Source of the DNA: Chitinophaga deserti
GTDB taxonomy: Bacteria; Bacteroidota; Bacteroidia; Chitinophagales; Chitinophagaceae
NCBI RefSeq assembly: GCF_003149455.1
Contig: NZ_QFFK01000016.1
Location: 1 to 64,000, forward strand
DNA: 64,000 nucleotides
Direction: 5' to 3'
Position 1 is the stretch's first letter. The number at the start of each line of letters is the position of its first letter. Positions 1 through 64,000 of this stretch are shown here, one piece after another. The position numbers and the translations under genes were made by a program. The notes beneath the pieces are model-generated. The model was not told where the DNA came from and searched no databases. It worked only from the letters and a program-made list of their open reading frames with translations.

Positions 1-98
1 CGTGTGTGCCGCCGCATGGCGGGTGGTGGCGGGAAATGCTCCAACGTCCTTAGGTGGACAATCAACACAATCTTCTTTAATCTTTAAAATGTAAACAG

Positions 99-314
99 AT
101 GGATCTGTTATGGTTTATGAATCCCTCTTTGGGAGCGGATTACGGTACGTTTAATTGTTCGGTATGCGGGGATGCCTTCCATTACTCGCCTCGTCTGGTA
201 TGCCATTGCAATGGGTGCGCCATGCGGGAGCTGGTGGCGCTGGAGCGCTTGGAGGCAGATGCGGGACAGCGGGCGACGTATAAGCGGGCATATACGATGC
301 TGGAGGATCTGTAG
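99..314 (+). CDS. Small Cys-rich hypothetical protein
   Basis: A 71-residue protein that I do not recognise. It has a CxxC pair near residues 20-23 and a C-x-C-x-x-C cluster near residues 35-40, a spacing that could bind zinc. The second half is a charged, probably helical stretch. The ATG is the first in frame after a stop. No clear promoter or strong ribosome binding site is visible. It stands alone at the start of the accessory region, so it may be a remnant or a spurious frame. Confidence 0.35.
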   Translation: MDLLWFMNPSLGADYGTFNCSVCGDAFHYSPRLVCHCNGCAMRELVALERLEADAGQRATYKRAYTMLEDL

Positions 315-452
315 TCAGCGGCAGGGGATGGCGGGTGGTGGTGGGAATGTTTTTCTAAATAAATGTCCCTGTTCTTGGAATGAGGAGTGGAAGATTCGAT
401 TTTTGCCTCGACCCTGACGGGCATAAAAGGTGCCAGAACAAATGAGCATACT

Positions 453-647
453 ATGCCCAGTAGAAAACAATCTTCCCGGATCACCTACCGACGCCATAAA
501 ACCGGGGTAGAAATCAGCGGTGACAGTCAGGACGTGAAATCCCTGATAGAGCGGGACTTAAAGCAGTCGCATCTGCGCAAGTGCCTTTACGTGCTTTTGC
601 TGGCACCGTTTACCTGGTTACTTCGTTTATGTGGGTGGCAGCAGTAG
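453..647 (+). CDS. Small basic protein with C-terminal membrane segment
   Basis: A 64-residue hypothetical protein. The first 40 residues are basic and polar, and the last 20 form one hydrophobic segment (CLYVLLLAPFTWLLRLCGW). I chose the ATG at 453 because the 22 codons upstream in the same frame do not look like protein. No family is recognised. It could be a tail-anchored small protein or a chance frame. Confidence 0.35.
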   Translation: MPSRKQSSRITYRRHKTGVEISGDSQDVKSLIERDLKQSHLRKCLYVLLLAPFTWLLRLCGWQQ

Positions 648-709
648 TGCATGACCTGCCGCGAACGGCGGCGCTGGAATATCACCCGGCGGTGGGATGG
701 TCTTGGCGG

Positions 710-780
710 ATCATGGATAAAGCAGGTGGCCGGTTACCGGGTTCCAGGTACCTGATGTAGCCACCTGCTTTACCCATGAT
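710..780. repeat. Long inverted repeat, 21-bp arms
   Basis: The left arm 710-730 and the right arm 760-780 are reverse complements with one mismatch, around a 29-nt loop. The core arms read AAAGCAGGTGGC and GCCACCTGCTTT. No poly-T run follows, so it is not a classic terminator. It could be an RNA hairpin, a protein-binding palindrome or the end of a small mobile repeat. Confidence 0.6.
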
Positions 781-789
781 GATGTTGAA

Positions 790-829
790 TTTTTTCTTTC
801 AGTTGGAAATAGACATATGAAAGAAAAAA
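790..829. terminator. A/T-rich hairpin, possible bidirectional terminator
   Basis: Perfect 12-bp arms, TTTTTTCTTTCA at 790-801 and TGAAAGAAAAAA at 818-829, enclose 16 nt. The arms themselves supply T runs on either strand. It lies just upstream of the decayed RHS sequence. Confidence 0.4.
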
Positions 830-910
830 CTATCTTGGCGGAAGTTCTTTGAGAGAGACGGTGATATGGGATGCCGGGATGTGCTATAGGAAAAAAGTGT
901 GGCGGTCTGA

Positions 911-1831
911 AGCTATGGGTTTAACGGCAAGGAGAATGATAATGAGGTAAAGGGGGAAGGGGCGCAGCAGGATTATGGTTTCCGTATTTATGATCCGCGC
1001 TTAGGTCGCTTCTTATCAGTTGATCCACTTACGAAGAGATTTGTGTTCTATACTCCGTACCAGTTTGCCGGAAATAAACCTATTCTGGCGGTCGATTTAG
1101 ATGGTTTGGAAGATGAATGGTTTATGAAAGTATGGAATGCTGGACCAAATCAACTCACTGCATTTGGTCATAATTTCATAGAGGAGAAAATAAGTAATGT
1201 AGCGTTATTTACAACAGGTGTGATTATGCCAGTAATGAATCAGGCATATGTAATTTATAAGGAAGGGCCACATCCAGGTGGTGCATATGATCCAAATAAT
1301 AAAGTCGATTGGGCTGTACCTTACACTATTAAGCTTAATGGTTGGTCCATCGAGGCAGTCCCTCAGGGGCATTTGATGTATGGTGATATTTCTTTTGATG
1401 AAGGGAAACAGGTGATGGGGGCTGCATTTGAAGTATTTACTATTGGATCACCCAAACTCCCATTTTCATCAAAATTTGGTAGTAGTGTAGTTCAAAAGTC
1501 GGCAGATAAAGCAGTAGATTTTTTAGGTAAAGATGTTGTACTTCCAGAAGCTATAAGTGGGGCATTGGAATCTGTTCAACTATCACCGCCCAAGCCGGCA
1601 AACGATGGGGCCTCTGATAAATTAGGTGGTATTGTTTCTAATACATCTTCGGAGTCTCAGGTAGGCCCAGCACCCAATCAAGTAGTGCCAATGCGAGATT
1701 TAGGCAGCTTAAATTTATTCCCATGGATGAATAAGGATGCATCGAAACCAAGTAATCAATCTGAAACTACTGGACGCAGCCAAAGCCCACATCGAGCACA
1801 TGCCGAACGGCAGCGTGAAAGAACAAATTAA
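911..1831 (+). pseudogene. 5'-truncated RHS core with C-terminal toxin-like tip
   Basis: The frame opens right after an in-frame TGA at 908-910 and reads straight into the RHS repeat-associated core: FNGKEND, then DYGFRIYDPRLGRFLSVDPL, then TPYQFAGNKP and AVDLDGLE. These are the conserved features just before the variable tip of Bacteroidetes RHS polymorphic toxins. The thousands of upstream codons expected for a full RHS protein are absent, so this is an orphan tip; a GTG at 1043 is the only plausible internal start. The tip of about 240 residues matches no toxin fold I recognise. From about 1750 the frame becomes Ser/Arg-rich, while the next frame (about 1755-1845) looks like natural protein, which suggests a frameshift near the end. 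Small immunity-like genes follow. Confidence 0.7.
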
Positions 1832-1845
1832 AATACATTTTAACA

Positions 1846-2040
1846 ATGGAATCTATATTGAAATTATTTCTAGGGATGATGTTTGTGATATGTGCACCTG
1901 GTGCGTTTGTTATTTGGGTATTCACGAGGCCTAAAAAATCATTTAAGCAGGTTTATGACGAGGGTGGTGCATATACTCAGATAACAATAACCTGCCTGTT
2001 AATTGGATTAATTCTATTTTTAAGATCACTATTAAATTAA
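1846..2040 (+). CDS. Small two-helix membrane protein, candidate immunity protein
   Basis: A 64-residue protein with two membrane segments, at about residues 4-25 and 42-60, separated by a polar loop with KKSFKQVYDEGG. It starts 14 nt after the stop of the RHS fragment on the same strand, the usual place for an immunity gene to a polymorphic toxin. The role is inferred from position only. An alternative reading of the first 90 nt in another frame extends the RHS tip. Confidence 0.5.
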   Translation: MESILKLFLGMMFVICAPGAFVIWVFTRPKKSFKQVYDEGGAYTQITITCLLIGLILFLRSLLN

Positions 2041-2248
2041 GTTGGTGCTTTCTAAATACCTTTAAACTCTAGTTAACAAAGGTCGTGGACATGTGTTTTA
2101 CAGGCTTTTCCTTGGATAAGCGAGTTTATATCATAAAATTTAGATTTACTAGTGAAAACCGGATGATCCATCTTCAATACTGAAATGGTTAGTGATTCTT
2201 TGCAAATTGGTAGTTGCCCATAGTATGGAATAGCAAGTGGAACGAATT

Positions 2249-2995
2249 ATGTATGAACTTCAGAATGTAAAAGCTCAATTTGAGCATAAATCATATGCTG
2301 TAAGGAGTGATTTTATTGATGAGTATGATTTTAATGATGATCATCATCAGTATTATCGCGATTTTATTCTTAACAAGTCTCAGCACATTAAGGATCATAT
2401 TTACCTGTCTGATCTGATAGATCTTTCCGGATGGTTGAATATTTATGAAGTTGAGTTGCAGTTAAGATGGTTTCAGCTTTTGAATGAAAAAGTTCACTAT
2501 GTAATTAAACTTGCTGTACTGGATTACTTTAAGTACTGTGATAAAGATGTTGTTTTTGATGGCTATGGAGAGCAGCTCTGGATGTTACTTAAGAAACGAC
2601 AACTTCCAATTGTAAAGAATCAAATCCTATATAATTTACTGTTGCTGGATTCGATATATGCAGAAGCAGCAGTGGTTGATTTAATTGCATCACTTAACTC
2701 TACAAATGATTGGCGTAGTTTTTACAGGGTTCTAAGTAATCTTGAAGATGTGCCGGTAGATGAAAATACTAAAAGTAAGATTTGTAGGAGCATTTACGCT
2801 ATTTCGAAGCAGCGTGATCTGAGAGAAGGTACAATGGAGATGCTAAAAAAGATATGTAATTTTCGGATTAACTTTGAAAGAGGTCTGGATGGCTTCCTTC
2901 GAATGAATAAGCAGGAAGAAAGCTTATTTGAAGCAGAAGAGTGGGCCGAATTGGGAGGTGTTTATAGGATCTGGTCATTTCCCGGAACGGCTTAG
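2249..2995 (+). CDS. Hypothetical helical protein, candidate immunity gene
   Basis: A roughly 248-residue, Asp/Glu- and aromatic-rich protein with a predicted mostly helical pattern (repeated Leu-rich helices from about residue 85 to 215), resembling the HEAT/TPR-like immunity proteins found after polymorphic toxins. I do not recognise a named family. A GTG four codons upstream (2237) is an alternative start. Base composition is AT-rich like the RHS fragment and unlike the rest of the window. The last residues (FPGTA) look non-native, and other frames stay open to about 3092, so the 3' end may be frameshifted or recombined. Confidence 0.5.
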   Translation: MYELQNVKAQFEHKSYAVRSDFIDEYDFNDDHHQYYRDFILNKSQHIKDHIYLSDLIDLSGWLNIYEVELQLRWFQLLNEKVHYVIKLAVLDYFKYCDKDVVFDGYGEQLWMLLKKRQLPIVKNQILYNLLLLDSIYAEAAVVDLIASLNSTNDWRSFYRVLSNLEDVPVDENTKSKICRSIYAISKQRDLREGTMEMLKKICNFRINFERGLDGFLRMNKQEESLFEAEEWAELGGVYRIWSFPGTA

Positions 2996-3311
2996 CCGCA
3001 CCGTCATTCATAATTTCCGTGAAGGATAAACTGAATGTGTTATGTGATAATGCATCTACAATAAACCTGATAAAAGAATTCGCCAATAAGTAAGTATTGC
3101 TACTTGGACCCGTGAGGTAAACTGAAGATTGGGATTCACTGTTCGATGGGACATCCTTAGCGGTATTGTATATATCAGGGGCGTGACCGGAACACCTTTT
3201 ACTTATTTCAAACATCCCATAACCTATAGAAATTATGCATACAATAACAAACTCATAATCCAGGGTTATCAAACCAGATCATGTTCGAGTAATCCACCAA
3301 ACTTATGAATA
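2996..3311. other. Intergenic, likely decayed coding sequence
   Basis: This 316-bp gap has no intact gene. A start-less open stretch of about 31 codons on the + strand ends with TAA at 3090-3092 and looks like the tail of a helical protein, perhaps the displaced C-terminus of the gene before it. A 134-codon frame on the opposite strand overlaps the preceding gene and has no protein-like features. Confidence 0.4.
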
Positions 3312-3743
3312 ATGAAACACCTCTTATTGTTAAAGGCCCTATGCCTCGTTATACCCTTTGCTGCCAGCGCCCAGTCTAAGATCAGATCCGGGCCGGATAC
3401 GGTAGCTATCTCACAAACAGAATTCGTCATCCGCAATAATACCCGCGATGTGAAGGGCTTCCTGTTCAATACGGGGAACGGTAAAACTGCTTTCAGGGGT
3501 ACCGGTAAAGCCGTACAGTTTACGGCCGGTACACAGGGTGCGCCTGTTGCTGGTACTACGGTTTATACGAATGTTGTTTTTAAGAGCAGCCGTGTTAAAG
3601 CATGGCGCAACGGGTATTTACAACCCAATGCTGACCTGAATGGCATCCGCTTCAATCCCGCTCTTGGTGCCATCACTTTCCACCCTGCATTGGCGGCGAA
3701 CGACCGTATATACATCGAATCCATTTTTGCCACAGAAGATTAA
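3312..3743 (+). CDS. Secreted protein, paralogue of the next protein's N-domain
   Basis: 143 residues with a signal peptide (about 1-20, ending A-S-A-Q). The mature part aligns along its whole length with residues 20-135 of the SGNH protein encoded 9 bp downstream. Shared features are the starts DTV and VIRN, then the GYLFN/GFLFN and NAGNGKT/NTGNGKT segments, a W/M-RNG-LQ turn, and a closing F-x-PAL-A-ND-I-IE. The domain looks like an all-beta adhesion or carbohydrate-binding module, but I cannot name it. The 9-bp gap points to co-transcription. Likely periplasmic or surface-located. Confidence 0.75.
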   Translation: MKHLLLLKALCLVIPFAASAQSKIRSGPDTVAISQTEFVIRNNTRDVKGFLFNTGNGKTAFRGTGKAVQFTAGTQGAPVAGTTVYTNVVFKSSRVKAWRNGYLQPNADLNGIRFNPALGAITFHPALAANDRIYIESIFATED

Positions 3744-3752
3744 CCTATAGAC

Positions 3753-6650
3753 ATGAAGTTAATATCCCTTTTATCCCTCTTGTTATTGACCACTGCGGTA
3801 TCGGCGCAGAGCCTCCGTTTGGAGCAGGACACCGTGCGTGTCAATAATGCTGAACTCGTTATCCGCAACTCCACCAGCCAGGTACCCGGCTACCTGTTCA
3901 ATGCCGGTAACGGTAAAACCCAATTCCGCAAGCTGGGTAAATCTATTGAGTTCCGTGCCGGAGAAGCAGGCTACCCCGCTGCGGGCGATTCTGTTTACCA
4001 GTCGGCCTCCCTTGCCAATTACTATGTGCGCGTTATGCGCAACGGTCTCCTGCAGTACAGGCACGCAACCCAGGGAATTGGCTTTGTGGAGTCGGAAGGG
4101 AAGATCATCTTCCGGCCGGCACTTACAGCTAACGATCATATTCATATAGAAGCCATCGCAGGCATGGATCTCACTATTGAAGGCGGTGAGGGCCTCCCGG
4201 GAGAAACACCCACAGGCGGAGGTAACCCGTTGCGGTTATTGGCGGGCGCAGCGCATAATGTGAATAATACTTTCACTTTACGCTGGACTGTCAACGCCCA
4301 ATCACTCCACGTATCTCCGAAGATCGTGGGCATAGGTTCGTCTACCCTTGCGGGGTACGGCCTGAATGCGCCTAACCGCTTTGGTGATCTTATTGCCGCC
4401 TGGCTGGGAGTGCATACTTACGCCGCCGCATGGAGTAACTTCGCCGTATCGGGCAGCACCTCGCAAAATATGATGCGTGTGGCAGAAGGCGGTATCGAAG
4501 GACGGAACATTGAAACCGCCCTCGACATGAACCCCGATTTTATCTTTTTATCCCTTGCTTCCAATGATGCTTCCTTTGATGTGACTGTCGCACAAAGCAT
4601 GGCGAATTACCGCCGGCTGGATGAACTGGCCAAGGCCAGAGGCATCCCTATGTTCATTGAAACCACACAGCCCCGTACACAGCTGAGCGCCACGCAGCAG
4701 CAACTTCTCAAAAATCTGGCAGATAGCATCCGGAAAGCATGGCCCGACCGTTACGTGGAAGGTTTCACACCCTTCGCAGGACCAGGCGGAACTGCCGTTA
4801 TCCTTCCCCAGTATGACCTGGGCGATGGTGTGCATCTGAATGCTGCAGGGATAAAGATCCTCGCAGGAAACCTCTTCGAACGCTGGCTGGACTATTTCAC
4901 TTCCATCAGGGGAGTGAAGCGTTATCATATCGATTCTTCACTCAACGGTACCGCATGGGCGCCGTTTTACATCGAGGAAGACAATAACATCGTTAAACGC
5001 ACCTTCCCGCGGTACAATGCCAATCCGCAATACTACCGTGTACGTGCCGAGTTGAAAGACGGATCATTTACTCCTTATGCCACTCCCGCAGTGCTGGCTG
5101 CTGCACCTACGTATAATGGGCCCGATACCAGCAAGTTCACACACCGCTTACTCATTGACCTTGGTGGCGACGGCCTCACTACCCTCAACGGAAACGGGGT
5201 GAAAGACGGTAAACCTATGCCAACGCCCGACTCCCTCGGTAAATACTGGAACAACTGGTTCGGTATAGGCGGAGTGGCCGGGTTTGCAGACAGCTCCTAT
5301 CTCAACAACCTGGTTACTACCAAAAATGCCATCACTACCATGAGCGTTAAGCTCATCGGTTTGCCGCAGGGTACTTTCGGTGCTTCCCTCACCAAGTCCA
5401 TCAACTATAATGGTTTCACTAAAGGGATGGGCGAATATCCCTGGCAGGCCTTGTATGATAACGTGTTCTTCCATAATTCTATCAATCCCAACGGGGTTGT
5501 AATCCGCGTCAAAGGCCTGAACAGCGCCAGCAAATACCACATCAAGCTATGGGGGGCACGACTGGACCCCAACAGCTCTGGCGCAAGGTCGCTGGAAGTG
5601 AAGCTGGGGCATGAAAACTGGACCACGGCACAGTCATTCAACGCCTGGTATCCCAATAACAATGCGGAACCGGATGAAGCAAAAGCTATTTGGTTGTCTG
5701 GAATCACCGGCATGGATTCAGTGGATATTGTGCTGAGGGTGGCTGCTGGCAGTACCTTCGGGCACCTCAGCTTCCTCGATATCGGGGTAGAAGGCAGTGT
5801 GCCACTGAAGCCATCCATCATCATGCGGGATACCACCACCACGCTGAGCACCATGCAGCTGACGGCTACCGCCATCAACGGTGCAGTTATCAATACATAC
5901 ACATGGTCACAGGTGTCTGGTCCGTCTACTGCCACAATCAGCAACTCCGGCAGTGCTGTGGCCAATATCAGCGGACTGTCGGTAGGGTACTATGTATTCA
6001 GGGCATCCGGGGTACATGCTGGTGAAACGCTTTCCAAAGACGTAACCGTTACGGTAAGACCGCAGGATATCGGCCGGAAAGTAATGCGCGCCTACTTTAG
6101 TAAAACTGCCGCGGCACCCATCCCCGGGTGGTTCAACGTACCTGGCAACCCGCATCAGGTGAGTGTGGTAATGACTGATCCCGCTACTAACTGGACGATC
6201 GACAACGTAGCCGGTAACACTTCATTCTGGACGCCTTTCTCGGGCAACAGTGCCTTTGATGCCGATGGTACATCTACCGGTAACAATTCAGGTGTAATAC
6301 CAGATATAGCCCTCGCAGGTGCCTGGTATGTATATTACCGGAACTATGTACCCGGAGAAGACAACCTGTTGCTAAAAGGCCTTAATCCTGCCAAAACCTA
6401 TACGCTGCGCCTGTATGCTTCGCGTAACAGTGTAACGGTGGGAGGAGAGAAGCGGTATGGATGCTGGAGGATCAATGGTGGATCTGAGCTGTTGCAGAAT
6501 GCAATAGATAACACGGCGACAGGTACATCTGTTACCGGAGTATCGCCCAATGCACAGGGCACCATCCGGATTTCACTGAACGTACCGTCGTCCACAAATA
6601 CCTATGGAAACTTCTCCCTGCTCAATGCAATTATTGTAGAGGAAGAATAG
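3753..6650 (+). CDS. Secreted multidomain SGNH/GDSL hydrolase
   Basis: 965 residues. Order: signal peptide 1-19; beta domain 20-135 homologous to the preceding protein; SGNH hydrolase about 188-385; beta-rich modules to the end, including a PKD/REJ-like domain near 688-766 (TYTWSQVSGPSTATI) and a C-terminal carbohydrate-binding-like module. SGNH blocks are visible: nucleophile block GIGSSTLAGYG near residue 192, S-N-D in SLASNDAS near 268, and the catalytic D-x-x-H as DGVHLNAAG near 357. Members of this family deacetylate polysaccharides or hydrolyse esters at the cell surface; the substrate is not predictable here. No T9SS C-terminal sorting domain is obvious. Confidence 0.85.
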   Translation: MKLISLLSLLLLTTAVSAQSLRLEQDTVRVNNAELVIRNSTSQVPGYLFNAGNGKTQFRKLGKSIEFRAGEAGYPAAGDSVYQSASLANYYVRVMRNGLLQYRHATQGIGFVESEGKIIFRPALTANDHIHIEAIAGMDLTIEGGEGLPGETPTGGGNPLRLLAGAAHNVNNTFTLRWTVNAQSLHVSPKIVGIGSSTLAGYGLNAPNRFGDLIAAWLGVHTYAAAWSNFAVSGSTSQNMMRVAEGGIEGRNIETALDMNPDFIFLSLASNDASFDVTVAQSMANYRRLDELAKARGIPMFIETTQPRTQLSATQQQLLKNLADSIRKAWPDRYVEGFTPFAGPGGTAVILPQYDLGDGVHLNAAGIKILAGNLFERWLDYFTSIRGVKRYHIDSSLNGTAWAPFYIEEDNNIVKRTFPRYNANPQYYRVRAELKDGSFTPYATPAVLAAAPTYNGPDTSKFTHRLLIDLGGDGLTTLNGNGVKDGKPMPTPDSLGKYWNNWFGIGGVAGFADSSYLNNLVTTKNAITTMSVKLIGLPQGTFGASLTKSINYNGFTKGMGEYPWQALYDNVFFHNSINPNGVVIRVKGLNSASKYHIKLWGARLDPNSSGARSLEVKLGHENWTTAQSFNAWYPNNNAEPDEAKAIWLSGITGMDSVDIVLRVAAGSTFGHLSFLDIGVEGSVPLKPSIIMRDTTTTLSTMQLTATAINGAVINTYTWSQVSGPSTATISNSGSAVANISGLSVGYYVFRASGVHAGETLSKDVTVTVRPQDIGRKVMRAYFSKTAAAPIPGWFNVPGNPHQVSVVMTDPATNWTIDNVAGNTSFWTPFSGNSAFDADGTSTGNNSGVIPDIALAGAWYVYYRNYVPGEDNLLLKGLNPAKTYTLRLYASRNSVTVGGEKRYGCWRINGGSELLQNAIDNTATGTSVTGVSPNAQGTIRISLNVPSSTNTYGNFSLLNAIIVEEE

Positions 6651-7003
6651 TGTATAAATTTAATATGATACAGACATGCACGTTAGGTTCACCTGCGCGC
6701 ATGCCTGTTTATCACACGTTTCTGCCATTCTTGCCAAAAGCCTGTGATATTCTGTGTATAAATGCTTAAATTGCTATACCGCTGCCAAAATGCAGCAGGA
6801 AACCGAACACTACCAGTAACCTATACCATCATGCAGACAATAACCCGGTTGCAGTTTTATCCATGCTGCACGCTTTCAGAATCGATTCCCGTTTCATGCT
6901 TTATGTTTTACATACGCCCGCCGGTTGTTAACCAGTTAGCATAAGCAATGCTTATTCATATCGCTGGACAAATCAATTCTTTCAATTTCCTTATTATCAG
7001 ATC
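6651..7003. other. Intergenic, hairpin after the SGNH gene
   Basis: 353 bp without a convincing gene. A hairpin at about 6672-6708 (CAGACATGC with GCATGCCTG, one mismatch) followed by TTTATC may end transcription of the SGNH operon. The remainder has scattered A/T-rich tracts that could hold the promoter of the next gene, but no clear TAnnTTTG element. Confidence 0.35.
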
Positions 7004-7477
7004 ATGCGTACTTCCAAAAGAGGGCTCAGCACCTTCCTCTGGTTTATATTTTTAATGGCCTGCTATGCTTTCCTTGGTATCGGGAAAGATGCCAGCAACA
7101 ATGAACTCATCTATTTCCTGCATTATGTATTGATGGGCCTGATGTTCGTCATTTCTATTCCCATTCCTGACCTTATTCTGAGGAAGAAGCAGAAGCAGGC
7201 CGACTGTCCGGTTGTGCGGTGCAGGAGTGCTTACTGGCCGGAGAACTGGCTTTACCGTTGCTTTGTTGTGGTGGAAGACGGGGGTAGGAAAAGGATATTC
7301 AGCAAACTGGCGCTTTCCAAATGCCCCGAGCGCCAAACCGTATACTACTACAATACTTTCGACGGTCAGTATAAAGTGGTGGACAGTATCGCGCTGTTTA
7401 TGCGTATTGTGATGATTGTGTTGTTGTATTTGGTGTTGCAATATGGGTTGCCGATGTGGGGAGATAGGATTAATTAG
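7004..7477 (+). CDS. Membrane protein with three predicted helices
   Basis: 157 residues. Membrane segments lie at about 9-26, 38-57 and 131-150. Between the second and third is a soluble stretch with four cysteines (DCPVVRCR, YRCFV, LSKCPE). No family recognised. Alone on its strand with short AT-rich gaps either side. Probably an inner-membrane protein of unknown role. Confidence 0.6.
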   Translation: MRTSKRGLSTFLWFIFLMACYAFLGIGKDASNNELIYFLHYVLMGLMFVISIPIPDLILRKKQKQADCPVVRCRSAYWPENWLYRCFVVVEDGGRKRIFSKLALSKCPERQTVYYYNTFDGQYKVVDSIALFMRIVMIVLLYLVLQYGLPMWGDRIN

Positions 7478-7492
7478 TTGGCATGGATAATA

Positions 7493-7588
7493 ATGAGGAA
7501 GAAGTGGAAATATTTAATGAATTATATTCTTGTTAGTAAAAGGATTAGGGATTTGTCTATCCAGTTGCCAGATTTAATGGAAGCATAA
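7493..7588 (+). other. Short open frames, likely remnant
   Basis: A 31-codon frame (MRKKWKYLMNYIL onward) overlaps a 17-codon frame starting at 7484. Both look protein-like (acidic N-terminus in one, helical C-terminus in the other), which suggests a small frameshifted gene rather than two real ones. No function can be assigned. Confidence 0.2.
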
Positions 7589-7692
7589 ATAAGAGTTGAC
7601 TTTTACCTGTCTAATAACCAAACAAAACAGGGATAGTATCAATTGCTTATTCAACTAACGTAGCTCCAAATTCACATGGAACACCTTAAGCT

Positions 7693-7977
7693 ATGGATAA
7701 ATATCAAAATGTAATAAAATATATTAAGGCAACCCTGAATCAATGTAGGCCGTTTTTAATTCATGAAAAGACAATAGTGTATGTCGAGCATTATTTAAAA
7801 TATGGTGAATATGAGATGGCTTTTGAAATTTTGTTTCTTGGAATAATGGATTCTGGTAAAGTTCCTATGATCGATGTTAATAAAGGAATGGAAGTTGCTA
7901 AGCTACTAAGGTTAGATAAAGAAACTATATATGATGTGAATTTCTGGACTAATTTTAAGGTGTTTATGCAATTATAA
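7693..7977 (+). CDS. MafI-like immunity protein (orphan)
   Basis: 94 residues, all helical in appearance. The middle reads VEHYLKYGEYEMAFEIL, and further on come an acidic turn and a KLLRLDKE segment. This is the pattern of the MafI family of small immunity proteins (about 90 residues), which neutralise secreted MafB-type or RHS-linked nucleases in the cytoplasm. No toxin gene is adjacent, so it is an orphan immunity gene, or one kept as protection against kin. AT-rich like the other accessory genes here. The family call is from pattern memory, not a search. Confidence 0.55.
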   Translation: MDKYQNVIKYIKATLNQCRPFLIHEKTIVYVEHYLKYGEYEMAFEILFLGIMDSGKVPMIDVNKGMEVAKLLRLDKETIYDVNFWTNFKVFMQL

Positions 7978-7995
7978 AAACTAAAATGTAAACAC

Positions 7996-8291
7996 ATGAT
8001 AAAGAGCAATCAACTAACGGTTGCGGCCTTTTTGTATGATGGCGCAAAAGACTTGCTGGAAGAAAATAATAGTAAATTAGAACTGCCGACCAGCGATTTG
8101 TTTTTTGGATGCATCAGGGGTACCAGTTTGCCTTTTTTAATTTAGATGATGGAGATGATCCCAGGGTATACTATTATACTGAAGTGAAGGCTGATGATGG
8201 ATTTGTGTTAACTCATCAAAAACTTAGCGATTTCTATCTTGACCGAATAAGGGATTCAGGATTGGAAATTCCACAGATGTATGCGCAGTGA
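7996..8291 (+). pseudogene. SMI1/KNR4-like immunity protein, frameshifted
   Basis: The frame from the ATG at 7996 runs through LELPTSDLFF and then goes off into a short tail with a stop. From 8109 a second frame carries the typical SMI1/KNR4 C-terminal half: WMHQGYQFAFF, then DGDDPRVYYYTE, then a final amphipathic helix (LSDFYLDRIRD). The two join cleanly if the run of six T at 8101-8106 had seven. This is either a one-base deletion in a homopolymer or a sequencing error. SMI1/KNR4 proteins are common immunity proteins of polymorphic toxin systems. Even when joined, the product (about 98 residues) lacks the N-terminal half of the usual domain. Confidence 0.6.
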
Positions 8292-8392
8292 GGTTTGATC
8301 TCCATAAATCCCTAGAATTCCTTCGTCCTGTACCCAATATCGACTCAATAAGGAATAGAGCCTCCATTATTTATAATCAGGAAAAAGTCTAA

Positions 8393-8776
8393 ATGAATAT
8401 GTTTAAGTCAAGATACGAATTGATATTTACCGGAGGTATTTTGGTTGTAATACTTATATTCATTGTACGCAATACTATAACAAGTGCTGAAATTGATAAG
8501 AATGGCGTTTTCGTATTGGGCGAAATTACTGAAGTACACAGAAGTAAGAATGGGCTTTTAGTAAAGGGATGGACATCGTATAAGAATGAGATTTATAACA
8601 TTAGCGCCAAGCCTGGGTTTACTTTTAATGTATATGTTGGGAAGAGGTTTTTTATAAAACTACGACCGGATAACCCGAGAGACTTTGATTATGTTGTTGA
8701 CCGGGAGGTGCCTTTCTGTATTGATAGTGCAAAAAACATGGGAGTTGTTTGGGAAAAGCTTCCTTATTGTAATTAA
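8393..8776 (+). CDS. Membrane-anchored small protein, candidate immunity protein
   Basis: 127 residues: one N-terminal membrane helix (about 10-28), then a beta-rich domain with the segments GEITEVHRSKNG, VGKRFFIKLRPDNPRD and, near the C-terminus, two cysteines (PFCIDSA and LPYC). The layout (TM plus DUF3592-like small barrel) resembles the protein encoded at 58918-59319. It sits at the end of the row of orphan immunity-like genes and shares their AT richness. Function unknown. Confidence 0.55.
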   Translation: MNMFKSRYELIFTGGILVVILIFIVRNTITSAEIDKNGVFVLGEITEVHRSKNGLLVKGWTSYKNEIYNISAKPGFTFNVYVGKRFFIKLRPDNPRDFDYVVDREVPFCIDSAKNMGVVWEKLPYCN

Positions 8777-8888
8777 GTAGGTAACACTGTTTTAGCTTTT
8801 AATATTTTAGTTTTTCTCTCCTGTATAGTGCACCCAATCGCTAGACTTACTATATTTAAGGACGGCTTCCAACCGCCAGAACTTAAAT

Positions 8889-9353
8889 ATGCCCTCCACT
8901 TACCACATAGAGCACCATTCATCAGAAGACTTCCTCGTTTACCAGGAGTCCTCGCTGCTGCTGACGGTTCGCCGGAAGCGGGGATGGGATGGCGTGTTGC
9001 GGTCGGAGTTCTTTTTGGGGGAACAGCGGATTCTTGCCGCCAGTCTTTCTGAAATATTCTGGACCTGGAAGCTGAAGATCACTTTTGCGGATCCGGGGTA
9101 TCCAATTGCACCGGAAGGGAAAGGGGTAGGGAAGTTCCGCATCCCGGATGGGGTGATGGAAGTGAAGCGGCGGGCGCTCTCCAACCCCGTTATAACATTC
9201 TGCCTGAACGGGGAAGTGGCGGGGCAGGCCAATATGAATCTCCGCAAAGCCGAAGCACCGTTTGAATACGACGCATACCTGGATTGCCAACCCGAAGCAG
9301 GCCTCTTTTTTATCCTCGCCATGATCCTTTCTGAATCCGGTATGGCCGGCTGA
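8889..9353 (+). CDS. Hypothetical cytoplasmic protein
   Basis: 154 residues, no signal peptide or membrane helix, probably alpha/beta with beta strands in the first 110 residues (FLVYQESSLLLTVRRKRGW, FFLGEQRILAAS). No family recognised. Base composition returns to the host average here, so the accessory block ends just before. Its stop codon abuts the stop of the convergent gene with no gap. Confidence 0.6.
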   Translation: MPSTYHIEHHSSEDFLVYQESSLLLTVRRKRGWDGVLRSEFFLGEQRILAASLSEIFWTWKLKITFADPGYPIAPEGKGVGKFRIPDGVMEVKRRALSNPVITFCLNGEVAGQANMNLRKAEAPFEYDAYLDCQPEAGLFFILAMILSESGMAG

Positions 9354-10142
9354 TCAGAACACCTCCAGTATCCTGGCGCTTCCTGCATACTTCACGTGCA
9401 CTATCTCGCCGTATCTGTCCGGCATACCCATTTCTATGCCTATTCCCGCAACAAATGAAGCATTGTCCGGTACCTGGCCGGTCAGCTGCACGGTGAGCTG
9501 TGTTCCCTCCGCATTAGCCTCCTGGTGGTGCCATTCGGTCCTGGCCGGGTGCCCATGCCCAAACCCGGTGTAGGTGCTTTCAAATCCTCTTTCTCCATGT
9601 ATAATGTCGCTCGTAATCCCAAGGGACAGTACGATCCGGTAATACGGCGCTTTCCATGGGAGGCGCAGGTTAATACCGGGGGTAATTGCCGGCAGGGTGA
9701 TGGTGGCGGTCAGCTGCTGCCTGTCTGTTTGTATGGGTATGTAATCACGGAGAATACCCTCAAACGGATGATCCCTGTTCAATGTGAAGCCCTTTACAAT
9801 TTCCCGGTGATGGGAGAGGAGAACGCTTCGTACACCCCTTTCGGTACCGGAGGGCTTCCGCTGTATTATCCTGAATAACTGGTTTAATGCCCCGGTAAAG
9901 TTGGGATCCCCCAAATGAAGGAGCGGACTAATGGCATGGCGGAAGGAGTTCGTCATTTTGTTGCAGGCGCCGAAGTCGGACAGGTTCTTCCGGGTCATGT
10001 CAAACCCCGGGTCCTCCAGGAACTGCTTTTTCGAAGGACCGCCCGGCCTTCTGAGGATCAGCTTGTCTGATCCCTTCCTCCGATAGGCGGTCAGGTTACC
10101 CAGAATAGCGGGCAGATCAAGATTAGAAGTCGCTTTAGACAT
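9354..10142 (-). CDS. Hypothetical protein
   Basis: 262 residues with no signal peptide. The N-terminal 100 residues are basic (YRRKGSDKLILRRPGGPSKKQF, then RKNLSDFGACNKMTNSFRHA); the rest is beta-rich. The FGACNK motif and the segment SKKQF-x-x-x-P-x-F-x-x-TRKNL-x-EF-like recur in Bacteroidetes hypothetical proteins, but I know no function. Convergent and abutting with the preceding gene. Confidence 0.6.
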   Translation of the reverse strand: MSKATSNLDLPAILGNLTAYRRKGSDKLILRRPGGPSKKQFLEDPGFDMTRKNLSDFGACNKMTNSFRHAISPLLHLGDPNFTGALNQLFRIIQRKPSGTERGVRSVLLSHHREIVKGFTLNRDHPFEGILRDYIPIQTDRQQLTATITLPAITPGINLRLPWKAPYYRIVLSLGITSDIIHGERGFESTYTGFGHGHPARTEWHHQEANAEGTQLTVQLTGQVPDNASFVAGIGIEMGMPDRYGEIVHVKYAGSARILEVF

Positions 10143-10595
10143 AGTGTAGTTTGCTTCTAATAACAGTGTACTTACCGGAATGTTTAGGGAATGCGTAGGG
10201 AATGAAAAGAGTATGTCTAGCCTATATCTAGCCTCTTATAAGGTCTAGACATAGGCTAAATATAGGCTAGACAAAGGCTAGATATAGGCTAGATATATCC
10301 GGGATTTCCCGGCAATTGCAAGCAGGTTACAAGGAGTCTGGGATATGTTAAGCAGGGGGGCTGGCTAAGGGGCCATCGGGAAAAGATATTTTAAAATATT
10401 TATGGGATACGGGGGATGGGGTGATTGGTTATGAAAACGGCACAACTCATCATTCCACACTGCATTTGATTCAGTTAAACATATATTTATAATAATATAT
10501 TAAGCTAATAATCAATGCGTTCGCTGTGCAGGATATTTTGAAATATAAGAATTAACCATATATTTACACCGCGGTTTAACCTATACCGCTAACCT
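10143..10595. other. Intergenic, A/T-rich, holds an 11-bp repeat array
   Basis: 453 bp between divergent genes. Apart from the repeat array at 10216-10292 it contains A/T tracts near 10475-10570. TATATTTA at about 10559-10566, close to the TAnnTTTG consensus, could serve the rightward gene. No small gene is evident. Confidence 0.5.
10216..10292. repeat. Seven 11-bp units in exact phase, first two inverted
   Basis: Units start at 10216, 10227, 10238, 10249, 10260, 10271 and 10282. The rightward units read ACATAGGCTAA, ATATAGGCTAG, ACAAAGGCTAG and ATATAGGCTAG; the first two (TCTAGCCTATA, TCTAGCCTCTT) are the same unit on the other strand; the third (ATAAGGTCTAG) is a degenerate junction. The period of 11 is close to one DNA turn, so every copy faces the same side. 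Confidence 0.75.
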
Positions 10596-11189
10596 ATGCA
10601 AACTGAACGTCCAATGAAGCCCTTGGTGTTGCCGGATTATGGCGCGCAACGTTCGCAGCGGACTACTTTTTGCCCCAGCTATCAGACAGAATTTTTAATT
10701 GACAACCGTATGGATATTTTAGCGTACCAGGACTTTCACGCCATTCGTCTCAGCGATTTTTACGATGGTCCTGATTACCAGGAGGTGGAAGATTACGACT
10801 TCATGGGGGAACTATGGGTAGGAGAGCTTGTTGGCTTCAACACTTTTCTGCGGCCCGTATCCATCCCCGATGAAACACGTGCTGTTTCCCTTGATTTTAC
10901 CAAAGACCACGACGGTATGGCCCTTCGCGTACTGGAAGCCCTGCAGCTACCCCTGCCTGCTAATTGCACACAGTCGCAGATCACGGCATTGCTGGGAGAG
11001 CCCCGCAAAGTGATCAAACTTGCGAAAGACACGGTTACGATGGACTTCTCCATAGGAGAACGTTTCCGTTACTTCCTGTCCTGCACCATTCACCAGGTGA
11101 ACGGCCTTATGTACCTCGATGTAGTCAATGAAACCGGTGTCTTGCAAAAAACACCCAAAAAGAAAAAAGTGAAGGAAGAGAAAATGTAA
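10596..11189 (+). CDS. Hypothetical protein with Lys-rich tail
   Basis: 197 residues, soluble. Acidic middle (DYQEVEDYDFMGELWVGEL), a possible small beta domain near 130-180, and a strongly basic C-terminus (KKKKVKEEKM). An alternative ATG at 10614 would remove six residues. No family recognised; monocistronic by spacing. Confidence 0.55.
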   Translation: MQTERPMKPLVLPDYGAQRSQRTTFCPSYQTEFLIDNRMDILAYQDFHAIRLSDFYDGPDYQEVEDYDFMGELWVGELVGFNTFLRPVSIPDETRAVSLDFTKDHDGMALRVLEALQLPLPANCTQSQITALLGEPRKVIKLAKDTVTMDFSIGERFRYFLSCTIHQVNGLMYLDVVNETGVLQKTPKKKKVKEEKM

Positions 11190-11827
11190 GTTCTCCGCTT
11201 TCACATCCGGCGCCATGCAGGCGCGGCATACTTTGCTTTGCGCATTGTCCGCGCTGCCTGCCGCTTATTTCTATTAAACCCGGAACCAATTCTCGGTAAT
11301 GCCGGCGCACCCGGCCCGCATACTTTTTCCCTCTACACTGTTTCCTCACACCAATAGCCTTACCCGGGATGTTTTTTAGCATGCCTGGAAATGCGCATTC
11401 CATGTAACAGGATGTATTTCCCGTTTATGAAAAGTCCCATCTATTCTGCATACCCCCGGCCGGCGAGGGGATATGCAGTTTTATCAGCCATTTATGGGCT
11501 ATTTACACGAATGCTTTTGAAGATAAAATCTGCCTGCAATAATAGATATGTAATAAATGTATATACGAATATTTAATTTGAATATTTGTAAAATATGGCC
11601 GTTGTGTTGATGAAAAGTGAAATATTTAATGGCGCAGTGTGTAATTAGTGACATTTTGAATTGAAAAAACTATTTTTAGGAAGCCTTTAGTTGAATTATC
11701 GCAATTTGTATATGATATCCCTTGCCTTTTGGCCCGAGGCGGGGAGACAGGCGGTGAACCAACTTGCATGTATGTGAAAGCCGTCTGGCGCTCTCTGCCT
11801 CAGGTCCTTTAAAAACGATGCCGTGCC
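11190..11827. other. Intergenic, A/T-rich, with a structured leader at the 3' end
   Basis: 638 bp. The first 200 bp are GC-rich with small inverted repeats (GGCGCC near 11209), the middle 11480-11720 is A/T-rich, and the last 100 bp form the predicted hairpin described separately. Short frames present are not protein-like. Confidence 0.4.
11733..11804 (+). ncRNA. Predicted structured leader RNA upstream of the MoeA-like gene
   Basis: CCCGAGGCGGGGAG at 11733-11746 pairs with CTCTCTGCCTCAGG at 11791-11804 (13 of 14 pairs counting two G-U). Inside it, AGGCGG at 11749-11754 pairs with CCGTCT at 11781-11786 around a 26-nt loop. The structure ends 23 nt before the ATG. It could be a cis-regulatory leader; it does not match a riboswitch consensus I can recall. 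It is not followed by a U run, so a plain terminator is less likely. Confidence 0.4.
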
Positions 11828-12706
11828 ATGATCAGTGTGACTGCTGCCATACAACAAATTACCGCCTGCCGGACCAGCTGGGGTAAATCCATACGCACTA
11901 CCGCAGAAGCCCTGGGTTGTGTACTCGCAATACCTCCGGCTTTTGATGGAGCCGGTCCTTCTCCCGAATTAATTTTACCATTACCCGAGGCAGGCACCCG
12001 CCTTACCGGGAGGCAACTGGCCCTGCTAACAGATATGGGTATTGCCCGCGTTTCCGTACAGGCGCCACCGTCTGTCGTGTTTATAGGAATCGGGGAGGGA
12101 GATGGAAGTACCCATCCGCAGATCAACCGGCTTACGGTTGAAGGGGCACTCGCCCATTACGGTATCCCGCTTCACCCGGGCATTTTTGTTACAGCAGGCA
12201 CGCCTGCGCTGCAAAAAGCAGTTGAAGAATCGATGGATGCCGATATTATGATCATTTGCGGGAACATTCCGCCCAAAATGCTGACAGATGCCGGCGTAGA
12301 ACAGGTTTTTAACCGCGTTAAGGCGCATCCCTGCCAGCCTTTCTGGTTCGGGTACAGTCCAACGAAAACGCGGGTGTTCCTCATGCCCTCCCATCCTTTT
12401 GCGGTGCAGGTGGCGGTTAAGTTATTCCTGGAATCTTATCTGAAAGCCTGCTGGTCCATGGGGCCCATTAAGCCATGGCTGCTACCGTATACAGAGCACC
12501 GTTCCCCCGTTGTGCAGCTGGATGAATACCTCCCGGCTGCCACGGTTCACAGGAATGGGCTGAAGGTACGCGCCATGTCGTTTTCCGGTAAAACGGATAT
12601 TGCTGCCGCTGCGCGGGCCGATGGCATCATTTGTCATAGTATAGAACTTGGCAGCCTGGAGCCTTCTTCACTGGTGCCTTTCTTCCCCTGGCACGATCCT
12701 TCCTGA
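11828..12706 (+). CDS. Shortened MoeA-like molybdopterin protein
   Basis: 292 residues, versus about 400 for MoeA. MoeA inserts molybdenum into adenylated molybdopterin. Visible MoeA features: N-terminal MISVTAAIQQI; the domain around 55-75 (AGTRLTGRQLALLTDMGIARV); and the MogA-like fold from about 80 on (RPxVxFIGIGEGD-like strand, INRLTVEGALAHYGI, then ADIMIICG, and MPSHPFAVQVAVKLFLESYL). Missing are the whole domain between about 45 and 50, with its TG-A-P-GAD motif, and the catalytic GG(V)SVGD-Y-loop, which is replaced by CGNIPPKMLTDAG. The enzyme is therefore probably not a normal molybdenum transferase. A structured leader precedes it. No moa, mob or molybdate transport genes lie nearby. 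Confidence 0.65.
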   Translation: MISVTAAIQQITACRTSWGKSIRTTAEALGCVLAIPPAFDGAGPSPELILPLPEAGTRLTGRQLALLTDMGIARVSVQAPPSVVFIGIGEGDGSTHPQINRLTVEGALAHYGIPLHPGIFVTAGTPALQKAVEESMDADIMIICGNIPPKMLTDAGVEQVFNRVKAHPCQPFWFGYSPTKTRVFLMPSHPFAVQVAVKLFLESYLKACWSMGPIKPWLLPYTEHRSPVVQLDEYLPAATVHRNGLKVRAMSFSGKTDIAAAARADGIICHSIELGSLEPSSLVPFFPWHDPS

Positions 12707-12728
12707 CCTGCATTTCCCCCAAACACAA

Positions 12729-12769
12729 AACCCGTTACACTTAGCGGGGAAGCTGAAGTATAACGGGTT
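12729..12769. terminator. Bidirectional terminator
   Basis: AACCCGTTACACTT at 12729-12742 pairs with AAGTATAACGGGTT at 12756-12769 (one mismatch), between two convergent genes, with A/T-rich flanks on both sides. Confidence 0.7.
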
Positions 12770-12794
12770 ACGTTATGTTTTTGATGATTTACTT

Positions 12795-13700
12795 TTAGTT
12801 GAACAGCCGCACTTTTATACCCAGACCGAAGTTGCCGCCGTAAGCATCCAGTCCGCCGCGCTGGTTGGTATAGCTGGCCTGTACCTGTATGGAATTCTTG
12901 AACTGGAAGCCCACACCGCCGGTTACCGCCTTGTTGGTATGGTATAACCCGAACACATTCACAAGGTTCCGTGCAAAACTCACTTTGGCACCGGCATCCA
13001 CGACGCTCTGGCTGCCTTTCATAACCCGTAAGCTAACCAATGGCTCAATAGAAGAGATCTTATAGCTCTTTGTACCAAACTTGTATGATGCTGTTACCGC
13101 GAAAGTGGATTGTCCGCGGGGTTCCTTTTCATCGATGTTCTCGAAAGTGCGGGTCACGTCAGGCATGGTGGCCTGCAGGGTGAGGTTGCGGTTGGTATAT
13201 GCGATGCCGAGGTCGGCTCCGATAGCGTTCTTGTAACCGGTGTACCCTTTCAGGGCTGGTTCTTCCGGGATGCCGGGTTTGGATTTTTCCACGCGCTTAT
13301 TATCCAGCGAAATGGTGGCGCCCACGTGGAGGAATTCCGTTCTGTCTTCATCGAGGGGAGTGTGGTAAGCATACGACATGGCCACACGGGTTTGCTTCAA
13401 TGGACCAGCCTGGTCGTTGAAAACCGTGAGCCCCACACCAAGGGTGCGCATGAGCTGGTAATCGCCGGTAAGGGCAAAGGAAACCGGGGCCCCGTTGGTT
13501 TCTTTCCATGCTTTGCGGTAGGCCATACTAAGACTAAGGCCCGTATCGGCACCTGCCAGGGCAGGGTTACCCAGGTATCTGTTTTCAAAATATTGCTGAG
13601 GGAGCGGGGCCTGCTGGTCGAACAAGCGCTGGGCCTGTGCCGCGGCCGGCAGTATCAGAGACAGTAATAAAAGGCAGAGTTGTGTAGAAAGTTTCTTCAT
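12795..13700 (-). CDS. PorP/SprF family type IX secretion outer-membrane protein
   Basis: 301 residues: signal peptide 1-23 (ends AQAQ), then a beta-barrel. The opening QQYFENRYLGNPALAGAD is the PorP/SprF signature (Y-x-x-NP-A-AG), followed by repeated amphipathic strands and a final aromatic-ended strand (LGIKVRLFN). Family members are outer-membrane partners of the T9SS; many accompany a large secreted adhesin, but none is next to this one. It looks monocistronic, with a promoter at 13764-13771 and a terminator just past its stop. Confidence 0.9.
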   Translation of the reverse strand: MKKLSTQLCLLLLSLILPAAAQAQRLFDQQAPLPQQYFENRYLGNPALAGADTGLSLSMAYRKAWKETNGAPVSFALTGDYQLMRTLGVGLTVFNDQAGPLKQTRVAMSYAYHTPLDEDRTEFLHVGATISLDNKRVEKSKPGIPEEPALKGYTGYKNAIGADLGIAYTNRNLTLQATMPDVTRTFENIDEKEPRGQSTFAVTASYKFGTKSYKISSIEPLVSLRVMKGSQSVVDAGAKVSFARNLVNVFGLYHTNKAVTGGVGFQFKNSIQVQASYTNQRGGLDAYGGNFGLGIKVRLFN

Positions 13701-13763
13701 CTGCTATTGTTTGGGTACAGGAATAATTGAGTTAGTATCATCCGGATATGCTTACCCGGACAA

Positions 13764-13771
13764 CAAATATA
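13764..13771 (-). promoter_or_regulatory. -7 element of the PorP/SprF gene
   Basis: TATATTTG on the minus strand matches the Bacteroidetes TAnnTTTG element, about 63 bp upstream of the start codon. Confidence 0.5.
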
Positions 13772-13973
13772 GTATTAAAGCTTAATTGAACAAAAACATG
13801 AATATGAAATAAGCGCCATGAAAGCCGCTATGGGTATGATTTTGGGGCGAATTGATAATCCAGATGAATTAGAAGCAATAATTGATTAAGTATTGATAAT
13901 CAATAATATGACAGTTTAGTAATTTGCTATATAATTAAATATAAAAAATATGTAAAAAATATTTGGAATGATG

Positions 13974-14010
13974 CTCCAACCGGTAGCTTTTGGGAGCTAA
14001 CCGATTGGAG
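13974..14010 (-). terminator. Terminator of the tamB-tamL operon
   Basis: CTCCAACCGGTAGCT and AGCTAACCGATTGGAG form a stem of about 14 bp with a short loop. On the minus strand it is followed by a long T-rich stretch. It lies 24 bp past the tamL stop. Confidence 0.7.
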
Positions 14011-14033
14011 TAAAATGTGAAGCCGGGGTAAAA

Positions 14034-16352
14034 TCAGAAGGGATATCCGATGGCAATATTGAGAATCAGGTTCTTTTTCCGCCAGTCACCATCCCCGAAA
14101 TCGATCTCTTTGAAACTCCATTTGAAGGGCTCTCCATGAACCTCGCTGGGTTTACGGAGAGGGAAGGCTAAATCGAACCTCACCAGCAGGATGGATGCAT
14201 CGATACGCAGGCCAAGCCCCGTACCAACGGCTATTTCTTTATAAAACCGGTTGAATTCGAATTGCTGGTAGTACTTATCTGGCTTAGCATTACCGAGCCA
14301 GATATTGCCCGCATCCACAAAGGCCGCCAGTTCTATCAGCTTCTGGATCTTGTACCGCAGTTCAGAGTTATATTCCAGCTTAATATCACCCGCGGCATTG
14401 GCTAGCAGGAGGTTAGTGCCTTCTGTGGCAGGAGGCGTACTGCCCGGCCCCAGCGTTCTCGCCCTGAATGCACGGATGCTGTTACTACCCCCGGTAAAGA
14501 ACTGCTTGATGAATGGGAGGGTTGGCGGCAGTAAGGGTTCTGCTACCGATCTGCCATAGGCATATCCATACCCCACATACAAACGGTTCACCCAGCGGAG
14601 GTTATTGCCCAGCATCCAGTAGTGCCTGCCATCCACATTGGCGCGGATGTATTGGGCAAAGTCCTGTCCGAAGATCTCCTTGGCATCGTTCTCGTCTTTC
14701 TTGGCAAACAATCCCACAAGGTTGCCCGATACATCGAGGTTGAATTGTGCGAAGAATGAATGGTATCTGGTGGGTGCCTGATTATTGAACGTCAATGTAT
14801 AGTTACTGCCGAGAATGAACTGTTTGGCAATAGACTGTTTAAGTGCCGGGTCCAGTTCCTGCTGCACCAGGAAAGTATCCGAAAGGTTAGACGGCAGGGT
14901 GTAAGTAACGGATACCGGGTAGAGGGTGTGGTCCAGATAACGCGTTTGTTTCCAGATATAACCGTATTGAGCCGTCATCGCATTGAGGGTGTACATTTCA
15001 GGCCGCCTTAATAATTCATAGCCAAGGCTCACCCTTGTACGCGGTACATAAGGAGTACGGGGATTGAACTGGATGACAGGTGTGAAGAACCTCGGCATCG
15101 TGATGGCTACTTCCGCATTGAGACTGTATGCATTAGTGGATAGCTGCGTGGTTTTACCGCCTACCTGCGTTTCAAAACCGCCGCCGAGATTGATCTCCAG
15201 TATATTGGCTTTCTTCTGCAGGTTTCTGTTCCGTGCAGATATCTTCAACTGGCTACCCACAAACCCATTCGATTTGGAGGTACCGCTCACCTCAAACTGC
15301 AACGAGCGTTTGGGATATGGGGTCAGGTAAAAGCGTGCCGCCAGGAGGGAGCTGTCGCGCAGGGGCCTGAAGTTGCCCCGCACAAACTTAAATGCTCCAA
15401 GGTTTACGAGGCGCTGCAGGGTTATGTTATGCGAGCTGAGGCGGTATAAACTGTCTTCTTGCAAAAACACCGACCGGTTGAATACCACAGGCTTAAACAG
15501 GGAGTCCGGATCTATCACTTTATAACCTCCATAATCCCGCGATTCCTGAGATTTAAGAGCGCTATCCCGGCTAAGGTCGTAGTTGGGAAATACTTCCACC
15601 GTCCGCATCCAATACTGGCGCAGTGCCGTGGATGGTGTGCCGGGCTTCACTTTCACGTAGAGGTCTACCTGTCCCTTCAGGGTACTGTCTATCTGCACCA
15701 GCATATAATCCGGCGTGAAGTAATAAAAGCCCTGTTCTTTCAGGGTATTGTGTATCCGTTCACGTTCTTCTTTAATCCGGTCGAGGCTATAGAAATCATT
15801 GGGTTTCAGCAGCGTTTCCTTCGCCATCTGGATAATCAGTTTACTGATGATACCGGTATCCGTATCGAACCGCACGCGGTGGATGCTATAGCGGTGGTTG
15901 GGGGTTACAATAAACTGAAGACTGGCTTTCTTCTTTCCTTTATACTTTACGGAATCTTCCATTTCCACCTGGAAGTACCCGTTATCTTCGAGGTAGCTGC
16001 CGAGTATATCAGAAGTACGTTTGGGCCTTGTCTGACTCAGGAGCACGGGGGCTTCGCCCCACTTCTTACGAAGCAGGTAATTGAGGCCTTTGCCTTTTGG
16101 TTCGTTACCGAGGTTGTAGAGCCACAGCTTAAAGGGCATACCGAGAAACTTGCGGTTGGGGGAAGGGCGTACCCTTTCGGCCATACCCGATTCCAGGGCG
16201 CTCATATCTTTTGGGCGATCTTTCTTCTTTTCCTGCCATTTGATATCGTGGCCGGTATACAGGCGGTCGCCCTCCGGCACGGTCCGGGTGGTGGAACAGG
16301 CAGAAAGCGTTAGTAGCCCAATGGTGAGGATGCGGATATATCTGTTGGTCAT
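14034..16352 (-). CDS. tamL: TamL, BamA/TamA-family outer-membrane lipoprotein
   Basis: 772 residues. Lipobox LSAC with Cys19, unlike the TamA of Proteobacteria, which is not a lipoprotein. POTRA-like domains span about 30-300 (YFQVEMEDSVKYKGKKKASLQFIV; YYFTPDYMLVQIDS), and a 16-strand Omp85 barrel follows from about 370. Near the end are FVDAGNIWLG, then GTGLGLRIDASILLVRFDLAF, and the terminal strand LNIAIGYPF ending in Phe. With TamB it is thought to move proteins or lipids to the outer membrane. Its ATG overlaps the tamB stop by one base (TAATG), so the two are translationally coupled. Confidence 0.9.
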   Translation of the reverse strand: MTNRYIRILTIGLLTLSACSTTRTVPEGDRLYTGHDIKWQEKKKDRPKDMSALESGMAERVRPSPNRKFLGMPFKLWLYNLGNEPKGKGLNYLLRKKWGEAPVLLSQTRPKRTSDILGSYLEDNGYFQVEMEDSVKYKGKKKASLQFIVTPNHRYSIHRVRFDTDTGIISKLIIQMAKETLLKPNDFYSLDRIKEERERIHNTLKEQGFYYFTPDYMLVQIDSTLKGQVDLYVKVKPGTPSTALRQYWMRTVEVFPNYDLSRDSALKSQESRDYGGYKVIDPDSLFKPVVFNRSVFLQEDSLYRLSSHNITLQRLVNLGAFKFVRGNFRPLRDSSLLAARFYLTPYPKRSLQFEVSGTSKSNGFVGSQLKISARNRNLQKKANILEINLGGGFETQVGGKTTQLSTNAYSLNAEVAITMPRFFTPVIQFNPRTPYVPRTRVSLGYELLRRPEMYTLNAMTAQYGYIWKQTRYLDHTLYPVSVTYTLPSNLSDTFLVQQELDPALKQSIAKQFILGSNYTLTFNNQAPTRYHSFFAQFNLDVSGNLVGLFAKKDENDAKEIFGQDFAQYIRANVDGRHYWMLGNNLRWVNRLYVGYGYAYGRSVAEPLLPPTLPFIKQFFTGGSNSIRAFRARTLGPGSTPPATEGTNLLLANAAGDIKLEYNSELRYKIQKLIELAAFVDAGNIWLGNAKPDKYYQQFEFNRFYKEIAVGTGLGLRIDASILLVRFDLAFPLRKPSEVHGEPFKWSFKEIDFGDGDWRKKNLILNIAIGYPF

Positions 16353-19300
16353 TACTCTCTCAGTTTTTTCTTCTTGGCCTGTTTCGCCGGTTTGCCAAAT
16401 ATTTCGCGGAATTCGTTGTAATCCATGATCAGCATGAACGTAAGCCCCGTTTCCACTACCTGCCCCTGAATCACGGCATCCGTCATGTTACGCTGGTAGG
16501 CGCGTACCCGGTACCTGCCATCTGCAGTGAGCTGGTATTCGGCAGACATGTCGCCGATGATAGAGCTGGCATCCTGCCCCTGCGTTTGCGCGCCGGAGAT
16601 ACCGATATTGGAGCCCACGCTAACGGTAAGCCTGTCGTTGAAGAGGCGTTTGGAAACATCCACCTTCAGATTGGTATTTTCTTCCCGTCTGCCGGCATCG
16701 TTGAAGCCTTTATCGCTTTCGAGATCGAAGTTGACATCGAATCCCTTAATAAGGCTGCCGGCGAGGTTGTTGAGTTGCTGCGAGAGGATCTTACTCACGG
16801 AGCTGCGGGCAATATCTTCCGCCGGGTTGCCACCGCTGGTCAGGCTTTCGAAGGGGTTGTCGGAAATAAAGCGGTTGAGTACCAGCAGGCCCATTACCTG
16901 TTTATTCAGCTCGGATTCTACCTGGTTGATCTGTTTGATGCGGGTATATACCACTCCACCCAGCACACCCTGTTCCCGTTCGGGCATATCCAGCTCGAAA
17001 GCAATATCAGGCTTCAGCAGCTCGCCGGTGATCTTCAGATATACTTCCACCGCTACTTTCTGACGGAAACGGTCTTGTCTGGTTTTATCCTCTCTTTCCA
17101 TAGCATCTCCTACGAGATCGCCTGCTACGGGGTTTACATCGTATTTGGCTCTGATATTTACATCAGCGCTCATGGGGTCGCCATTCCAGATAATGGTGCT
17201 GCCCTTCACGATATTAAACTCCCGCTTGATGAGCTGGTTGAGCGACATGGCGTATTTCCCTTCGTTGATCTCGTAACGGCCCGTGAGGCTCATCTTGCTG
17301 GAGGGGTCCATGGTGAGGTTAAGAGAAGCAGCGCCCTTCACTTCGAGGTAGTCTCCGTTCGACTGGTCGATGATCAGCTTCATGGTAGACTCCGGCGTTA
17401 CCTCTACGTCTGCACTAACCACGAATCCTTTCAGTCCGGTAGGCCGTGCCAGGGTATCGGGCTTGGGTTTCAGGGAAGGATCGAGCCACATGGCGGGGTC
17501 TATGAATTGTACCACGCCGGCCCTGTCGGCAATGCCCGGTTCTTCTTCAGGCAGCATAACAGTGATCTGTGATTTCTCCCTGAGCTTCAGCTTCATCTGT
17601 ACCCTTGGCAGATCGAGGGTACCGCGAATCTGTGCGGTTACATCCACGAAGGCAGGCCCGTAATAGTACTGATCTTTGTTATTAAGGTCCTGCGGCCCCA
17701 GCGCCTGGAAGTTTTCGGCGGTAAGGTCGAGGTTGAGGTTGAATGCTTCGTAGTCTTTGGTTTTGATATCTCCGGTAATCACCGCTTCGTTACCCGAACT
17801 GTCTGCAATCACGAAATTGTTGAAGCGCACACCGTTCTGGTCCAGCGTAAGATCTTCTGAAGGCAGGCGCATGATGCTGTTGATCATGGTGATGCGCCCT
17901 GCCACTTTCTCGAAATGCAGGCTGCCCCGGATCTCCGGTTTGTCCATGGTGCCGCGTAAGGTGGCATTGCCATTGATGAAACCACTCATTTCAGTTACGT
18001 TACCGAAAGTGAGGGATTGTATGCTCTTCATATTAAGCTTCGCGATATCGAGCCGCAGGTCCATTACGTCGGCATAGGTGCCACTCACTTTCAGGTCGTT
18101 ATCATTGCCCTGCAGGGTAGCGTCCAGCGCCACAGCCATGTCGGCATTGGTATTGGCAGTGAGGGAGAGTTTGCCGAGTTGGGAGCCCATCACGGCCAGA
18201 CTGTCTACCGTCAGCTTTCCGTCTATCAGCGGCGTTTTTTCAATATTGCTGACCGTGATGCTGCCGTTACTGATACCTTCCGCCAGGGCGGTATCGGTTT
18301 CAATGAGTGAGGTAACGGTGCTGAGGCGGAAATCTTTGAGCAATACGGTAAGGTCGGGGAGCTTAGCTCCTGCAGCAAGCGGGGAGGTAGTGATCTTCAG
18401 CTCCTGTGCGCCGCGTTGCAGGCCAATGTCTGCAAAGGCTACGCCTCCGTTTCGGATGAGCACCTGGTTATCGCCACTGATATTCCATTCCTGCCGGTTG
18501 AGCAGGAGGTCCTTTTTAAGGGATATCAATAAGCTGTCCTGCGCTCCCCAGCGTACGAGGCCGCCCATCCGGTACCTGGGATTCGTACGGCGGCCCATCA
18601 CCATGTTCCAGTCGAGCAGCCCGTTGGAGGCTGTGAGGTCCAGCCGGGTGCGGCCCAGTGGTATCTGCGGGTGCCTTAACCTGCCGAGGAGAACATCTGC
18701 GGCCATCTGGCTGCTGTCTGCACTGATATTGGCTATGAGGGTGTCTACTTTAAAGGAGTCGTACCGCAGGCCGGGAACGGAGATATTGGCGAACAGCATG
18801 CTGCTGTCGGTATCCATCCGGCCATTCAGTGTCACTGGTTTACGCAGTTCCACATCGGGGAGCAGTTTGGCAAGAGATTTCGGGATTACGATGCTGCCGT
18901 TGAAATGGAGCCACTGGCTTTCCCTTTGGGGAACGGTTTTCGTTTTAGCGAAGGGCGGGGCGGTAGCGGCTTCCAGGTGGCGGGTTACCATATCTGTTGC
19001 CGCCATGGCAAAGGTCTGGTAGTTGAAATCGCCTTTGGCGGTAAGGAAACCGAACGGACCGGTAAGGTCGATGGTTTGCAGTCCGTCGGTTACACCGGCC
19101 TTCAGGAGGATGGAATCGAGGGTATACAGATCCTGATCGTCGGCCAGCTGTATTTTATGAATAGCCGCGAAGCCGGTGAGGCGCCTCGGACTGAGGTTAC
19201 TTACTTCGGCATCGATGCAGGTTTTAATGGTCATTGGGCTGGTGGTCCAGTTAGTGGCCATGAGGTCCAGCTTGTCGAGGTCTGCCCGCAGCACAATTTC

Positions 19301-21379
19301 AGGGTTGAGGGTATCCAGCCTGCCACGCACATCGAAGCGGGCGAGGGCATTGGTGTCGCGGATATTCCCTTTAGCGGCATAGGCGCCATTAATAAGGGTT
19401 GCATCTGCGAGAATATTCCGGTAGGTATAACGGTTATAGGTAAACGTGAAGATGTTTACACCGGCTTTGATCCGTGCTTTATTGGGATCGGTTCCTTTAC
19501 CATCTGCGTTTACCCTGCCGGAGAGGTTGCCCATGGCAGTATCGCCCAATATACGCCCAAGCTGCAGGCCCTGTGCATCGAGGGCTACCTTGTAACGGAT
19601 CTTATCCATGTCGGTAAAGTCGGCCACCTCACCACGGATATTGGCATTGCCCATATCGGTTTTAACGGCGAGGTTAGGCTTCAGCAGCTGCATGCCTCCG
19701 CGGATAGAGCCATCCACATCGAGGCGGCCGGGCAGTTGCATCCCTGCCGGGAGGGTGTTGGGGGGCAACCACGAGAGCAGGCCCTGCCGGGTGCTGCGGA
19801 GCGTGAGGGTGGTGATATCGGCCCCCATTTTATCAGGATTGGTTACCTGGTAGGCGTCTCCTTTTATATAGAGGTAGTTTTTATCGTTGTCTTTAACTTC
19901 TATGCCGGGTATCTCCAGTTGGGCAAGACTGCCGCCCAGTTTACCCTTCAGGTCCAGCACCTTCTTCCAGAGGGGCTGCAGGGAAGGGTTGGAGCGCATG
20001 TCCGGCACAAAAAAGAGGGCTTCTTTCATGGCGATGCGGGAGGGGCGCACATCTGCCGTAATGCGCATGAGCTCCGGGTTGGTGGAAAGCGCCTCCCAGG
20101 AAGGGGTGAGGATCTGCAGGTCGGCAGCGATGTTACTGCCACTGGTTTGCAGGATAAAGTCTTTCAGCTGCGCCTCTTTGGGGGTATAACGTACCTGGCC
20201 GCTGAGGGCTTTCAGTTCAAGGCCGCTTTGCTCTTTCACAGATGCTTCGCGGACGGTGAGCAGGGTACTGTCTGCACTATAATACAAATTATTGGCTTCG
20301 AGGCGGAAGCCTGTGAGGCCGAGGTAATTATAATCCACAGCATCCTTAAAGCCGAGGCGCTTCGCGGTATGATTATTCATGGCGAAGCCGGTTTCTTTCA
20401 CCGATATCTCTTTGGCGATTACTCTCCAGGTATTGGCGGAAGAAGTGTCGTCCGGGGTGGAAGTAGTATCGAGCGCCTGCCGCATATCGAGGGTGGCAGT
20501 GGTTTTCTCCAGCGAGAGATTGTCTGCCGTAATGAGCGTTTCCAATAAGTTGAACCGCATCCTGCGGAGGGCGAGGCGGCCGAGGGTGCCGGTGGTTTCC
20601 AGTCCGGTGCTTTCATCGGAATAGCTCCACTGGGTGTTACGGATCAGCAGGTCGCGCACGGCAAGGTTAAATGCGGCGGAGGTGGTGTCGGATATGGGGG
20701 GAGGCGGCGGGTCAGTTACAGGGCGGTATAATTGCCGGATGCTGGCATTGAGCCCTTCCACTTCAAAGTTCTTCAGGAAATATAACCCGTTCTCAGGCTG
20801 CAGGGTGTCAGGCGTGGCTTCCAGTTTGTTGAGCCTTATATTGGCCAGCATACCGCCCATGCTGTCGTTGTAGCGCACGTATATGCGGTCGAGTTGTAAC
20901 TCGCCTATCTGGTATTTGAGCGTGGTGCCCGATTCTTCAATGAGGGTGTCTTCCACGGCGCCGGGGGAGCTGAAGGCGTCGATCACGAACTGGTAGTTAA
21001 AGGAGGAGTCGCGGAGTGGACGGTACACGTTCACCACGGCATCTTCCCAACGAAGGGTATGTACGTTGAGCTCGTTACGCAGGAGGGAGAGGAGGTTGTA
21101 GCGGACGGAAAGCTCACCGCTGGAAAGCAGTGTGTCTTTCCGGGTGTCTTCCACATACACGTCGGTCAGCGTCATGGTATTCCACCAGGAGAAGCGAAGG
21201 CCGCCGATGCGTACGTTCGTTTTAAGATGCTCCTGCAGGTACGTTTCGGCTTTCCCGCGCATAAAATTCTGCACCGGAGGCAGCTGCAATAAGAGCAGTA
21301 CCACCACGGGTAACAAAATGAGCGTCAGCACAATTCCTATGATCCAGCGAAAAATTTTCTTCCGGCGGGGGGTATTCAC
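16352..21379 (-). CDS. tamB: Translocation/assembly module TamB (AsmA-like)
   Basis: 1675 residues. One N-terminal membrane anchor at about 11-31, then a very long repetitive beta domain (AsmA/DUF490-like taco fold) crossing the periplasm, and the C-terminal TamB domain from about 1200 (for example GRYEINEGKYAMSLNQLIKR; then FNIVKGSTIIWNGDP; near the end LEVDVSKRL-like NLKVDVSKRLFNDRLTVSVG). The protein bridges the inner membrane to TamL, probably as a lipid conduit. First gene of the operon; promoter at 21445-21452. Confidence 0.9.
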   Translation of the reverse strand: MNTPRRKKIFRWIIGIVLTLILLPVVVLLLLQLPPVQNFMRGKAETYLQEHLKTNVRIGGLRFSWWNTMTLTDVYVEDTRKDTLLSSGELSVRYNLLSLLRNELNVHTLRWEDAVVNVYRPLRDSSFNYQFVIDAFSSPGAVEDTLIEESGTTLKYQIGELQLDRIYVRYNDSMGGMLANIRLNKLEATPDTLQPENGLYFLKNFEVEGLNASIRQLYRPVTDPPPPPISDTTSAAFNLAVRDLLIRNTQWSYSDESTGLETTGTLGRLALRRMRFNLLETLITADNLSLEKTTATLDMRQALDTTSTPDDTSSANTWRVIAKEISVKETGFAMNNHTAKRLGFKDAVDYNYLGLTGFRLEANNLYYSADSTLLTVREASVKEQSGLELKALSGQVRYTPKEAQLKDFILQTSGSNIAADLQILTPSWEALSTNPELMRITADVRPSRIAMKEALFFVPDMRSNPSLQPLWKKVLDLKGKLGGSLAQLEIPGIEVKDNDKNYLYIKGDAYQVTNPDKMGADITTLTLRSTRQGLLSWLPPNTLPAGMQLPGRLDVDGSIRGGMQLLKPNLAVKTDMGNANIRGEVADFTDMDKIRYKVALDAQGLQLGRILGDTAMGNLSGRVNADGKGTDPNKARIKAGVNIFTFTYNRYTYRNILADATLINGAYAAKGNIRDTNALARFDVRGRLDTLNPEIVLRADLDKLDLMATNWTTSPMTIKTCIDAEVSNLSPRRLTGFAAIHKIQLADDQDLYTLDSILLKAGVTDGLQTIDLTGPFGFLTAKGDFNYQTFAMAATDMVTRHLEAATAPPFAKTKTVPQRESQWLHFNGSIVIPKSLAKLLPDVELRKPVTLNGRMDTDSSMLFANISVPGLRYDSFKVDTLIANISADSSQMAADVLLGRLRHPQIPLGRTRLDLTASNGLLDWNMVMGRRTNPRYRMGGLVRWGAQDSLLISLKKDLLLNRQEWNISGDNQVLIRNGGVAFADIGLQRGAQELKITTSPLAAGAKLPDLTVLLKDFRLSTVTSLIETDTALAEGISNGSITVSNIEKTPLIDGKLTVDSLAVMGSQLGKLSLTANTNADMAVALDATLQGNDNDLKVSGTYADVMDLRLDIAKLNMKSIQSLTFGNVTEMSGFINGNATLRGTMDKPEIRGSLHFEKVAGRITMINSIMRLPSEDLTLDQNGVRFNNFVIADSSGNEAVITGDIKTKDYEAFNLNLDLTAENFQALGPQDLNNKDQYYYGPAFVDVTAQIRGTLDLPRVQMKLKLREKSQITVMLPEEEPGIADRAGVVQFIDPAMWLDPSLKPKPDTLARPTGLKGFVVSADVEVTPESTMKLIIDQSNGDYLEVKGAASLNLTMDPSSKMSLTGRYEINEGKYAMSLNQLIKREFNIVKGSTIIWNGDPMSADVNIRAKYDVNPVAGDLVGDAMEREDKTRQDRFRQKVAVEVYLKITGELLKPDIAFELDMPEREQGVLGGVVYTRIKQINQVESELNKQVMGLLVLNRFISDNPFESLTSGGNPAEDIARSSVSKILSQQLNNLAGSLIKGFDVNFDLESDKGFNDAGRREENTNLKVDVSKRLFNDRLTVSVGSNIGISGAQTQGQDASSIIGDMSAEYQLTADGRYRVRAYQRNMTDAVIQGQVVETGLTFMLIMDYNEFREIFGKPAKQAKKKKLRE

Positions 21380-21444
21380 GTAAGTATTACAGTTTTATAT
21401 GGTGAAAGGTTAAGACAATGCTGCTTCAAATTCCGTACCTGCCG

Positions 21445-21452
21445 CAAAAATA
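21445..21452 (-). promoter_or_regulatory. -7 element upstream of tamB
   Basis: TATTTTTG on the minus strand matches TAnnTTTG, about 65 bp before the tamB start codon. Confidence 0.5.
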
Positions 21453-21621
21453 AGGGTTTAAATATCGCGCCGCACAGGGAGAAGCCTGTAAATCATATAT
21501 GTATAATTATAATGAAATGGAAAAAATGTATAATTTCGTTCCCGGTTGTGTATGTGTCCGGATACTTTTTTGCCGGTTTGTGTCGTTGTTATAGTCAGTC
21601 ACCCAGTAAAACCTTATCACA

Positions 21622-22467
21622 TTGAAAAAAGTCACCGGCCTTGTATTACTACTTGCTGCCCCTTTTATCACCAAATCTCAGGACTGGCATATCGGAGGAA
21701 CCGCCGGGATCAGCAATTACAACGGAGATCTTACAGAGAAGCGTGTAGATCTTAAAACTACCGGCCCCATGATAGGGCTATTGGTAAAGCGGGATATGAA
21801 CCGCTGGCTTACCCTCAGAGGTGGCTTTACTTTCGGGATGATTTCCGCAGACGATAAGAATAATAAAAGTGCGGCACTCATCGCCCGTAACCTTAGTTTC
21901 CGTTCTCCCATCTGGGAAGGGCACCTCGGCGCGGAACTCAATTTCCTGGATATAGACGATAAAGGATTTACGCCTTATGTATTTGGCGGTGTGGCGCTGT
22001 TTAGTTTTTACCCCACTGCGAAAGACAGCTCAGGGGCACGTGTGCCATTACGCAGGCTGAGTACAGAAGGGCAGGGCCTCCCGCAATATCCTGAGCGTGG
22101 CGGGCAATATGCGCTGCACCAGATATCCATTCCATTCGGTGTGGGTTTCAAATATTTATTTACCGACCGCATTACCATAGGATTTGAATTAGGCCTGCGC
22201 CCCACGTTCACCGATTACCTCGATGATGTGAGTACCACGTATGTAGACCGTAACACCCTCCTGGCAGAAAGGGGGCAGACCGCGGTAGACTGGGCATGGC
22301 GCGGAGATGAGATACACGGAGGTGCTTATCCGCTGGATGGCGCCAAACGTGGCTCTGCGAAGTATAAGGATTGGTATACCTTTACGGGTATCACTTTCCT
22401 GTATCGTTTGGGTGGTAGTTCGGGCGGACTGCGCTCTACCAATTTCTCGAAATGTTTCCGCATGTAA
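21622..22467 (+). CDS. Outer-membrane beta-barrel protein, DUF6089/PorG-like
   Basis: 281 residues from a TTG start; no in-frame ATG gives a signal peptide, and TTG AAA AAA begins a good one (cleavage after about residue 19). The opening WHIGGTAGISNYNGDL and the inner TPYVFGGVALFSFYP and FGVGFKYLFTD strands are those of the DUF6089 family, which includes the T9SS protein PorG. Eight-stranded barrel expected. Divergent from tamB, which suggests an outer-membrane biogenesis neighbourhood. It could also be an unrelated surface barrel. Confidence 0.75.
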   Translation: MKKVTGLVLLLAAPFITKSQDWHIGGTAGISNYNGDLTEKRVDLKTTGPMIGLLVKRDMNRWLTLRGGFTFGMISADDKNNKSAALIARNLSFRSPIWEGHLGAELNFLDIDDKGFTPYVFGGVALFSFYPTAKDSSGARVPLRRLSTEGQGLPQYPERGGQYALHQISIPFGVGFKYLFTDRITIGFELGLRPTFTDYLDDVSTTYVDRNTLLAERGQTAVDWAWRGDEIHGGAYPLDGAKRGSAKYKDWYTFTGITFLYRLGGSSGGLRSTNFSKCFRM

Positions 22468-22772
22468 AAGATACTTTGGCACGATGGTTGCATAATGTGT
22501 AATCACAACATTTGCCCCCAATCAAGTCCAAATAGAAAAAGTAAAAGACCGTCTTTCGTGACGGTCTTTTTTTATGCCTTCCACTTTCCTGCAAAATAAA
22601 TTTGAAAATATTTTTTACGGGAAGAAATCAATGAGACGTTGAAACCTGCTATGGTCAATGGTTTGGGGAGAAATTTCCACATTGGCATACTTTTGGATTT
22701 ACAGAAGTAAGTCCGACAGCCGCCAACGAAAAAGGGGATGAAAGGACCGGGATCAATCTAAAACAGCAGGCT
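22468..22772. other. Intergenic between barrel gene and His/Asp-rich gene
   Basis: 305 bp containing the terminator at 22543-22573 and then A/T-rich sequence. A promoter for the next gene is expected here but no clear -7 element was found. Confidence 0.4.
22543..22573 (+). terminator. Rho-independent terminator
   Basis: AAAAGACCGTC and GACGGTCTTTT form a GC stem with a 6-nt loop followed by a run of T. Confidence 0.85.
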
Positions 22773-23117
22773 ATGAAAAAGCTACTTCTCTTGATGCTCC
22801 TCCTCGGAGCCGCCTACGCCACACAAGCACAACATGGAAGGTACGACCGTAATGCACGTTATGACCGGTACGATCGTGATCGTGACCGCGACAGGTATGA
22901 CGACGACGATTGTGACGATGACCGCCGTGGCCGTGGGCATTACAAACATGGAAAGTACAAGAAGCACGGGCATCATCACCATGATTACCGCCGCTACGAT
23001 TGCAGGGATGAAAGAGTAGTGGTAGTAAGGCCTCGTTATCCGTTCCCTCCTCCGCCACCGCCGATCCCCCTGCCCCGCAGGCCCCGCGTTTCCGGAGTGA
23101 TCGTTTTCGGTAACTGA
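22773..23117 (+). CDS. Small secreted protein rich in Asp, Arg, His and Tyr
   Basis: 114 residues. Signal peptide 1-20 (ends ATQAQ). The mature part is low-complexity: repeated RYDR/DRDR units, an acidic DDDDCDDD cluster, then HYKHGKYKKHGHHHHDY, then VVVVRPRYPFPPPPPP and a short hydrophobic tail. Two cysteines. The His and Asp clusters suggest metal binding in the periplasm, but no family is known. The codons of the DR repeats are varied, so it is not a simple DNA repeat expansion. Own terminator downstream. Confidence 0.7.
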   Translation: MKKLLLLMLLLGAAYATQAQHGRYDRNARYDRYDRDRDRDRYDDDDCDDDRRGRGHYKHGKYKKHGHHHHDYRRYDCRDERVVVVRPRYPFPPPPPPIPLPRRPRVSGVIVFGN

Positions 23118-23160
23118 TTTTAGTACATCTTCTATTGTCACAATATTTTAGTACCTCCAC

Positions 23161-23185
23161 AAGGCCCCGGTTCTCCGGGGCCTTT
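23161..23185 (+). terminator. Rho-independent terminator
   Basis: AAGGCCCCGG and CCGGGGCCTT form a strong stem with a 5-nt loop; short T run after. Confidence 0.8.
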
Positions 23186-23284
23186 GTTGTTGATATACAT
23201 AAGGGCAATACCTTACTGCTTCCGCAAATCCATGCGGAAAAAAATTGAATTGAATAATGCAGATGGGAATGGGGTGGGAAGGGA

Positions 23285-23620
23285 TTAATATCCCGGATTG
23301 GGGGCTGTCTTGAAATCGAAAATCAGATGTGAATGCCTGATAGTTATTTTTGCTTCTTCAGAAGGTGCAGTAATGGGTGTTTTGATGTTGTTTTTTTTCA
23401 GGATGGTTAGTATGTCGTACATCACATCCAGCACTTCGCCTGTTTGGCTGTACGCCTTTGATAAAAGTGCAAACCTGGGATTTGTCAAACATATCTCCAG
23501 ATCACTTTCTAATTTTGTAAGCTTTCTAATGGCACTCTCTACCCGGCTTATTTCCCGGGAAAGATTCCTTTCCTTAAAATCAGTAATGTTTTCCTGAAAA
23601 ATTGCATGAATTCCATTCAT
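23285..23620 (-). CDS. Hypothetical helical protein
   Basis: 111 residues, no signal peptide. Strongly helical and charged over 10-80 (ERNLSREISRVESAIRKLTKLESDLE), probably a coiled coil, and a beta-like tail. No family recognised. Separate from prfC by the prfC terminator. Confidence 0.5.
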   Translation of the reverse strand: MNGIHAIFQENITDFKERNLSREISRVESAIRKLTKLESDLEICLTNPRFALLSKAYSQTGEVLDVMYDILTILKKNNIKTPITAPSEEAKITIRHSHLIFDFKTAPNPGY

Positions 23621-23765
23621 AAATTTCAGTTGTTCAGATAAGTTTTTATTGATTTTTTTAATCAGCCAGCGGGTATAAATAGTCGATGGCCATCATACTT
23701 TCGAATTCAATGTACCTTTTTCTGAATTTCAAAACTTTTTCCAGAAACTATTTTTACAAAAAAAA

Positions 23766-23792
23766 AGGCACCTTTCTGCAAGGTGCCTTTTC
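23766..23792 (-). terminator. Terminator of prfC
   Basis: AGGCACCTT and AAGGTGCCT stem, followed on the minus strand by a T run. 18 bp past the prfC stop. Confidence 0.8.
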
Positions 23793-23809
23793 TATTGAAG
23801 TATGTCTTA

Positions 23810-25393
23810 TTACTTATGAATCTCTGAAGTGAAGTGGAACTCGATATCCGGGTTATTGGCGCGCTCGGTATTGAGGTACCATTCGGATTGTGCGAGGTAT
23901 ACAAGGTGCCCGTCTTTATCATACACCACGTTCGCACTTTTAAAGCGGATGAACTCTTCCAGCTTCTTTTTGTCGCCGGTAATCCAGCAGGCTTTATAGA
24001 AGGGTAGGGTGTTGAACTGGCAGGATGCGCCATACTCCTGGAGCAGGCGGTACTGAATTACTTCAAATTGCAGGTCGCCCACACAACCGATGATCTTACG
24101 GTTACCGTTGTGCTGGGTATACAGCTGCGCAACCCCTTCATCCGTAAGCTGGGAAATACCTTTCTCCAGCTGCTTCGTTTTCATGGGGTCTTTATTTACC
24201 AGCTCCTTGAACAGCTCCGGAGAGAAGCTGGGGATGCCGGTAAAGAAAAAGTTTTCACCTTCAGTAAGCGTATCGCCGATTTTGAAGTTGCCGGTATCGA
24301 ACAAGCCCACTACGTCGCCGGGATAGGCGTCGTCCACAATATTCTTCTCCCGTGCAAGGAAGCTGTACGGGTTGGCGAAGCGCACATCTTTATCGAGGCG
24401 CACGTGATGGAAATATTTGTTCCGCTCAAACTTACCGGCACATACCCGAAGGAATGCGATACGGTCGCGGTGACGGGGATCCAGGTTTGCGTGAATCTTA
24501 AAGATGAAACCGGAGAACTTATCTTCCGTTACTTTCACTTCCCGGGTGCTGGCCTGCCTGTCGCGCGGAACAGGAGCGATGTCCACAAAAGTATCCAGCA
24601 GATCTTTTACCCCGAAGTTGTTCACGGCGCTGCCGAAGAAAACGGGAGCCAGTTTACCTTCGAGATAAGGAGCAGGATCAAAATGATCATACACCCCTTC
24701 GATCAGTTCCACGTCATTGCGGAGCTGTGCGGCATCCGTTTTATTGAAAAGTTCATCGATCTTGGGACTGGAAAGGTCTTCCATGGGAACGATATCATCG
24801 TCGGTAGCTTTACGGTTGGCCGCAAAAGAAACAAAGCTTTTATCGTAGAGGTTGTACACGCCTTTAAAGTCTTTCCCCATGTTGATGGGCCAGCTGAGCG
24901 GGCGTACCCTGATGTTGAGGAGTTCTTCCAGTTCATCGAGCAGGTCGAAAGGGTTTTTACCATCGCGGTCGAGCTTATTCACGAAAATGATCACGGGGGT
25001 ATCGCGCATGCGGCACACTTCCATGAGTTTCTTCGTTTGCTCTTCCACACCCTTTACACAGTCGATCACAAGTACCACACTGTCTACCGCCGTAAGGGTA
25101 CGGTAGGTGTCTTCGGCAAAGTCCTTGTGACCGGGGGTATCCAGGAGGTTAACGAGGATATCGCGGTATTCGAAGGTCATTACCGAGGTAGCCACGGAGA
25201 TACCGCGCTGCCGTTCGATCTCCATGAAGTCGGACGTGGTATGTTTCTTAATCTTATTGGATTTCACCGCACCGGCCGTCTGGATGGCACCGCCGAACAG
25301 GAGGAACTTCTCCGTGAGCGTGGTTTTACCGGCATCGGGGTGGGCGATAATCGCAAATGTTTTCCTTTTATTAATCTCGTTGAGGTACTTCAT
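23810..25393 (-). CDS. prfC: Peptide chain release factor 3
   Basis: 527 residues, full length for RF3. GTPase that removes RF1/RF2 from the ribosome after termination. GTP motifs: G1 AHPDAGKTT (17-25), G2 region with [12 protein letters not shown]3 DTPGH, G4 NKLD. Domains II-III follow with [12 protein letters not shown] and the C-terminal region. The start is placed 18 nt after a -7 element, as usual in Bacteroidetes. Confidence 0.97.
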
Positions 25394-25410
25394 CTTTTAG
25401 CAAATGGCAG

Positions 25411-25418
25411 CAAAGGTA
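25411..25418 (-). promoter_or_regulatory. -7 element of prfC
   Basis: TACCTTTG on the minus strand, 18 nt before the start codon; matches TAnnTTTG. Confidence 0.6.
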
Positions 25419-25452
25419 CATTTTTCCGGTAAAAAGGAACGTGTTACCAGTG

Positions 25453-25480
25453 TTTGGCATTGGTTTATATGTTATTTTTG
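25453..25480 (+). promoter_or_regulatory. Promoter of the ABC permease gene
   Basis: TTTG at 25453-25456 and TATTTTTG at 25473-25480, 16 nt apart. The ATG at 25485 is only 4 nt past the -7 element, so the transcript would be leaderless or nearly so. Confidence 0.55.
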
Positions 25481-25484
25481 AAAC

Positions 25485-26738
25485 ATGCTATCGACCCTCA
25501 AGATCGTTTGGAACAGCCTGAAAATGGCCTTGCAGGAACTGCGGGTCAATAAACTCCGCACTTTTCTCTCCCTGCTGGGCATCACCATAGGTATATTCTG
25601 CATCATCGCCGTACTAACGGTTACCGACAGTATGGAAAAATCTATCCGGAAAGACCTGAACTCCCTGGGAACCAACGTCGTGTATATCGAAAAATGGCCA
25701 TGGGACGGTGGCGGGGAATGGTGGCAATATATGAACCGCCCGCAGCCTAAATATCATGAAGTACGGCAGATAAAGGATAAGGTAGGCTCTACCGACGCCG
25801 TAACTTTTACATTCTCCACCGGCGGCAGAAAGGTAGAATACGGGTCTGATTACATGGACCAGGTAGCCATAATCGCCACTTCGGCTGATCTGGACAAAAT
25901 GCAGACCATCGATTTGCTGGCCGGCAGGTATTTTAGTCCTTCGGAATTCAGCAGCGGCTCCAATGGAGTAGTTCTGGGCTGGAATATCGCCAACGGCTTG
26001 TTTGGGAATCCCGAACTGGCAGTGGGCAAAGAAATCCGTGTGTCTGACCGGAAGTGCCGGGTGATAGGGGTGTTGAAGCGCAAAGGAGAAAGCCTCATAG
26101 GCGGGGTGCTGAACGACGATTGTGTGGTGATGACCTACTTTTATGCCCGTACCATCGTGGACGAGCGCAGCTGGAGTGTGAATACTACCATTTTAGCCCG
26201 CGCTGCCGACGGTATACCTACCGCACAGATGAAAGACGACCTCACCGGCGCTATGCGTGCCCTCCGCCGCCTGAAGCCTGCGGAAGGGAACGATTTCGCG
26301 CTGAATGAGATCACTACGGTGCAGGGAGAGCTCACCACCCTGTTCACTTACATCAATGCCGGCGGATGGATGATCGCAGCATTTGCATTGCTGGTAGGCG
26401 GCTTTGGCATCGCCAACATCATGTTTGTGACGGTAAAGGAAAGAACGAACATCATCGGCCTGAAGAAGGCTATCGGCGCCCGCCCGGGTGTTATATTAAC
26501 AGAATTCCTCATTGAGTCCATGATCCTCTGTATGGTAGGGGGCGGGCTTGGCCTGCTGGTCGTTTTCGCAGGAGCCACCATCGCCAAGAACCTGTTCAGC
26601 ACTTTCCAGATCGGACTGTCGGCCGGGAATATCATTCTCGGGTTCGCTATTTCAGGGATCGTTGGGATCATTGCAGGGTTTATTCCGGCATGGACCGCCA
26701 GCAGGTTAGACCCTGTGGTGGCCATCAGGAGCAATTAG
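25485..26738 (+). CDS. MacB/FtsX-type ABC transporter permease
   Basis: 417 residues. Membrane helix 1 at about 22-45 (TFLSLLGITIGIFCIIAVLTV), a MacB-like periplasmic domain to about 290, then three helices at about 297-325, 347-375 and 385-408. This is the MacB/FtsX permease layout used for lipoprotein or peptide extrusion and mechanotransmission. The cognate ATPase is not adjacent, so it must be supplied elsewhere. The C-terminal DPVVAIRSN is typical for the family. Confidence 0.9.
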   Translation: MLSTLKIVWNSLKMALQELRVNKLRTFLSLLGITIGIFCIIAVLTVTDSMEKSIRKDLNSLGTNVVYIEKWPWDGGGEWWQYMNRPQPKYHEVRQIKDKVGSTDAVTFTFSTGGRKVEYGSDYMDQVAIIATSADLDKMQTIDLLAGRYFSPSEFSSGSNGVVLGWNIANGLFGNPELAVGKEIRVSDRKCRVIGVLKRKGESLIGGVLNDDCVVMTYFYARTIVDERSWSVNTTILARAADGIPTAQMKDDLTGAMRALRRLKPAEGNDFALNEITTVQGELTTLFTYINAGGWMIAAFALLVGGFGIANIMFVTVKERTNIIGLKKAIGARPGVILTEFLIESMILCMVGGGLGLLVVFAGATIAKNLFSTFQIGLSAGNIILGFAISGIVGIIAGFIPAWTASRLDPVVAIRSN

Positions 26739-26761
26739 GCACGCCTATTGCCATGAGTTAA

Positions 26762-26769
26762 TATATTTG
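26762..26769 (+). promoter_or_regulatory. -7 element of the DUF4197 gene
   Basis: TATATTTG matches TAnnTTTG, 18 nt before the ATG at 26788. This rules out the in-frame TTG at 26767, which lies inside the element. Confidence 0.6.
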
Positions 26770-26787
26770 CACCCAATTTTACCTTAC

Positions 26788-27516
26788 ATGAAGCACATTT
26801 TCCTGACCGGAGCACTCAGCATATGCCTGTTTTCAGGTTGCGAAACCACCCAGCAGATCATTAACACCTGGCCTACCACCACCACTATGCCCGGCCAGCC
26901 TAACAGTTTCCAGATCGCATCCGGACTGAAAGAAGCCCTCACCATCGGTGCGCAAAACGCATCCGGAAGACTTTCCACTCCCAACGGCTTCTTTGCCAAT
27001 GCCATGCTGAAAATACTTATGCCTCCCGAAGCGCAGAAGGTAGAATCCACCCTCCGCAACCTGGGCATGGGCAGCGTAGTGGATAAAGCCGTATTGGCCA
27101 TGAACCGCGGGGCCGAAGAAGCCGCCAAGTCTGCCGCACCTATTTTTGTAAACGCCATCCGCCAGATGAGCATTACCGATGCCATCGGCATCCTCCGCGG
27201 TGGCGACTTTGCCGCTACCAATTACTTCAAACAGAAAACCACCGCCGCGCTCACCACGGCTTTCAGTCCTGTTATCAGCAGCGCCCTGAAGAAAGTGGAT
27301 GCCACCAAATACTGGGCGGATGTTTTCAACGTATACAACCGTTTCTCCAAAACTCCGGTTAATACCGACCTCACCGCCTATGTAACCGAGCGTGCCATCA
27401 GCGGTATTTTCAATGAAGTAGGACTGGAAGAGCAGAAGATCCGGAAGGACCCTGCCGCCCGGGTTACCGAACTGCTGAAAACCGTGTTTGGCAGCCAGCT
27501 TGCGCAGAATAAGTAA
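26788..27516 (+). CDS. DUF4197 family lipoprotein
   Basis: 242 residues with a lipobox (LFSGC, Cys18). The mature domain is all helical: IASGLKEALTIGAQNASGRLS, a KILMPPEAQKVESTLRNLGMG segment, and an RGAEEAAKSAAPIFVNAIRQMSI segment followed by A-x-GIL-GG-D-AAT-YF. These are DUF4197 landmarks. Function is unknown in all members. Own promoter; gap to tsaD only 54 bp, but tsaD has its own -7 element. Confidence 0.9.
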   Translation: MKHIFLTGALSICLFSGCETTQQIINTWPTTTTMPGQPNSFQIASGLKEALTIGAQNASGRLSTPNGFFANAMLKILMPPEAQKVESTLRNLGMGSVVDKAVLAMNRGAEEAAKSAAPIFVNAIRQMSITDAIGILRGGDFAATNYFKQKTTAALTTAFSPVISSALKKVDATKYWADVFNVYNRFSKTPVNTDLTAYVTERAISGIFNEVGLEEQKIRKDPAARVTELLKTVFGSQLAQNK

Positions 27517-27555
27517 GGGGTGCATAAGGGGCATGCATTTCCGCCGCTTTTCGCG

Positions 27556-27563
27556 TAACTTTG
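27556..27563 (+). promoter_or_regulatory. -7 element of tsaD
   Basis: TAACTTTG, 7 nt before the ATG; matches TAnnTTTG and predicts a very short leader. Confidence 0.55.
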
Positions 27564-27570
27564 CGGACTT

Positions 27571-28578
27571 ATGCCGGTTAACATACTTGCCATAGAATCT
27601 TCCTGCGACGATACCAGCGCAGCCATTATTTCCGACGGGAAAGTACTCTCTAATGTAATTGCCGGGCAGGCAGTACATGAACAATACGGAGGGGTAGTGC
27701 CTGAGCTGGCATCGCGTGCCCATCAGGAGAACATTGTTCCGGTGGTAGACCTGGCTTTGAAGAAAGCCGGTATGACCCCGCAAAACCTTAGTGCCATCGC
27801 TTTCACGCAAAGCCCCGGCCTCATCGGCTCCCTGCTGGTAGGCAGCTGCTTCGCCAAGTCCATGGCCATGGCGCTCGACCTCCCGCTCATAGGCGTACAT
27901 CACATGCAGGCACACGTGCTGGCCAACTTCATTGATGATCCTAAACCATCGTTCCCCTGCCTCTGCCTCACCGTTTCAGGCGGGCATACGCAGATCGTGC
28001 AGGTAGATGGCCCCTTGCAAATGAAGATCATCGGCGAAACGCTGGACGATGCTGCCGGTGAAGCATTTGACAAATCCGCCAAAATCCTCGGTCTTCCTTA
28101 TCCCGGCGGGCCGCTGGTAGATAAATATGCCAAAGAAGGCAATCCCAAAGCATATAAATTCCCGGAACCGCAGATCCCCGGGCTTGATTTCAGCTTCTCG
28201 GGCCTGAAAACATCCATCCTTTATTTCCTGCAGGAAAACAAAGCGAAAGATCCGGAGTTCGTGGAAAAGAACCTCGCGGATATCTGCGCATCCATCCAGC
28301 ACAGGATCGTTACCATTCTTACCAATAAGCTGGTGAAAGCCGCCGAGGCAACGGGTATCACTGAAATCTGCATCGCCGGTGGCGTAAGTGCCAATTCCGG
28401 GCTGCGGAAGGCGCTGGAAACACTGGGGCAGCAACAGGGCTGGAACGTTTACATCCCCCAATTCCAATATTGTACAGACAATGCCGCCATGATAGCCATG
28501 ACGGCCCATTATAAATACCTGGCCGGGGCTTTCAGCTCTGCGGATACCGTGCCTACGGCCCGCGCGGCATTTGAATAA
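27571..28578 (+). CDS. tsaD: tRNA N6-adenosine threonylcarbamoyltransferase TsaD
   Basis: 335 residues, standard length. Transfers threonylcarbamoyl from TC-AMP to A37 of tRNAs that read ANN codons, with TsaB and TsaE. Opens with ILAIESSCDDTSAA; the metal-binding HxxxH is H111 and H115 (VHHMQAH); then SGGHTQI, the EAFDKSAKILGLPYPGGP loop, and GGVSANSGLR and DNAAMIA near the end. First gene of a two-gene operon with trmN6 (8-bp gap). Confidence 0.97.
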   Translation: MPVNILAIESSCDDTSAAIISDGKVLSNVIAGQAVHEQYGGVVPELASRAHQENIVPVVDLALKKAGMTPQNLSAIAFTQSPGLIGSLLVGSCFAKSMAMALDLPLIGVHHMQAHVLANFIDDPKPSFPCLCLTVSGGHTQIVQVDGPLQMKIIGETLDDAAGEAFDKSAKILGLPYPGGPLVDKYAKEGNPKAYKFPEPQIPGLDFSFSGLKTSILYFLQENKAKDPEFVEKNLADICASIQHRIVTILTNKLVKAAEATGITEICIAGGVSANSGLRKALETLGQQQGWNVYIPQFQYCTDNAAMIAMTAHYKYLAGAFSSADTVPTARAAFE

Positions 28579-28586
28579 GCACTTCC

Positions 28587-29300
28587 ATGGGTAATTCGTG
28601 GTTCCAGTTCAAGCAGTTCAGGGTAGAGCAGGCGGGGAGCGCCATGAAGGTGTGTACAGACGCATGCATTCAGGGCGCTTTTACGGCCGCGGAGCTTTCT
28701 TCCATACCTCCACCCCGCATACTGGATATCGGTGCCGGCACGGGGCTCCTGAGCCTGATGCTGGCCCAGCAAACTACTTCTATGATAGATGCAGTAGAGC
28801 TGGATGCATCCGCCGCAGCGCAGGCAGCCGCCAACTTCGCGGCATCGCCCTGGAGCAACCGCCTCCGGCTTACGGAAGGCGATATCAGCCAATACGAATC
28901 TCCCGAACCCTACGACTTCATCATTTCCAATCCACCCTTCTTTCAGCGCGACCTTCGCGGGCCGGATGCGCGCCGCACAGCGGCCATGCATACCGCAACA
29001 CTGGATTACGAAGCATTGCTGTCGGCTATTTCCAGACTGTTGCGGAAAGACGGGCAATTTTCCCTGTTGTTGCCCTATGAATCGTTCTCCGTTTTTCACC
29101 AACAGGCATCGGCAGCGGGATTTCAACTGCTCACCAGGCTCAATGTGCGGCAAACACCCGCGCACGCTCCATTCCGGACGGTAGGAATCTTTGGGCAGGG
29201 AGTACAGCGGCCGGATGAAGAACTTATCATCCACAATACAGAGCGTCAATACACGCAGGAGTTTGTTGCATTACTGCAGCCGTATTATCTCCATCTCTGA
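28587..29300 (+). CDS. trmN6: tRNA1(Val) (adenine37-N6)-methyltransferase
   Basis: 237 residues. Class I SAM methyltransferase of the YfiC/TrmN6 type. SAM motif ILDIGAGTGLLSLMLAQ near 49-65, the acidic motif VELDASAA, and catalytic NPPF at N115-F118. The opening F-x-FKQF-VEQ-x-x-AMKVCTDAC is specific for the family. Methylates A37 of tRNA-Val. Together with tsaD upstream it forms an A37-modification operon. Confidence 0.93.
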   Translation: MGNSWFQFKQFRVEQAGSAMKVCTDACIQGAFTAAELSSIPPPRILDIGAGTGLLSLMLAQQTTSMIDAVELDASAAAQAAANFAASPWSNRLRLTEGDISQYESPEPYDFIISNPPFFQRDLRGPDARRTAAMHTATLDYEALLSAISRLLRKDGQFSLLLPYESFSVFHQQASAAGFQLLTRLNVRQTPAHAPFRTVGIFGQGVQRPDEELIIHNTERQYTQEFVALLQPYYLHL

Positions 29301-29445
29301 AATAATTCATATTTACTACAATCAGGTATGCTGTCAACCTTGCCGGCTACATGCGTATGCGTTGAATTATTGTTGTTTCCGCGCTTATCATGATTATCAG
29401 AAATTGCCGGGAGAATTTTCTATATTATCGGTCTAAATTCCACGT

Positions 29446-31500
29446 ATGAAGATTGTCTTATTAACAGTCATACAGTTCATGTGCTGTATGGCTGCGGCTT
29501 TGAGCAATGCCGGAAATGCGGATAATAGAGCAGGCGTAGTGGCAGAAGGGCAGTTGCTGGAAGTAACCTGGCCGGCAGGCAAATCCGGTACCGGAAGGGT
29601 AGTATTCGACCTCGCACCCGGCAACCCGCTTTTCAATGAAATATCCCTGAACGGAAAAAGGATCGCCTCCGGTGTGGACCCTGCTTTTGTAGTGAGCGTT
29701 GGCAGAAGGGATCTGCTATCCCAAAACGGCTGGAACATATTCTTCGACAAAGTACCGGAAAGGCCTTACCAGACTTACCTGCTATCCATTGCCAAAACCG
29801 ATGCATCAGTTAAAAAGGAAGGAAGCCGTACGGTTGTAACCGTTGGACCGGTTTCAGCAGGTTCATTCAAAGGCCATCTCGAAATCACTTTTTATCATGG
29901 AAGCCCCTTGCTGAATGTTGCCGCGGTAGTATCTACAGACAAAGATGCCACTGCAATTGTATTCGACGCAGGCATAGCCGGTGAGAAGGCAGACTGGCAG
30001 CAGGTTGCATGGATCAATACCAGCGATAGTCTTATCAATGCAAAAACATCCGCGGCAGACAGTGCCCGTAATGTGCCAGTGAAATACCGTGCCATTGCAG
30101 CATCGGGTAAAGAAGGCACACTGGCCCTGTTTCCGCCTCCGCACCAGTATTTTTACCCGCTGGATGAAGCCTTCAATCTCCGGTTCACCTGGTATGGGAA
30201 AGGATACCGCGGACTGGTGAAAGGGAACGGGATTGGCATCCGGCAGGAACTGCAGGGGGATAAGCGTTTCGTACCCTGGTTCAATGCCCCGCCGGGAACC
30301 CGGCAGCGCATGAACTTCTTTTGTTTGCTGAACAATGAAAGCGAAGCGGCAGCCTTTGCCGCAGTGAAGCGATTTACGCATAACGATCAGTATGTAAAGC
30401 TTCCCGGGTTTAAGACCATGTCGAGCCATTTTCATAACGAGTTCGTCATGAAAGTGATCATGGCCGGGAAGCCGGTGCCTGAGCATCCTGAATTTGTGGA
30501 TGTGTTTAAGCAGCTGGGGGTAGATATCGTACACCTTGCAGAGTTTCATTACACCGCCGATCCCAGAGGGCCGGACGAGAAGCGTTTGCCGCAGTTAAAG
30601 GCGCTTTTTGACCTGTGTGAGCAGCATTCGGGGAAAGACTTCCTGCTGTTGCCGGGTGAAGAGCCGAATGAGTTCTTTGGCGGGCATTGGCTGAACATCT
30701 TCCCCCGGCCGGTTTACTGGGTGATGTCGCGCAAAGGCGAAAGGCCTTATGTGGAAGAGAAAGCGGGTTACGGGAAAGTGTATCACGTTGGCAACAAGGA
30801 GGAAATGCTGCAATTGCTGAAAGATGAAAAAGGCCTGGCCTGGACGGCCCACCCACGCACGAAAGGTTCCGTGAATACCCCGGATATCTATAACCATGAA
30901 TCGTTCTTTCAGTCGGACCGGTTTATGGGTGCCGCCTGGAAAGCCATGCCTGCCGATCTTTCGGAGCCACGCCTTGGTAAACGGGTGCTGGACCTAATGG
31001 ATGATATGAACAACTGGGGCGCACGGAAAACGGTGATAGCCGAAGCAGATCTGTTCACCATCACGAAAGAAAATGAAATGTACGCCCACATGAACGTCAA
31101 CTACCTGATGCTGGATAAAATGCCGGCGTATAAAGACAGCTGGCTGCCCATTCTGGATGCCATGCAGCACGGGCGCTTTTTCAGTACAACGGGGGAGGTG
31201 CTGATGCCATCGCTGAAGGTGAACGGGACGCTCCCCGGCGACAACCTGCAGCTATCGGCCATCGGCACGGCAGATATTGCACTCACTCTCCGCTGGACCT
31301 TCCCCATGCAATTTGCAGAAATCATTTCCGGGGACGGTGAAAAGGTGTACCGTGAAAAGATAGACCTTACTGATACGGAGGCATTTGGTGAAAAGGAGTT
31401 CCGGTTCAGCAGCAGGCTGGCCGGCAGGAAGTGGGTGCGTGTGGAAGCCTGGGATGTTGCGGCAAACGGGGCTTTCAGCCAAACGTTTTACATCCGGTGA
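29446..31500 (+). CDS. Secreted PHP-superfamily-like protein
   Basis: 684 residues. Signal peptide about 1-19. The first 310 residues are beta-rich. From about 325 a PHP/CehA-like metallohydrolase fold seems to follow: SHFHNEFVMK, then GVDIVHLAEFHY, then DFLLLPGEEPNEFFGGHWLNI and AWTAHPRTKGS, which hold the spaced His/Glu residues that bind metals in that fold. A C-terminal beta domain closes it. Exact reaction unknown; phosphoesterase or a related hydrolase is the nearest guess. Not obviously in an operon. Confidence 0.6.
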   Translation: MKIVLLTVIQFMCCMAAALSNAGNADNRAGVVAEGQLLEVTWPAGKSGTGRVVFDLAPGNPLFNEISLNGKRIASGVDPAFVVSVGRRDLLSQNGWNIFFDKVPERPYQTYLLSIAKTDASVKKEGSRTVVTVGPVSAGSFKGHLEITFYHGSPLLNVAAVVSTDKDATAIVFDAGIAGEKADWQQVAWINTSDSLINAKTSAADSARNVPVKYRAIAASGKEGTLALFPPPHQYFYPLDEAFNLRFTWYGKGYRGLVKGNGIGIRQELQGDKRFVPWFNAPPGTRQRMNFFCLLNNESEAAAFAAVKRFTHNDQYVKLPGFKTMSSHFHNEFVMKVIMAGKPVPEHPEFVDVFKQLGVDIVHLAEFHYTADPRGPDEKRLPQLKALFDLCEQHSGKDFLLLPGEEPNEFFGGHWLNIFPRPVYWVMSRKGERPYVEEKAGYGKVYHVGNKEEMLQLLKDEKGLAWTAHPRTKGSVNTPDIYNHESFFQSDRFMGAAWKAMPADLSEPRLGKRVLDLMDDMNNWGARKTVIAEADLFTITKENEMYAHMNVNYLMLDKMPAYKDSWLPILDAMQHGRFFSTTGEVLMPSLKVNGTLPGDNLQLSAIGTADIALTLRWTFPMQFAEIISGDGEKVYREKIDLTDTEAFGEKEFRFSSRLAGRKWVRVEAWDVAANGAFSQTFYIR

Positions 31501-31681
31501 ATTGGCAACAAACGGGGCAGGCCGGATTAAAAAATAAGCAAAGAAATAAGGTAATAGGCTGAAAATGAAGGCAATGTAGCGTTTGTTTCCGGTTCGGGTA
31601 CGGCTATGGAAGGTTATGGCAGGGGATACTGAAACCTTGCCTAAAGGGTACTCTAATGTATATGTATTGCAGGGATTCCGC

Positions 31682-31758
31682 TACAGTAAAGGGTTTGGTA
31701 CTGTTTTATATACATTTGATATACAGTAACCCTTCTTTAAGGGTTAAGTAAGTATACA
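31682..31758. repeat. Weak 11-bp-phased repeat region
   Basis: Cut in 11-bp steps from 31682, three units end alike: TTTTATATACA (31704), TTTGATATACA (31715) and GTAAGTATACA (31748). Between them are GTAACCCTTCT and TTAAGGGTTAA, the second a self-palindrome. Less regular than the arrays at 10.2 and 61.5 kb. Confidence 0.4.
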
Positions 31759-31803
31759 GATAGGGGGAGTTTGTTACTGGTTTTGGCTTTAGGATATAAA
31801 GAA

Positions 31804-31843
31804 GAGGCTGTCTTACCTGTTTGTTAAAATAGCAGACAGCCTC
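31804..31843 (-). terminator. Terminator of the collagen-like lipoprotein gene
   Basis: GAGGCTGTCT and AGACAGCCTC form a 10-bp stem around a 20-nt loop, 8 bp past the stop; T-rich on the minus strand after it. Confidence 0.6.
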
Positions 31844-31850
31844 CTGCATT

Positions 31851-32441
31851 TTAATCTTTTAACCCGAGATGCGCTTTTACCGCGGCATAATCAGTCCAGT
31901 TAACCGAAGATGCTGATCTCGACTGTGTATTGCCGGGCACGATCATGTACCGGTATTGCTGGTACTTCTTGCCATTGACAGTGACGGTGCTTAAGTCAGC
32001 ATTTGAATACAGTTCGAGCTTTTGTGTGTAGGACGCGAGATCGATGTATAGTCCGGAATTACTTCTGTAAGGCAACGAAAATATAACCGGGTCGGTTGCG
32101 TCGTTGCTGTTGATGTATACTTTTACATCTGCTGTGTTTAACATCGCGAGGGTAAGTTTGGGCGCGTCAATCACGGCGAAGTAGCCAATTGTGTCGATTT
32201 TCCCGCCTGCCAGATGAATAGTATCCGGCTTAAACGGTACATCCAGCCATCCGGAATAGATCACGGTGCCGGAAACGCCATCACCTTTGGGGCCCGCAGG
32301 ACCCGGGGGACCAGCAGGGCCTTGCAGGCCATTCTGTCCCTGCGGGCCAACCTCGCCGTCTTTACCGCAAGATGCTATAAGCATAATAGAAAACAGCCCT
32401 GTAACCAGGACTAAAGGGGAAATAAGATTTCGTCTTTTCAT
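31851..32441 (-). CDS. Collagen-like-repeat lipoprotein
   Basis: 196 residues from the ATG that begins a good signal peptide (an upstream start at 32510 would put 23 non-signal residues in front). Lipobox IASC with Cys25. Right after it come nine Gly-X-Y triplets (residues 29-55: GEV GPQ GQN GLQ GPA GPP GPA GPK GDG), then a beta-rich domain of about 140 residues. Such stalked lipoproteins are common in Bacteroidetes; the repeat probably forms a trimeric stalk on the outer membrane. Ligand unknown. Confidence 0.8.
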   Translation of the reverse strand: MKRRNLISPLVLVTGLFSIMLIASCGKDGEVGPQGQNGLQGPAGPPGPAGPKGDGVSGTVIYSGWLDVPFKPDTIHLAGGKIDTIGYFAVIDAPKLTLAMLNTADVKVYINSNDATDPVIFSLPYRSNSGLYIDLASYTQKLELYSNADLSTVTVNGKKYQQYRYMIVPGNTQSRSASSVNWTDYAAVKAHLGLKD

Positions 32442-32726
32442 ATCGGAGATTGTGTTAATGGCTAGAAGGGTAAGGGATTTCACACCCGGGTGTGGAGAAA
32501 CAAAATACAATATTCCTTTAGTATTGTTACCCCTTAATACTTTTTATGCCACAACGAGGAGCGCCTACACGCTTATTAACACCGGACCTGCAAATAAAAA
32601 GGTCATAGTATCCATATTTGAGGAGGTACATTAATCTTCAGGATAACAAAACTGAAAGACCGGGGAGGGTAGTTATAGCAGAATTGAAAAGCAGGATGGG
32701 AAGGATGGGGCAGGGGCATAAAAAAA

Positions 32727-32746
32727 GCCGGAGAATATCTCCGGCT
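32727..32746 (-). terminator. Terminator of the tRNA-Leu gene
   Basis: GCCGGAGA and TCTCCGGC stem with a 4-nt loop, followed on the minus strand by seven T. Confidence 0.85.
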
Positions 32747-32757
32747 TTTGAATCTTG

Positions 32758-32841
32758 TGCCCAGAACAGGAATCGAACCTGCACTCCGTTGCCGAAACAA
32801 GATTTTGAGTCTAGCGCGTCTACCAATTCCGCCATCTGGGC
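32758..32841 (-). tRNA. tRNA-Leu(CAA)
   Basis: 84 nt without an encoded CCA. Acceptor stem GCCCAGA/TCTGGGC, D arm with GGTAGACGC, long class II variable arm (GTTTCGGCAAC), T arm GGTTCGATTCC. Anticodon loop CTCAAAA gives anticodon CAA, reading TTG codons. The window itself uses several TTG starts, but these are read by initiator tRNA. Confidence 0.95.
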
Positions 32842-32855
32842 ATGCGATCCAGCCG

Positions 32856-33188
32856 TCAGGCCTTATCGCGGGTTGCAAATGTAGAAATTCTTTGTTGAAT
32901 CCGCAATAAATATTTCAGTTTTGCATAACATTCTTTCAGTAAAACTACCTGGGCAGGGGTAGCTTTTCCCTGGGAAAATGCCGCCAGTTCCGGGCTTACC
33001 TCATCCTCCAGCCTGTCCATCCATTCCGCGATCCTGCGGCCCAGCAGCAGCACTGCACCTTCATCGCCGACATGCTCCAGTGTAAACAGCTGGCTGTTCA
33101 CTTCCAGCATCTCCATCATGAAGATTTCGGGTAAAACGTATTTCTCCCCGGGCACCATCAGCCCTTCGAATTTTTTCAGTTCCTCCAT
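32856..33188 (-). CDS. Hypothetical helical protein
   Basis: 110 residues from the ATG at 33188, chosen because a TAnnTTTG element sits 18 nt upstream, inside the longer version of the frame. Helical throughout (FMMEMLEVNSQLFTLEHVG, then a Glu-rich and a Lys-rich helix). No family recognised. Divergent from the dehydrogenase gene. Confidence 0.6.
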   Translation of the reverse strand: MEELKKFEGLMVPGEKYVLPEIFMMEMLEVNSQLFTLEHVGDEGAVLLLGRRIAEWMDRLEDEVSPELAAFSQGKATPAQVVLLKECYAKLKYLLRIQQRISTFATRDKA

Positions 33189-33205
33189 CCGATTTTGCAA
33201 AAAAG

Positions 33206-33213
33206 CAAATTTA
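33206..33213 (-). promoter_or_regulatory. -7 element deciding the start of the 110-aa gene
   Basis: TAAATTTG on the minus strand, 18 nt before the ATG at 33188. Starts further upstream (33230, 33365) would lie outside the transcript. Confidence 0.55.
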
Positions 33214-33267
33214 CAGTAATGTTGCAGCATTCGATTCAAACACCAAGAAACAATCCACGAAACAAAC

Positions 33268-34476
33268 ATGACTTCCTTACACATCGGATTGATCCGGGAA
33301 GAAAAGATTCCGCAAGATAACCGCGTTGCATTTACCCCCCAACAATGCCAATGGATCCTCTCCAATTACCCCACCGTAAAAATCACCGTTCAGCCATCGC
33401 CGCACCGCAGCTTCAAAGACGATGAATACCGCGCCGCGGGCATCAACGTCAGTGAAGATCTTTCCGGATGCGACACCCTGCTGGGCATCAAAGAAGTACC
33501 GGTTGAAAAGCTGCTCCCCGGCAAAACCTACCTGTTCTTCTCCCACACCAAAAAGCTGCAGCCACAAAACCAGCATATGCTGCAAACCATTATGGAACGC
33601 AAGATCACGCTGATCGACTATGAGTGCCTCGTTCATCCTGACGGGCAGCGCATCCTTGGTTTCGGTTTCTTCGCCGGTGTGGTAGGCGCGCATAACGGCC
33701 TCCTCGAATTTGGGCGCCGTACCGGGCTGTTCAACTTCAAGCGGGTACATGAATGCCACGACTTCCAGGAGCTGATCACCCATTACTTCGGCGTAAAACT
33801 GCCACCAGTTAAGATTGTAACCACAGGATCGGGCAGGGTAACTGCAGGTATACTGGAAGTGATGGGACTGCTGGGCATCAAATACATCCCGCCGGAAGAG
33901 TTCCTTATCAACGAATACGCCTATCCCGTATACACCCAGCTCAAAGCCGGTGAGCTTTACCTCCGCCGGTCCGACAAAACCTACAGCCGGGAAGATTTTC
34001 ATAACCATCCGGAGCTGTACGACTGCAAATTCCTGCCGTTCGTTACCTGCTCAGATATCCTCATGAACGGTATTTACTGGGATCAGGATATTGCCCCGTT
34101 ATTTACCTGGGACGATCTCGCCAAAGATAACTTCCGCATACAGGTGATTGCCGATATTACCGACGACCAGGGCGGTTCTGTACCCTGTAATCTCGGAGAT
34201 GCCACAATAGAAGATCCGGTATACGGTGTGCATCGCAAAGAGCGTGAAAAGATAGCGCCTTACGATGCCGAAGGTGTTACCATGATGTGCGTAGGCAATC
34301 TACCCAACGAGCTTCCCAGAGACGCCTCCCAGTTCTTCGGCGACCATCTCATGAAGTACGTGTTCGATGATCTGGTGAATGGAGGCAGCGAAATGATCAC
34401 CAAAGCCACTATCACTGATAACGGCCATCTTACCGACCGCTACGCTTATATGGCTGACTATGCGAAAGGGGAGTAA
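33268..34476 (+). CDS. Alanine dehydrogenase/saccharopine dehydrogenase-type oxidoreductase
   Basis: 402 residues. N-terminal domain of the AlaDH/PNT and LYS1 type: LHIGLIREEKIPQDNRVAFTP, then TLLGIKEVPVEKLLPGKTYLFFSHT. A nucleotide-binding stretch VKIVTTGSGRVTAGILEVM has the G-x-G-x-x-x-x-G pattern. Closest to LYS1-type saccharopine dehydrogenases (L-lysine forming); a related oxidoreductase with another keto acid is possible. No lysine genes nearby. Confidence 0.75.
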   Translation: MTSLHIGLIREEKIPQDNRVAFTPQQCQWILSNYPTVKITVQPSPHRSFKDDEYRAAGINVSEDLSGCDTLLGIKEVPVEKLLPGKTYLFFSHTKKLQPQNQHMLQTIMERKITLIDYECLVHPDGQRILGFGFFAGVVGAHNGLLEFGRRTGLFNFKRVHECHDFQELITHYFGVKLPPVKIVTTGSGRVTAGILEVMGLLGIKYIPPEEFLINEYAYPVYTQLKAGELYLRRSDKTYSREDFHNHPELYDCKFLPFVTCSDILMNGIYWDQDIAPLFTWDDLAKDNFRIQVIADITDDQGGSVPCNLGDATIEDPVYGVHRKEREKIAPYDAEGVTMMCVGNLPNELPRDASQFFGDHLMKYVFDDLVNGGSEMITKATITDNGHLTDRYAYMADYAKGE

Positions 34477-34485
34477 ATCCTGCGG

Positions 34486-34908
34486 TTAATTATCCTTGTT
34501 CTTCGCCTGCTTACGTTCAAACCTCTGTTTGGCGATGCTGTATGCCTCTTCAATGTACTGGAGGGTATCTGTCATTTGTTGGCCCTCCGGGTTGAGGATA
34601 CAGATGTAATACTGTGCCGCATAATGCGGATGGGGGAGGAAGCGGTTTAATGCCGTGTAATCCTTTTCTTCATCAGGATCGGGGAACAGTGCGGTAAACG
34701 TATCCTTCCTTATGCCTATGTTAACCCTGTACACGCCTTCGCGGGAGAGGCCGGAGATATTGTCGTATTCATTATCGGATAAGGCAATAGTCGCCACCGG
34801 CAGGGCTTGTTCCGATGCGTAGAAATAGAAGATGTACCCGCCATGCTCCATGCGCGTTACGTTCGGGAGGTTCGATGAAATGTATTGTTCAATCTGATGT
34901 ACTGACAT
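34486..34908 (-). CDS. DUF6194-like protein
   Basis: 140 residues, soluble, alpha/beta. The stretch LSREGVYRVNIGIRKDTFTALF and the following DYTALNRFLPHPHYA match the DUF6194 pattern as I remember it (LSR-GVFRLNIG, PHP-YA). Function unknown. Convergent with the dehydrogenase, 9 bp apart. Confidence 0.65.
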   Translation of the reverse strand: MSVHQIEQYISSNLPNVTRMEHGGYIFYFYASEQALPVATIALSDNEYDNISGLSREGVYRVNIGIRKDTFTALFPDPDEEKDYTALNRFLPHPHYAAQYYICILNPEGQQMTDTLQYIEEAYSIAKQRFERKQAKNKDN

Positions 34909-34948
34909 ATTCCCTGTAGTTTGAGCGTGTAAAGTTAGGGTGATGAAT

Positions 34949-34956
34949 TACATTTG
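34949..34956 (+). promoter_or_regulatory. -7 element of the HxlR gene
   Basis: TACATTTG matches TAnnTTTG, about 50 nt upstream of the ATG at 35007. Confidence 0.4.
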
Positions 34957-35006
34957 AAAAGTACTTACCTTCCCGTCACCTAGTGACACGGATTAAAGCA
35001 TTCAGC

Positions 35007-35360
35007 ATGGATAAGCATTTGAAGCCAAAAATAAATCCGGAGCCTTGTCCGTTCCAGGAAGCGATGGACTTACTTTCCGGTAAATGGACCATGTCTATCG
35101 TAAATGCCCTTATGAGCGGAACACTCCGGTTTACGGAACTGGAGCGTTGCATAACCGGCATCAATACCCGGATGCTGGCCCGGGAGCTGAAAGCACTGGA
35201 AAGGAAGCACATCATTACCCGCAAAGCATACCCTACCGTACCACCAACGGTGGAGTATACCCTCACAGGGAAAGGAGAGTCCCTGAAACCGGTGCTGGTG
35301 GAAATACAGTCGTGGGCCATGCAAAATTATACCCGTTCACTTACCAGGGAAACCACATAA
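35007..35360 (+). CDS. HxlR-family transcriptional regulator
   Basis: 117 residues from the ATG; a GTG eight codons upstream is less likely. Winged helix-turn-helix: CPFQEAMDLLSGKWTMSIVNALMSG, then RFTELERCITGINTRMLARELKALE, and the wing with VEYTLTGKGESL. HxlR proteins respond to redox or small electrophiles; the N-terminal Cys (EPCPFQ) is conserved. Its target is not obvious; the neighbours are a DUF6194 gene and a secreted protein. Terminator follows. Confidence 0.92.
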   Translation: MDKHLKPKINPEPCPFQEAMDLLSGKWTMSIVNALMSGTLRFTELERCITGINTRMLARELKALERKHIITRKAYPTVPPTVEYTLTGKGESLKPVLVEIQSWAMQNYTRSLTRETT

Positions 35361-35402
35361 GCAGCCTGCCATCTGTTCCATGTTATCACGTATAATTCTT
35401 TA

Positions 35403-35427
35403 ACCCGCAGGAAACTGCGGGTTTTTC
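35403..35427 (+). terminator. Rho-independent terminator of the HxlR gene
   Basis: ACCCGCAG and CTGCGGGT stem with a GAAA loop and a T run. Confidence 0.85.
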
Positions 35428-35450
35428 TTATTTTGGTATAAATTCTCAAT

Positions 35451-36185
35451 ATGAGATCCCTTTACCTTTTTAGCTGCATCTTCCTCTTTGCCTCCCAGGC
35501 TTTTGCACAGAAAATGGAATTCCTCCGCCAATCAGAAACCTTCCGGAAAAGCGGGAAACAACCGGACTTTTATTACTGGTCTGCCCACGAGGATACTGCC
35601 GGACTTGCCTATGTGGCAACACTGCAGGCGCGTGGTACCGCAATGAATGGGGGTAAAACGCTGTATGAACTTTGGCTGGGCTGCCTGATGAAAAGCCGGA
35701 AAACCGGAGCGAATGCATTCATACTGCAGTCGTTTACAGATACCGATTCCACACAGCCTGTGCTGATACTGGATTTATATTATGCATCCGCCGCAGCAGC
35801 AGAGAGGAACGAGGCGCGAAAAGAGCGGAATGTGGTCTATTTGTTTGGAAACAAGGGAAAGCCCATGCCGGTGAAGGTAAACGGTGAAGAAAAGGACATC
35901 CCTGCCAATGGATGGCTGCGATATGAAACACCGCAGGGCAGTGAATTGAAACTCAGTAAGGGAGGTGTTGGTGGTGCGCATTTGACGATCACGGGAAAAG
36001 AAGACCGGCTGGCCACATATTACTCCGTATCCGGCTTCGGGCTGGGAGGGATGGTGCCGCCACCCGGCACAGTTGGGCTCAGCTTCAATACCGGCAGAAT
36101 TACCGAGATGCACCCGGACTTTGGAGGGTTGCTGCTGGAAGTACTTAGAAAGAATACCGCACCGGTCCCTGTAGCTGGTAAATAA
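35451..36185 (+). CDS. Secreted hypothetical protein
   Basis: 244 residues. Signal peptide 1-20 (ends AFAQ). The mature protein looks beta-rich with an FLRQSETFRKSG opening and a Gly-rich region (GLGGMVPPPGTVGLSFN) near 205. No family recognised. Own strong terminator. Confidence 0.6.
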   Translation: MRSLYLFSCIFLFASQAFAQKMEFLRQSETFRKSGKQPDFYYWSAHEDTAGLAYVATLQARGTAMNGGKTLYELWLGCLMKSRKTGANAFILQSFTDTDSTQPVLILDLYYASAAAAERNEARKERNVVYLFGNKGKPMPVKVNGEEKDIPANGWLRYETPQGSELKLSKGGVGGAHLTITGKEDRLATYYSVSGFGLGGMVPPPGTVGLSFNTGRITEMHPDFGGLLLEVLRKNTAPVPVAGK

Positions 36186-36207
36186 ACCAGCGGATATAAA
36201 ATATTGT

Positions 36208-36239
36208 AGCTCTCCGGTTCATTCCGGGGGGCTTTTTTT
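36208..36239 (+). terminator. Rho-independent terminator
   Basis: AGCTCTCCGG pairs with CCGGGGGGCT (two G-U), followed by seven T. Confidence 0.8.
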
Positions 36240-36307
36240 ATGACCGGTAAGGATTGATGGGGGAATGCCCAGCAGAAATATAGTACCGGTGAAATAGCTT
36301 TACCGGG

Positions 36308-36547
36308 TTATTTTTTCCGGTCATCGTACCGGAGCTGGATGTCTGCAGGGATAAGGGTTGGTGGTTGGAGATGTTGTATAACAGACTGCCCGTTACCTGA
36401 ACTGACTACCTGGCGCTGCAGATTCGGGAGGAAAATAGATTCCGGGCCAATGATGCTGATGGAGATATGTGTAATGTCATCTTCCGTAAGACTGTTAATG
36501 AACTTTTCGAGGACGATTTGTAAAATCTCGGCTGGGGTTTGCTCCAT
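36308..36547 (-). CDS. Small hypothetical protein
   Basis: 79 residues, soluble; helix (PAEILQIVLEKFINSL) then beta strands (ITHISISIIG). No family recognised. The opposite strand also has an open frame of 70 codons, but it is less protein-like. Confidence 0.4.
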   Translation of the reverse strand: MEQTPAEILQIVLEKFINSLTEDDITHISISIIGPESIFLPNLQRQVVSSGNGQSVIQHLQPPTLIPADIQLRYDDRKK

Positions 36548-36710
36548 TTAATTGTTTTTAGTGAACAGGGGATGTCTTAAAAAAAAAGTGGCGCTTTAAG
36601 CAGTTTCCGGGGCCTGGGTACCTACAGATTTACAGCAAGATAAGTGAAAAAATACACGATGCATCACATACGAGGTCAATATATTTTGCACTTTTCTTCA
36701 ATTTGGCCGG

Positions 36711-36938
36711 ATGAATGAAATCCGGGACGTTAAATTGCTTAAAGCCCTTGGCACGCGGTTCAAAGAACTGCGTGAACAATCTGGTTTGAGCAACCGCGAA
36801 TTCGCGGATTACGCCGGTATTGGCCATGCCCAGATCCACCGGATCGATACCGGGCAGGTAAATGTATCTATCAGCACGCTCAGTGCCATCGCTAAAGTAC
36901 TCGGCATCTCACTCAGTGATTTATTGCGGGATCTGTAA
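36711..36938 (+). CDS. XRE-family helix-turn-helix regulator
   Basis: 75 residues, nearly all one Cro/C1-type domain: LGTRFKELREQSGLSNREFAD, the recognition region AGIGHAQIHRIDTGQ, then ISTLSAIAKVLGISLSDLL. No partner toxin is adjacent, so it is not clearly an antitoxin. A terminator hairpin at 36945-36973 follows. Confidence 0.85.
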   Translation: MNEIRDVKLLKALGTRFKELREQSGLSNREFADYAGIGHAQIHRIDTGQVNVSISTLSAIAKVLGISLSDLLRDL

Positions 36939-36944
36939 AGAAAA

Positions 36945-36973
36945 AACCGGCTACATCTGGGATGCAGCCGGTT
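36945..36973. terminator. Bidirectional terminator
   Basis: AACCGGCT and AGCCGGTT stem, extended by ATC/GAT pairs, between the convergent XRE and M20 genes; A run on one side. Confidence 0.65.
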
Positions 36974-36999
36974 GAAATATGCTTTAATGCAGTATTCAG

Positions 37000-38190
37000 T
37001 CAGGATGCGCCTAACGACCGGAGCGCCAGCCATGCCATTAACCCTGCACCGATTTCGAGGGATTGCTCGTCTGCATCGAATGTAGCGGTATGTAACCCTG
37101 AAGTGAAGCCCCGGGCTTCGTTACGTACGCCTAAACGGTAGAAACATGCATCTGCCTGTTGAGAATAGGATGCAAAGTCTTCTGCCGCCATCCAGATAGG
37201 AAGATCCACCACATTTTCTGCTCCCATATATTCTTCCGTGAGCGCCCGCACTTCCGCGGTGAGCGCTTCATGATTGATCAGTACAGGATACCCCACTCGG
37301 ATGTTCACTTCACAACTGCCACCCATTCCTTCCGCAATGGAGTGTGCCATTTTACGGATGCGTTCATGCGCATCGAAGCGCCATGTTTCATCCAGCGTAC
37401 GGAAGGTACCATCTATGATCACTTTATCAGGGATTACATTGTGCGCTCCCTCTGCGAGTACTTTCCCGATGGAGAGCACAGAGGGCATAGTGGGATCGGC
37501 ATTGCGGCTCACGATCTGCTGGAATGCGAGGATCATGTGGCTGGCGATGATGACAGGATCAATAGTAGTATGGGGCATGGCGCCATGGCCGCCTTTCCCG
37601 TAAACTTCAATATAGATCTCATCTGCACTGGCCATATATCTTCCCGGTCGAATGCCGATCTTACCTACAGGCAGCTCCGGCATCACATGCTGCCCCAGTA
37701 TCCGGGCAGGTGCCGGGTTCTGCAATACGCCTTCGGCAATCATCAGGCTGGCACCACCGGGTATACATTCTTCTCCGGGCTGGAAAATGAATTTCACCGT
37801 TCCGGAGAAAGTATGCCGCAGTTGCTGCAATATCTCAGCTACGCCCAGCAGAGAAGTAGTATGTACATCGTGACCGCAGGCATGCATAACACCGGGGTTC
37901 TGCGATTTATAGGGTACATCGTTCAGCTCTGTAATGGGCAATGCGTCCATATCGGCACGGAGGGCCACTACCTGGTCAGACGGGCCTTTAGTGCCCTGCA
38001 ACAGGGCTACAAGGCCGGTATTGGCCATCTTCTGACAGGGGATGCCCAGTGCATCCAGTTTACCGGCTACGAATGCGCAGGTATTTTCTTCTACGAACGA
38101 GAGTTCCGGGTGTGCATGCAGATGACGGCGCGTGGCTACGGCCTTGTCCTGTAAACTGCGGGCGATATCCCGGATCTTTTCCTTCAGCAT
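37000..38190 (-). CDS. M20-family amidohydrolase
   Basis: 396 residues, the usual length. Metal-dependent hydrolase of N-acyl amino acids or N-acetylated compounds, cytoplasmic. Zinc-site motifs: MHACGHDVHT, FQPGEECIPGGA (here EECIPGGA instead of EE-G-GGA), AEDFASYSQ near the end. The inserted dimerisation domain follows from about 185. Last gene of the leftward operon; 8 bp after the DHDPS-family gene, so the two may act in sequence. Likely role: removal of an N-acyl group from a product of the pathway. Confidence 0.92.
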   Translation of the reverse strand: MLKEKIRDIARSLQDKAVATRRHLHAHPELSFVEENTCAFVAGKLDALGIPCQKMANTGLVALLQGTKGPSDQVVALRADMDALPITELNDVPYKSQNPGVMHACGHDVHTTSLLGVAEILQQLRHTFSGTVKFIFQPGEECIPGGASLMIAEGVLQNPAPARILGQHVMPELPVGKIGIRPGRYMASADEIYIEVYGKGGHGAMPHTTIDPVIIASHMILAFQQIVSRNADPTMPSVLSIGKVLAEGAHNVIPDKVIIDGTFRTLDETWRFDAHERIRKMAHSIAEGMGGSCEVNIRVGYPVLINHEALTAEVRALTEEYMGAENVVDLPIWMAAEDFASYSQQADACFYRLGVRNEARGFTSGLHTATFDADEQSLEIGAGLMAWLALRSLGAS

Positions 38191-38198
38191 ATATGTAA

Positions 38199-39236
38199 TC
38201 AGATGTTATCTTTTTCAAGGAAGGCCTGCACAAAAGCATCGTCTGTCAACTCCGGGTATTCAGCTATCACACGGGTGATTTCTTCTGATTGTCCGGGTGA
38301 TAGGACTTCATGATCACTCAGGCACCAGGTACCTTCGATAAGCCCCTGCCTTCTCAATACTTCATGCAGCCCTGCAATGGAACCTTTGAAGGAGTGGGAG
38401 GGATCAAAAAGGGCGGCGTTCATGTCCGTAACGGCAATGTTGGTGCTGAGCAGGTCAGTATCATCCGGATTTGCCCTGATACGGTCAAAAAGCTGTACCA
38501 CGTTGCTGGTCCATACCGACCAGTGACCCAATAACCCACCGGCGAACCGCTTCTCCACAATTTTACCGTTCACGGGCAGGCGGTATACTGTCATCAGGTC
38601 GGCCACAATGTTATCATCGTTCCCTGTATACATCGCTATCTCATCCCTGCGTTCCGAGTTACATACGGCACGGAACACGTCCAGCGTCTGGTAACGATTA
38701 AAGGGTGCGGTTTTGATAGCGAACAGATTGGGAATGTCGGCCAGTTGCCGCCAGCAATCGTAACTCAATATACGACCTCCTACAGAAGGTTGGAGATAAA
38801 ATCCGAAAACAGGAATTACTTCCGCTACGGCTGCTACGTGTTGCACGAGCTGGTCTTCGGAATAATCTTTCAGTCCGCCCATGCTTACCAGACCGATATG
38901 GTAACCAAGTCCTTTAGCAATATGGGCTTCTTTAACAGCCTGTTCCGTAGGCCCTGCGATACCGGCTACTTTAATGAAAGGGCGGTCCAGCTTCGCTTTG
39001 TCGATTTCTTCTGCAGCCAGGCGCAGCACGCGCTCATAGAGGTTGTATTGCGGCCAGCGGATCTCGAATTGTGTGGTGTGTACGCCTACAGCTACACCAC
39101 CTGCGCCGGAGGCTATGTAATAACGGGTAAGGCGGCGCTGGCGGGCTTCATCCAGCTGCCTGTCTTCCGTAAGTACCAACGGGTGGGCGGGAATCACAGT
39201 ACCGCTGTAGAGTAATGATTTGACGGATGCGTCCAT
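38199..39236 (-). CDS. DHDPS/NAL-family lyase
   Basis: 345 residues. Opens with a barrel strand containing VIPAHPLVLTEDRQLDEARQRRLTRYYIASGAGGVAVG, the pattern of dihydrodipicolinate synthase and N-acetylneuraminate lyase relatives, though longer than these (about 300). The Schiff-base Lys would be in LFAIKTAPFNRYQ (K in AIK-AP). The Tyr of the classic Y-N-P motif appears in FYLQPSVGG, so the usual YN-P is altered. Substrate unknown; a keto-acid sugar is the best guess from context. Second last in the operon. Confidence 0.8.
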   Translation of the reverse strand: MDASVKSLLYSGTVIPAHPLVLTEDRQLDEARQRRLTRYYIASGAGGVAVGVHTTQFEIRWPQYNLYERVLRLAAEEIDKAKLDRPFIKVAGIAGPTEQAVKEAHIAKGLGYHIGLVSMGGLKDYSEDQLVQHVAAVAEVIPVFGFYLQPSVGGRILSYDCWRQLADIPNLFAIKTAPFNRYQTLDVFRAVCNSERRDEIAMYTGNDDNIVADLMTVYRLPVNGKIVEKRFAGGLLGHWSVWTSNVVQLFDRIRANPDDTDLLSTNIAVTDMNAALFDPSHSFKGSIAGLHEVLRRQGLIEGTWCLSDHEVLSPGQSEEITRVIAEYPELTDDAFVQAFLEKDNI

Positions 39237-39259
39237 ATAATGAAAGCGGATATTAGGTG

Positions 39260-40276
39260 TTAGAATTTACCGGTTCTGGTCTGGAAATGGGTGGGCTTTT
39301 TGATGGTGGCGCCGCCGGACTGGTACCACTCGAGCGTCATGCGGATCATGTCGCGCAGGGTAACTTTCGGGTAACCGAACAGGCGGAAGCTTTCTGCGGC
39401 ATTATTAAGCAATGCGGTTTCTGCCTCTTCGTTTACAAACTGCGGTGTTTTACCGGCCAGTTTGCCGAATTCTTCTGCTATCCAGCGTACGGCTGCAGTT
39501 TCCGGACCGGTGATGTTGAGATATTTGGCCGGGGCGGCAGTATGCAGGAAAGAGCGGAGCGCATACTCATTGGCATCGCCCTGCCAGATCACGTTCACAT
39601 GGCCCATGCGGAGGTCGATAGGCGACTCGTTTACTACGGATTTACAGATTTCGAGGAGCACGCCATAACGGAGATCGTTCGCATAGTTGAGGCGGTAAAT
39701 AAGCAGTTCGGTACCATATTGCTGGGAGAAGTGCTCGAAGATGCGTTCACGGCCGAGGCAGGACTGTGCATATTCCCCTACAGGACCGGGCGCCATGCTT
39801 TCATCTGCACCGCCGGAAAATACCGGTACCAGCGGATAAACGTTGCCGGTAGAGTAAACCACGATCTTAGAATTGCGGTATTTCTCAGCCACACGGCCCG
39901 GCAGGTAAGCATTCATGGCCCAGGTAAAGGCTTCTTTACCGGTGGTGCCGAATTTTGTGCCTGCAAGGTAGAGTACGTTCTTTGCATCAGGCAGCGCCGC
40001 CAGTTCGGCTTCATTCATCAGGTCTGCGGCGATGGCTTCCACACCTGCGGCTTCCAGTTCTTCGCGGAGTCCCGGTTCAGAAAGGCGGGAAACGCCTATT
40101 ACCCTGCGGGGAACACCGGAAGCATCTACGGCCTGTTTAGCCAGTTTTGCGAGGCTGGGACCGATCTTGCCGCCCACACCAAGGATAAGAATATCGCCTT
40201 CGAGGCACGCAATGTCTGCCACCAATGCTTCGGAAGGCTTCAGCAGCTCTTCAACAGTTGAGAATATTGTGTCCAT
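39260..40276 (-). CDS. NAD-dependent epimerase/dehydratase-type SDR
   Basis: 338 residues, extended SDR. Rossmann motif ILGVGGKIGPSLAKLA (G-x-G-x-x-G variant), then NVLYLAGTKFGTTG, the active-site region VVYSTGNVYPLVP, and a Tyr further on in GEYAQSCLGRERIF (Y-x-x-x-K replaced by Y-AQSC). The missing Lys makes ordinary SDR chemistry uncertain. It is between the transporter and the lyase in the operon, so it probably acts on the sugar ring or acid. Confidence 0.8.
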   Translation of the reverse strand: MDTIFSTVEELLKPSEALVADIACLEGDILILGVGGKIGPSLAKLAKQAVDASGVPRRVIGVSRLSEPGLREELEAAGVEAIAADLMNEAELAALPDAKNVLYLAGTKFGTTGKEAFTWAMNAYLPGRVAEKYRNSKIVVYSTGNVYPLVPVFSGGADESMAPGPVGEYAQSCLGRERIFEHFSQQYGTELLIYRLNYANDLRYGVLLEICKSVVNESPIDLRMGHVNVIWQGDANEYALRSFLHTAAPAKYLNITGPETAAVRWIAEEFGKLAGKTPQFVNEEAETALLNNAAESFRLFGYPKVTLRDMIRMTLEWYQSGGATIKKPTHFQTRTGKF

Positions 40277-40300
40277 GTCGTATTGTTTGCAAAGTGATTT

Positions 40301-41554
40301 TTAAGAGAAGAATAAAGTTTTAATGTTGCTGGCGGCGAGGATGAACATAAAGAGGAGGCCCAGTGCGCCGAAGAATTTCACGTAAACGGAATTTTTCATC
40401 GGGCCCATAATCTTTTCATCATTGGCAATCAGGTAAAGTGCTACGCCGATGAAAGGCACGATGAAAATAGTAACCGCCTGTGCCAGCACGATCAGCTCCA
40501 GTGGCAGCTTCCCGAATGAAATGGCTACAATGGCGCCGAGGGCCATGATGATACCAATGAGTATCCTCACTTTCCCCGATTGCAGGGAACCTCCGAAGCC
40601 CAGTGCATCGCCCAGCAGCGTGCCACCCAGTGCCGCGTTTCCGATCATGGCGGAAAAGGATGCGCCGAACAGGCCCGACAGGAACAGGGCGGAAGCGAAG
40701 TTGCCGAAGATGGGCTCCAGTGCAAGGGCCATGTCGGTTGCCTTGGTGACATTGATATTACGGCTGTGTAACACCGCAGCACTGCACGACATTACCACGG
40801 CAGCCAGTATTCCCAGGATGACCATCCCCGGGATGGCTTCCCGGCCGGTTTGCTTAGCCAGCGGGTTAATACGTTTACGCTCCTGTACGAGGTAGGCCTG
40901 GTACATGGCCCCCACAATCGAGAAGCAGGAAGCGATGAAAGCGATGGTGAGCGGGAGGGAGCCTTCCGGCAATGTGGGTATTACCATACCTGAGGCCATT
41001 GCGGAAAGGGAAGGTTTTGTAAAGAAGAAGGTGGTACAGAAGGCGAGAAGCATCAGTCCGATCAGCCCGATCATGACTTTTTCCAGTGATTTGTAGAAAC
41101 TGCGGAAGAACAGCATGATCATGGCTATCACGTTAAATACCACTACCCAGATCTGTGAAGACGTTTGTGTGGCTTCGCCAATTGCGATTCCTATGCCGAT
41201 GGAGTTACCCGCCTGAAACGAGGCACATACAAGAAATACCCCCACACCGATGGCGATACGTGCTCCTTTCCCCCATTTGCGGCCAATGGTTACCAGGACG
41301 GATTCGCTGGTAGCAATCCCTATCCTTGCGCTCATTACGGCGAAAATGACCATGAAGAAGATGGCGACTACCACCAGCCAGAGGAGGGTATATCCATATT
41401 TGGCACCCATCATGGAGGCAATGGTGATCTTACTGGGGCCGAATACAAGCGCGGCAGTAATGAGCCCCGGCCCAATAGCCTGCAGCCATGCTTTGCCGCG
41501 GCTGGCGGAAGGTGCTGAAACAGAAGGGCGCGCGGCGGCTGTTGATTCTTCCAT
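40301..41554 (-). CDS. Nramp-superfamily transporter lacking the metal motifs
   Basis: 417 residues, about 11 membrane helices. The opening AIGPGLITAALVFGPSKITIAS aligns with the Nramp helix 1 (GPGLL-A-A-DPGN), but the metal-binding DPGN is GPSK (39-42). The helix 6 motif MPHN is replaced (IVGAMYQAYLVQE). In Nramp structures the helix 1 Asp and Asn and the helix 6 Met bind the metal, so transition-metal transport is unlikely. As the first gene of a sugar-type catabolic operon behind LacI operators, it more likely carries an organic substrate or Mg-like ion. Two operator sites lie 40 and 105 bp upstream. Confidence 0.8.
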   Translation of the reverse strand: MEESTAAARPSVSAPSASRGKAWLQAIGPGLITAALVFGPSKITIASMMGAKYGYTLLWLVVVAIFFMVIFAVMSARIGIATSESVLVTIGRKWGKGARIAIGVGVFLVCASFQAGNSIGIGIAIGEATQTSSQIWVVVFNVIAMIMLFFRSFYKSLEKVMIGLIGLMLLAFCTTFFFTKPSLSAMASGMVIPTLPEGSLPLTIAFIASCFSIVGAMYQAYLVQERKRINPLAKQTGREAIPGMVILGILAAVVMSCSAAVLHSRNINVTKATDMALALEPIFGNFASALFLSGLFGASFSAMIGNAALGGTLLGDALGFGGSLQSGKVRILIGIIMALGAIVAISFGKLPLELIVLAQAVTIFIVPFIGVALYLIANDEKIMGPMKNSVYVKFFGALGLLFMFILAASNIKTLFFS

Positions 41555-41593
41555 AAAACGTTTAATTTATGAGTTGACCTGGTTGTTATTTTA

Positions 41594-41607
41594 CGGGTGC
41601 GTACACG
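41594..41607. promoter_or_regulatory. LacI-type operator 1
   Basis: CGGGTGCGTACACG, 40 bp upstream of the Nramp-like gene start. Two mismatches to the perfect palindrome CGGGTACGTACCCG. Confidence 0.65.
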
Positions 41608-41658
41608 TAGCTTGTATCTCTTTATAGTAAAGCGTTTAAGAATAACGTGAAATAATTT

Positions 41659-41672
41659 CGTGTACGTACCCG
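41659..41672. promoter_or_regulatory. LacI-type operator 2
   Basis: CGTGTACGTACCCG followed by AAAGTA. The 20 bases from 41659 are identical to those at the LacI-gene operator. Confidence 0.7.
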
Positions 41673-41820
41673 AAAGTACATGGATTAACCGGATAATGCA
41701 AATTATTTTCAGCAGGAAAGCATATTTTAAACAAGCGGTGTCCTTAATATAGTGGGAGGGCCAAATATTTTTTCTCTTGCCCTCTTTCCTTGCATTTTTC
41801 AGATATAATTGCCTAACTTC

Positions 41821-41834
41821 CGGGTGCGTACCCG
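41821..41834. promoter_or_regulatory. LacI-type operator 3
   Basis: CGGGTGCGTACCCG, one mismatch from the perfect palindrome. Confidence 0.7.
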
Positions 41835-41893
41835 GTAATTACCGGAATTTTACCACGCAGGTTGAAGGTTCAACCATTTTTTAGGACACATGA

Positions 41894-41907
41894 CGGGTAC
41901 GTACCCG
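41894..41907. promoter_or_regulatory. LacI-type operator 4
   Basis: CGGGTACGTACCCG, a perfect 14-bp palindrome followed by AAAGTA, 58 bp upstream of the first rightward gene. Confidence 0.75.
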
Positions 41908-41965
41908 AAAGTAACGGGAACTACGGGTATCAACCATCTCAAACGCATTAAAGATCTAATTCCAC

Positions 41966-42994
41966 ATGACGCATCGCTATGACCGCAGACAGTTTCTACA
42001 GTCCATCACCGCCGCAGGCATCGCCACCGGACTTACCGCCAGCAGCTCCCTTCGTGCCATGGCCCTTAACGCCAACCCGGTACGCATCGGCATCATCGGG
42101 TGCGATACTTCACATGCCGTGGCATTCGCCAAAAGTTTCAATAAAGACGTGGTTACTCCCGGACTGGAAGGCTTCAGAATCGTTGCCGCCCTGCCGGAAG
42201 CCAGTCCGGATATAGAAAACAACCAGAAACGCCTGCCCGGGTTTGTGGAAGAACTGAAGAAACTCGGTGTGGAGATGGTGTCCTCCATGGAAGAACTGCT
42301 CCGGCAATCTGATGTGGTAATGGTAGAGTCCAACGACGGCCGCCCTCATCTCCGCCAGGCACTGCCAGCCATACAGGCGGGTAAGAAAGTGTTCATCGAT
42401 AAGCCCCTTTCTGCCACGCTCGCCGAAGGCATCGAAATATTCAACCTCGCGGAAAAACATAACGCCGCCATCTTCTCCGCATCCTCACTCCGCTATATGG
42501 ATAATGCACAGGCAGTAGCCGGAGGCTCAATCGGGAAAGTAATGGGTGCAGATGCATACAGCCCCTGTGCCCTGGAGAAAACGCACCCCGATCTTTACTG
42601 GTACGGCATCCATGGCGTGGAAACACTCTTTACCGTTATGGGCACCGGCTGCCAGTCGGTTTCCCGGATCAGTACGCCGGATGCCGATGTGGTAACGGGC
42701 GTTTGGGAAGGAGGGAGGATCGGTACTTTCAGGGGTATCCGCGGAGGTAAGCAGGATTATGGAGGCACGGCATTCGGGGAAAAGGGTATTGCAGCCCTCG
42801 GTCCATATAAAGGCTATGAACCGTTGCTGCTGCGCATAGCAGATTTCTTCCGGACGGGCATATCACCGGTACCCCGCGAGGCCACGTTGGAGATTCTCGC
42901 CTTTATGGATGCAGCTGATGAGAGTAAGCGCCGGAAAGGAGCTTCCGTCACGATTGAGGCCATGTTCAAAAAAGCAAATAAACACAAACGTTAA
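41966..42994 (+). CDS. Tat-exported Gfo/Idh/MocA family protein
   Basis: 342 residues. Tat signal with RRQFLQ near residues 7-12 and a hydrophobic stretch to about 33. Then a Rossmann domain VRIGIIGCDTSHAVAFAK (the usual GxGxxG is GCDTSH), a VMVESNDGRPHLRQALPAIQ segment and the family's KKVFIDKPLS (EKP replaced by DKP). Export folded with its nucleotide is what Tat allows. It probably oxidises or epimerises a sugar in the periplasm. First gene of the rightward operon; 33 bp before the second Gfo/Idh gene. Confidence 0.85.
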   Translation: MTHRYDRRQFLQSITAAGIATGLTASSSLRAMALNANPVRIGIIGCDTSHAVAFAKSFNKDVVTPGLEGFRIVAALPEASPDIENNQKRLPGFVEELKKLGVEMVSSMEELLRQSDVVMVESNDGRPHLRQALPAIQAGKKVFIDKPLSATLAEGIEIFNLAEKHNAAIFSASSLRYMDNAQAVAGGSIGKVMGADAYSPCALEKTHPDLYWYGIHGVETLFTVMGTGCQSVSRISTPDADVVTGVWEGGRIGTFRGIRGGKQDYGGTAFGEKGIAALGPYKGYEPLLLRIADFFRTGISPVPREATLEILAFMDAADESKRRKGASVTIEAMFKKANKHKR

Positions 42995-43027
42995 TCATAT
43001 TCCTTCTACCCACATAATTGCTATCTC

Positions 43028-44368
43028 ATGGAAAAATCCCGCAGATCATTTCTGAAGAATACGGCGAAAGGCACAGCCCTTATCGCTGCCGGTGGTATAT
43101 TACCCGGCTTCTCCGCCCAAAGCTATGCCTCCATTATTGGCGCAAATGAGCGCATCCGCGTTGGCGTAATGGGGGTGAATGCACGTGGACTGGCACTGGC
43201 CCAGAACTATGCAAAACAACCCAATTGCGAAGTGGTTTCCATCTCTGATGTGGATAGCCGCGCCACGGTAAAATGCATTGCCAAAGTAGAAGATATCCAG
43301 AAAAAGAAACCTGTTGATATTCCCGATTTCAGGAAAGCCCTGGAACAGAAGGATATGGACGCGCTTATTGTAGCTGCGCCAGACCATTGGCATGCGCCCG
43401 CTGCTATACTGGCCGCTAAAGCCGGGAAGCACGTATACCTCGAAAAGCCCTGCAGCCACAATCCCCATGAAGGAGAACTGCTTGTGGCAGCACAAAAGAA
43501 ATATAAGACCGTCATCCAGATGGGCAACCAGCGCAGGTCATGGCCCAATGTCATCAAAGCGATTCAGGAGGTGAAAGACGGCTCCATCGGCCGTGCTTAT
43601 TTCGGGAAGGGATGGTATACCAATAACCGCCAGTCTATCGGCAGGGGGAAAGAATCTGCAGTGCCCGATTGGCTCAACTACGATCTCTGGCAGGGCCCTG
43701 CTCCGCGCAAGGCTTTCCGCGATAACCTTATTCACTACAACTGGCACTGGTTCTGGAACTGGGGTACGGGAGAAGCACTGAACAATGGCACGCATATGAT
43801 CGATCTGCTGCGCTGGGGAATGGGAGTGGAGTATCCGGTAAAGGTATCGTCTTCCGGTGGCCGTTACCGGTATGAGGATGACTGGGAAACACCGGATACA
43901 CAGGTCATCAACCTGGAGTTTGATAACAATTCCGGCATGGTATGGGAAGGCCGCAGCTGTAATGGCAAACCGGTGGAAGGGAATTCTGCGGGTGTGTTGT
44001 TTTATGGAGAGAAAGGATCGCTGTTGATTGACGGGAATGCCTATACCATTTACGACCTCGATAATAAAGTGGTGAAAGATGTGAAGAATGATATGAAGAT
44101 CGATGCGCGCAACCTTACCAACCCTGCAGAAGCGCTGGATGCCCTTCACTTCCAGAATTTCTTTGACGCCATCCGCAACGGCTCCAGGCTCAATAGCGAC
44201 ATCCTGAGCGGTCATCAGAGCACACTGCTTTGCCAGCTGGGCAACATCGCCCTGCGCACCGGCAGCACCCTGCATACAGACCCTTCTAACGGACGGATCA
44301 AAAACAATGCGGCAGCGCAGAAATTATGGAAACGGGCTTACCAGCCGGGCTGGGAACCTACCGTATAA
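43028..44368 (+). CDS. Tat-exported Gfo/Idh/MocA oxidoreductase
   Basis: 446 residues. Tat motif RRSFLK near residues 5-10. Rossmann start IRVGVMGVNARGLALAQNYA, then the hallmark HVYLEKPCSHNPHEGE (EKP), and the C-terminal sheet domain with a GTHMIDLLRWGM segment that places the usual catalytic His. Most members use NAD(P) on sugars. Some relatives in this fold with Tat signals are NAD-dependent glycosidases (GH109), so a glycosidase role cannot be excluded. 17 bp upstream of the permease. Confidence 0.88.
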   Translation: MEKSRRSFLKNTAKGTALIAAGGILPGFSAQSYASIIGANERIRVGVMGVNARGLALAQNYAKQPNCEVVSISDVDSRATVKCIAKVEDIQKKKPVDIPDFRKALEQKDMDALIVAAPDHWHAPAAILAAKAGKHVYLEKPCSHNPHEGELLVAAQKKYKTVIQMGNQRRSWPNVIKAIQEVKDGSIGRAYFGKGWYTNNRQSIGRGKESAVPDWLNYDLWQGPAPRKAFRDNLIHYNWHWFWNWGTGEALNNGTHMIDLLRWGMGVEYPVKVSSSGGRYRYEDDWETPDTQVINLEFDNNSGMVWEGRSCNGKPVEGNSAGVLFYGEKGSLLIDGNAYTIYDLDNKVVKDVKNDMKIDARNLTNPAEALDALHFQNFFDAIRNGSRLNSDILSGHQSTLLCQLGNIALRTGSTLHTDPSNGRIKNNAAAQKLWKRAYQPGWEPTV

Positions 44369-44385
44369 ATCAATAAATCATTGAC

Positions 44386-45765
44386 ATGCGGACACAAACC
44401 GGCATGGTGGACCCCGGCTCCCTGAGCCGTCGGGACACACGCATATCCATCCTTATCATCGGCATGCTGTTCTTCATCTTCGGCTTCGTGTCGTGGGTGA
44501 ATGCCATCCTCATTCCGTACTTCAAAATAGCCTGTGAGCTTACCAGTCTGCAGTCGTACCTCGTAACCTTCGCATTCTATATTTCATACCTCGTTATGTC
44601 GGTTCCGTCATCCTACCTCTTACGATCGGTTGGTTTTAAGAAGGGAATGATGATCGGGTTCTGGGCAATGGCACTGGGAGCTTTCATTTTTGTACCTGCC
44701 GCCCTTACGCGTACTTACGAGCTTTTCCTGCTGGGGCTCTTTACACTGGGCATCGGGCTTGCCGTACTGCAAACCGCTGCTAATCCCTATATCACCATCC
44801 TCGGGCCAAAGGAATCCGCTGCGCAAAGGATCAGTGTGATGGGTATATGCAATAAGTTCGCCGGCATTATTGCCCCGCTCATATTTGCGGCCGTCATCCT
44901 CCGGGTTACGGATACCGATCTGGAACGCACACTGCCCGGAATGGCTCCCACGGAAAGAGCTGCAGTGCTGGATGCCTTTATCCGCCGGGTAATTATTCCC
45001 TATTCGGTACTGGGCACGGTACTGTTCATCCTTGGACTGGTAGTACGCTTTTCTCCACTGCCTGAGATTAACACGGAGAATGAAAGCACGGAAACTGCCG
45101 CGGTAAACAGTAGTAAGAAAAGCATTTTCGATTTCCCGCACCTGATCCTCGGGGCACTTGCCATCTTCCTGCATGTAGGCACGCAGGTGATTGCGATAGA
45201 TACTATTATCTCCTACGCAGGCTCTATGGGCATCCCGCTGCTGGAAGCAAAGGTGTTCCCTTCTTATACACTCGGGGCCACTATTGTAGGGTACTTCATC
45301 GGTATCCTCATCATCCCGAAATATGTGAAACAGGTAAATGCACTTCGGTTCTGTACCCTGCTGGGTTCCGCGCTCACTATCTGCATCGTAACCATGCGCG
45401 GTGCGGTAACTATTTTCGGGCATGAAGCGGATGTATCCATCTGGTTCGTGGTGTTGCTGGGCCTGGCCAATTCCCTTGTATGGGCAGGCATATGGCCACT
45501 GGCACTCGATGGACTGGGCCGCTTTACCAAACTGGGCGCCTCTGTACTGATCATGGGACTGTGCGGCAATGCGGTATTGCCTTTGATATACGGGTACTTC
45601 GCGGATATAACGGGAGAGCGTGCCGCTTACTGGGTATTGCTGCCCTGTTACGCTTATCTCATGTATTATGCTTTCTACGGGCACCTGGTGCGCAGCTGGG
45701 GCATCTCCCGGCCGGCAGTGGCTTTAAATAACACATATGAGCTTTCGGAAGATAAAAATCTTTAA
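44386..45765 (+). CDS. FucP/NagP-type MFS sugar permease
   Basis: 459 residues, 12 membrane helices. The FucP-family signature is visible: FGFVSWVNAILIPYFK near the start and LQTAANPYITILGP in helix 4. This family brings fucose, glucose/galactose or N-acetylglucosamine (NagP) across the inner membrane with protons. Followed by nagA with a 29-bp overlap, which favours an N-acetyl amino sugar. Confidence 0.9.
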   Translation: MRTQTGMVDPGSLSRRDTRISILIIGMLFFIFGFVSWVNAILIPYFKIACELTSLQSYLVTFAFYISYLVMSVPSSYLLRSVGFKKGMMIGFWAMALGAFIFVPAALTRTYELFLLGLFTLGIGLAVLQTAANPYITILGPKESAAQRISVMGICNKFAGIIAPLIFAAVILRVTDTDLERTLPGMAPTERAAVLDAFIRRVIIPYSVLGTVLFILGLVVRFSPLPEINTENESTETAAVNSSKKSIFDFPHLILGALAIFLHVGTQVIAIDTIISYAGSMGIPLLEAKVFPSYTLGATIVGYFIGILIIPKYVKQVNALRFCTLLGSALTICIVTMRGAVTIFGHEADVSIWFVVLLGLANSLVWAGIWPLALDGLGRFTKLGASVLIMGLCGNAVLPLIYGYFADITGERAAYWVLLPCYAYLMYYAFYGHLVRSWGISRPAVALNNTYELSEDKNL

Positions 45766-46963
45766 CGGCAGGATCATCACACCCAACCGCATTATCACAG
45801 GCGGAACGGTGCTGACGGAAGGGCATCGCATTCTGGCGGTGGCGGAAGACGATATTCCCGTTTCCGGCGCCGTGGAGATCGATGCAAAAGGACAATACAT
45901 CTCACCCGGATTCATAGATATACATGTACATGGCGGGGGCGATAGTGATTTTATGGATGGCGACACCGCCGCCTTTCTGCAGGTGGCGGAAACCCATGCC
46001 CGCTACGGCACCACTTCCATGGTACCCACAACCCTCAGCAGCGATACGGAAAGCCTTCGCCAGGCTATAGCCACCTACGAGGCCGCGCATGCCATTAACG
46101 GGAAAGGAGCGGAGTTCCTCGGTATACATCTCGAAGGACCTTACTTCGCCATGAATCAGCGCGGTGCGCAGGACCCGCGGTATATCCGTAACCCAGACCC
46201 GGCAGAATACCGTTCCGTACTGGAAAATACCAAGTCTGTCGTACGCTGGAGTGCAGCACCGGAGCTGCCGGGGGCGCTTGCATTCGGTTCCTATATAAGC
46301 TCGCTGGGCATATTACCCGCCGTAGCGCATACCGATGCCATCTACGAAGAGGTCCTTGAAGCTTGGGAGCACGGATACACCCATGCCACCCATCTGTATT
46401 CTGCCATGTCGGGCGTTACACGCCGCAATGCATTCCGCTATGCGGGTGCCATAGAAAGCGCCTTCCTGCTGGATGATATGACGGTAGAGATCATTGCCGA
46501 CGGGGTTCACCTGCCGCCGGCCCTGCTGAAACTCGTCTATAAATTCAAAGGTCCGGATAAGACGGCCCTCATTACCGATGCCATGCGTGCTGCCGGTATG
46601 CCTCCGGGTAAAAGCATTCTTGGCGGCAGGAAGAACGGGCTGGAAGTAATCGTGGAAGATGACGTAGCCAAGATGCCCGACAGGGCTTCCTTTGCCGGGA
46701 GCGTTGCTACTACCGACAGGCTCGTGCGCAATATGGTGAAGATGGCTGATGTACCCATGGCAGATGCCGTGCGGATGATGACCAGTACCCCGGCCGCCAT
46801 CATGAAAGTGGGCGGCAGGAAAGGGGCGCTCGTTGCAGGGATGGATGCCGATATCGTTTTGTTTGACGACGATGTACGGATCGATACCGTGATCATTCAT
46901 GGGGAAATAAGGCACCGCAGTGAAAGGGCATTTTCCCTGTTGCACGAACCCGGTAATATTTGA
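45737..46963 (+). CDS. nagA: N-acetylglucosamine-6-phosphate deacetylase
   Basis: 408 residues. Amidohydrolase fold with the metal site H63-V-H65 (DIHVHGGGDSDFMDG), the bridging Glu in HLEGPYF (about 132), then AHTDA (about 197), ATHLYSAM (about 218) and the catalytic Asp in ITDAMRAAG (about 279). Removes acetate from GlcNAc-6-phosphate or a similar sugar phosphate in the cytoplasm. Overlaps the permease gene by 29 bp and the deaminase frame by 4 bp, so translational coupling is likely. No sugar kinase is in the cluster. Confidence 0.93.
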   Translation: MSFRKIKIFNGRIITPNRIITGGTVLTEGHRILAVAEDDIPVSGAVEIDAKGQYISPGFIDIHVHGGGDSDFMDGDTAAFLQVAETHARYGTTSMVPTTLSSDTESLRQAIATYEAAHAINGKGAEFLGIHLEGPYFAMNQRGAQDPRYIRNPDPAEYRSVLENTKSVVRWSAAPELPGALAFGSYISSLGILPAVAHTDAIYEEVLEAWEHGYTHATHLYSAMSGVTRRNAFRYAGAIESAFLLDDMTVEIIADGVHLPPALLKLVYKFKGPDKTALITDAMRAAGMPPGKSILGGRKNGLEVIVEDDVAKMPDRASFAGSVATTDRLVRNMVKMADVPMADAVRMMTSTPAAIMKVGGRKGALVAGMDADIVLFDDDVRIDTVIIHGEIRHRSERAFSLLHEPGNI

Positions 46964-47031
46964 AACCAATAACACCTGATATAAACGCTGCGGCAGCCAC
47001 AGAGCGCCGTCCGGCACACAACCTGTCACGT

Positions 47032-47781
47032 ATGCATACATTTGAACGAATCAAAGTACACCAGTTTGAGGACAGGCGCCGGATGGGCGCTGCCGCAGCC
47101 GATCAGGTGGCTGCGCGCATACACGCCCTGCTGCAATCAAAAGAGGAGATCAGTATGATTTTCGCTGCGGCTCCTTCACAACAGGAATTCCTCGAAGCTT
47201 TCCGTGCCGATGTATCTATTCCCTGGCACCGCATCCATGCGTTTCATATGGATGAATACCTTGGTTTGCCTGCTGAAGCACCTCAGGGGTTCGGGAACTT
47301 TCTGAAAGACCGCCTTTTCGGCCTCGTACCCTTTAAATCGGTGCACTATCTCAACGGACAGGCACTATTTGCCGCAGCCGAGTGCGCCCGGTACGCCAAT
47401 CTGTTGCAGGGTGGAACGGATATCGTTTGTATGGGAGTGGGGGAGAATACCCATATTGCTTTCAATGATCCGCATGTGGCGGATTTCAATGATCCCGTAT
47501 TGGTAAAGGTGGTGGATCTGGATGAGGCATGCCGCAGGCAGCAGGTGAATGATGGTTGCTTTGCCACACTGGAGGAAGTACCTACCCATGCGCTGACGCT
47601 TACAGTACCGGCTCTCTTCCGGGCGGATTATATCTTTTGCATGGTACCGGGGCCTGCCAAGGCAGCGGCTATACGGCATACGCTGCACTCACCGGTAAGC
47701 GGGCAGCATCCCAGCACCATTCTGCGGACGCACCCGCATGCGGAGCTGTTTATTGACAAAGACAGCGGATCGCTGCTTTGA
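47032..47781 (+). CDS. nagB: Glucosamine-6-phosphate deaminase-like protein
   Basis: 249 residues from the ATG (MHTFERIKVHQF). A TTG at 46960 overlapping the nagA stop would add 24 residues that do not look like the family. NagB/SugarP isomerase fold: FHMDEYLGL with the catalytic Asp at about 74, and GVGENTHIAFNDP with His141. Typical NagB has NGHIAFNEP; here Gly is Thr and the Glu is Asp, so the substrate may differ (for example a galactosamine or other aminosugar phosphate). Converts the amino sugar phosphate to a ketose phosphate plus ammonia. Confidence 0.85.
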   Translation: MHTFERIKVHQFEDRRRMGAAAADQVAARIHALLQSKEEISMIFAAAPSQQEFLEAFRADVSIPWHRIHAFHMDEYLGLPAEAPQGFGNFLKDRLFGLVPFKSVHYLNGQALFAAAECARYANLLQGGTDIVCMGVGENTHIAFNDPHVADFNDPVLVKVVDLDEACRRQQVNDGCFATLEEVPTHALTLTVPALFRADYIFCMVPGPAKAAAIRHTLHSPVSGQHPSTILRTHPHAELFIDKDSGSLL

Positions 47782-47787
47782 GCTGCA

Positions 47788-48849
47788 TTAATTCTTGTAG
47801 TACATGTAATTTTCCCGGGTAATGATGTCGATAGGCATGAAGTGTTCCTTTTCGACTGCAATGCCCAGCACCAGATGCTGGTAAAGCGCCATAATGCCCC
47901 GATAGGCTTGTTCCTGTGGCTTCTGGCATATAAGGAAATCGATCATCCCCTTTTGCAGCCAGGTTACGTTCTCGGGTAGGAAATCGTAGCCCATGAGCAA
48001 GATACCGTTTTTACCGGCCGACTCAAGATAACGCGCAATGTTATGCACGCGGGAGCTGGTCACGAAGATGGCTTTAATGGCAGGATCTGCCGAGAGGGCC
48101 GCCGCTACTTTCCTTTCAACGGTATCGTCACTGGTTTCCAGTGCATCGGTTTTAACGATACGGGAAGGCTTTTCGCCAAAGTATTCCCGGAAGCCTTCTT
48201 CTTTCCGCAGGAGGGGATGGATACCCTCTTTCTGCTTCGTCATATTAACAACGAGGATTTTGTCTTTCGGACCAATGCAATACCCCATAAGGTGTGCAGC
48301 AAGGTAACCGCTGCGGAATAACTCCGGACCTATGTAGCACAGGCTTTCCTGCCCCGGGAGGTCGGAGTTGATGAATACAAAAGGCACGTTCTTTTCCTGC
48401 AATTGGCTACAGAAGTCGTTAGCCTCCTCAATAAACAGGGGAGCCAGCAACACACCGTCTACCTCGTTTTTCAGTAATTGCTTCGCTGCTTTAGGAAAAG
48501 AAGAGCGGTCGTTGAAGTCGTAAAAATACCGGTGGATGCGTACACCCATCTGCCGGATCTCTTCTTCGGCCTGTAAAACGCCTGCCAGGAGAATTTCCCA
48601 GTATTCCGTTTCGCTCGATTTGGCGGGGATGAGTATGGCGAGGTTCAGGACTTTCCGCGAGGCGAGGCGGCTGGCGATGATATTAGGCTGATAATTCAGT
48701 TCCTGGATGATCTTCTCGATCTTGGTGCGTGTTTTAGCAGATACGCCCGGACGGTTATGGATGACCCTGTCTACCGTCGCGATAGAGACCTTTGCCCTCC
48801 GTGCGATTTCCTTTACGCCATTGGGTTGTTCTGGTTGTTTCGCTTTCAT
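47788..48849 (-). CDS. LacI-family transcriptional regulator
   Basis: 353 residues. N-terminal HTH about 10-58 (VKEIARRAKVSIATVDRVIHN, with the VDR variant of the usual VSR), hinge helix NIIASRLASRK, and a periplasmic-binding-protein-like effector domain from 67 on. Convergent with the nagB-like gene, 6 bp apart. The operator at 48862-48875 lies 12 bp before its start codon, so it should repress itself and the two divergent operons. The effector is unknown. Confidence 0.93.
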   Translation of the reverse strand: MKAKQPEQPNGVKEIARRAKVSIATVDRVIHNRPGVSAKTRTKIEKIIQELNYQPNIIASRLASRKVLNLAILIPAKSSETEYWEILLAGVLQAEEEIRQMGVRIHRYFYDFNDRSSFPKAAKQLLKNEVDGVLLAPLFIEEANDFCSQLQEKNVPFVFINSDLPGQESLCYIGPELFRSGYLAAHLMGYCIGPKDKILVVNMTKQKEGIHPLLRKEEGFREYFGEKPSRIVKTDALETSDDTVERKVAAALSADPAIKAIFVTSSRVHNIARYLESAGKNGILLMGYDFLPENVTWLQKGMIDFLICQKPQEQAYRGIMALYQHLVLGIAVEKEHFMPIDIITRENYMYYKN

Positions 48850-48861
48850 GAATGCTTTGTG

Positions 48862-48875
48862 CGTGTACGTACCCG
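48862..48875. promoter_or_regulatory. LacI-type operator 5 (autoregulation)
   Basis: CGTGTACGTACCCG plus AAAGTA, the same 20 bases as operator 2, located between the LacI gene and the GH43 gene, 45 bp from the latter's ATG. It could control both. Confidence 0.75.
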
Positions 48876-48920
48876 AAAGTAGTAAAAAAGAATTGAACAG
48901 GATATTTTATTTTGTGGCTT

Positions 48921-49928
48921 ATGAGACCCATTATCCTTACCCTGATGCTGTTTCAGGCATTCTTCCCTGTCAGCGCACAGGATTCCACGTTTACCAATCC
49001 GCTTCTGCCTTCCGGGGCCGATCCTTATTCCTGCTACAAAGATGGCTGGTATTATTACACGCACACCACGGCTAATTCCATCGTGCTATGGAAAGCCCGC
49101 AGTCTTACGGCACTCGCAACGGCAGAACACGTCACCATTTACAAACCCACTGAGAATACGGAATGGTCCAAACAGATATGGGCCCCGCAGGCTCAGTTCC
49201 TCCGTGGTAAATGGTACGCTTATTTTGCTGCTACTGGAGGGAAGAACGAGCAACACCGTATGTACGTTCTCGAAAACCCTTCTCCGGATCCCATGACCGG
49301 CAGCTGGACCTTCAAAGGCCAAGTGACCGATGCCACCAACAAATGGGCTATTGATGCCGATATCTTCGAATACAAAAAGGAACTGTATATGATCTGGTCG
49401 GGTTGGGAAGGTGATAAGGATAAGCAGCAGGATATCTACATCGCGAAAATGAAGAACCCCTGGACTATCTCCTCACCACGTGTACGCCTGTCTGTTCCCG
49501 AGCATGAATGGGAAAAGAGCGGCCAGAAGGTTACGGTGAATGAAGGCCCCCAGGCCCTGTTCCATAAGAAAGACCTTATGATCGTATACTCCGCCAGCGG
49601 CTGCTGGACGGACCACTACGCCCTCGGGCTCCTCCGCTTTTCCGGCAAAGGCAGCATCCTCGATTCCGCACAATGGACGAAGCATCCTGAACCCTTATTC
49701 AAAACTTCTGTAGCCAATAAGGTGTGGGCACCGGGGCATAATTCGTTCTTTAAAAGTCCTGATGGTAAAGAAGACTGGATCCTTTACCATGCCAACTCTC
49801 AACCTGGCTGGGGCTGCGGCGGCAAGCGCTCTCCCCGTATGCAACGTTTCACCTGGAGTAAAGACGGTCTTCCTGTATTCGGGGAACCGGTAGCGGAAGG
49901 GACGGCTTTACAGGTGCCTTCAAAATAA
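48921..49928 (+). CDS. Secreted glycoside hydrolase family 43 protein
   Basis: 335 residues from ATG (a TTG three codons upstream is less likely). Signal peptide about 1-19. GH43 five-bladed propeller with its three acidic residues: D34 in SGADPYS, a second Asp near 144-146 in WAIDADIFEY, and the Glu near 207 in NEGPQALF. Typical enzymes cut alpha-L-arabinofuranosyl or beta-xylosyl links. An operator shared with the LacI gene suggests coregulation. Convergent with the SGNH gene. Confidence 0.88.
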   Translation: MRPIILTLMLFQAFFPVSAQDSTFTNPLLPSGADPYSCYKDGWYYYTHTTANSIVLWKARSLTALATAEHVTIYKPTENTEWSKQIWAPQAQFLRGKWYAYFAATGGKNEQHRMYVLENPSPDPMTGSWTFKGQVTDATNKWAIDADIFEYKKELYMIWSGWEGDKDKQQDIYIAKMKNPWTISSPRVRLSVPEHEWEKSGQKVTVNEGPQALFHKKDLMIVYSASGCWTDHYALGLLRFSGKGSILDSAQWTKHPEPLFKTSVANKVWAPGHNSFFKSPDGKEDWILYHANSQPGWGCGGKRSPRMQRFTWSKDGLPVFGEPVAEGTALQVPSK

Positions 49929-49968
49929 AGACACATCAAATGAAGTAAAATGCAAAGCATTGAAATAA

Positions 49969-49998
49969 AAAAAGCCGGACCATTGTGGCCCGGCTTTT
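49969..49998. terminator. Bidirectional terminator
   Basis: AAAGCCGG and CCGGCTTT stem with inner pairs, A run on one side and T run on the other, between convergent genes. Confidence 0.8.
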
Positions 49999-50019
49999 CT
50001 ATTTATGGCGGATGGCCTG

Positions 50020-50694
50020 TTACAGCCCTGTTATTGCTTTCTTCATCTGTTCCGCCACAAACGCATTGCCTGCTTTGTTCAGGTGTACGCGGTCGCTGGT
50101 GAGGATGCCTTTCTCGCTGTTCTCTTTGTTGTTGGCGGCTTCGTAGTCGATGAACGCCTTGCGGAGATCTACCAGCGGAAGATTTTGCTCTTTGCTGATG
50201 GAGCGGATCAGATCGCTGTATTTGTTGAGGTCTGCATCCTGTTCGTTCTCACCGTCTTTCTTTTCGCCGATGAGGGAAGGGGTGCAAACGATCACTTTGG
50301 CGCCGTTGTCCTGTATTTTCTTAATCAGCGCCCGGTAAAAGCCGCCGAACTTATCGAAGTCAGTGCCCGTATGATGAGAGGCTTTGTGCCATACATCGTT
50401 GATGCCTACATAGATCACTACCACATCGGGCTTCTTTTCCAGCACGTCTTTTTCCATACGGAGGTAAAGGTCGTACACCTTGTTACCGCCAATCCCTGCG
50501 CCGATGAGTTCGTACTGCCCGGCATGTGATGCCTGCAGGAGGCCGTTCAGCTGTGTTATATAGCCTTCGGGACCTACACCCGCCTGGGTAATGGAATCGC
50601 CGAAGAAGATGACTTTCTTCTTTTTCTTAGCCACGCCGGCCGATAAGAGGGCCACTGCGCCGAGCGCGAAAAGGAGCATGGAGAGTTTTTTCAT
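50020..50694 (-). CDS. SGNH/GDSL esterase
   Basis: 224 residues from MKKLSM; a start 16 codons upstream would place polar residues before the signal peptide. N-terminal hydrophobic signal about 1-22 followed by KKKKK. Catalytic residues: Ser34 in FFGDSIT, the Gly in IGAGIGGN, Asn99 in GINDVW, and D201-H204 in SDRVHLN. Likely a periplasmic esterase, for example removing acetyl groups from polysaccharide substrates of the neighbouring GH43 enzyme. At the edge of the LacI cluster; whether it shares the regulon is unclear. Confidence 0.85.
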   Translation of the reverse strand: MKKLSMLLFALGAVALLSAGVAKKKKKVIFFGDSITQAGVGPEGYITQLNGLLQASHAGQYELIGAGIGGNKVYDLYLRMEKDVLEKKPDVVVIYVGINDVWHKASHHTGTDFDKFGGFYRALIKKIQDNGAKVIVCTPSLIGEKKDGENEQDADLNKYSDLIRSISKEQNLPLVDLRKAFIDYEAANNKENSEKGILTSDRVHLNKAGNAFVAEQMKKAITGL

Positions 50695-50763
50695 AATCGC
50701 TGATTTTACGCTGATGTTTATTGGATGGAACAAAATAAGCAAAAACCAGTTCTTATACCAGTG

Positions 50764-51558
50764 TTAAATGATAGTAGGCAGCAACCCGCCTTCTACCCGC
50801 AACGCGGCACCATTGGTGGCCGAAGATAACGGACTGGCAATATACGCAATCATACTGGCTATCTCCGATACATCGGCAAACCGCTGAATGAGCGAAGTGG
50901 GACGCATGTTCTTGAAGAAATCCCGTTCTGCCTCTTCCGGTGTTACGCCCTGCTCGGTTGCCAGCTTCTGCAGGAACTCCACCACGCCTTCCGATTTGGT
51001 AGGACCTGGCATTATGGTATTGACGGTTACACCGGTGTTCTTCGTTCTTTCAGCAAGACCGCGGCTTACCGCCAGCTGGGCGGTTTTGGTCATGCCGTAA
51101 TGGATCATTTCGCTGGGAATGAGGATGGAGGACTCGCTGGAAATGAAGATGATGCGGCCCCAGTTCTTATCCAGCATTTTCTGGAAGAAGTGGCGGGAGA
51201 GGCGTACCCCGCTCATAACGTTCACTTCAAAGAAGCGGTACCAGTCATCGTCCGGAATATCTTCAAATGCCTTTGGTTCAAAGATACCGGCATTATTGAC
51301 GAGTATGTCCACAGAGGGGAGTTTATCCATCAGGCGCTGTACGTCGTCGAGTTTGGAGAAGTCTGCCGCTATGCCGGTAACCGGACTGTCAGGCACGAGG
51401 GATTTCAGTTTCTCTACCGCTTCCTGCACGCGGGCATCGGTTCTGCCGTTGATGATAACGGAAGCGCCTTCCTGCAGGAGCAGTTTGGCTGCGGCAAACC
51501 CTATTCCCTGGGTGCTGCCGCTGATGAATGCAGTTTTTCCTTTCAATTGTAAATCCAT
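50764..51558 (-). CDS. Classical SDR-family oxidoreductase
   Basis: 264 residues from the second of two nearby ATG codons (51564 and 51558). Rossmann motif GSTQGIG, then NNAGIF, and the active site with SSES and Y-x-x-x-K in HYGMTKTA. The fourth member of the tetrad, Asn, lies upstream in FEVNVMSG. Cytoplasmic dehydrogenase of unknown substrate; 11 bp after the membrane protein gene, probably co-transcribed. Confidence 0.9.
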   Translation of the reverse strand: MDLQLKGKTAFISGSTQGIGFAAAKLLLQEGASVIINGRTDARVQEAVEKLKSLVPDSPVTGIAADFSKLDDVQRLMDKLPSVDILVNNAGIFEPKAFEDIPDDDWYRFFEVNVMSGVRLSRHFFQKMLDKNWGRIIFISSESSILIPSEMIHYGMTKTAQLAVSRGLAERTKNTGVTVNTIMPGPTKSEGVVEFLQKLATEQGVTPEEAERDFFKNMRPTSLIQRFADVSEIASMIAYIASPLSSATNGAALRVEGGLLPTII

Positions 51559-51575
51559 ATGCACAGTTTTTAAGT

Positions 51576-52727
51576 TTAAAATTCTCCGCTGGCACCACCT
51601 CCTCCGCCGGAACCACCTTTGAATATGGCGGGTTCCTGTGGCTGTGCGGTATGCTGCATCGTTTCTGCGATGATGAGTCCTTCGAGTTGTTCTATACCAA
51701 AATGCTTCGTATGCATGGCCTGCGTGGTGAAGCCTTTCTGCGGCGTTTTCAGGTAACGGTGTGCGGCATACGAAATGGCAACCAGCACAATGCCGCCCAA
51801 TACCATGGCAGTTTCAATGGGCATCACGGAGTGGTAGGCCCTTACTGTGAAAACCGCCGCGGCAATGAGCAGTAATCCTGCTGCCAGGGGGATGCGGTCT
51901 TTCTTACGCAGGCCCATCCAGATATACAGGGCAGGCAGGCTTAGCGTAAACGCCCAGAAGAGCCACGGCAGGGGCGGTTCCCCTTCCATGCCCAGCAGTT
52001 CATTGCCAAGGTTGTGTACCACATAGTAGTTGCCCGCCATGTAAAAGGTGAGCAGTGCGGCGAGGCGGAGAACAGACAGGCTGACGTCGTAATGCCGGAA
52101 CCTCCACTTGGGTTGCATCCCTGTAGCGGCGAAGTAGGCTGCTGCCGATATGGCCATGATAAGGAAGGGTAATATGAACTGCGCCCCCGGCAAATAGATG
52201 ACCGAAGCAAATAGCACAAACAGGATGCCGCAAATCCATGCCACCAGGGTCATCACAGGTTCCGCGAGGCGGATGGAGAACCAGGTGGCAATCAGGGTAA
52301 GTACGAGGTAGATCCAGTGGGTGGTATCGAAGTTTTCGTAAAGTGCGATAATGCCGAATGCGAGGAAGCAGGCGGAAGACCAGAGTAGACCTTCATCTAC
52401 GCCCGAACGGAAATGTTTATGACCGGCCATCCAGCCTTCCAGTACTCCGTAAGTGAGCAGGCCCCAGAAAAGCAGGAAGCCTTCCCAGCTGTTACCGATG
52501 CCATCGAGCATGAGCAGGGCTATTAATCCCGCACCGAGCACCACACAGCAGATGGAAACGAGGGCAAGACCGATACGCACAAAGTTGTTGGGTGTATAGA
52601 GCGTATAAGGATGCGCGGCTTTGATGTTAACCACTGTTTCCGGGGAAATCATACCTTCTGCGGCAGCATCGTCTGCATCCATGCCCATAAGGCGGTTATC
52701 GAGTTCCTTCGTGTTATAGATCAGCAT
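51576..52727 (-). CDS. Multi-helix membrane protein with Gly-rich tail
   Basis: 383 residues, about 10 membrane helices from 50 to 330, then a cytoplasmic tail that ends with GGSGGGGGASGEF. Such Gly-rich tails occur at the end of TPM/YgcG-like membrane proteins. The gene pair with the DUF2157 gene (14-bp overlap) is the family pattern. Function unknown, perhaps envelope stress. Confidence 0.7.
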   Translation of the reverse strand: MLIYNTKELDNRLMGMDADDAAAEGMISPETVVNIKAAHPYTLYTPNNFVRIGLALVSICCVVLGAGLIALLMLDGIGNSWEGFLLFWGLLTYGVLEGWMAGHKHFRSGVDEGLLWSSACFLAFGIIALYENFDTTHWIYLVLTLIATWFSIRLAEPVMTLVAWICGILFVLFASVIYLPGAQFILPFLIMAISAAAYFAATGMQPKWRFRHYDVSLSVLRLAALLTFYMAGNYYVVHNLGNELLGMEGEPPLPWLFWAFTLSLPALYIWMGLRKKDRIPLAAGLLLIAAAVFTVRAYHSVMPIETAMVLGGIVLVAISYAAHRYLKTPQKGFTTQAMHTKHFGIEQLEGLIIAETMQHTAQPQEPAIFKGGSGGGGGASGEF

Positions 52728-53709
52728 GGGCTTTCAGTTTGCGGTTCAGTCTGATGAGCATACGGGCCATGAGAATGGAGGAACCGATGAGGTAAAGTAT
52801 TGAGAGGTAAAGTACGCCGGTTTCCAGCGCATCCCATGCCTGAATAAGGGTGAAGATAACGAGGTAGCCTGCACCGATGTAACCGTACAGTACCGTCATC
52901 AGCAGGAAATAAAACGAACGGATGCGTACGCCGAGCAGGTAGTAGAACACCAGTGTGGCGATGAGGGCCGGGGTGTAGAGTAGGAGCCACCCGTCTTCCA
53001 TAAACATGCCACACAGTGCCGCAATGCATAATATATGCAGGGCGAAGTTGTAGTACGTAAATGCGAAGTGCGGCTTCTTCTTTTTGTATTCACTGAAAGC
53101 ACCGGCGGCGGTGAGTACCAGGCCAACGAGTAGACCGGTATCTATCAGTCTCCTTTCCAGTCCGAAGTAATTGTCGGTGAGGATGTGCATCGGCGTAATG
53201 GAGATGCCCAGCCATGCCGCGAAGGCGGTAATGGCGAGGCTCAGGATGCCGATGTGGTCGAAATAGTAGGCGCAGGCAAACAGTACCAGCATGGGAATGA
53301 AGGTGGCCATGCCATACCGCATGCCGAACACGTTGTATTGTGCCTGCAGGTACCCGATGAAGGATATGAAGAGGAGGCAGCCCAGCAGTACCACGTAGTC
53401 CCACCAGGGGTTGGGAGATTCGGTTTTCTGCCAGGAAAAGGGAGGCTTGTGCTTATTGGCGTACCAGAAGCACCCGGCGCAGAGAGCGCCGATGGCGGCA
53501 AGGATAGCCTGATGGCCGATCGTGTCTATGTTCTTGTAAATAAGGGTGCCGAGCCCTCCGCTGAGGAGGAGTACGCCGAGGTAGAGCATCGTTTTCAGTT
53601 CCCAGTGAAGGGAAAAGAGCTTACTGGCGGATTGCGCTTCCAGGCGGAGGCGCTCCGTTTCGCTCAGTATTCCTTCATCAGAAAGCTGCCGGATGAATGT
53701 TGACCGCAT
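52714..53709 (-). CDS. DUF2157 membrane protein
   Basis: 331 residues. N-terminal cytoplasmic segment with IRQLSDEGILSETERLRLEAQ, the short DUF2157 head, then about 9 membrane helices (MLYLGVLLLSGGLGTLIYKN and others). The 14-bp overlap with the next gene indicates translational coupling. Function unknown. Confidence 0.75.
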   Translation of the reverse strand: MRSTFIRQLSDEGILSETERLRLEAQSASKLFSLHWELKTMLYLGVLLLSGGLGTLIYKNIDTIGHQAILAAIGALCAGCFWYANKHKPPFSWQKTESPNPWWDYVVLLGCLLFISFIGYLQAQYNVFGMRYGMATFIPMLVLFACAYYFDHIGILSLAITAFAAWLGISITPMHILTDNYFGLERRLIDTGLLVGLVLTAAGAFSEYKKKKPHFAFTYYNFALHILCIAALCGMFMEDGWLLLYTPALIATLVFYYLLGVRIRSFYFLLMTVLYGYIGAGYLVIFTLIQAWDALETGVLYLSILYLIGSSILMARMLIRLNRKLKAHADL

Positions 53710-53735
53710 TGGTGGGGTTTGGGTGGAAGATAGGT

Positions 53736-54590
53736 TTAGTATTGAAGGGTGCCGAACACACCGTTTTTATAGTCTTCCAATGCCTGTTCTACTTCTTCGG
53801 CAGTGTTCATGACGAAGTTGTCTTTCGCGGCAATGGGTTCATTGATAGGCTCGCCTGTGAGGAAAAGGATACCTGCATCGGTGGAGGCAGTTACCGCTAT
53901 TTCATCGCCTGCAGTATCGAATACATACAGCTGGTGCATGGCAGCAGGGGTGCCGTTCACGTTTACTTCTCCGCGGAAAACATAGAGCAGGGCAGGGTCG
54001 CCGGGCTTGGCGGTGAGCTGCACGGTTTTACCGGCAGCAATGGTTCCCACGATGGCGGTAACGGGGGTGAAGCTTTTCATGGGACTGCGCTTCCCTTCCA
54101 GTTCACCACTGGCCAGGCGCAGCTGTACGCCTTCCTGTTCCAGTACGAAAGGGAGTTGCTCGGCAGTAGCGGCCTGGTAGTAGGGCTCGTCCCATTTATG
54201 GGCTTTGGGGACGTTCAGCCAGATCTGGATGAGTTCCCAGTTGCCGCCGCGTTCCAGCATGGCTTTGGTGGGGCCTTCACTGTGCAGGAGCCCCTTGCCG
54301 GCAAACATCCACTGGATACCCCCGTCTGTGATGGTGCCGGAATGACCGGCATTGTCCATATGATACCCTTCACCGGAGATCATAAAAGTGACGGGAGAAA
54401 AGCCCCTGTGCGGATGAGGGTGAATGCGCATGGCGGAACCCGCTGCGATCGTTTCGGGTCCTATATGGTGAATTACGATGAACGGATTGGCAAACCGGAA
54501 ATCCTTATGCGGAAGCGGTTGTATCACCGTTTCTTCCGGGGTGATCTGTTTGGCCCTGCCAGTCAGCACGTGGGCGATGTTCTTCTTCAT
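53736..54590 (-). CDS. Pirin family protein
   Basis: 284 residues. Double cupin with the pirin metal ligands: HPHPHRGF (H57, H59, H61) and, in the same N-cupin, GIQWMFAGKGLLHSEGP with His and Glu. Some pirins are quercetin dioxygenases, others redox-sensing cofactors. Here it faces a divergent AraC gene 111 bp away, so the AraC protein may regulate it. Confidence 0.93.
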   Translation of the reverse strand: MKKNIAHVLTGRAKQITPEETVIQPLPHKDFRFANPFIVIHHIGPETIAAGSAMRIHPHPHRGFSPVTFMISGEGYHMDNAGHSGTITDGGIQWMFAGKGLLHSEGPTKAMLERGGNWELIQIWLNVPKAHKWDEPYYQAATAEQLPFVLEQEGVQLRLASGELEGKRSPMKSFTPVTAIVGTIAAGKTVQLTAKPGDPALLYVFRGEVNVNGTPAAMHQLYVFDTAGDEIAVTASTDAGILFLTGEPINEPIAAKDNFVMNTAEEVEQALEDYKNGVFGTLQY

Positions 54591-54701
54591 GGGTTTCAGT
54601 TTTACGGAGCTAACAAATGTAGGCGTTTGACGGAGGTTAAAAAAATTGTTCCCCTCGCAGGATGTCCTGAAAGCGTTTATCTTTATCTGCGTTAACGTGC
54701 T

Positions 54702-55808
54702 ATGAACATCGATCTGTTTTCCCTTTTAGTCTTACTGGGCGCCCTGCAGGCGCTGTTTTTCGGGATCTTCCTCCTTTTTACCCGTACAGAAAACCCGTTC
54801 CAGAACCGTATGCTGGCGGGGCTGATGTTCATCCTCAGCTACAACGGATTTGAAACCCTCAACTGGTCATCGGGCCTGTACCCCGGCATCTGGTTCTTTG
54901 ATGCCTTCGGTTTTGTGCTCATATTCGGCTTTGGTCCCTGCCTGTACCTGTATGTACGCTCGTTCCGGAAAGAAGGGAAACCGGCAGCTCCCTGGAAGCA
55001 TTTTATCATGATATGGCTGGCGCTGGCCATTAAACTGGGGTTATTGATCTGCTGGAAGCTGGATCAGCTGGGTTATGCTTATCCGCACGCAGTAGTGTGG
55101 GTGTACCAGGTTTTTGACAGGGTAGCGGAGCGGCTGTCGGTAGCCTGGGCATGCGTATATTTTCTGCTGGCGCTAAGGGAGTGGCTGCAACAGCGGAAAG
55201 GAGGGGGATTGATGCCGGAAGAAGACCGATGGCTGAAGATTTTAATGGTGGTGATGGGCGTATTTCACTGCGTATGGCTCATTACGGTGGCAGTTCCTTA
55301 TATCTGGAATGTAACGGGTGCGCAGCAGTATTCAGTGATAGAAGTGATGCTGGTCGTGTTCATTTACTGGATCGGGTTTGCGGGTTATCACCGTACCCGT
55401 GTCATCTACGCAGCACGGCAGCAGCAGGCGCGTTCTTACTTCGACCAGCTGGAGGATACGGAGATAGCACGGTGTGCGGAAGCACTGCACAGGGCCATGG
55501 CGGCAGAACGCTTGTACCTGGACCCTGAAATGACTGCCTCAGTACTTGCGGAGCGTATAGGGGTACCGGTGAAAACCCTTTCGGCCGTACTCAACCGGCA
55601 AATGGGCAAAGGTTTTAATGAATACATCAACAGCTGGCGGGTGGAGGCGGTGAAAGACCGGATGAAAGACCCCGCCTGCAAACACCTTACCCTTTCCGGG
55701 ATCGCTTTTGAGTGCGGTTTTAATTCCCAGCCTACTTTCCAGCGGGCTTTCCGCGCTGTAACGGGATGCTCTCCCCGGGAGTTCCTGCGGCAGCAGGGCG
55801 GGGAGTGA
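54702..55808 (+). CDS. Membrane-anchored AraC-family regulator
   Basis: 368 residues. About seven membrane helices to residue 230, then a cytoplasmic AraC-type HTH (SAVLNRQMGKGFNEYINSWRV; LSGIAFECGFNSQPTFQRAF; final GCSPREFL). This layout, a membrane sensor with an AraC output, is common in Bacteroidetes. Divergent from pirin. Own terminator. Confidence 0.9.
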   Translation: MNIDLFSLLVLLGALQALFFGIFLLFTRTENPFQNRMLAGLMFILSYNGFETLNWSSGLYPGIWFFDAFGFVLIFGFGPCLYLYVRSFRKEGKPAAPWKHFIMIWLALAIKLGLLICWKLDQLGYAYPHAVVWVYQVFDRVAERLSVAWACVYFLLALREWLQQRKGGGLMPEEDRWLKILMVVMGVFHCVWLITVAVPYIWNVTGAQQYSVIEVMLVVFIYWIGFAGYHRTRVIYAARQQQARSYFDQLEDTEIARCAEALHRAMAAERLYLDPEMTASVLAERIGVPVKTLSAVLNRQMGKGFNEYINSWRVEAVKDRMKDPACKHLTLSGIAFECGFNSQPTFQRAFRAVTGCSPREFLRQQGGE

Positions 55809-55817
55809 CATAAAAAA

Positions 55818-55833
55818 GCCCGGGAAACCGGGC
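55818..55833 (+). terminator. Terminator of the AraC gene
   Basis: GCCCGG and CCGGGC with a GAAA loop; A run before, weak T run after. Confidence 0.65.
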
Positions 55834-55986
55834 CTTATGCTTACTTCAATCTAAATAATGCTACTAACAATAACGGATCACACATGAGTGCTTGTGTGTG
55901 TACCGTGCAAAGTAAACCCCTTCCCCCGGCAATTTCCCGCGAGCAAATACGCGAATTCCTGCGTATAAATACGCATCCCGATTAAG

Positions 55987-56021
55987 TTGCTTATGTCAAA
56001 TAAAATGTTTGACTTAAGCAA
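55987..56021. promoter_or_regulatory. 35-bp palindromic operator of the MarR-GNAT gene
   Basis: The left arm TTGCTTATGTCAAA (55987-56000) and the right arm TTTGACTTAAGCAA (56008-56021) match in 13 of 14 positions around a 7-nt spacer. The right arm includes TTTG at 56008-56011, the likely -33 element of the promoter, so a bound repressor would block it. MarR proteins typically bind such palindromes. Confidence 0.75.
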
Positions 56022-56030
56022 GGAAATAGG

Positions 56031-56038
56031 TAGTTTTG
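56031..56038 (+). promoter_or_regulatory. -7 element of the MarR-GNAT gene
   Basis: TAGTTTTG matches TAnnTTTG. TTTG at 56008-56011 is 19 nt upstream, inside the normal 17-23 range, so this is one of the clearest promoters in the window. Confidence 0.7.
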
Positions 56039-56043
56039 TGAAA

Positions 56044-56985
56044 ATGCTTCCGATGTCAGACCAGCGAGTAATAAACGATATCCGCAGTTTCAACCGCTTC
56101 TATACTGCCCAGCTGGGCCTTTTGCAGCAGCATATCTTCGATAGTGAATATTCCCTCACGGAAGTGCGCGTGCTGTATGAGATCAACTTCAACCGGCAGA
56201 CAACGGCTACCGGCATCCGCGATGCACTCCAGATAGATGCGGGTTACCTCAGCCGCATACTCCGTAAGCTTGAAAAAGGCGGTCTCATTCTCAAACACCC
56301 CCTCCCGGAAGACGGGCGCTCTTCCTACCTCTCGTTATCAGACCGCGGCAGACGGCTCATGACCAAAATGGGTACGCTGTCAGACGATCAGCTGCGTGTG
56401 ATGATGGCCCACCTTACTCCTGCAGCACAGGAAACGGTGGCAGGTGCCATGAACGACCTGCGCAGGCTGCTCAGTGCCCCTGACGGAGCCGCTACCATGG
56501 ACCAGATCACCATCCGCACAGAACTGCTCCCGGGTGACCTGGGAGATATCATCAGCTTACACGGCAAATTATACATGCAGGAATACCGTTACGATACACG
56601 CTTTGAGCGGTATGTGATGGAAACGATCCAGGACTTCATGGTGCATTACCACCCGGCACGCGACAGGGTATGGCTGGCAGTCTGCTCCGGCCGCCTTGTT
56701 GGGGTAGTAGCTATCCAGCACCGTCCCGCAAAACAGGCACAGCTGCGCTGGTTCCTCATCAGTCCGGATTTCCGCGGGATAGGGTTAGGCAAAGCCCTTA
56801 TGCAGCAGGCTATGGACTTCTGCAGGGAGCAGAAGTTCAAGAAAGTCTATTTACTGACTACAGACCAGCAGGATACCGCGGCTGCATTATACAAACGCTG
56901 GGGATTTATCAAAAAATCATCCGTCCCCGCTACGTTATGGGGCCATGAACTGCTGGAAGAACGCTATGAGCGGGAGATGCAGTAA
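56044..56985 (+). CDS. MarR/GNAT fusion protein
   Basis: 313 residues. I place the start at ATG 56044 (or 56053), because the promoter ends at 56038 and the palindrome overlaps the earlier start at 55987. N-terminal MarR winged HTH about 10-130 (TEVRVLYEINF; GYLSRILRKLEKGGLI; the wing DGRSSYLSLSDRG). C-terminal acetyltransferase about 155-305 (VAIQHRPAKQAQLRWFLISPDFRGIGLGKALM; Q/RGIG-G acetyl-CoA site). Bifunctional regulator-acetyltransferases of this kind are known; the acetylated substrate is not. Its stop abuts the convergent gene. Confidence 0.92.
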   Translation: MLPMSDQRVINDIRSFNRFYTAQLGLLQQHIFDSEYSLTEVRVLYEINFNRQTTATGIRDALQIDAGYLSRILRKLEKGGLILKHPLPEDGRSSYLSLSDRGRRLMTKMGTLSDDQLRVMMAHLTPAAQETVAGAMNDLRRLLSAPDGAATMDQITIRTELLPGDLGDIISLHGKLYMQEYRYDTRFERYVMETIQDFMVHYHPARDRVWLAVCSGRLVGVVAIQHRPAKQAQLRWFLISPDFRGIGLGKALMQQAMDFCREQKFKKVYLLTTDQQDTAAALYKRWGFIKKSSVPATLWGHELLEERYEREMQ

Positions 56986-58176
56986 CTACACATAACTCAG
57001 CCACCACTTCCGCTGCGTGCGCTTGTATTCCGCGAACCATTTGCAGGGGCGGTAGAGTGCAGCCACAACAGCGATCCATATCACATACACCACGGGTAAT
57101 GAAAAGCCAAAGCTGACAGGACGGAAGAGGAAAGGAGACTGCGGGTCCACCACCTGGTCCATTCCATACCCGCTGGCGAAAAACGCCACCACGGTAAGCG
57201 CGTGTATGAGATAAAAATGCACCACGTAATAAAAGAAAGGCACACTGCCGTACACTTTGCAGACAGCGGTAACGCGGTTGCGCACATGCTCCAGGGCGGC
57301 CAGCATAAGGAGGCCGGGGCCGATCGTAGCGCAGGTGTATAACAGTGACGGCGGATATTTCTGTACGTTGAAGAAGGAGAAAACAGTTTGCTGCAGGGTA
57401 GGCCATGCATCCCAATGCAAAGGATCGCCATATACATTCAGGGCGCGCAGCAGGAAGAAGAGCCCTATCATGCCAAAGCCAATCGTAACCAGCAACGAAC
57501 GCCTTTTTTGCGCAGATACATCCTGCATAAACAATCTCCCGCAACCATACCCCATCATCATTATACCCACCCATGGCAGGAAGGGATAGATGACGAGGGC
57601 ACTGTGCCCCGGCAATACCTCGTGGGGCACGAAGGTTTGCTTATGCAAAAACTCCCACAGCAGGCCCGGCTGAAACCCCGGTTGGGCTTCGTAAAAATCC
57701 AGCAGGTTATGGGAAACGGTAATGCCTATCCCAATGGCCAGTATCGCTCCCCAGGGCAGGAATACGAAAAGCGAAAGCAGTACAAAACTCACCCCGATGG
57801 CCCAGATCACCTGCAGGAAGAAAATAGAGAACAGGGGGTTGAAAGACAGGCCGAGGGATACTACCGTCACTTCAATGAGTATCAGCCATAATCCCCGTGT
57901 GAGCAGGAACTTACTGATCTCTGCCCTGCTTTTCCGCCCGTTCATGAGAAAAACGGAAAGGCCGGAGAGGAATACAAAAATAGGTGCGCAGAAATGTGTC
58001 ACCCAGCGGGTAATATATAATGCGGGGAAAGTGGTTTCCGGATTCAGGGGGTCGGAACTCATGGCGCCTGTCATAAAATAATCGCGTACATGATCCAGCG
58101 CCATCAGGATCATCACAATGCCTCTTAAAACATCAATGGAATAGACCCGTTCCCGGGCGGGGTTTTGGAGTTCCAT
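56986..58176 (-). CDS. DUF1624/HGSNAT-like acyltransferase membrane protein
   Basis: 396 residues, about 10-11 membrane helices. Opening VYSIDVLRGIVMILMALDHVRDYF is the DUF1624 (heparan-alpha-glucosaminide N-acetyltransferase-like) start, with D-R-G and the conserved ALDH-R motif. Such proteins move acetyl groups across the inner membrane to sugars outside. Substrate unknown. Convergent and abutting with the MarR-GNAT gene. Confidence 0.85.
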   Translation of the reverse strand: MELQNPARERVYSIDVLRGIVMILMALDHVRDYFMTGAMSSDPLNPETTFPALYITRWVTHFCAPIFVFLSGLSVFLMNGRKSRAEISKFLLTRGLWLILIEVTVVSLGLSFNPLFSIFFLQVIWAIGVSFVLLSLFVFLPWGAILAIGIGITVSHNLLDFYEAQPGFQPGLLWEFLHKQTFVPHEVLPGHSALVIYPFLPWVGIMMMGYGCGRLFMQDVSAQKRRSLLVTIGFGMIGLFFLLRALNVYGDPLHWDAWPTLQQTVFSFFNVQKYPPSLLYTCATIGPGLLMLAALEHVRNRVTAVCKVYGSVPFFYYVVHFYLIHALTVVAFFASGYGMDQVVDPQSPFLFRPVSFGFSLPVVYVIWIAVVAALYRPCKWFAEYKRTQRKWWLSYV

Positions 58177-58301
58177 GGCATAGATTTATACCCGAATATA
58201 AATAATTCCGCCCACGTTGAAATAATGCTATGTATTTTATATTAAATATATATATTGTGCCTGATACCGGAAACGGTACTTTTAACCATTTCCTATGTAT
58301 A

Positions 58302-58323
58302 AACGCCGCTTTTTAGCGGCGTT
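58302..58323 (-). terminator. Terminator of dinB-like gene
   Basis: AACGCCGCT and AGCGGCGTT stem with a TTTT loop, 6 bp past the stop of the DinB-family gene. Confidence 0.75.
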
Positions 58324-58328
58324 TTCCT

Positions 58329-58793
58329 TTATGTATCAGCGTATTTCCGGATCAGTACAATTTGCCCGAGGTGATATGCGGCATGCTGCAGCACTCCCTG
58401 AATGTAATAATAGGCGTTATGCTGCGTATTGGCCACATTGGAATAAAGCTTCTCTTCCGGGAAATTGCGGATGGTTTCCACCATATAAGTGATGGAGTGG
58501 TCCAGCCGCTGCAGGGTAGCCTGCCAGTTGTTCTCCCCATGGTTCTCCGGGAAATAGAAATCGGGCAGGTCGCCTTCCTGTTCAGGTTTTTCGCCTTTCA
58601 GCTTACGGTCTACATTCTGATGCCAGAAAATGAGGTGATTCACCAGTTCCCAGATATTATGCGAGGTATCGAACCTGCGGGAGGCTTTCTCCGCATCCAG
58701 CTCCTGTAAATGCTCCATGAGAGTCACATCCAGCCAGGGTTGCCCCAGGTAAATATGCTGTAATGCTTCGGATAGTACAACGGGTAACGACAT
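58329..58793 (-). CDS. DinB-family protein
   Basis: 154 residues, four-helix bundle. Metal-binding His residues are visible: the one in NIWELVNHLIFWHQN, and the pair in HAAYHLGQIV near the C-terminus. Members are thiol-transferases or stress-induced proteins; no specific role can be named. Monocistronic. Confidence 0.9.
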   Translation of the reverse strand: MSLPVVLSEALQHIYLGQPWLDVTLMEHLQELDAEKASRRFDTSHNIWELVNHLIFWHQNVDRKLKGEKPEQEGDLPDFYFPENHGENNWQATLQRLDHSITYMVETIRNFPEEKLYSNVANTQHNAYYYIQGVLQHAAYHLGQIVLIRKYADT

Positions 58794-58917
58794 ATAGTTA
58801 GAATTTAGGGTTGTACGTACAATTTGCGTTCCATTCCTATGGACGTATTACCAAATTTAACACTACTTTAGATATGAAAATCAATCCCTATACCGGTTGA
58901 TGTTGAATGTAACACCC

Positions 58918-59319
58918 ATGCGCAAACAACTAAGCGTAATAATAGCCCTGATCGCTTTCCTTATTATGAGCTATATTCAGGTGACGGATTACTGGAAACG
59001 TATGCAGGTCTGGCGCAAAGGCAGCATAGAGTCTGCAGTCATCACGAAAATTTCCCCTTCATACAGCAAAAGATCAGTTATTTATGTTCAGGCTGGCGGA
59101 CGAACCTTCCGGCTTCCTGACAAGAAAGAAGATTATACCGTGTCGGCTTTTAAGGCAGGAAACAGTATCGCGATCCGCATACATCCCGATTATGATATCG
59201 TTCTTCGGGCAAACAATAACCCCACCAGCCGCATTTTTTTAGTAGTCTTTTTTATGTTCTTATCCGGCTGGATAGCATGGTATGTGATTCGAAAATCTTT
59301 TCAAACGCCGCAAAAATAG
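58918..59319 (+). CDS. Membrane protein with DUF3592-like small domain
   Basis: 133 residues from ATG 58918 (58900 would add six). Helices at about 4-24 and 103-124 flank a small beta domain (SAVITKISPSYSKRSVIYVQAG, then AFKAGNSIAIRIHPDYDIVLRA). The layout recalls DUF3592. A decayed second copy follows immediately. Function unknown. Confidence 0.6.
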   Translation: MRKQLSVIIALIAFLIMSYIQVTDYWKRMQVWRKGSIESAVITKISPSYSKRSVIYVQAGGRTFRLPDKKEDYTVSAFKAGNSIAIRIHPDYDIVLRANNNPTSRIFLVVFFMFLSGWIAWYVIRKSFQTPQK

Positions 59320-59394
59320 CAGACAAAAAACGCTTTTAAGATTTATCTCAATTACGTTCTTTATTTTATTGCTTTAGCCATATTTGCCGCAATC

Positions 59395-59618
59395 ATGTCA
59401 TTGATATGGCCGGACATGCTTTCTTCAGAATGCAGGAACGGGTTAAAGTTCGGGGATCGTGTACCATCCGTACACATCCCTCTTATAATACTGTGCTCCG
59501 CACATACGAAAATCCTGTACCCGCATTTTATGCTGCCATCGGTATTGCAATTCTGATCGGAGGGTTACAATGGAATTACATCCGTAAACAGCGCAGGAAA
59601 ACATATCCGTTTGCCTGA
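59395..59618 (+). pseudogene. Frameshifted partial copy of the preceding gene
   Basis: One frame from ATG 59395 reads RNGLKFGDRV, matching the FKAGNSIAI region of the 133-residue protein. A second frame then reads IRTHPSYNTVLRTYENPV and a membrane segment, matching IRIHPDYDIVLRANNNP and the last helix. The frames join only with a one- or two-base indel near 59461-59470. It is a tandem duplicate truncated at its 5' end and decaying. Confidence 0.65.
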
Positions 59619-59713
59619 TCAGCAAACACAGGCAGGTTATGTAACGCTTCCGGGGGCAGTTCCATTTTCGTTCCCTCAATTTCCCTTACATTTATCCAAA
59701 TTATAGCCACATT

Positions 59714-61351
59714 ATGGATTTACAGCAACTGGAATTCAACAGGAACGAAGATCAACTGAAAATGCTGGTCAGCGCCATGAAGCAAAAGCTGGCCGTGATA
59801 GAACAGGGGGGCGGAAAGAAAGCCCTCGAGAAAGTGCGCCAGCGCGGCAAACTCACCCCTCGCGAAAGAATCGCCAAACTCATTGATAAAGACAGTACCT
59901 TCCTTGAACTGGGCGCTTTCACTGCCTACGAAATGTATGCGGAACATGGCGGTTGTCCTGCCGGCGGCACCGTTGCAGGCCTCGCACACGTCAGTGGCCG
60001 CCTCTGCATGATCGTGGCCAACGATATGACCGTGAAAGCAGGCGCCTGGTTCCCGCTCACCGGCAAAAAGAATCTCCGCATGCAGGAGATCGCCATGGAA
60101 AACAAACTGCCCGTTATTTACCTCGTAGACTCCGCCGGTGTTTACCTCCCGCTGCAGGACGAGATTTTTCCCGATAAAGAACACTTCGGCCGCATCTTCC
60201 GCAACAATGCCAAAATGAGCGCCATGGGCATCACCCAGATAGCCGCCGTAATGGGCAGCTGCGTGGCCGGTGGGGCTTACCTACCCATTATGAGCGACGA
60301 AGTGCTCATGGTAGAAGGCAACGGCTCCATTTTCCTGGCAGGGCCTTACCTCGTAAAAGCCGCCATAGGAGAGGACGTGGACGCGGAAACCCTCGGCGGC
60401 GCCGTTACCCATACCGAAATATCGGGCATCGCGGATTATAAGTTCAAAACCGATGAAGAATGCCTGGAACGCATCCGCCACATCGTTTCCATGATCGGGA
60501 AGCCCGCCACTGCAGGGTTCGACCGTATCGCCGCTACGGAACCCGCTAAAAGCGACGAAGAAATCTATGGCATCATTCCAACCGACAGCTCCAAATCCTA
60601 CGATGTCCGTGAAGTGATCCACCGGATGGTGGACGGTTCGGTGTTCGAAGAATATAAAGAAGACTACGGCAAAACCATCCTCTGCGGATACGCCCGCATA
60701 GAAGGCTGGGCAGTTGGCATCGTAGCCAACCAGCGCAAAATGGTGAAAAGCAAAAAAGGCGAAATGCAGATGGGCGGAGTGATCTACAACGATTCTGCCG
60801 ATAAGGCCGCCCGCTTCATCATGAACTGCAACCAGAAAAAGATCCCCCTTATTTTCCTGCAGGATGTAACCGGCTTTATGGTGGGCAGCCGCTCGGAGCA
60901 TGCCGGTATCATTAAAGACGGCGCCAAACTCGTAAATGCCGTGAGCAACAGCGTGGTGCCCAAGATTACCGTGATCATCGGCAACTCTTACGGAGCAGGC
61001 AACTACGCCATGTGTGGCAAAGCCTACGATCCCCGGTTCATCTTCGCCTGGCCCAATGCCAAAATCGCGGTAATGGGAGGCGAACAGGCCGCTAAAACGC
61101 TGCTGCAGATACAGGTGGCCTCCCTTAAAGCCAAAGGCGAAGAAATCACCCCGGAAGCCGAAGCAAAGCTATTGAAGGATATCACTGACCGGTATAACAG
61201 TCAGACTACCCCTTACTACGCCGCCGCACGCCTCTGGGTAGATGAGATCATCGATCCCCGTAACACCCGCCAAACCATCGCCCGCTGCCTGGAAGCGGCG
61301 AACCTTGCCCCGGTGGAAGAAACATTTAAAACCGGGGTCATCCAGGTGTAA
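59714..61351 (+). CDS. Acyl-CoA carboxylase beta subunit
   Basis: 545 residues, carboxyltransferase subunit of the PccB/MccB family. Opens with ERNEDQL-like helices and KLTPRERIAKLIDKDSTFLELG, then GGCPAGGTVAGLAHV, GSCVAGGAYLP and the second half NSYGAGNYAMCGKAYDPRF. The GVYLPLQDEIFPDKEHFGRIF segment is typical of the methylcrotonyl-CoA type. It carboxylates an acyl-CoA with a biotin subunit that is not encoded next to it. Own terminator. Confidence 0.93.
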   Translation: MDLQQLEFNRNEDQLKMLVSAMKQKLAVIEQGGGKKALEKVRQRGKLTPRERIAKLIDKDSTFLELGAFTAYEMYAEHGGCPAGGTVAGLAHVSGRLCMIVANDMTVKAGAWFPLTGKKNLRMQEIAMENKLPVIYLVDSAGVYLPLQDEIFPDKEHFGRIFRNNAKMSAMGITQIAAVMGSCVAGGAYLPIMSDEVLMVEGNGSIFLAGPYLVKAAIGEDVDAETLGGAVTHTEISGIADYKFKTDEECLERIRHIVSMIGKPATAGFDRIAATEPAKSDEEIYGIIPTDSSKSYDVREVIHRMVDGSVFEEYKEDYGKTILCGYARIEGWAVGIVANQRKMVKSKKGEMQMGGVIYNDSADKAARFIMNCNQKKIPLIFLQDVTGFMVGSRSEHAGIIKDGAKLVNAVSNSVVPKITVIIGNSYGAGNYAMCGKAYDPRFIFAWPNAKIAVMGGEQAAKTLLQIQVASLKAKGEEITPEAEAKLLKDITDRYNSQTTPYYAAARLWVDEIIDPRNTRQTIARCLEAANLAPVEETFKTGVIQV

Positions 61352-61403
61352 ACACGATCATTCACCAAATACATAAGTTGTGCCATGAGGCACCTTTCGT
61401 CTG

Positions 61404-61448
61404 CCTGCGGATACCGTTTCCTGAAAAAATGGTATCCGCAGGTGTTTT
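61404..61448 (+). terminator. Strong rho-independent terminator
   Basis: CCTGCGGATACC and GGTATCCGCAGG form a perfect 12-bp stem with a loop of about 16 nt, followed by TGTTTTT. Confidence 0.85.
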
Positions 61449-61467
61449 TGTGCCAGGACGAGGCATG

Positions 61468-61555
61468 GTAACTATATAGTTACTCCACGGTTACTGCATA
61501 ATTACTCCATGGTTACTTCACAGTTACTTCACGGTTACTTCACAGTTACTTCAGG
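61468..61555. repeat. Eight 11-bp units in exact phase, first inverted
   Basis: Units at 61468, 61479, 61490, 61501, 61512, 61523, 61534 and 61545: GTAACTATATA (inverted), GTTACTCCACG, GTTACTGCATA, ATTACTCCATG, GTTACTTCACA, GTTACTTCACG, GTTACTTCACA, GTTACTTCAGG. The first two units together form the perfect palindrome GTAACTATATAGTTAC. The unit sequence differs from the 10.2-kb array but period and layout are the same. Confidence 0.8.
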
Positions 61556-61807
61556 GTTAGTGTACTGGTAATGTACCTTTTCGGCAGTAGATGATTTTAT
61601 AAAAACACAACACCCTCCACAGTAGCGGGTTTCATTAAACAACCGTGAAAATGCATACGGAAAATGGTACACTCTGTACAAAAAAAGGCTAAAAGTGGGA
61701 CACGTAAACCCCTTATTTCCTCAATACCCGTCCGGTTCAGCTTCACGAACCTTTATACCCGGCTGCCGATTCCTTTGAACTGTCTTCCGCCGGATATTAA
61801 CTTATCT

Positions 61808-61862
61808 TACTGTAGGGTTACTGTAACCTTAAAGCATACTTAAAGTAGGGTTAATGTATATA
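61808..61862. repeat. Five 11-bp units in exact phase
   Basis: Units at 61808, 61819, 61830, 61841 and 61852: TACTGTAGGGT, TACTGTAACCT, TAAAGCATACT, TAAAGTAGGGT, TAATGTATATA. All start with TA. A third sequence type with the same 11-bp period. Confidence 0.6.
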
Positions 61863-62060
61863 AAACGTGGTCAAACGCTTTGCAGTAAAGGATAAGGTAC
61901 CATTTCATATACATAACAGTACCACTACTGTATGTACTGCGTATCCCTTGATTATTCCGGCAATTACCCTTAATTTGAACAAAATCAATCATTTAGCATA
62001 CGGAAATGCCCCCGCCGGCAGAAAACTTCGGGGCAAATGGCATACTGCTATAAATTCCTT

Positions 62061-62068
62061 TATTTTTG
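62061..62068 (+). promoter_or_regulatory. -7 element of rnhA
   Basis: TATTTTTG matches TAnnTTTG, 19 nt upstream of the TTG start at 62088. It excludes the earlier in-frame ATG at 62037. Confidence 0.6.
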
Positions 62069-62087
62069 CCACCTTAAAAAACAGGCT

Positions 62088-62561
62088 TTGACGAACCAGA
62101 CGAACCAGCAACTGATCATATATACGGATGGCGCCGCACGGGGTAACCCGGGAAGGGGAGGATACGGCATCGTGTTGATTTGGGGTAATACCCGCCGCGA
62201 AATGTCGGGCGGCTACCGGATGACCACCAACAACCGCATGGAGCTGCTGGCCGTTATAGTGGCCCTCGAAGCTCTTACACGGGAAGGGCTCCCCATCCAG
62301 ATCTTTACCGACAGCCAGTATATCGTGAACGCCGTTGAAAAGGGCTGGTTATGGAACTGGGTCAAAACCGGGTTTAAAGACAAAAAGAACCGCGACCTCT
62401 GGGAACGCTTCGTTCCCCTCTACCGCAAACACCGCGTTAAATTCAACTGGGTGAAAGGCCATGCCTCCAATCCCGAAAACAACCGCTGCGACGAGCTGGC
62501 CACCGCTGCCGCAGACGGTGGCAATCTCCTTGTGGATGTGGGTTATGAACGCGGCGATTAA
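62088..62561 (+). CDS. rnhA: Ribonuclease HI
   Basis: 157 residues from a TTG start set by the promoter. Cuts RNA in RNA-DNA hybrids using four acidic residues and a His: D14 (YTDGAARGNPG), E52 (NNRMELLA), D75 (FTDSQYI), H125 and D135 (KGHASNPENNRCDE). All present, so active. Standard length. Confidence 0.96.
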   Translation: MTNQTNQQLIIYTDGAARGNPGRGGYGIVLIWGNTRREMSGGYRMTTNNRMELLAVIVALEALTREGLPIQIFTDSQYIVNAVEKGWLWNWVKTGFKDKKNRDLWERFVPLYRKHRVKFNWVKGHASNPENNRCDELATAAADGGNLLVDVGYERGD

Positions 62562-62648
62562 TTCAGGAAAATATAGTAAATTAGTCACGTCTTACAGCAA
62601 TTAACTATTTGAACCGTCGGGCTTCAACTTGAACCTTGAATCCTGACC

Positions 62649-63794
62649 ATGCCTCAGATTTTCCCCGTTGCCGTCATCGAGCACTCCACCATGTCGTGGT
62701 TACCACGCGTGCAGGTACGTACCCAGATGATCTACACCTCCGTGTTGTTAGCAGTACTCCTCTGTCTGCTAGCTCTCCCTTTTATTTATGTCGATGTATC
62801 CGTTAAATCGGCCGGCATCGTTCGCCCCGTAGCGGAGAAGAACGAGCTCCGCAGCCTCGTTTCCGGCACTATCGCCGATGTGCTCGTAAGGGAAGGGCAG
62901 CACGTCGAAAAAGGACAACTCATCCTCCGCCTCCAGGAAGATATCTCCAACAGCAAGATCTCCCAGGCTTCTTTTGAGCTCCAGCAGCGCGAAGCTTTCA
63001 TTGCCGACCTCTCACGCCTCGCCACCGGCGGCGGCGCTCCCCGTACCGCCCTTTACCAGCAGCAATACAGCAGGTTTATGGCGGTTATCAGCGAGCAGCA
63101 GGCTACGGTAGACAAACTGGGGCGCGACCTCGAAATGTATAAAAAGCTGTTTGCCGATAAAGTAGTGGCCGAAAAGGAACTACGCGACAAACAATATGAA
63201 TACGACCGCTCTGTTACCCTCTACCGCTCAGCCGTACAGCAGCAACGCAGCGCCTGGGCCGAAGAGCTGAGCCGCTACCGCCTTGAAAGTAACCGGCTGC
63301 AGGCCGATGCAGTACAACTGGAAAAGCAAAAGGAATGGAACCTCATCAAAGCACCCGTTAGCGGCACCATCCAGCAGTTCAACGGCAAATACCCCGGCGG
63401 CTATCTGCAGACAGGAGAGATGATAGGGATTATTTCGCCAGACAGTAACCTCGTAGCCGAATGCCTCGTTAGCCCGAAAGATATCGGTTATCTCAAAGCC
63501 GGTATGCCCGTCCGCTTCCAGGTAGATGCTTTTAACTATAACGAATGGGGCTCGGTGGAAGGCACCGTGCAAAGCGTCGATAATGATTTCACCCTCGTGG
63601 ATAACCAGCCCGTCTTTAAAGTGCGCTGCAAGTTTGCCGCTACAAATGTGGCAACAGCCAAAGGCGTAAAAGGACAGCTGAAGAAAGGGATGACCCTTCA
63701 GGCCCGCTTCCTCCTCACCCGCAGAAGCCTCTTCCAGCTCCTCTATGATAAAACCGACGACTGGATGAATCCCAATGTTCTCGCCCGTAATTAA
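62649..63794 (+). CDS. HlyD-family adaptor of a peptide exporter
   Basis: 381 residues. Membrane helix about 30-52, a barrel-sandwich half-lipoyl segment (AGIVRPVAEKNELRSLVSGTIADVLVREGQHVEKGQLIL), a coiled-coil hairpin about 100-230 (rich in Q, E, R), then the second lipoyl half IKAPVSGTIQQFN and a beta-barrel domain. This is the periplasmic adaptor used with C39-peptidase ABC transporters in bacteriocin or microcin export. The partner ABC gene starts 47 bp downstream. Confidence 0.9.
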   Translation: MPQIFPVAVIEHSTMSWLPRVQVRTQMIYTSVLLAVLLCLLALPFIYVDVSVKSAGIVRPVAEKNELRSLVSGTIADVLVREGQHVEKGQLILRLQEDISNSKISQASFELQQREAFIADLSRLATGGGAPRTALYQQQYSRFMAVISEQQATVDKLGRDLEMYKKLFADKVVAEKELRDKQYEYDRSVTLYRSAVQQQRSAWAEELSRYRLESNRLQADAVQLEKQKEWNLIKAPVSGTIQQFNGKYPGGYLQTGEMIGIISPDSNLVAECLVSPKDIGYLKAGMPVRFQVDAFNYNEWGSVEGTVQSVDNDFTLVDNQPVFKVRCKFAATNVATAKGVKGQLKKGMTLQARFLLTRRSLFQLLYDKTDDWMNPNVLARN

Positions 63795-63841
63795 TGTAAA
63801 CCGACTGGTATTATTCAACAGACCGGAAAACAAACCTGACC

Positions 63842-64000
63842 ATGTCCAACAACATCCGACTCAGAAAAAGCATCCGCGTACGCCAGCGCGACCTCAGCGA
63901 TTGCGGGGCTGCCTGCCTTGCCTCCGTTGCGTCCCACTATAATTTACAGATCCCTGTTGCCCGCATTCGGCAAATGGCGGCTACCGACAGTAAAGGCACC
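63842..64000 (+). CDS. C39-peptidase ABC transporter (partial, N-terminus)
   Basis: 53 residues up to the window end. RQRDLSDCGAACLASVASHY is the start of a C39 peptidase domain with the catalytic Cys in DCGAACL. In such transporters the domain cuts a double-Gly leader from the cargo peptide before export through the ABC channel. The rest, including the His/Asp of the peptidase, the membrane helices and the ATPase, lies outside the window. Confidence 0.9.
   Translation, partial: MSNNIRLRKSIRVRQRDLSDCGAACLASVASHYNLQIPVARIRQMAATDSKGT

Follow-up and report, generated by a model that had tools for sequence, protein, structure and literature searches.

The window analysed here is a whole 64,000-nucleotide stretch of Chitinophaga deserti DNA (contig NZ_QFFK01000016.1, positions 1–64,000). 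Towards its right end, a carboxyl transferase gene (Pfam Carboxyl_trans, 59714–61351) and an RNase H gene (62088–62561) lie on the same, forward strand, and the gap between them holds a tandem array of ten 11 bp units of the GTTACTTCACR type (61468–61577, forward strand), which was delimited by row reading, TRF and a shuffle score. With 61468 as the first letter and 11 letters to a row, the units are GTAACTATATA, GTTACTCCACG, GTTACTGCATA, ATTACTCCATG, GTTACTTCACA, GTTACTTCACG, GTTACTTCACA again, GTTACTTCAGG, GTTAGTGTACT and GGTAATGTACC; against the consensus of units 2–8 they match at 6, 10, 8, 8, 10, 11, 10, 10, 7 and 6 of 11 positions, and the best conserved part runs from 61479 to 61555. 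A sequence-only reading had described eight units at exactly 11 bp; the spacing is indeed exact, but ten units can be recognized. At lag 11 the gap scores 38.9, compared with at most 9.1 in 1000 dinucleotide shuffles; in a further 100 shuffles the highest value over periods 5–40 was 12.1. The array is real. TRF scores a 22 bp period higher than the 11 bp period (115 versus 92, with the period-11 call covering 61479–61559) because adjacent units alternate. No Rfam family reached its gathering score in the window between 55000 and 64000.

The sequence-only reading also held that the first unit is inverted and forms a perfect palindrome at the switch. The palindrome is there: the window contains a single perfect 16 bp palindrome, GTAACTATATAGTTAC, and each of 20 shuffles of the window contains between zero and two. 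It does not by itself establish a switch of orientation. The first unit matches at 6/11 positions in the direct orientation and the best inverted placements nearby also reach 6/11, so that the letters alone do not decide between the two; in the homologous array on contig C2, GGCATGG is followed by TTACTACATA and GTTGC, which is a direct first unit (locus L013, read as its reverse complement). The window has GGCATGG, TAACTATATA and GTTAC at the matching place. An inverted start is not supported and was rejected, as was the idea that the array is a hairpin in itself, since its folding z-scores are 0.39 on the forward strand and −1.31 on the reverse strand. The other array in the window, at 10.2 kb (10177–10298), is a true inverted two-arm 11 bp array, with units CTATATCTAGC, a TTATAA centre and units GCTAGATATAG, as seen by TRF, row reading and folding (z = −7.5 for 10211–10298). 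The two arrays, said to share both period and inverted start, have the period in common but not a demonstrated inverted start.

The gap also holds other repeated material. A tail (61578–61706, forward strand) with a short sequence that looks hairpin-like by eye, CACCCTCCACAGTAGCGGGTTT, is shared with an element on contig C3, the homology to which is 80% over 164 bp and includes the last array units, and in part with C2 (85% over 47 bp). A second, weaker 11 bp array follows (61807–61861, forward strand; score 11.1), with units TTACTGTAGGG, TTACTGTAACC, TTAAAGCATAC, TTAAAGTAGGG and TTAATGTATAT; arrays of this type recur in the same genome at L032, L047, L056, L059 and L066. It is followed by a centre of the AAACGCTTTGCAGTAAAGG type (61862–61903), which is conserved among the C-type copies, and by what appears by eye to be a degenerate inverted right arm (61904–61970, reverse strand; compare L056 and L295). 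The whole gap measures 736 bp here and 112 bp in genome G006, which has the best RNase H match among the relatives. It is 1.38 kb in G025 and ∼1 kb in G012, and because the relatives differ among themselves in this way, the site does not give a clean insertion. In G025 the place of the array, flanked by the same two genes, is taken by a 1.2 kb reverse-strand reading frame (L073:147–1331). No period-11 segments were found at 29 other RNase H loci at a threshold of 9 in the fetched flanks, with adjacency to carboxyl transferase checked in six of them. The GTTAC unit has 23 matches in C. deserti and one match each in five of 35 relatives; a backward control likewise gave five relatives with one match each, and dispersal of this unit among the relatives was therefore rejected: it is essentially private to C. 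deserti.

To ask how common such arrays are, 40 stretches of 20 kb were sampled from the genome, of which 32 were kept (640 kb, with 232 intergenic gaps totalling 50.1 kb as defined by mechanical open reading frames); the eight omitted (L036, L038, L040, L044, L045 and L048–L050) were among the first 20 and had been picked for pattern matches. At a threshold of 12, the gaps contain 25 tandem segments at period 11, 16 at 22 and five at 33; over the rest of the range 5–40 there is one segment each at 10, 14, 36 and 38, and none elsewhere. Other arrays thus exist and their period is not random; no further arrays, or arrays of random period, would have spoken against the sequence-only reading. Near-identical 8-mers recur in the intergenic DNA at 91 per 10,000 at lag 11, 72 at lag 22, 27 at lag 33 and 24 at lag 44, against a median of 8.6, while in coding DNA the value at lag 11 is 3.8 and the median 4.0. 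Scaling from 16 array-bearing gaps in 640 kb, we would expect roughly 160 in the 6.33 Mb genome. When the census and the window are combined, 18 of 240 gaps bear an array: 11 of 49 between convergent genes, five of 126 between tandem genes and two of 65 between divergent genes (convergent versus the other gaps, 7/191; Fisher p = 1e-4).

A periodicity of ∼11 bp, of AA/TT, has been reported for bacterial intergenic DNA as a reflection of helical phase (PMC516772; PMC4132750), and such ordinary periodicity might have produced the signal. Here, however, entire 8-mers recur at exactly 11 bp, and when the 21 array-bearing gaps are removed from the 118 gaps of at least 150 bp the per-base lag-11 z-score drops from 7.7 to 1.0; the sampled relatives have values from −0.6 to 2.3. 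With the signal gone once the arrays are taken out, we rejected this explanation and regard it as scarcely credible.

The units in C. deserti fall into unlike families, among them the CCTTCAGTGAT, CTAGATATAGG, GGTTACTTCAC, TTAAAGAAGGG, CAAGTCCACCT and TATGCCTTATC types, and the elements seen are ∼80–300 bp long. Many are two inverted arms about a centre; for the GTTAC array of the window such an inversion is not supported. A common mechanism behind the arrays, as had been suggested, is consistent with one period across unlike units; the inverted start that was to be the second shared trait is not supported for the window array. The arms use a common unit but agree in register only weakly above chance, except for perfect palindromes in the distant congener G007: pooled over 12 arrays there were 321 matches, compared with 296.5 when the unit order was shuffled (11 of 5000 shuffles), with the centre picked to maximize the match and with no register preference in six of the 12. 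Two 1.24 kb duplicates in C. deserti, 95% identical, differ by exactly one 11 bp unit inside the array. These duplicates (L008 on contig C1 and L021 on contig C12) consist of a gene end and the array behind it, and their similarity stops just past the array.

A neutral origin would account for part of this anatomy. Strand slippage together with template switching at hairpins could lengthen short palindromes and repeats in unconstrained gaps, whole units being gained or lost; the single-unit difference between the duplicates, the likeness of adjacent units and the perfect hairpins of G007 are all in keeping with this, and the gaps between convergent genes, where the arrays are enriched, are the least constrained. 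Slippage alone, however, yields no single period, whereas this genome has 11 and its multiples across unlike units, and the weak arm register, absent from half of the arrays tested, also speaks against it. So does family A, in which copies at unrelated sites have a common 16 bp centre and left end, with a right arm of variable length. We consider neutral birth improbable. In C. pinensis isolate 3 (L262 and L263), another copy seems to begin after a family-A right arm, which would place the elements in tandem.

Family A also bears on the possibility that the inverted arrays act as RNA, forming transcript hairpins (terminators or stabilizers) in which 11 bp would be one turn of A-form RNA. In its alignment 96.1% of the cells pair and 39 cells are changed on both sides, compared with 12.0 in shuffles; the 10.2 kb array folds well (as above) and G007 has an array, L140, with a z-score of −15. 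Against this, further pair types number 14 versus 14.5, no excess, and a single set of 12 sequences, changed at each of three equivalent columns, accounts for 36 of the 39 double changes, so that few events are involved. These 12 of the 39 aligned copies have CAG/CTG in place of CGG/CCG, on the two arms alike and throughout the three paired units. The window array forms no hairpin, and by eye ordinary terminators stand beside several arrays. An RNA function is very improbable.

Random stretches of the relatives contain few such arrays. At a threshold of 12, ∼100 kb each of G025, G033, G001, G014, G030, G037 and G042 gave no period-11 segments. G003 gave one in 200 kb, together with three at period 21, and G012 none in 200 kb; since family A is nevertheless common in these two genomes, the strong 11 bp signal is mainly that of C. 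deserti. In G003 a 21 bp short-gap repeat and a longer repeat of 60-odd base pairs, of the AAAGCTCCTTCCGAACGAG type (L210:3739–3920), are unlike the 11 bp arrays and may be coding. In 320 kb of G007 there are three segments at period 11, two at 7, three at 14 and one each at 22 and 28; its 11 bp arrays are inverted, with units unlike those of C. deserti.

Array stretches are missing from the orthologous gaps of relatives. At L043, ∼305–313 bp holding the entire element are missing in G025 and G006. At L058, ∼326 query bases are missing in G025 and ∼373 in G006, both of which are compact, and by eye the orthologous place in G003 has an unlike 11 bp array, AAGTCCAAGGT six times over. The gap at L295 is 234 bp in C. 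deserti and 4 bp in G025, and in G003 and G012 the genes overlap; there (L295:2122–2355) a C-type two-arm element stands between two convergent genes, one of them for a CarH-like regulator, and separates their ends. Besides the orthologous flanks, the L043 element region has at least 22 matches in G003, nine in G012, four in G006 and one in G032. Its core, GGTTTGAGGGTGTTTNACYGAAGG, has 38 exact copies, all in Chitinophaga, in a contig collection that possibly does not include the records of C. deserti itself: 18 in C. barathri, eight in C. alhagiae, ten in C. pinensis isolate 3 and two in Chitinophaga sp. E66. For 34 of the 36 copies in the three species with at least eight, the nearest neighbour is from the same species (0/2 in E66). 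One family has multiplied within species; together with the missing stretches at orthologous gaps and the one-unit difference between the duplicates, this makes the elements look young and dispersed. Carriage as plasmid or phage cargo was rejected on one query each: window positions 61440–61720 matched no plasmid sequence and L043:11000–11172 no phage sequence.

Arrays of this kind could instead be immobile sites of the host, bound at 11 bp per protomer by head-to-tail regulators or nucleoid proteins and serving as operators or, between convergent genes, as topology sites or insulators. There are precedents: CarH binds tandem 11 bp direct repeats on one face of the DNA (PMC9304148), and ParR of plasmid R1 requires at least two 11 bp repeats (PMC9426499). 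The enrichment between convergent genes and the identical unit change in both arms of 12 family-A copies would also suit a bound site. CarH operators resemble the arrays in being tandem 11 bp direct repeats, but they are described as three to five repeats with TnnACA at carotenoid promoters (PMC9304148), whereas the 11 bp arrays are genome-wide and lie mostly past gene ends. A search of the 232 gaps for tandem runs of nnnnTnnACAn, three units or longer, gave no strict and one relaxed run; the window array has two strict, non-adjacent units and one relaxed run of three. A putative B12-binding regulator gene of CarH-like length is present in array-free genomes as well, and at seven loci its upstream side holds no array apart from a two-unit segment in G025. 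A CarH operator was therefore rejected. The R1 centromere parC, with its 11 bp direct repeats, is located beside parM (PMC9426499); the window array adjoins Carboxyl_trans and RNase_H genes instead, and neither parM nor parR was found among its neighbours. More generally, several unlike unit families would demand several proteins, and the positions of the arrays are not conserved between species. We regard host binding sites as unlikely, although they carry more weight than the neutral and RNA explanations.

The reading that we prefer, while placing it somewhat short of an even chance, is that the window array belongs to one copy of a set of REP/MITE-like mobile elements of Chitinophaga, the units of which are one-turn sites for a protein bound head to tail. 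The class itself has a fixed 11 bp period, family-specific units, a dyad arrangement, a preference for gaps between convergent genes, recent spread and change by whole units; from these traits we infer that the elements are mobile and that a protein dictates the ruler. Like MITEs, the elements are dispersed, multicopy, non-coding and missing at orthologous sites. They would spread as non-autonomous mobile DNA, and the 11 bp ruler would correspond to one turn of DNA per protomer, with the protein lying on one face. This putative protein might be a transposase or an accessory factor; related versions of differing specificity would give rise to the unlike unit families, and the number of units would shift by slippage or by recombination between units. 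The Y1_Tnp search described below, the CarH tests and a Pfam-type scan of array neighbours gave no candidate transposase or array-binding protein. In that scan, which covered ten array-neighbour genes besides the neighbours of both window arrays, the ten contained no regulator or transposase family, and the flanking genes were rejected as a clue. By eye, no target-site duplication or terminal inverted repeats were seen at L043, L058 and L295; the copies that were compared do not have a fully conserved pair of ends, and an unsystematic look came across no autonomous copy.

A bolder form of the mobile-element reading is possible but doubtful in our estimation: that this is an unrecognized class of mobile or self-organizing intergenic elements of Chitinophaga in which the 11 bp ruler and dyad symmetry are the sole conserved grammar and the unit sequence is left free, with a maker or reader that holds to one helical turn but changes its sequence specificity from family to family and from species to species. 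To our knowledge, known bacterial repeats conserve sequence, and a fixed period with free sequence is unusual among classes of intergenic element. With natural arrays that vary in unit and in number, one can test which factor binds or copies DNA by the single turn, and in Chitinophaga the elements have probably contributed to the recent lengthening of gaps between convergent genes. Our literature search found no publication on such elements in this genus, which is not a claim that none is in print.

Two known systems come near to the 11 bp elements. REPs and BIMEs are palindromic, extragenic and multicopy, and are often found past gene ends and between convergent genes (PMC3733652), and in all of these respects the 11 bp elements are alike. 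REPs are, however, 20–40 bp long, with a GTAG or CGTC tag, and those with GTAG accompany a Y1 transposase; the CGTC type lacks a known dedicated transposase and was reported in Bacteroidetes (PMC3733652). Our elements are longer (∼80–300 bp). Among 11 Chitinophaga genomes only G001 matched Y1_Tnp (PF01797), with no match in C. deserti, G003, G012, G006 or G007, and a REP/RAYT system was rejected on the grounds that C. deserti has no such transposase. The other system is the BrickBuilt MITE of Porphyromonas gingivalis, a member of the same phylum as Chitinophaga. BrickBuilt is intergenic, dispersed in 19 forms in one genome, limited to its species and built on a tandem minisatellite (PMC4596501), and the 11 bp elements share the intergenic location, the dispersal, the species-limited range and the tandem repeats. 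It differs in having a 23 bp unit, a single repeat family and a leader and tail with terminal inverted repeats (PMC4596501), whereas the 11 bp elements have 11 bp units, several families and two inverted arms, with no terminal repeats found. In the literature seen, REPs, CarH operators and R1 parC have single traits in common with the 11 bp elements, and BrickBuilt is the closest known system.
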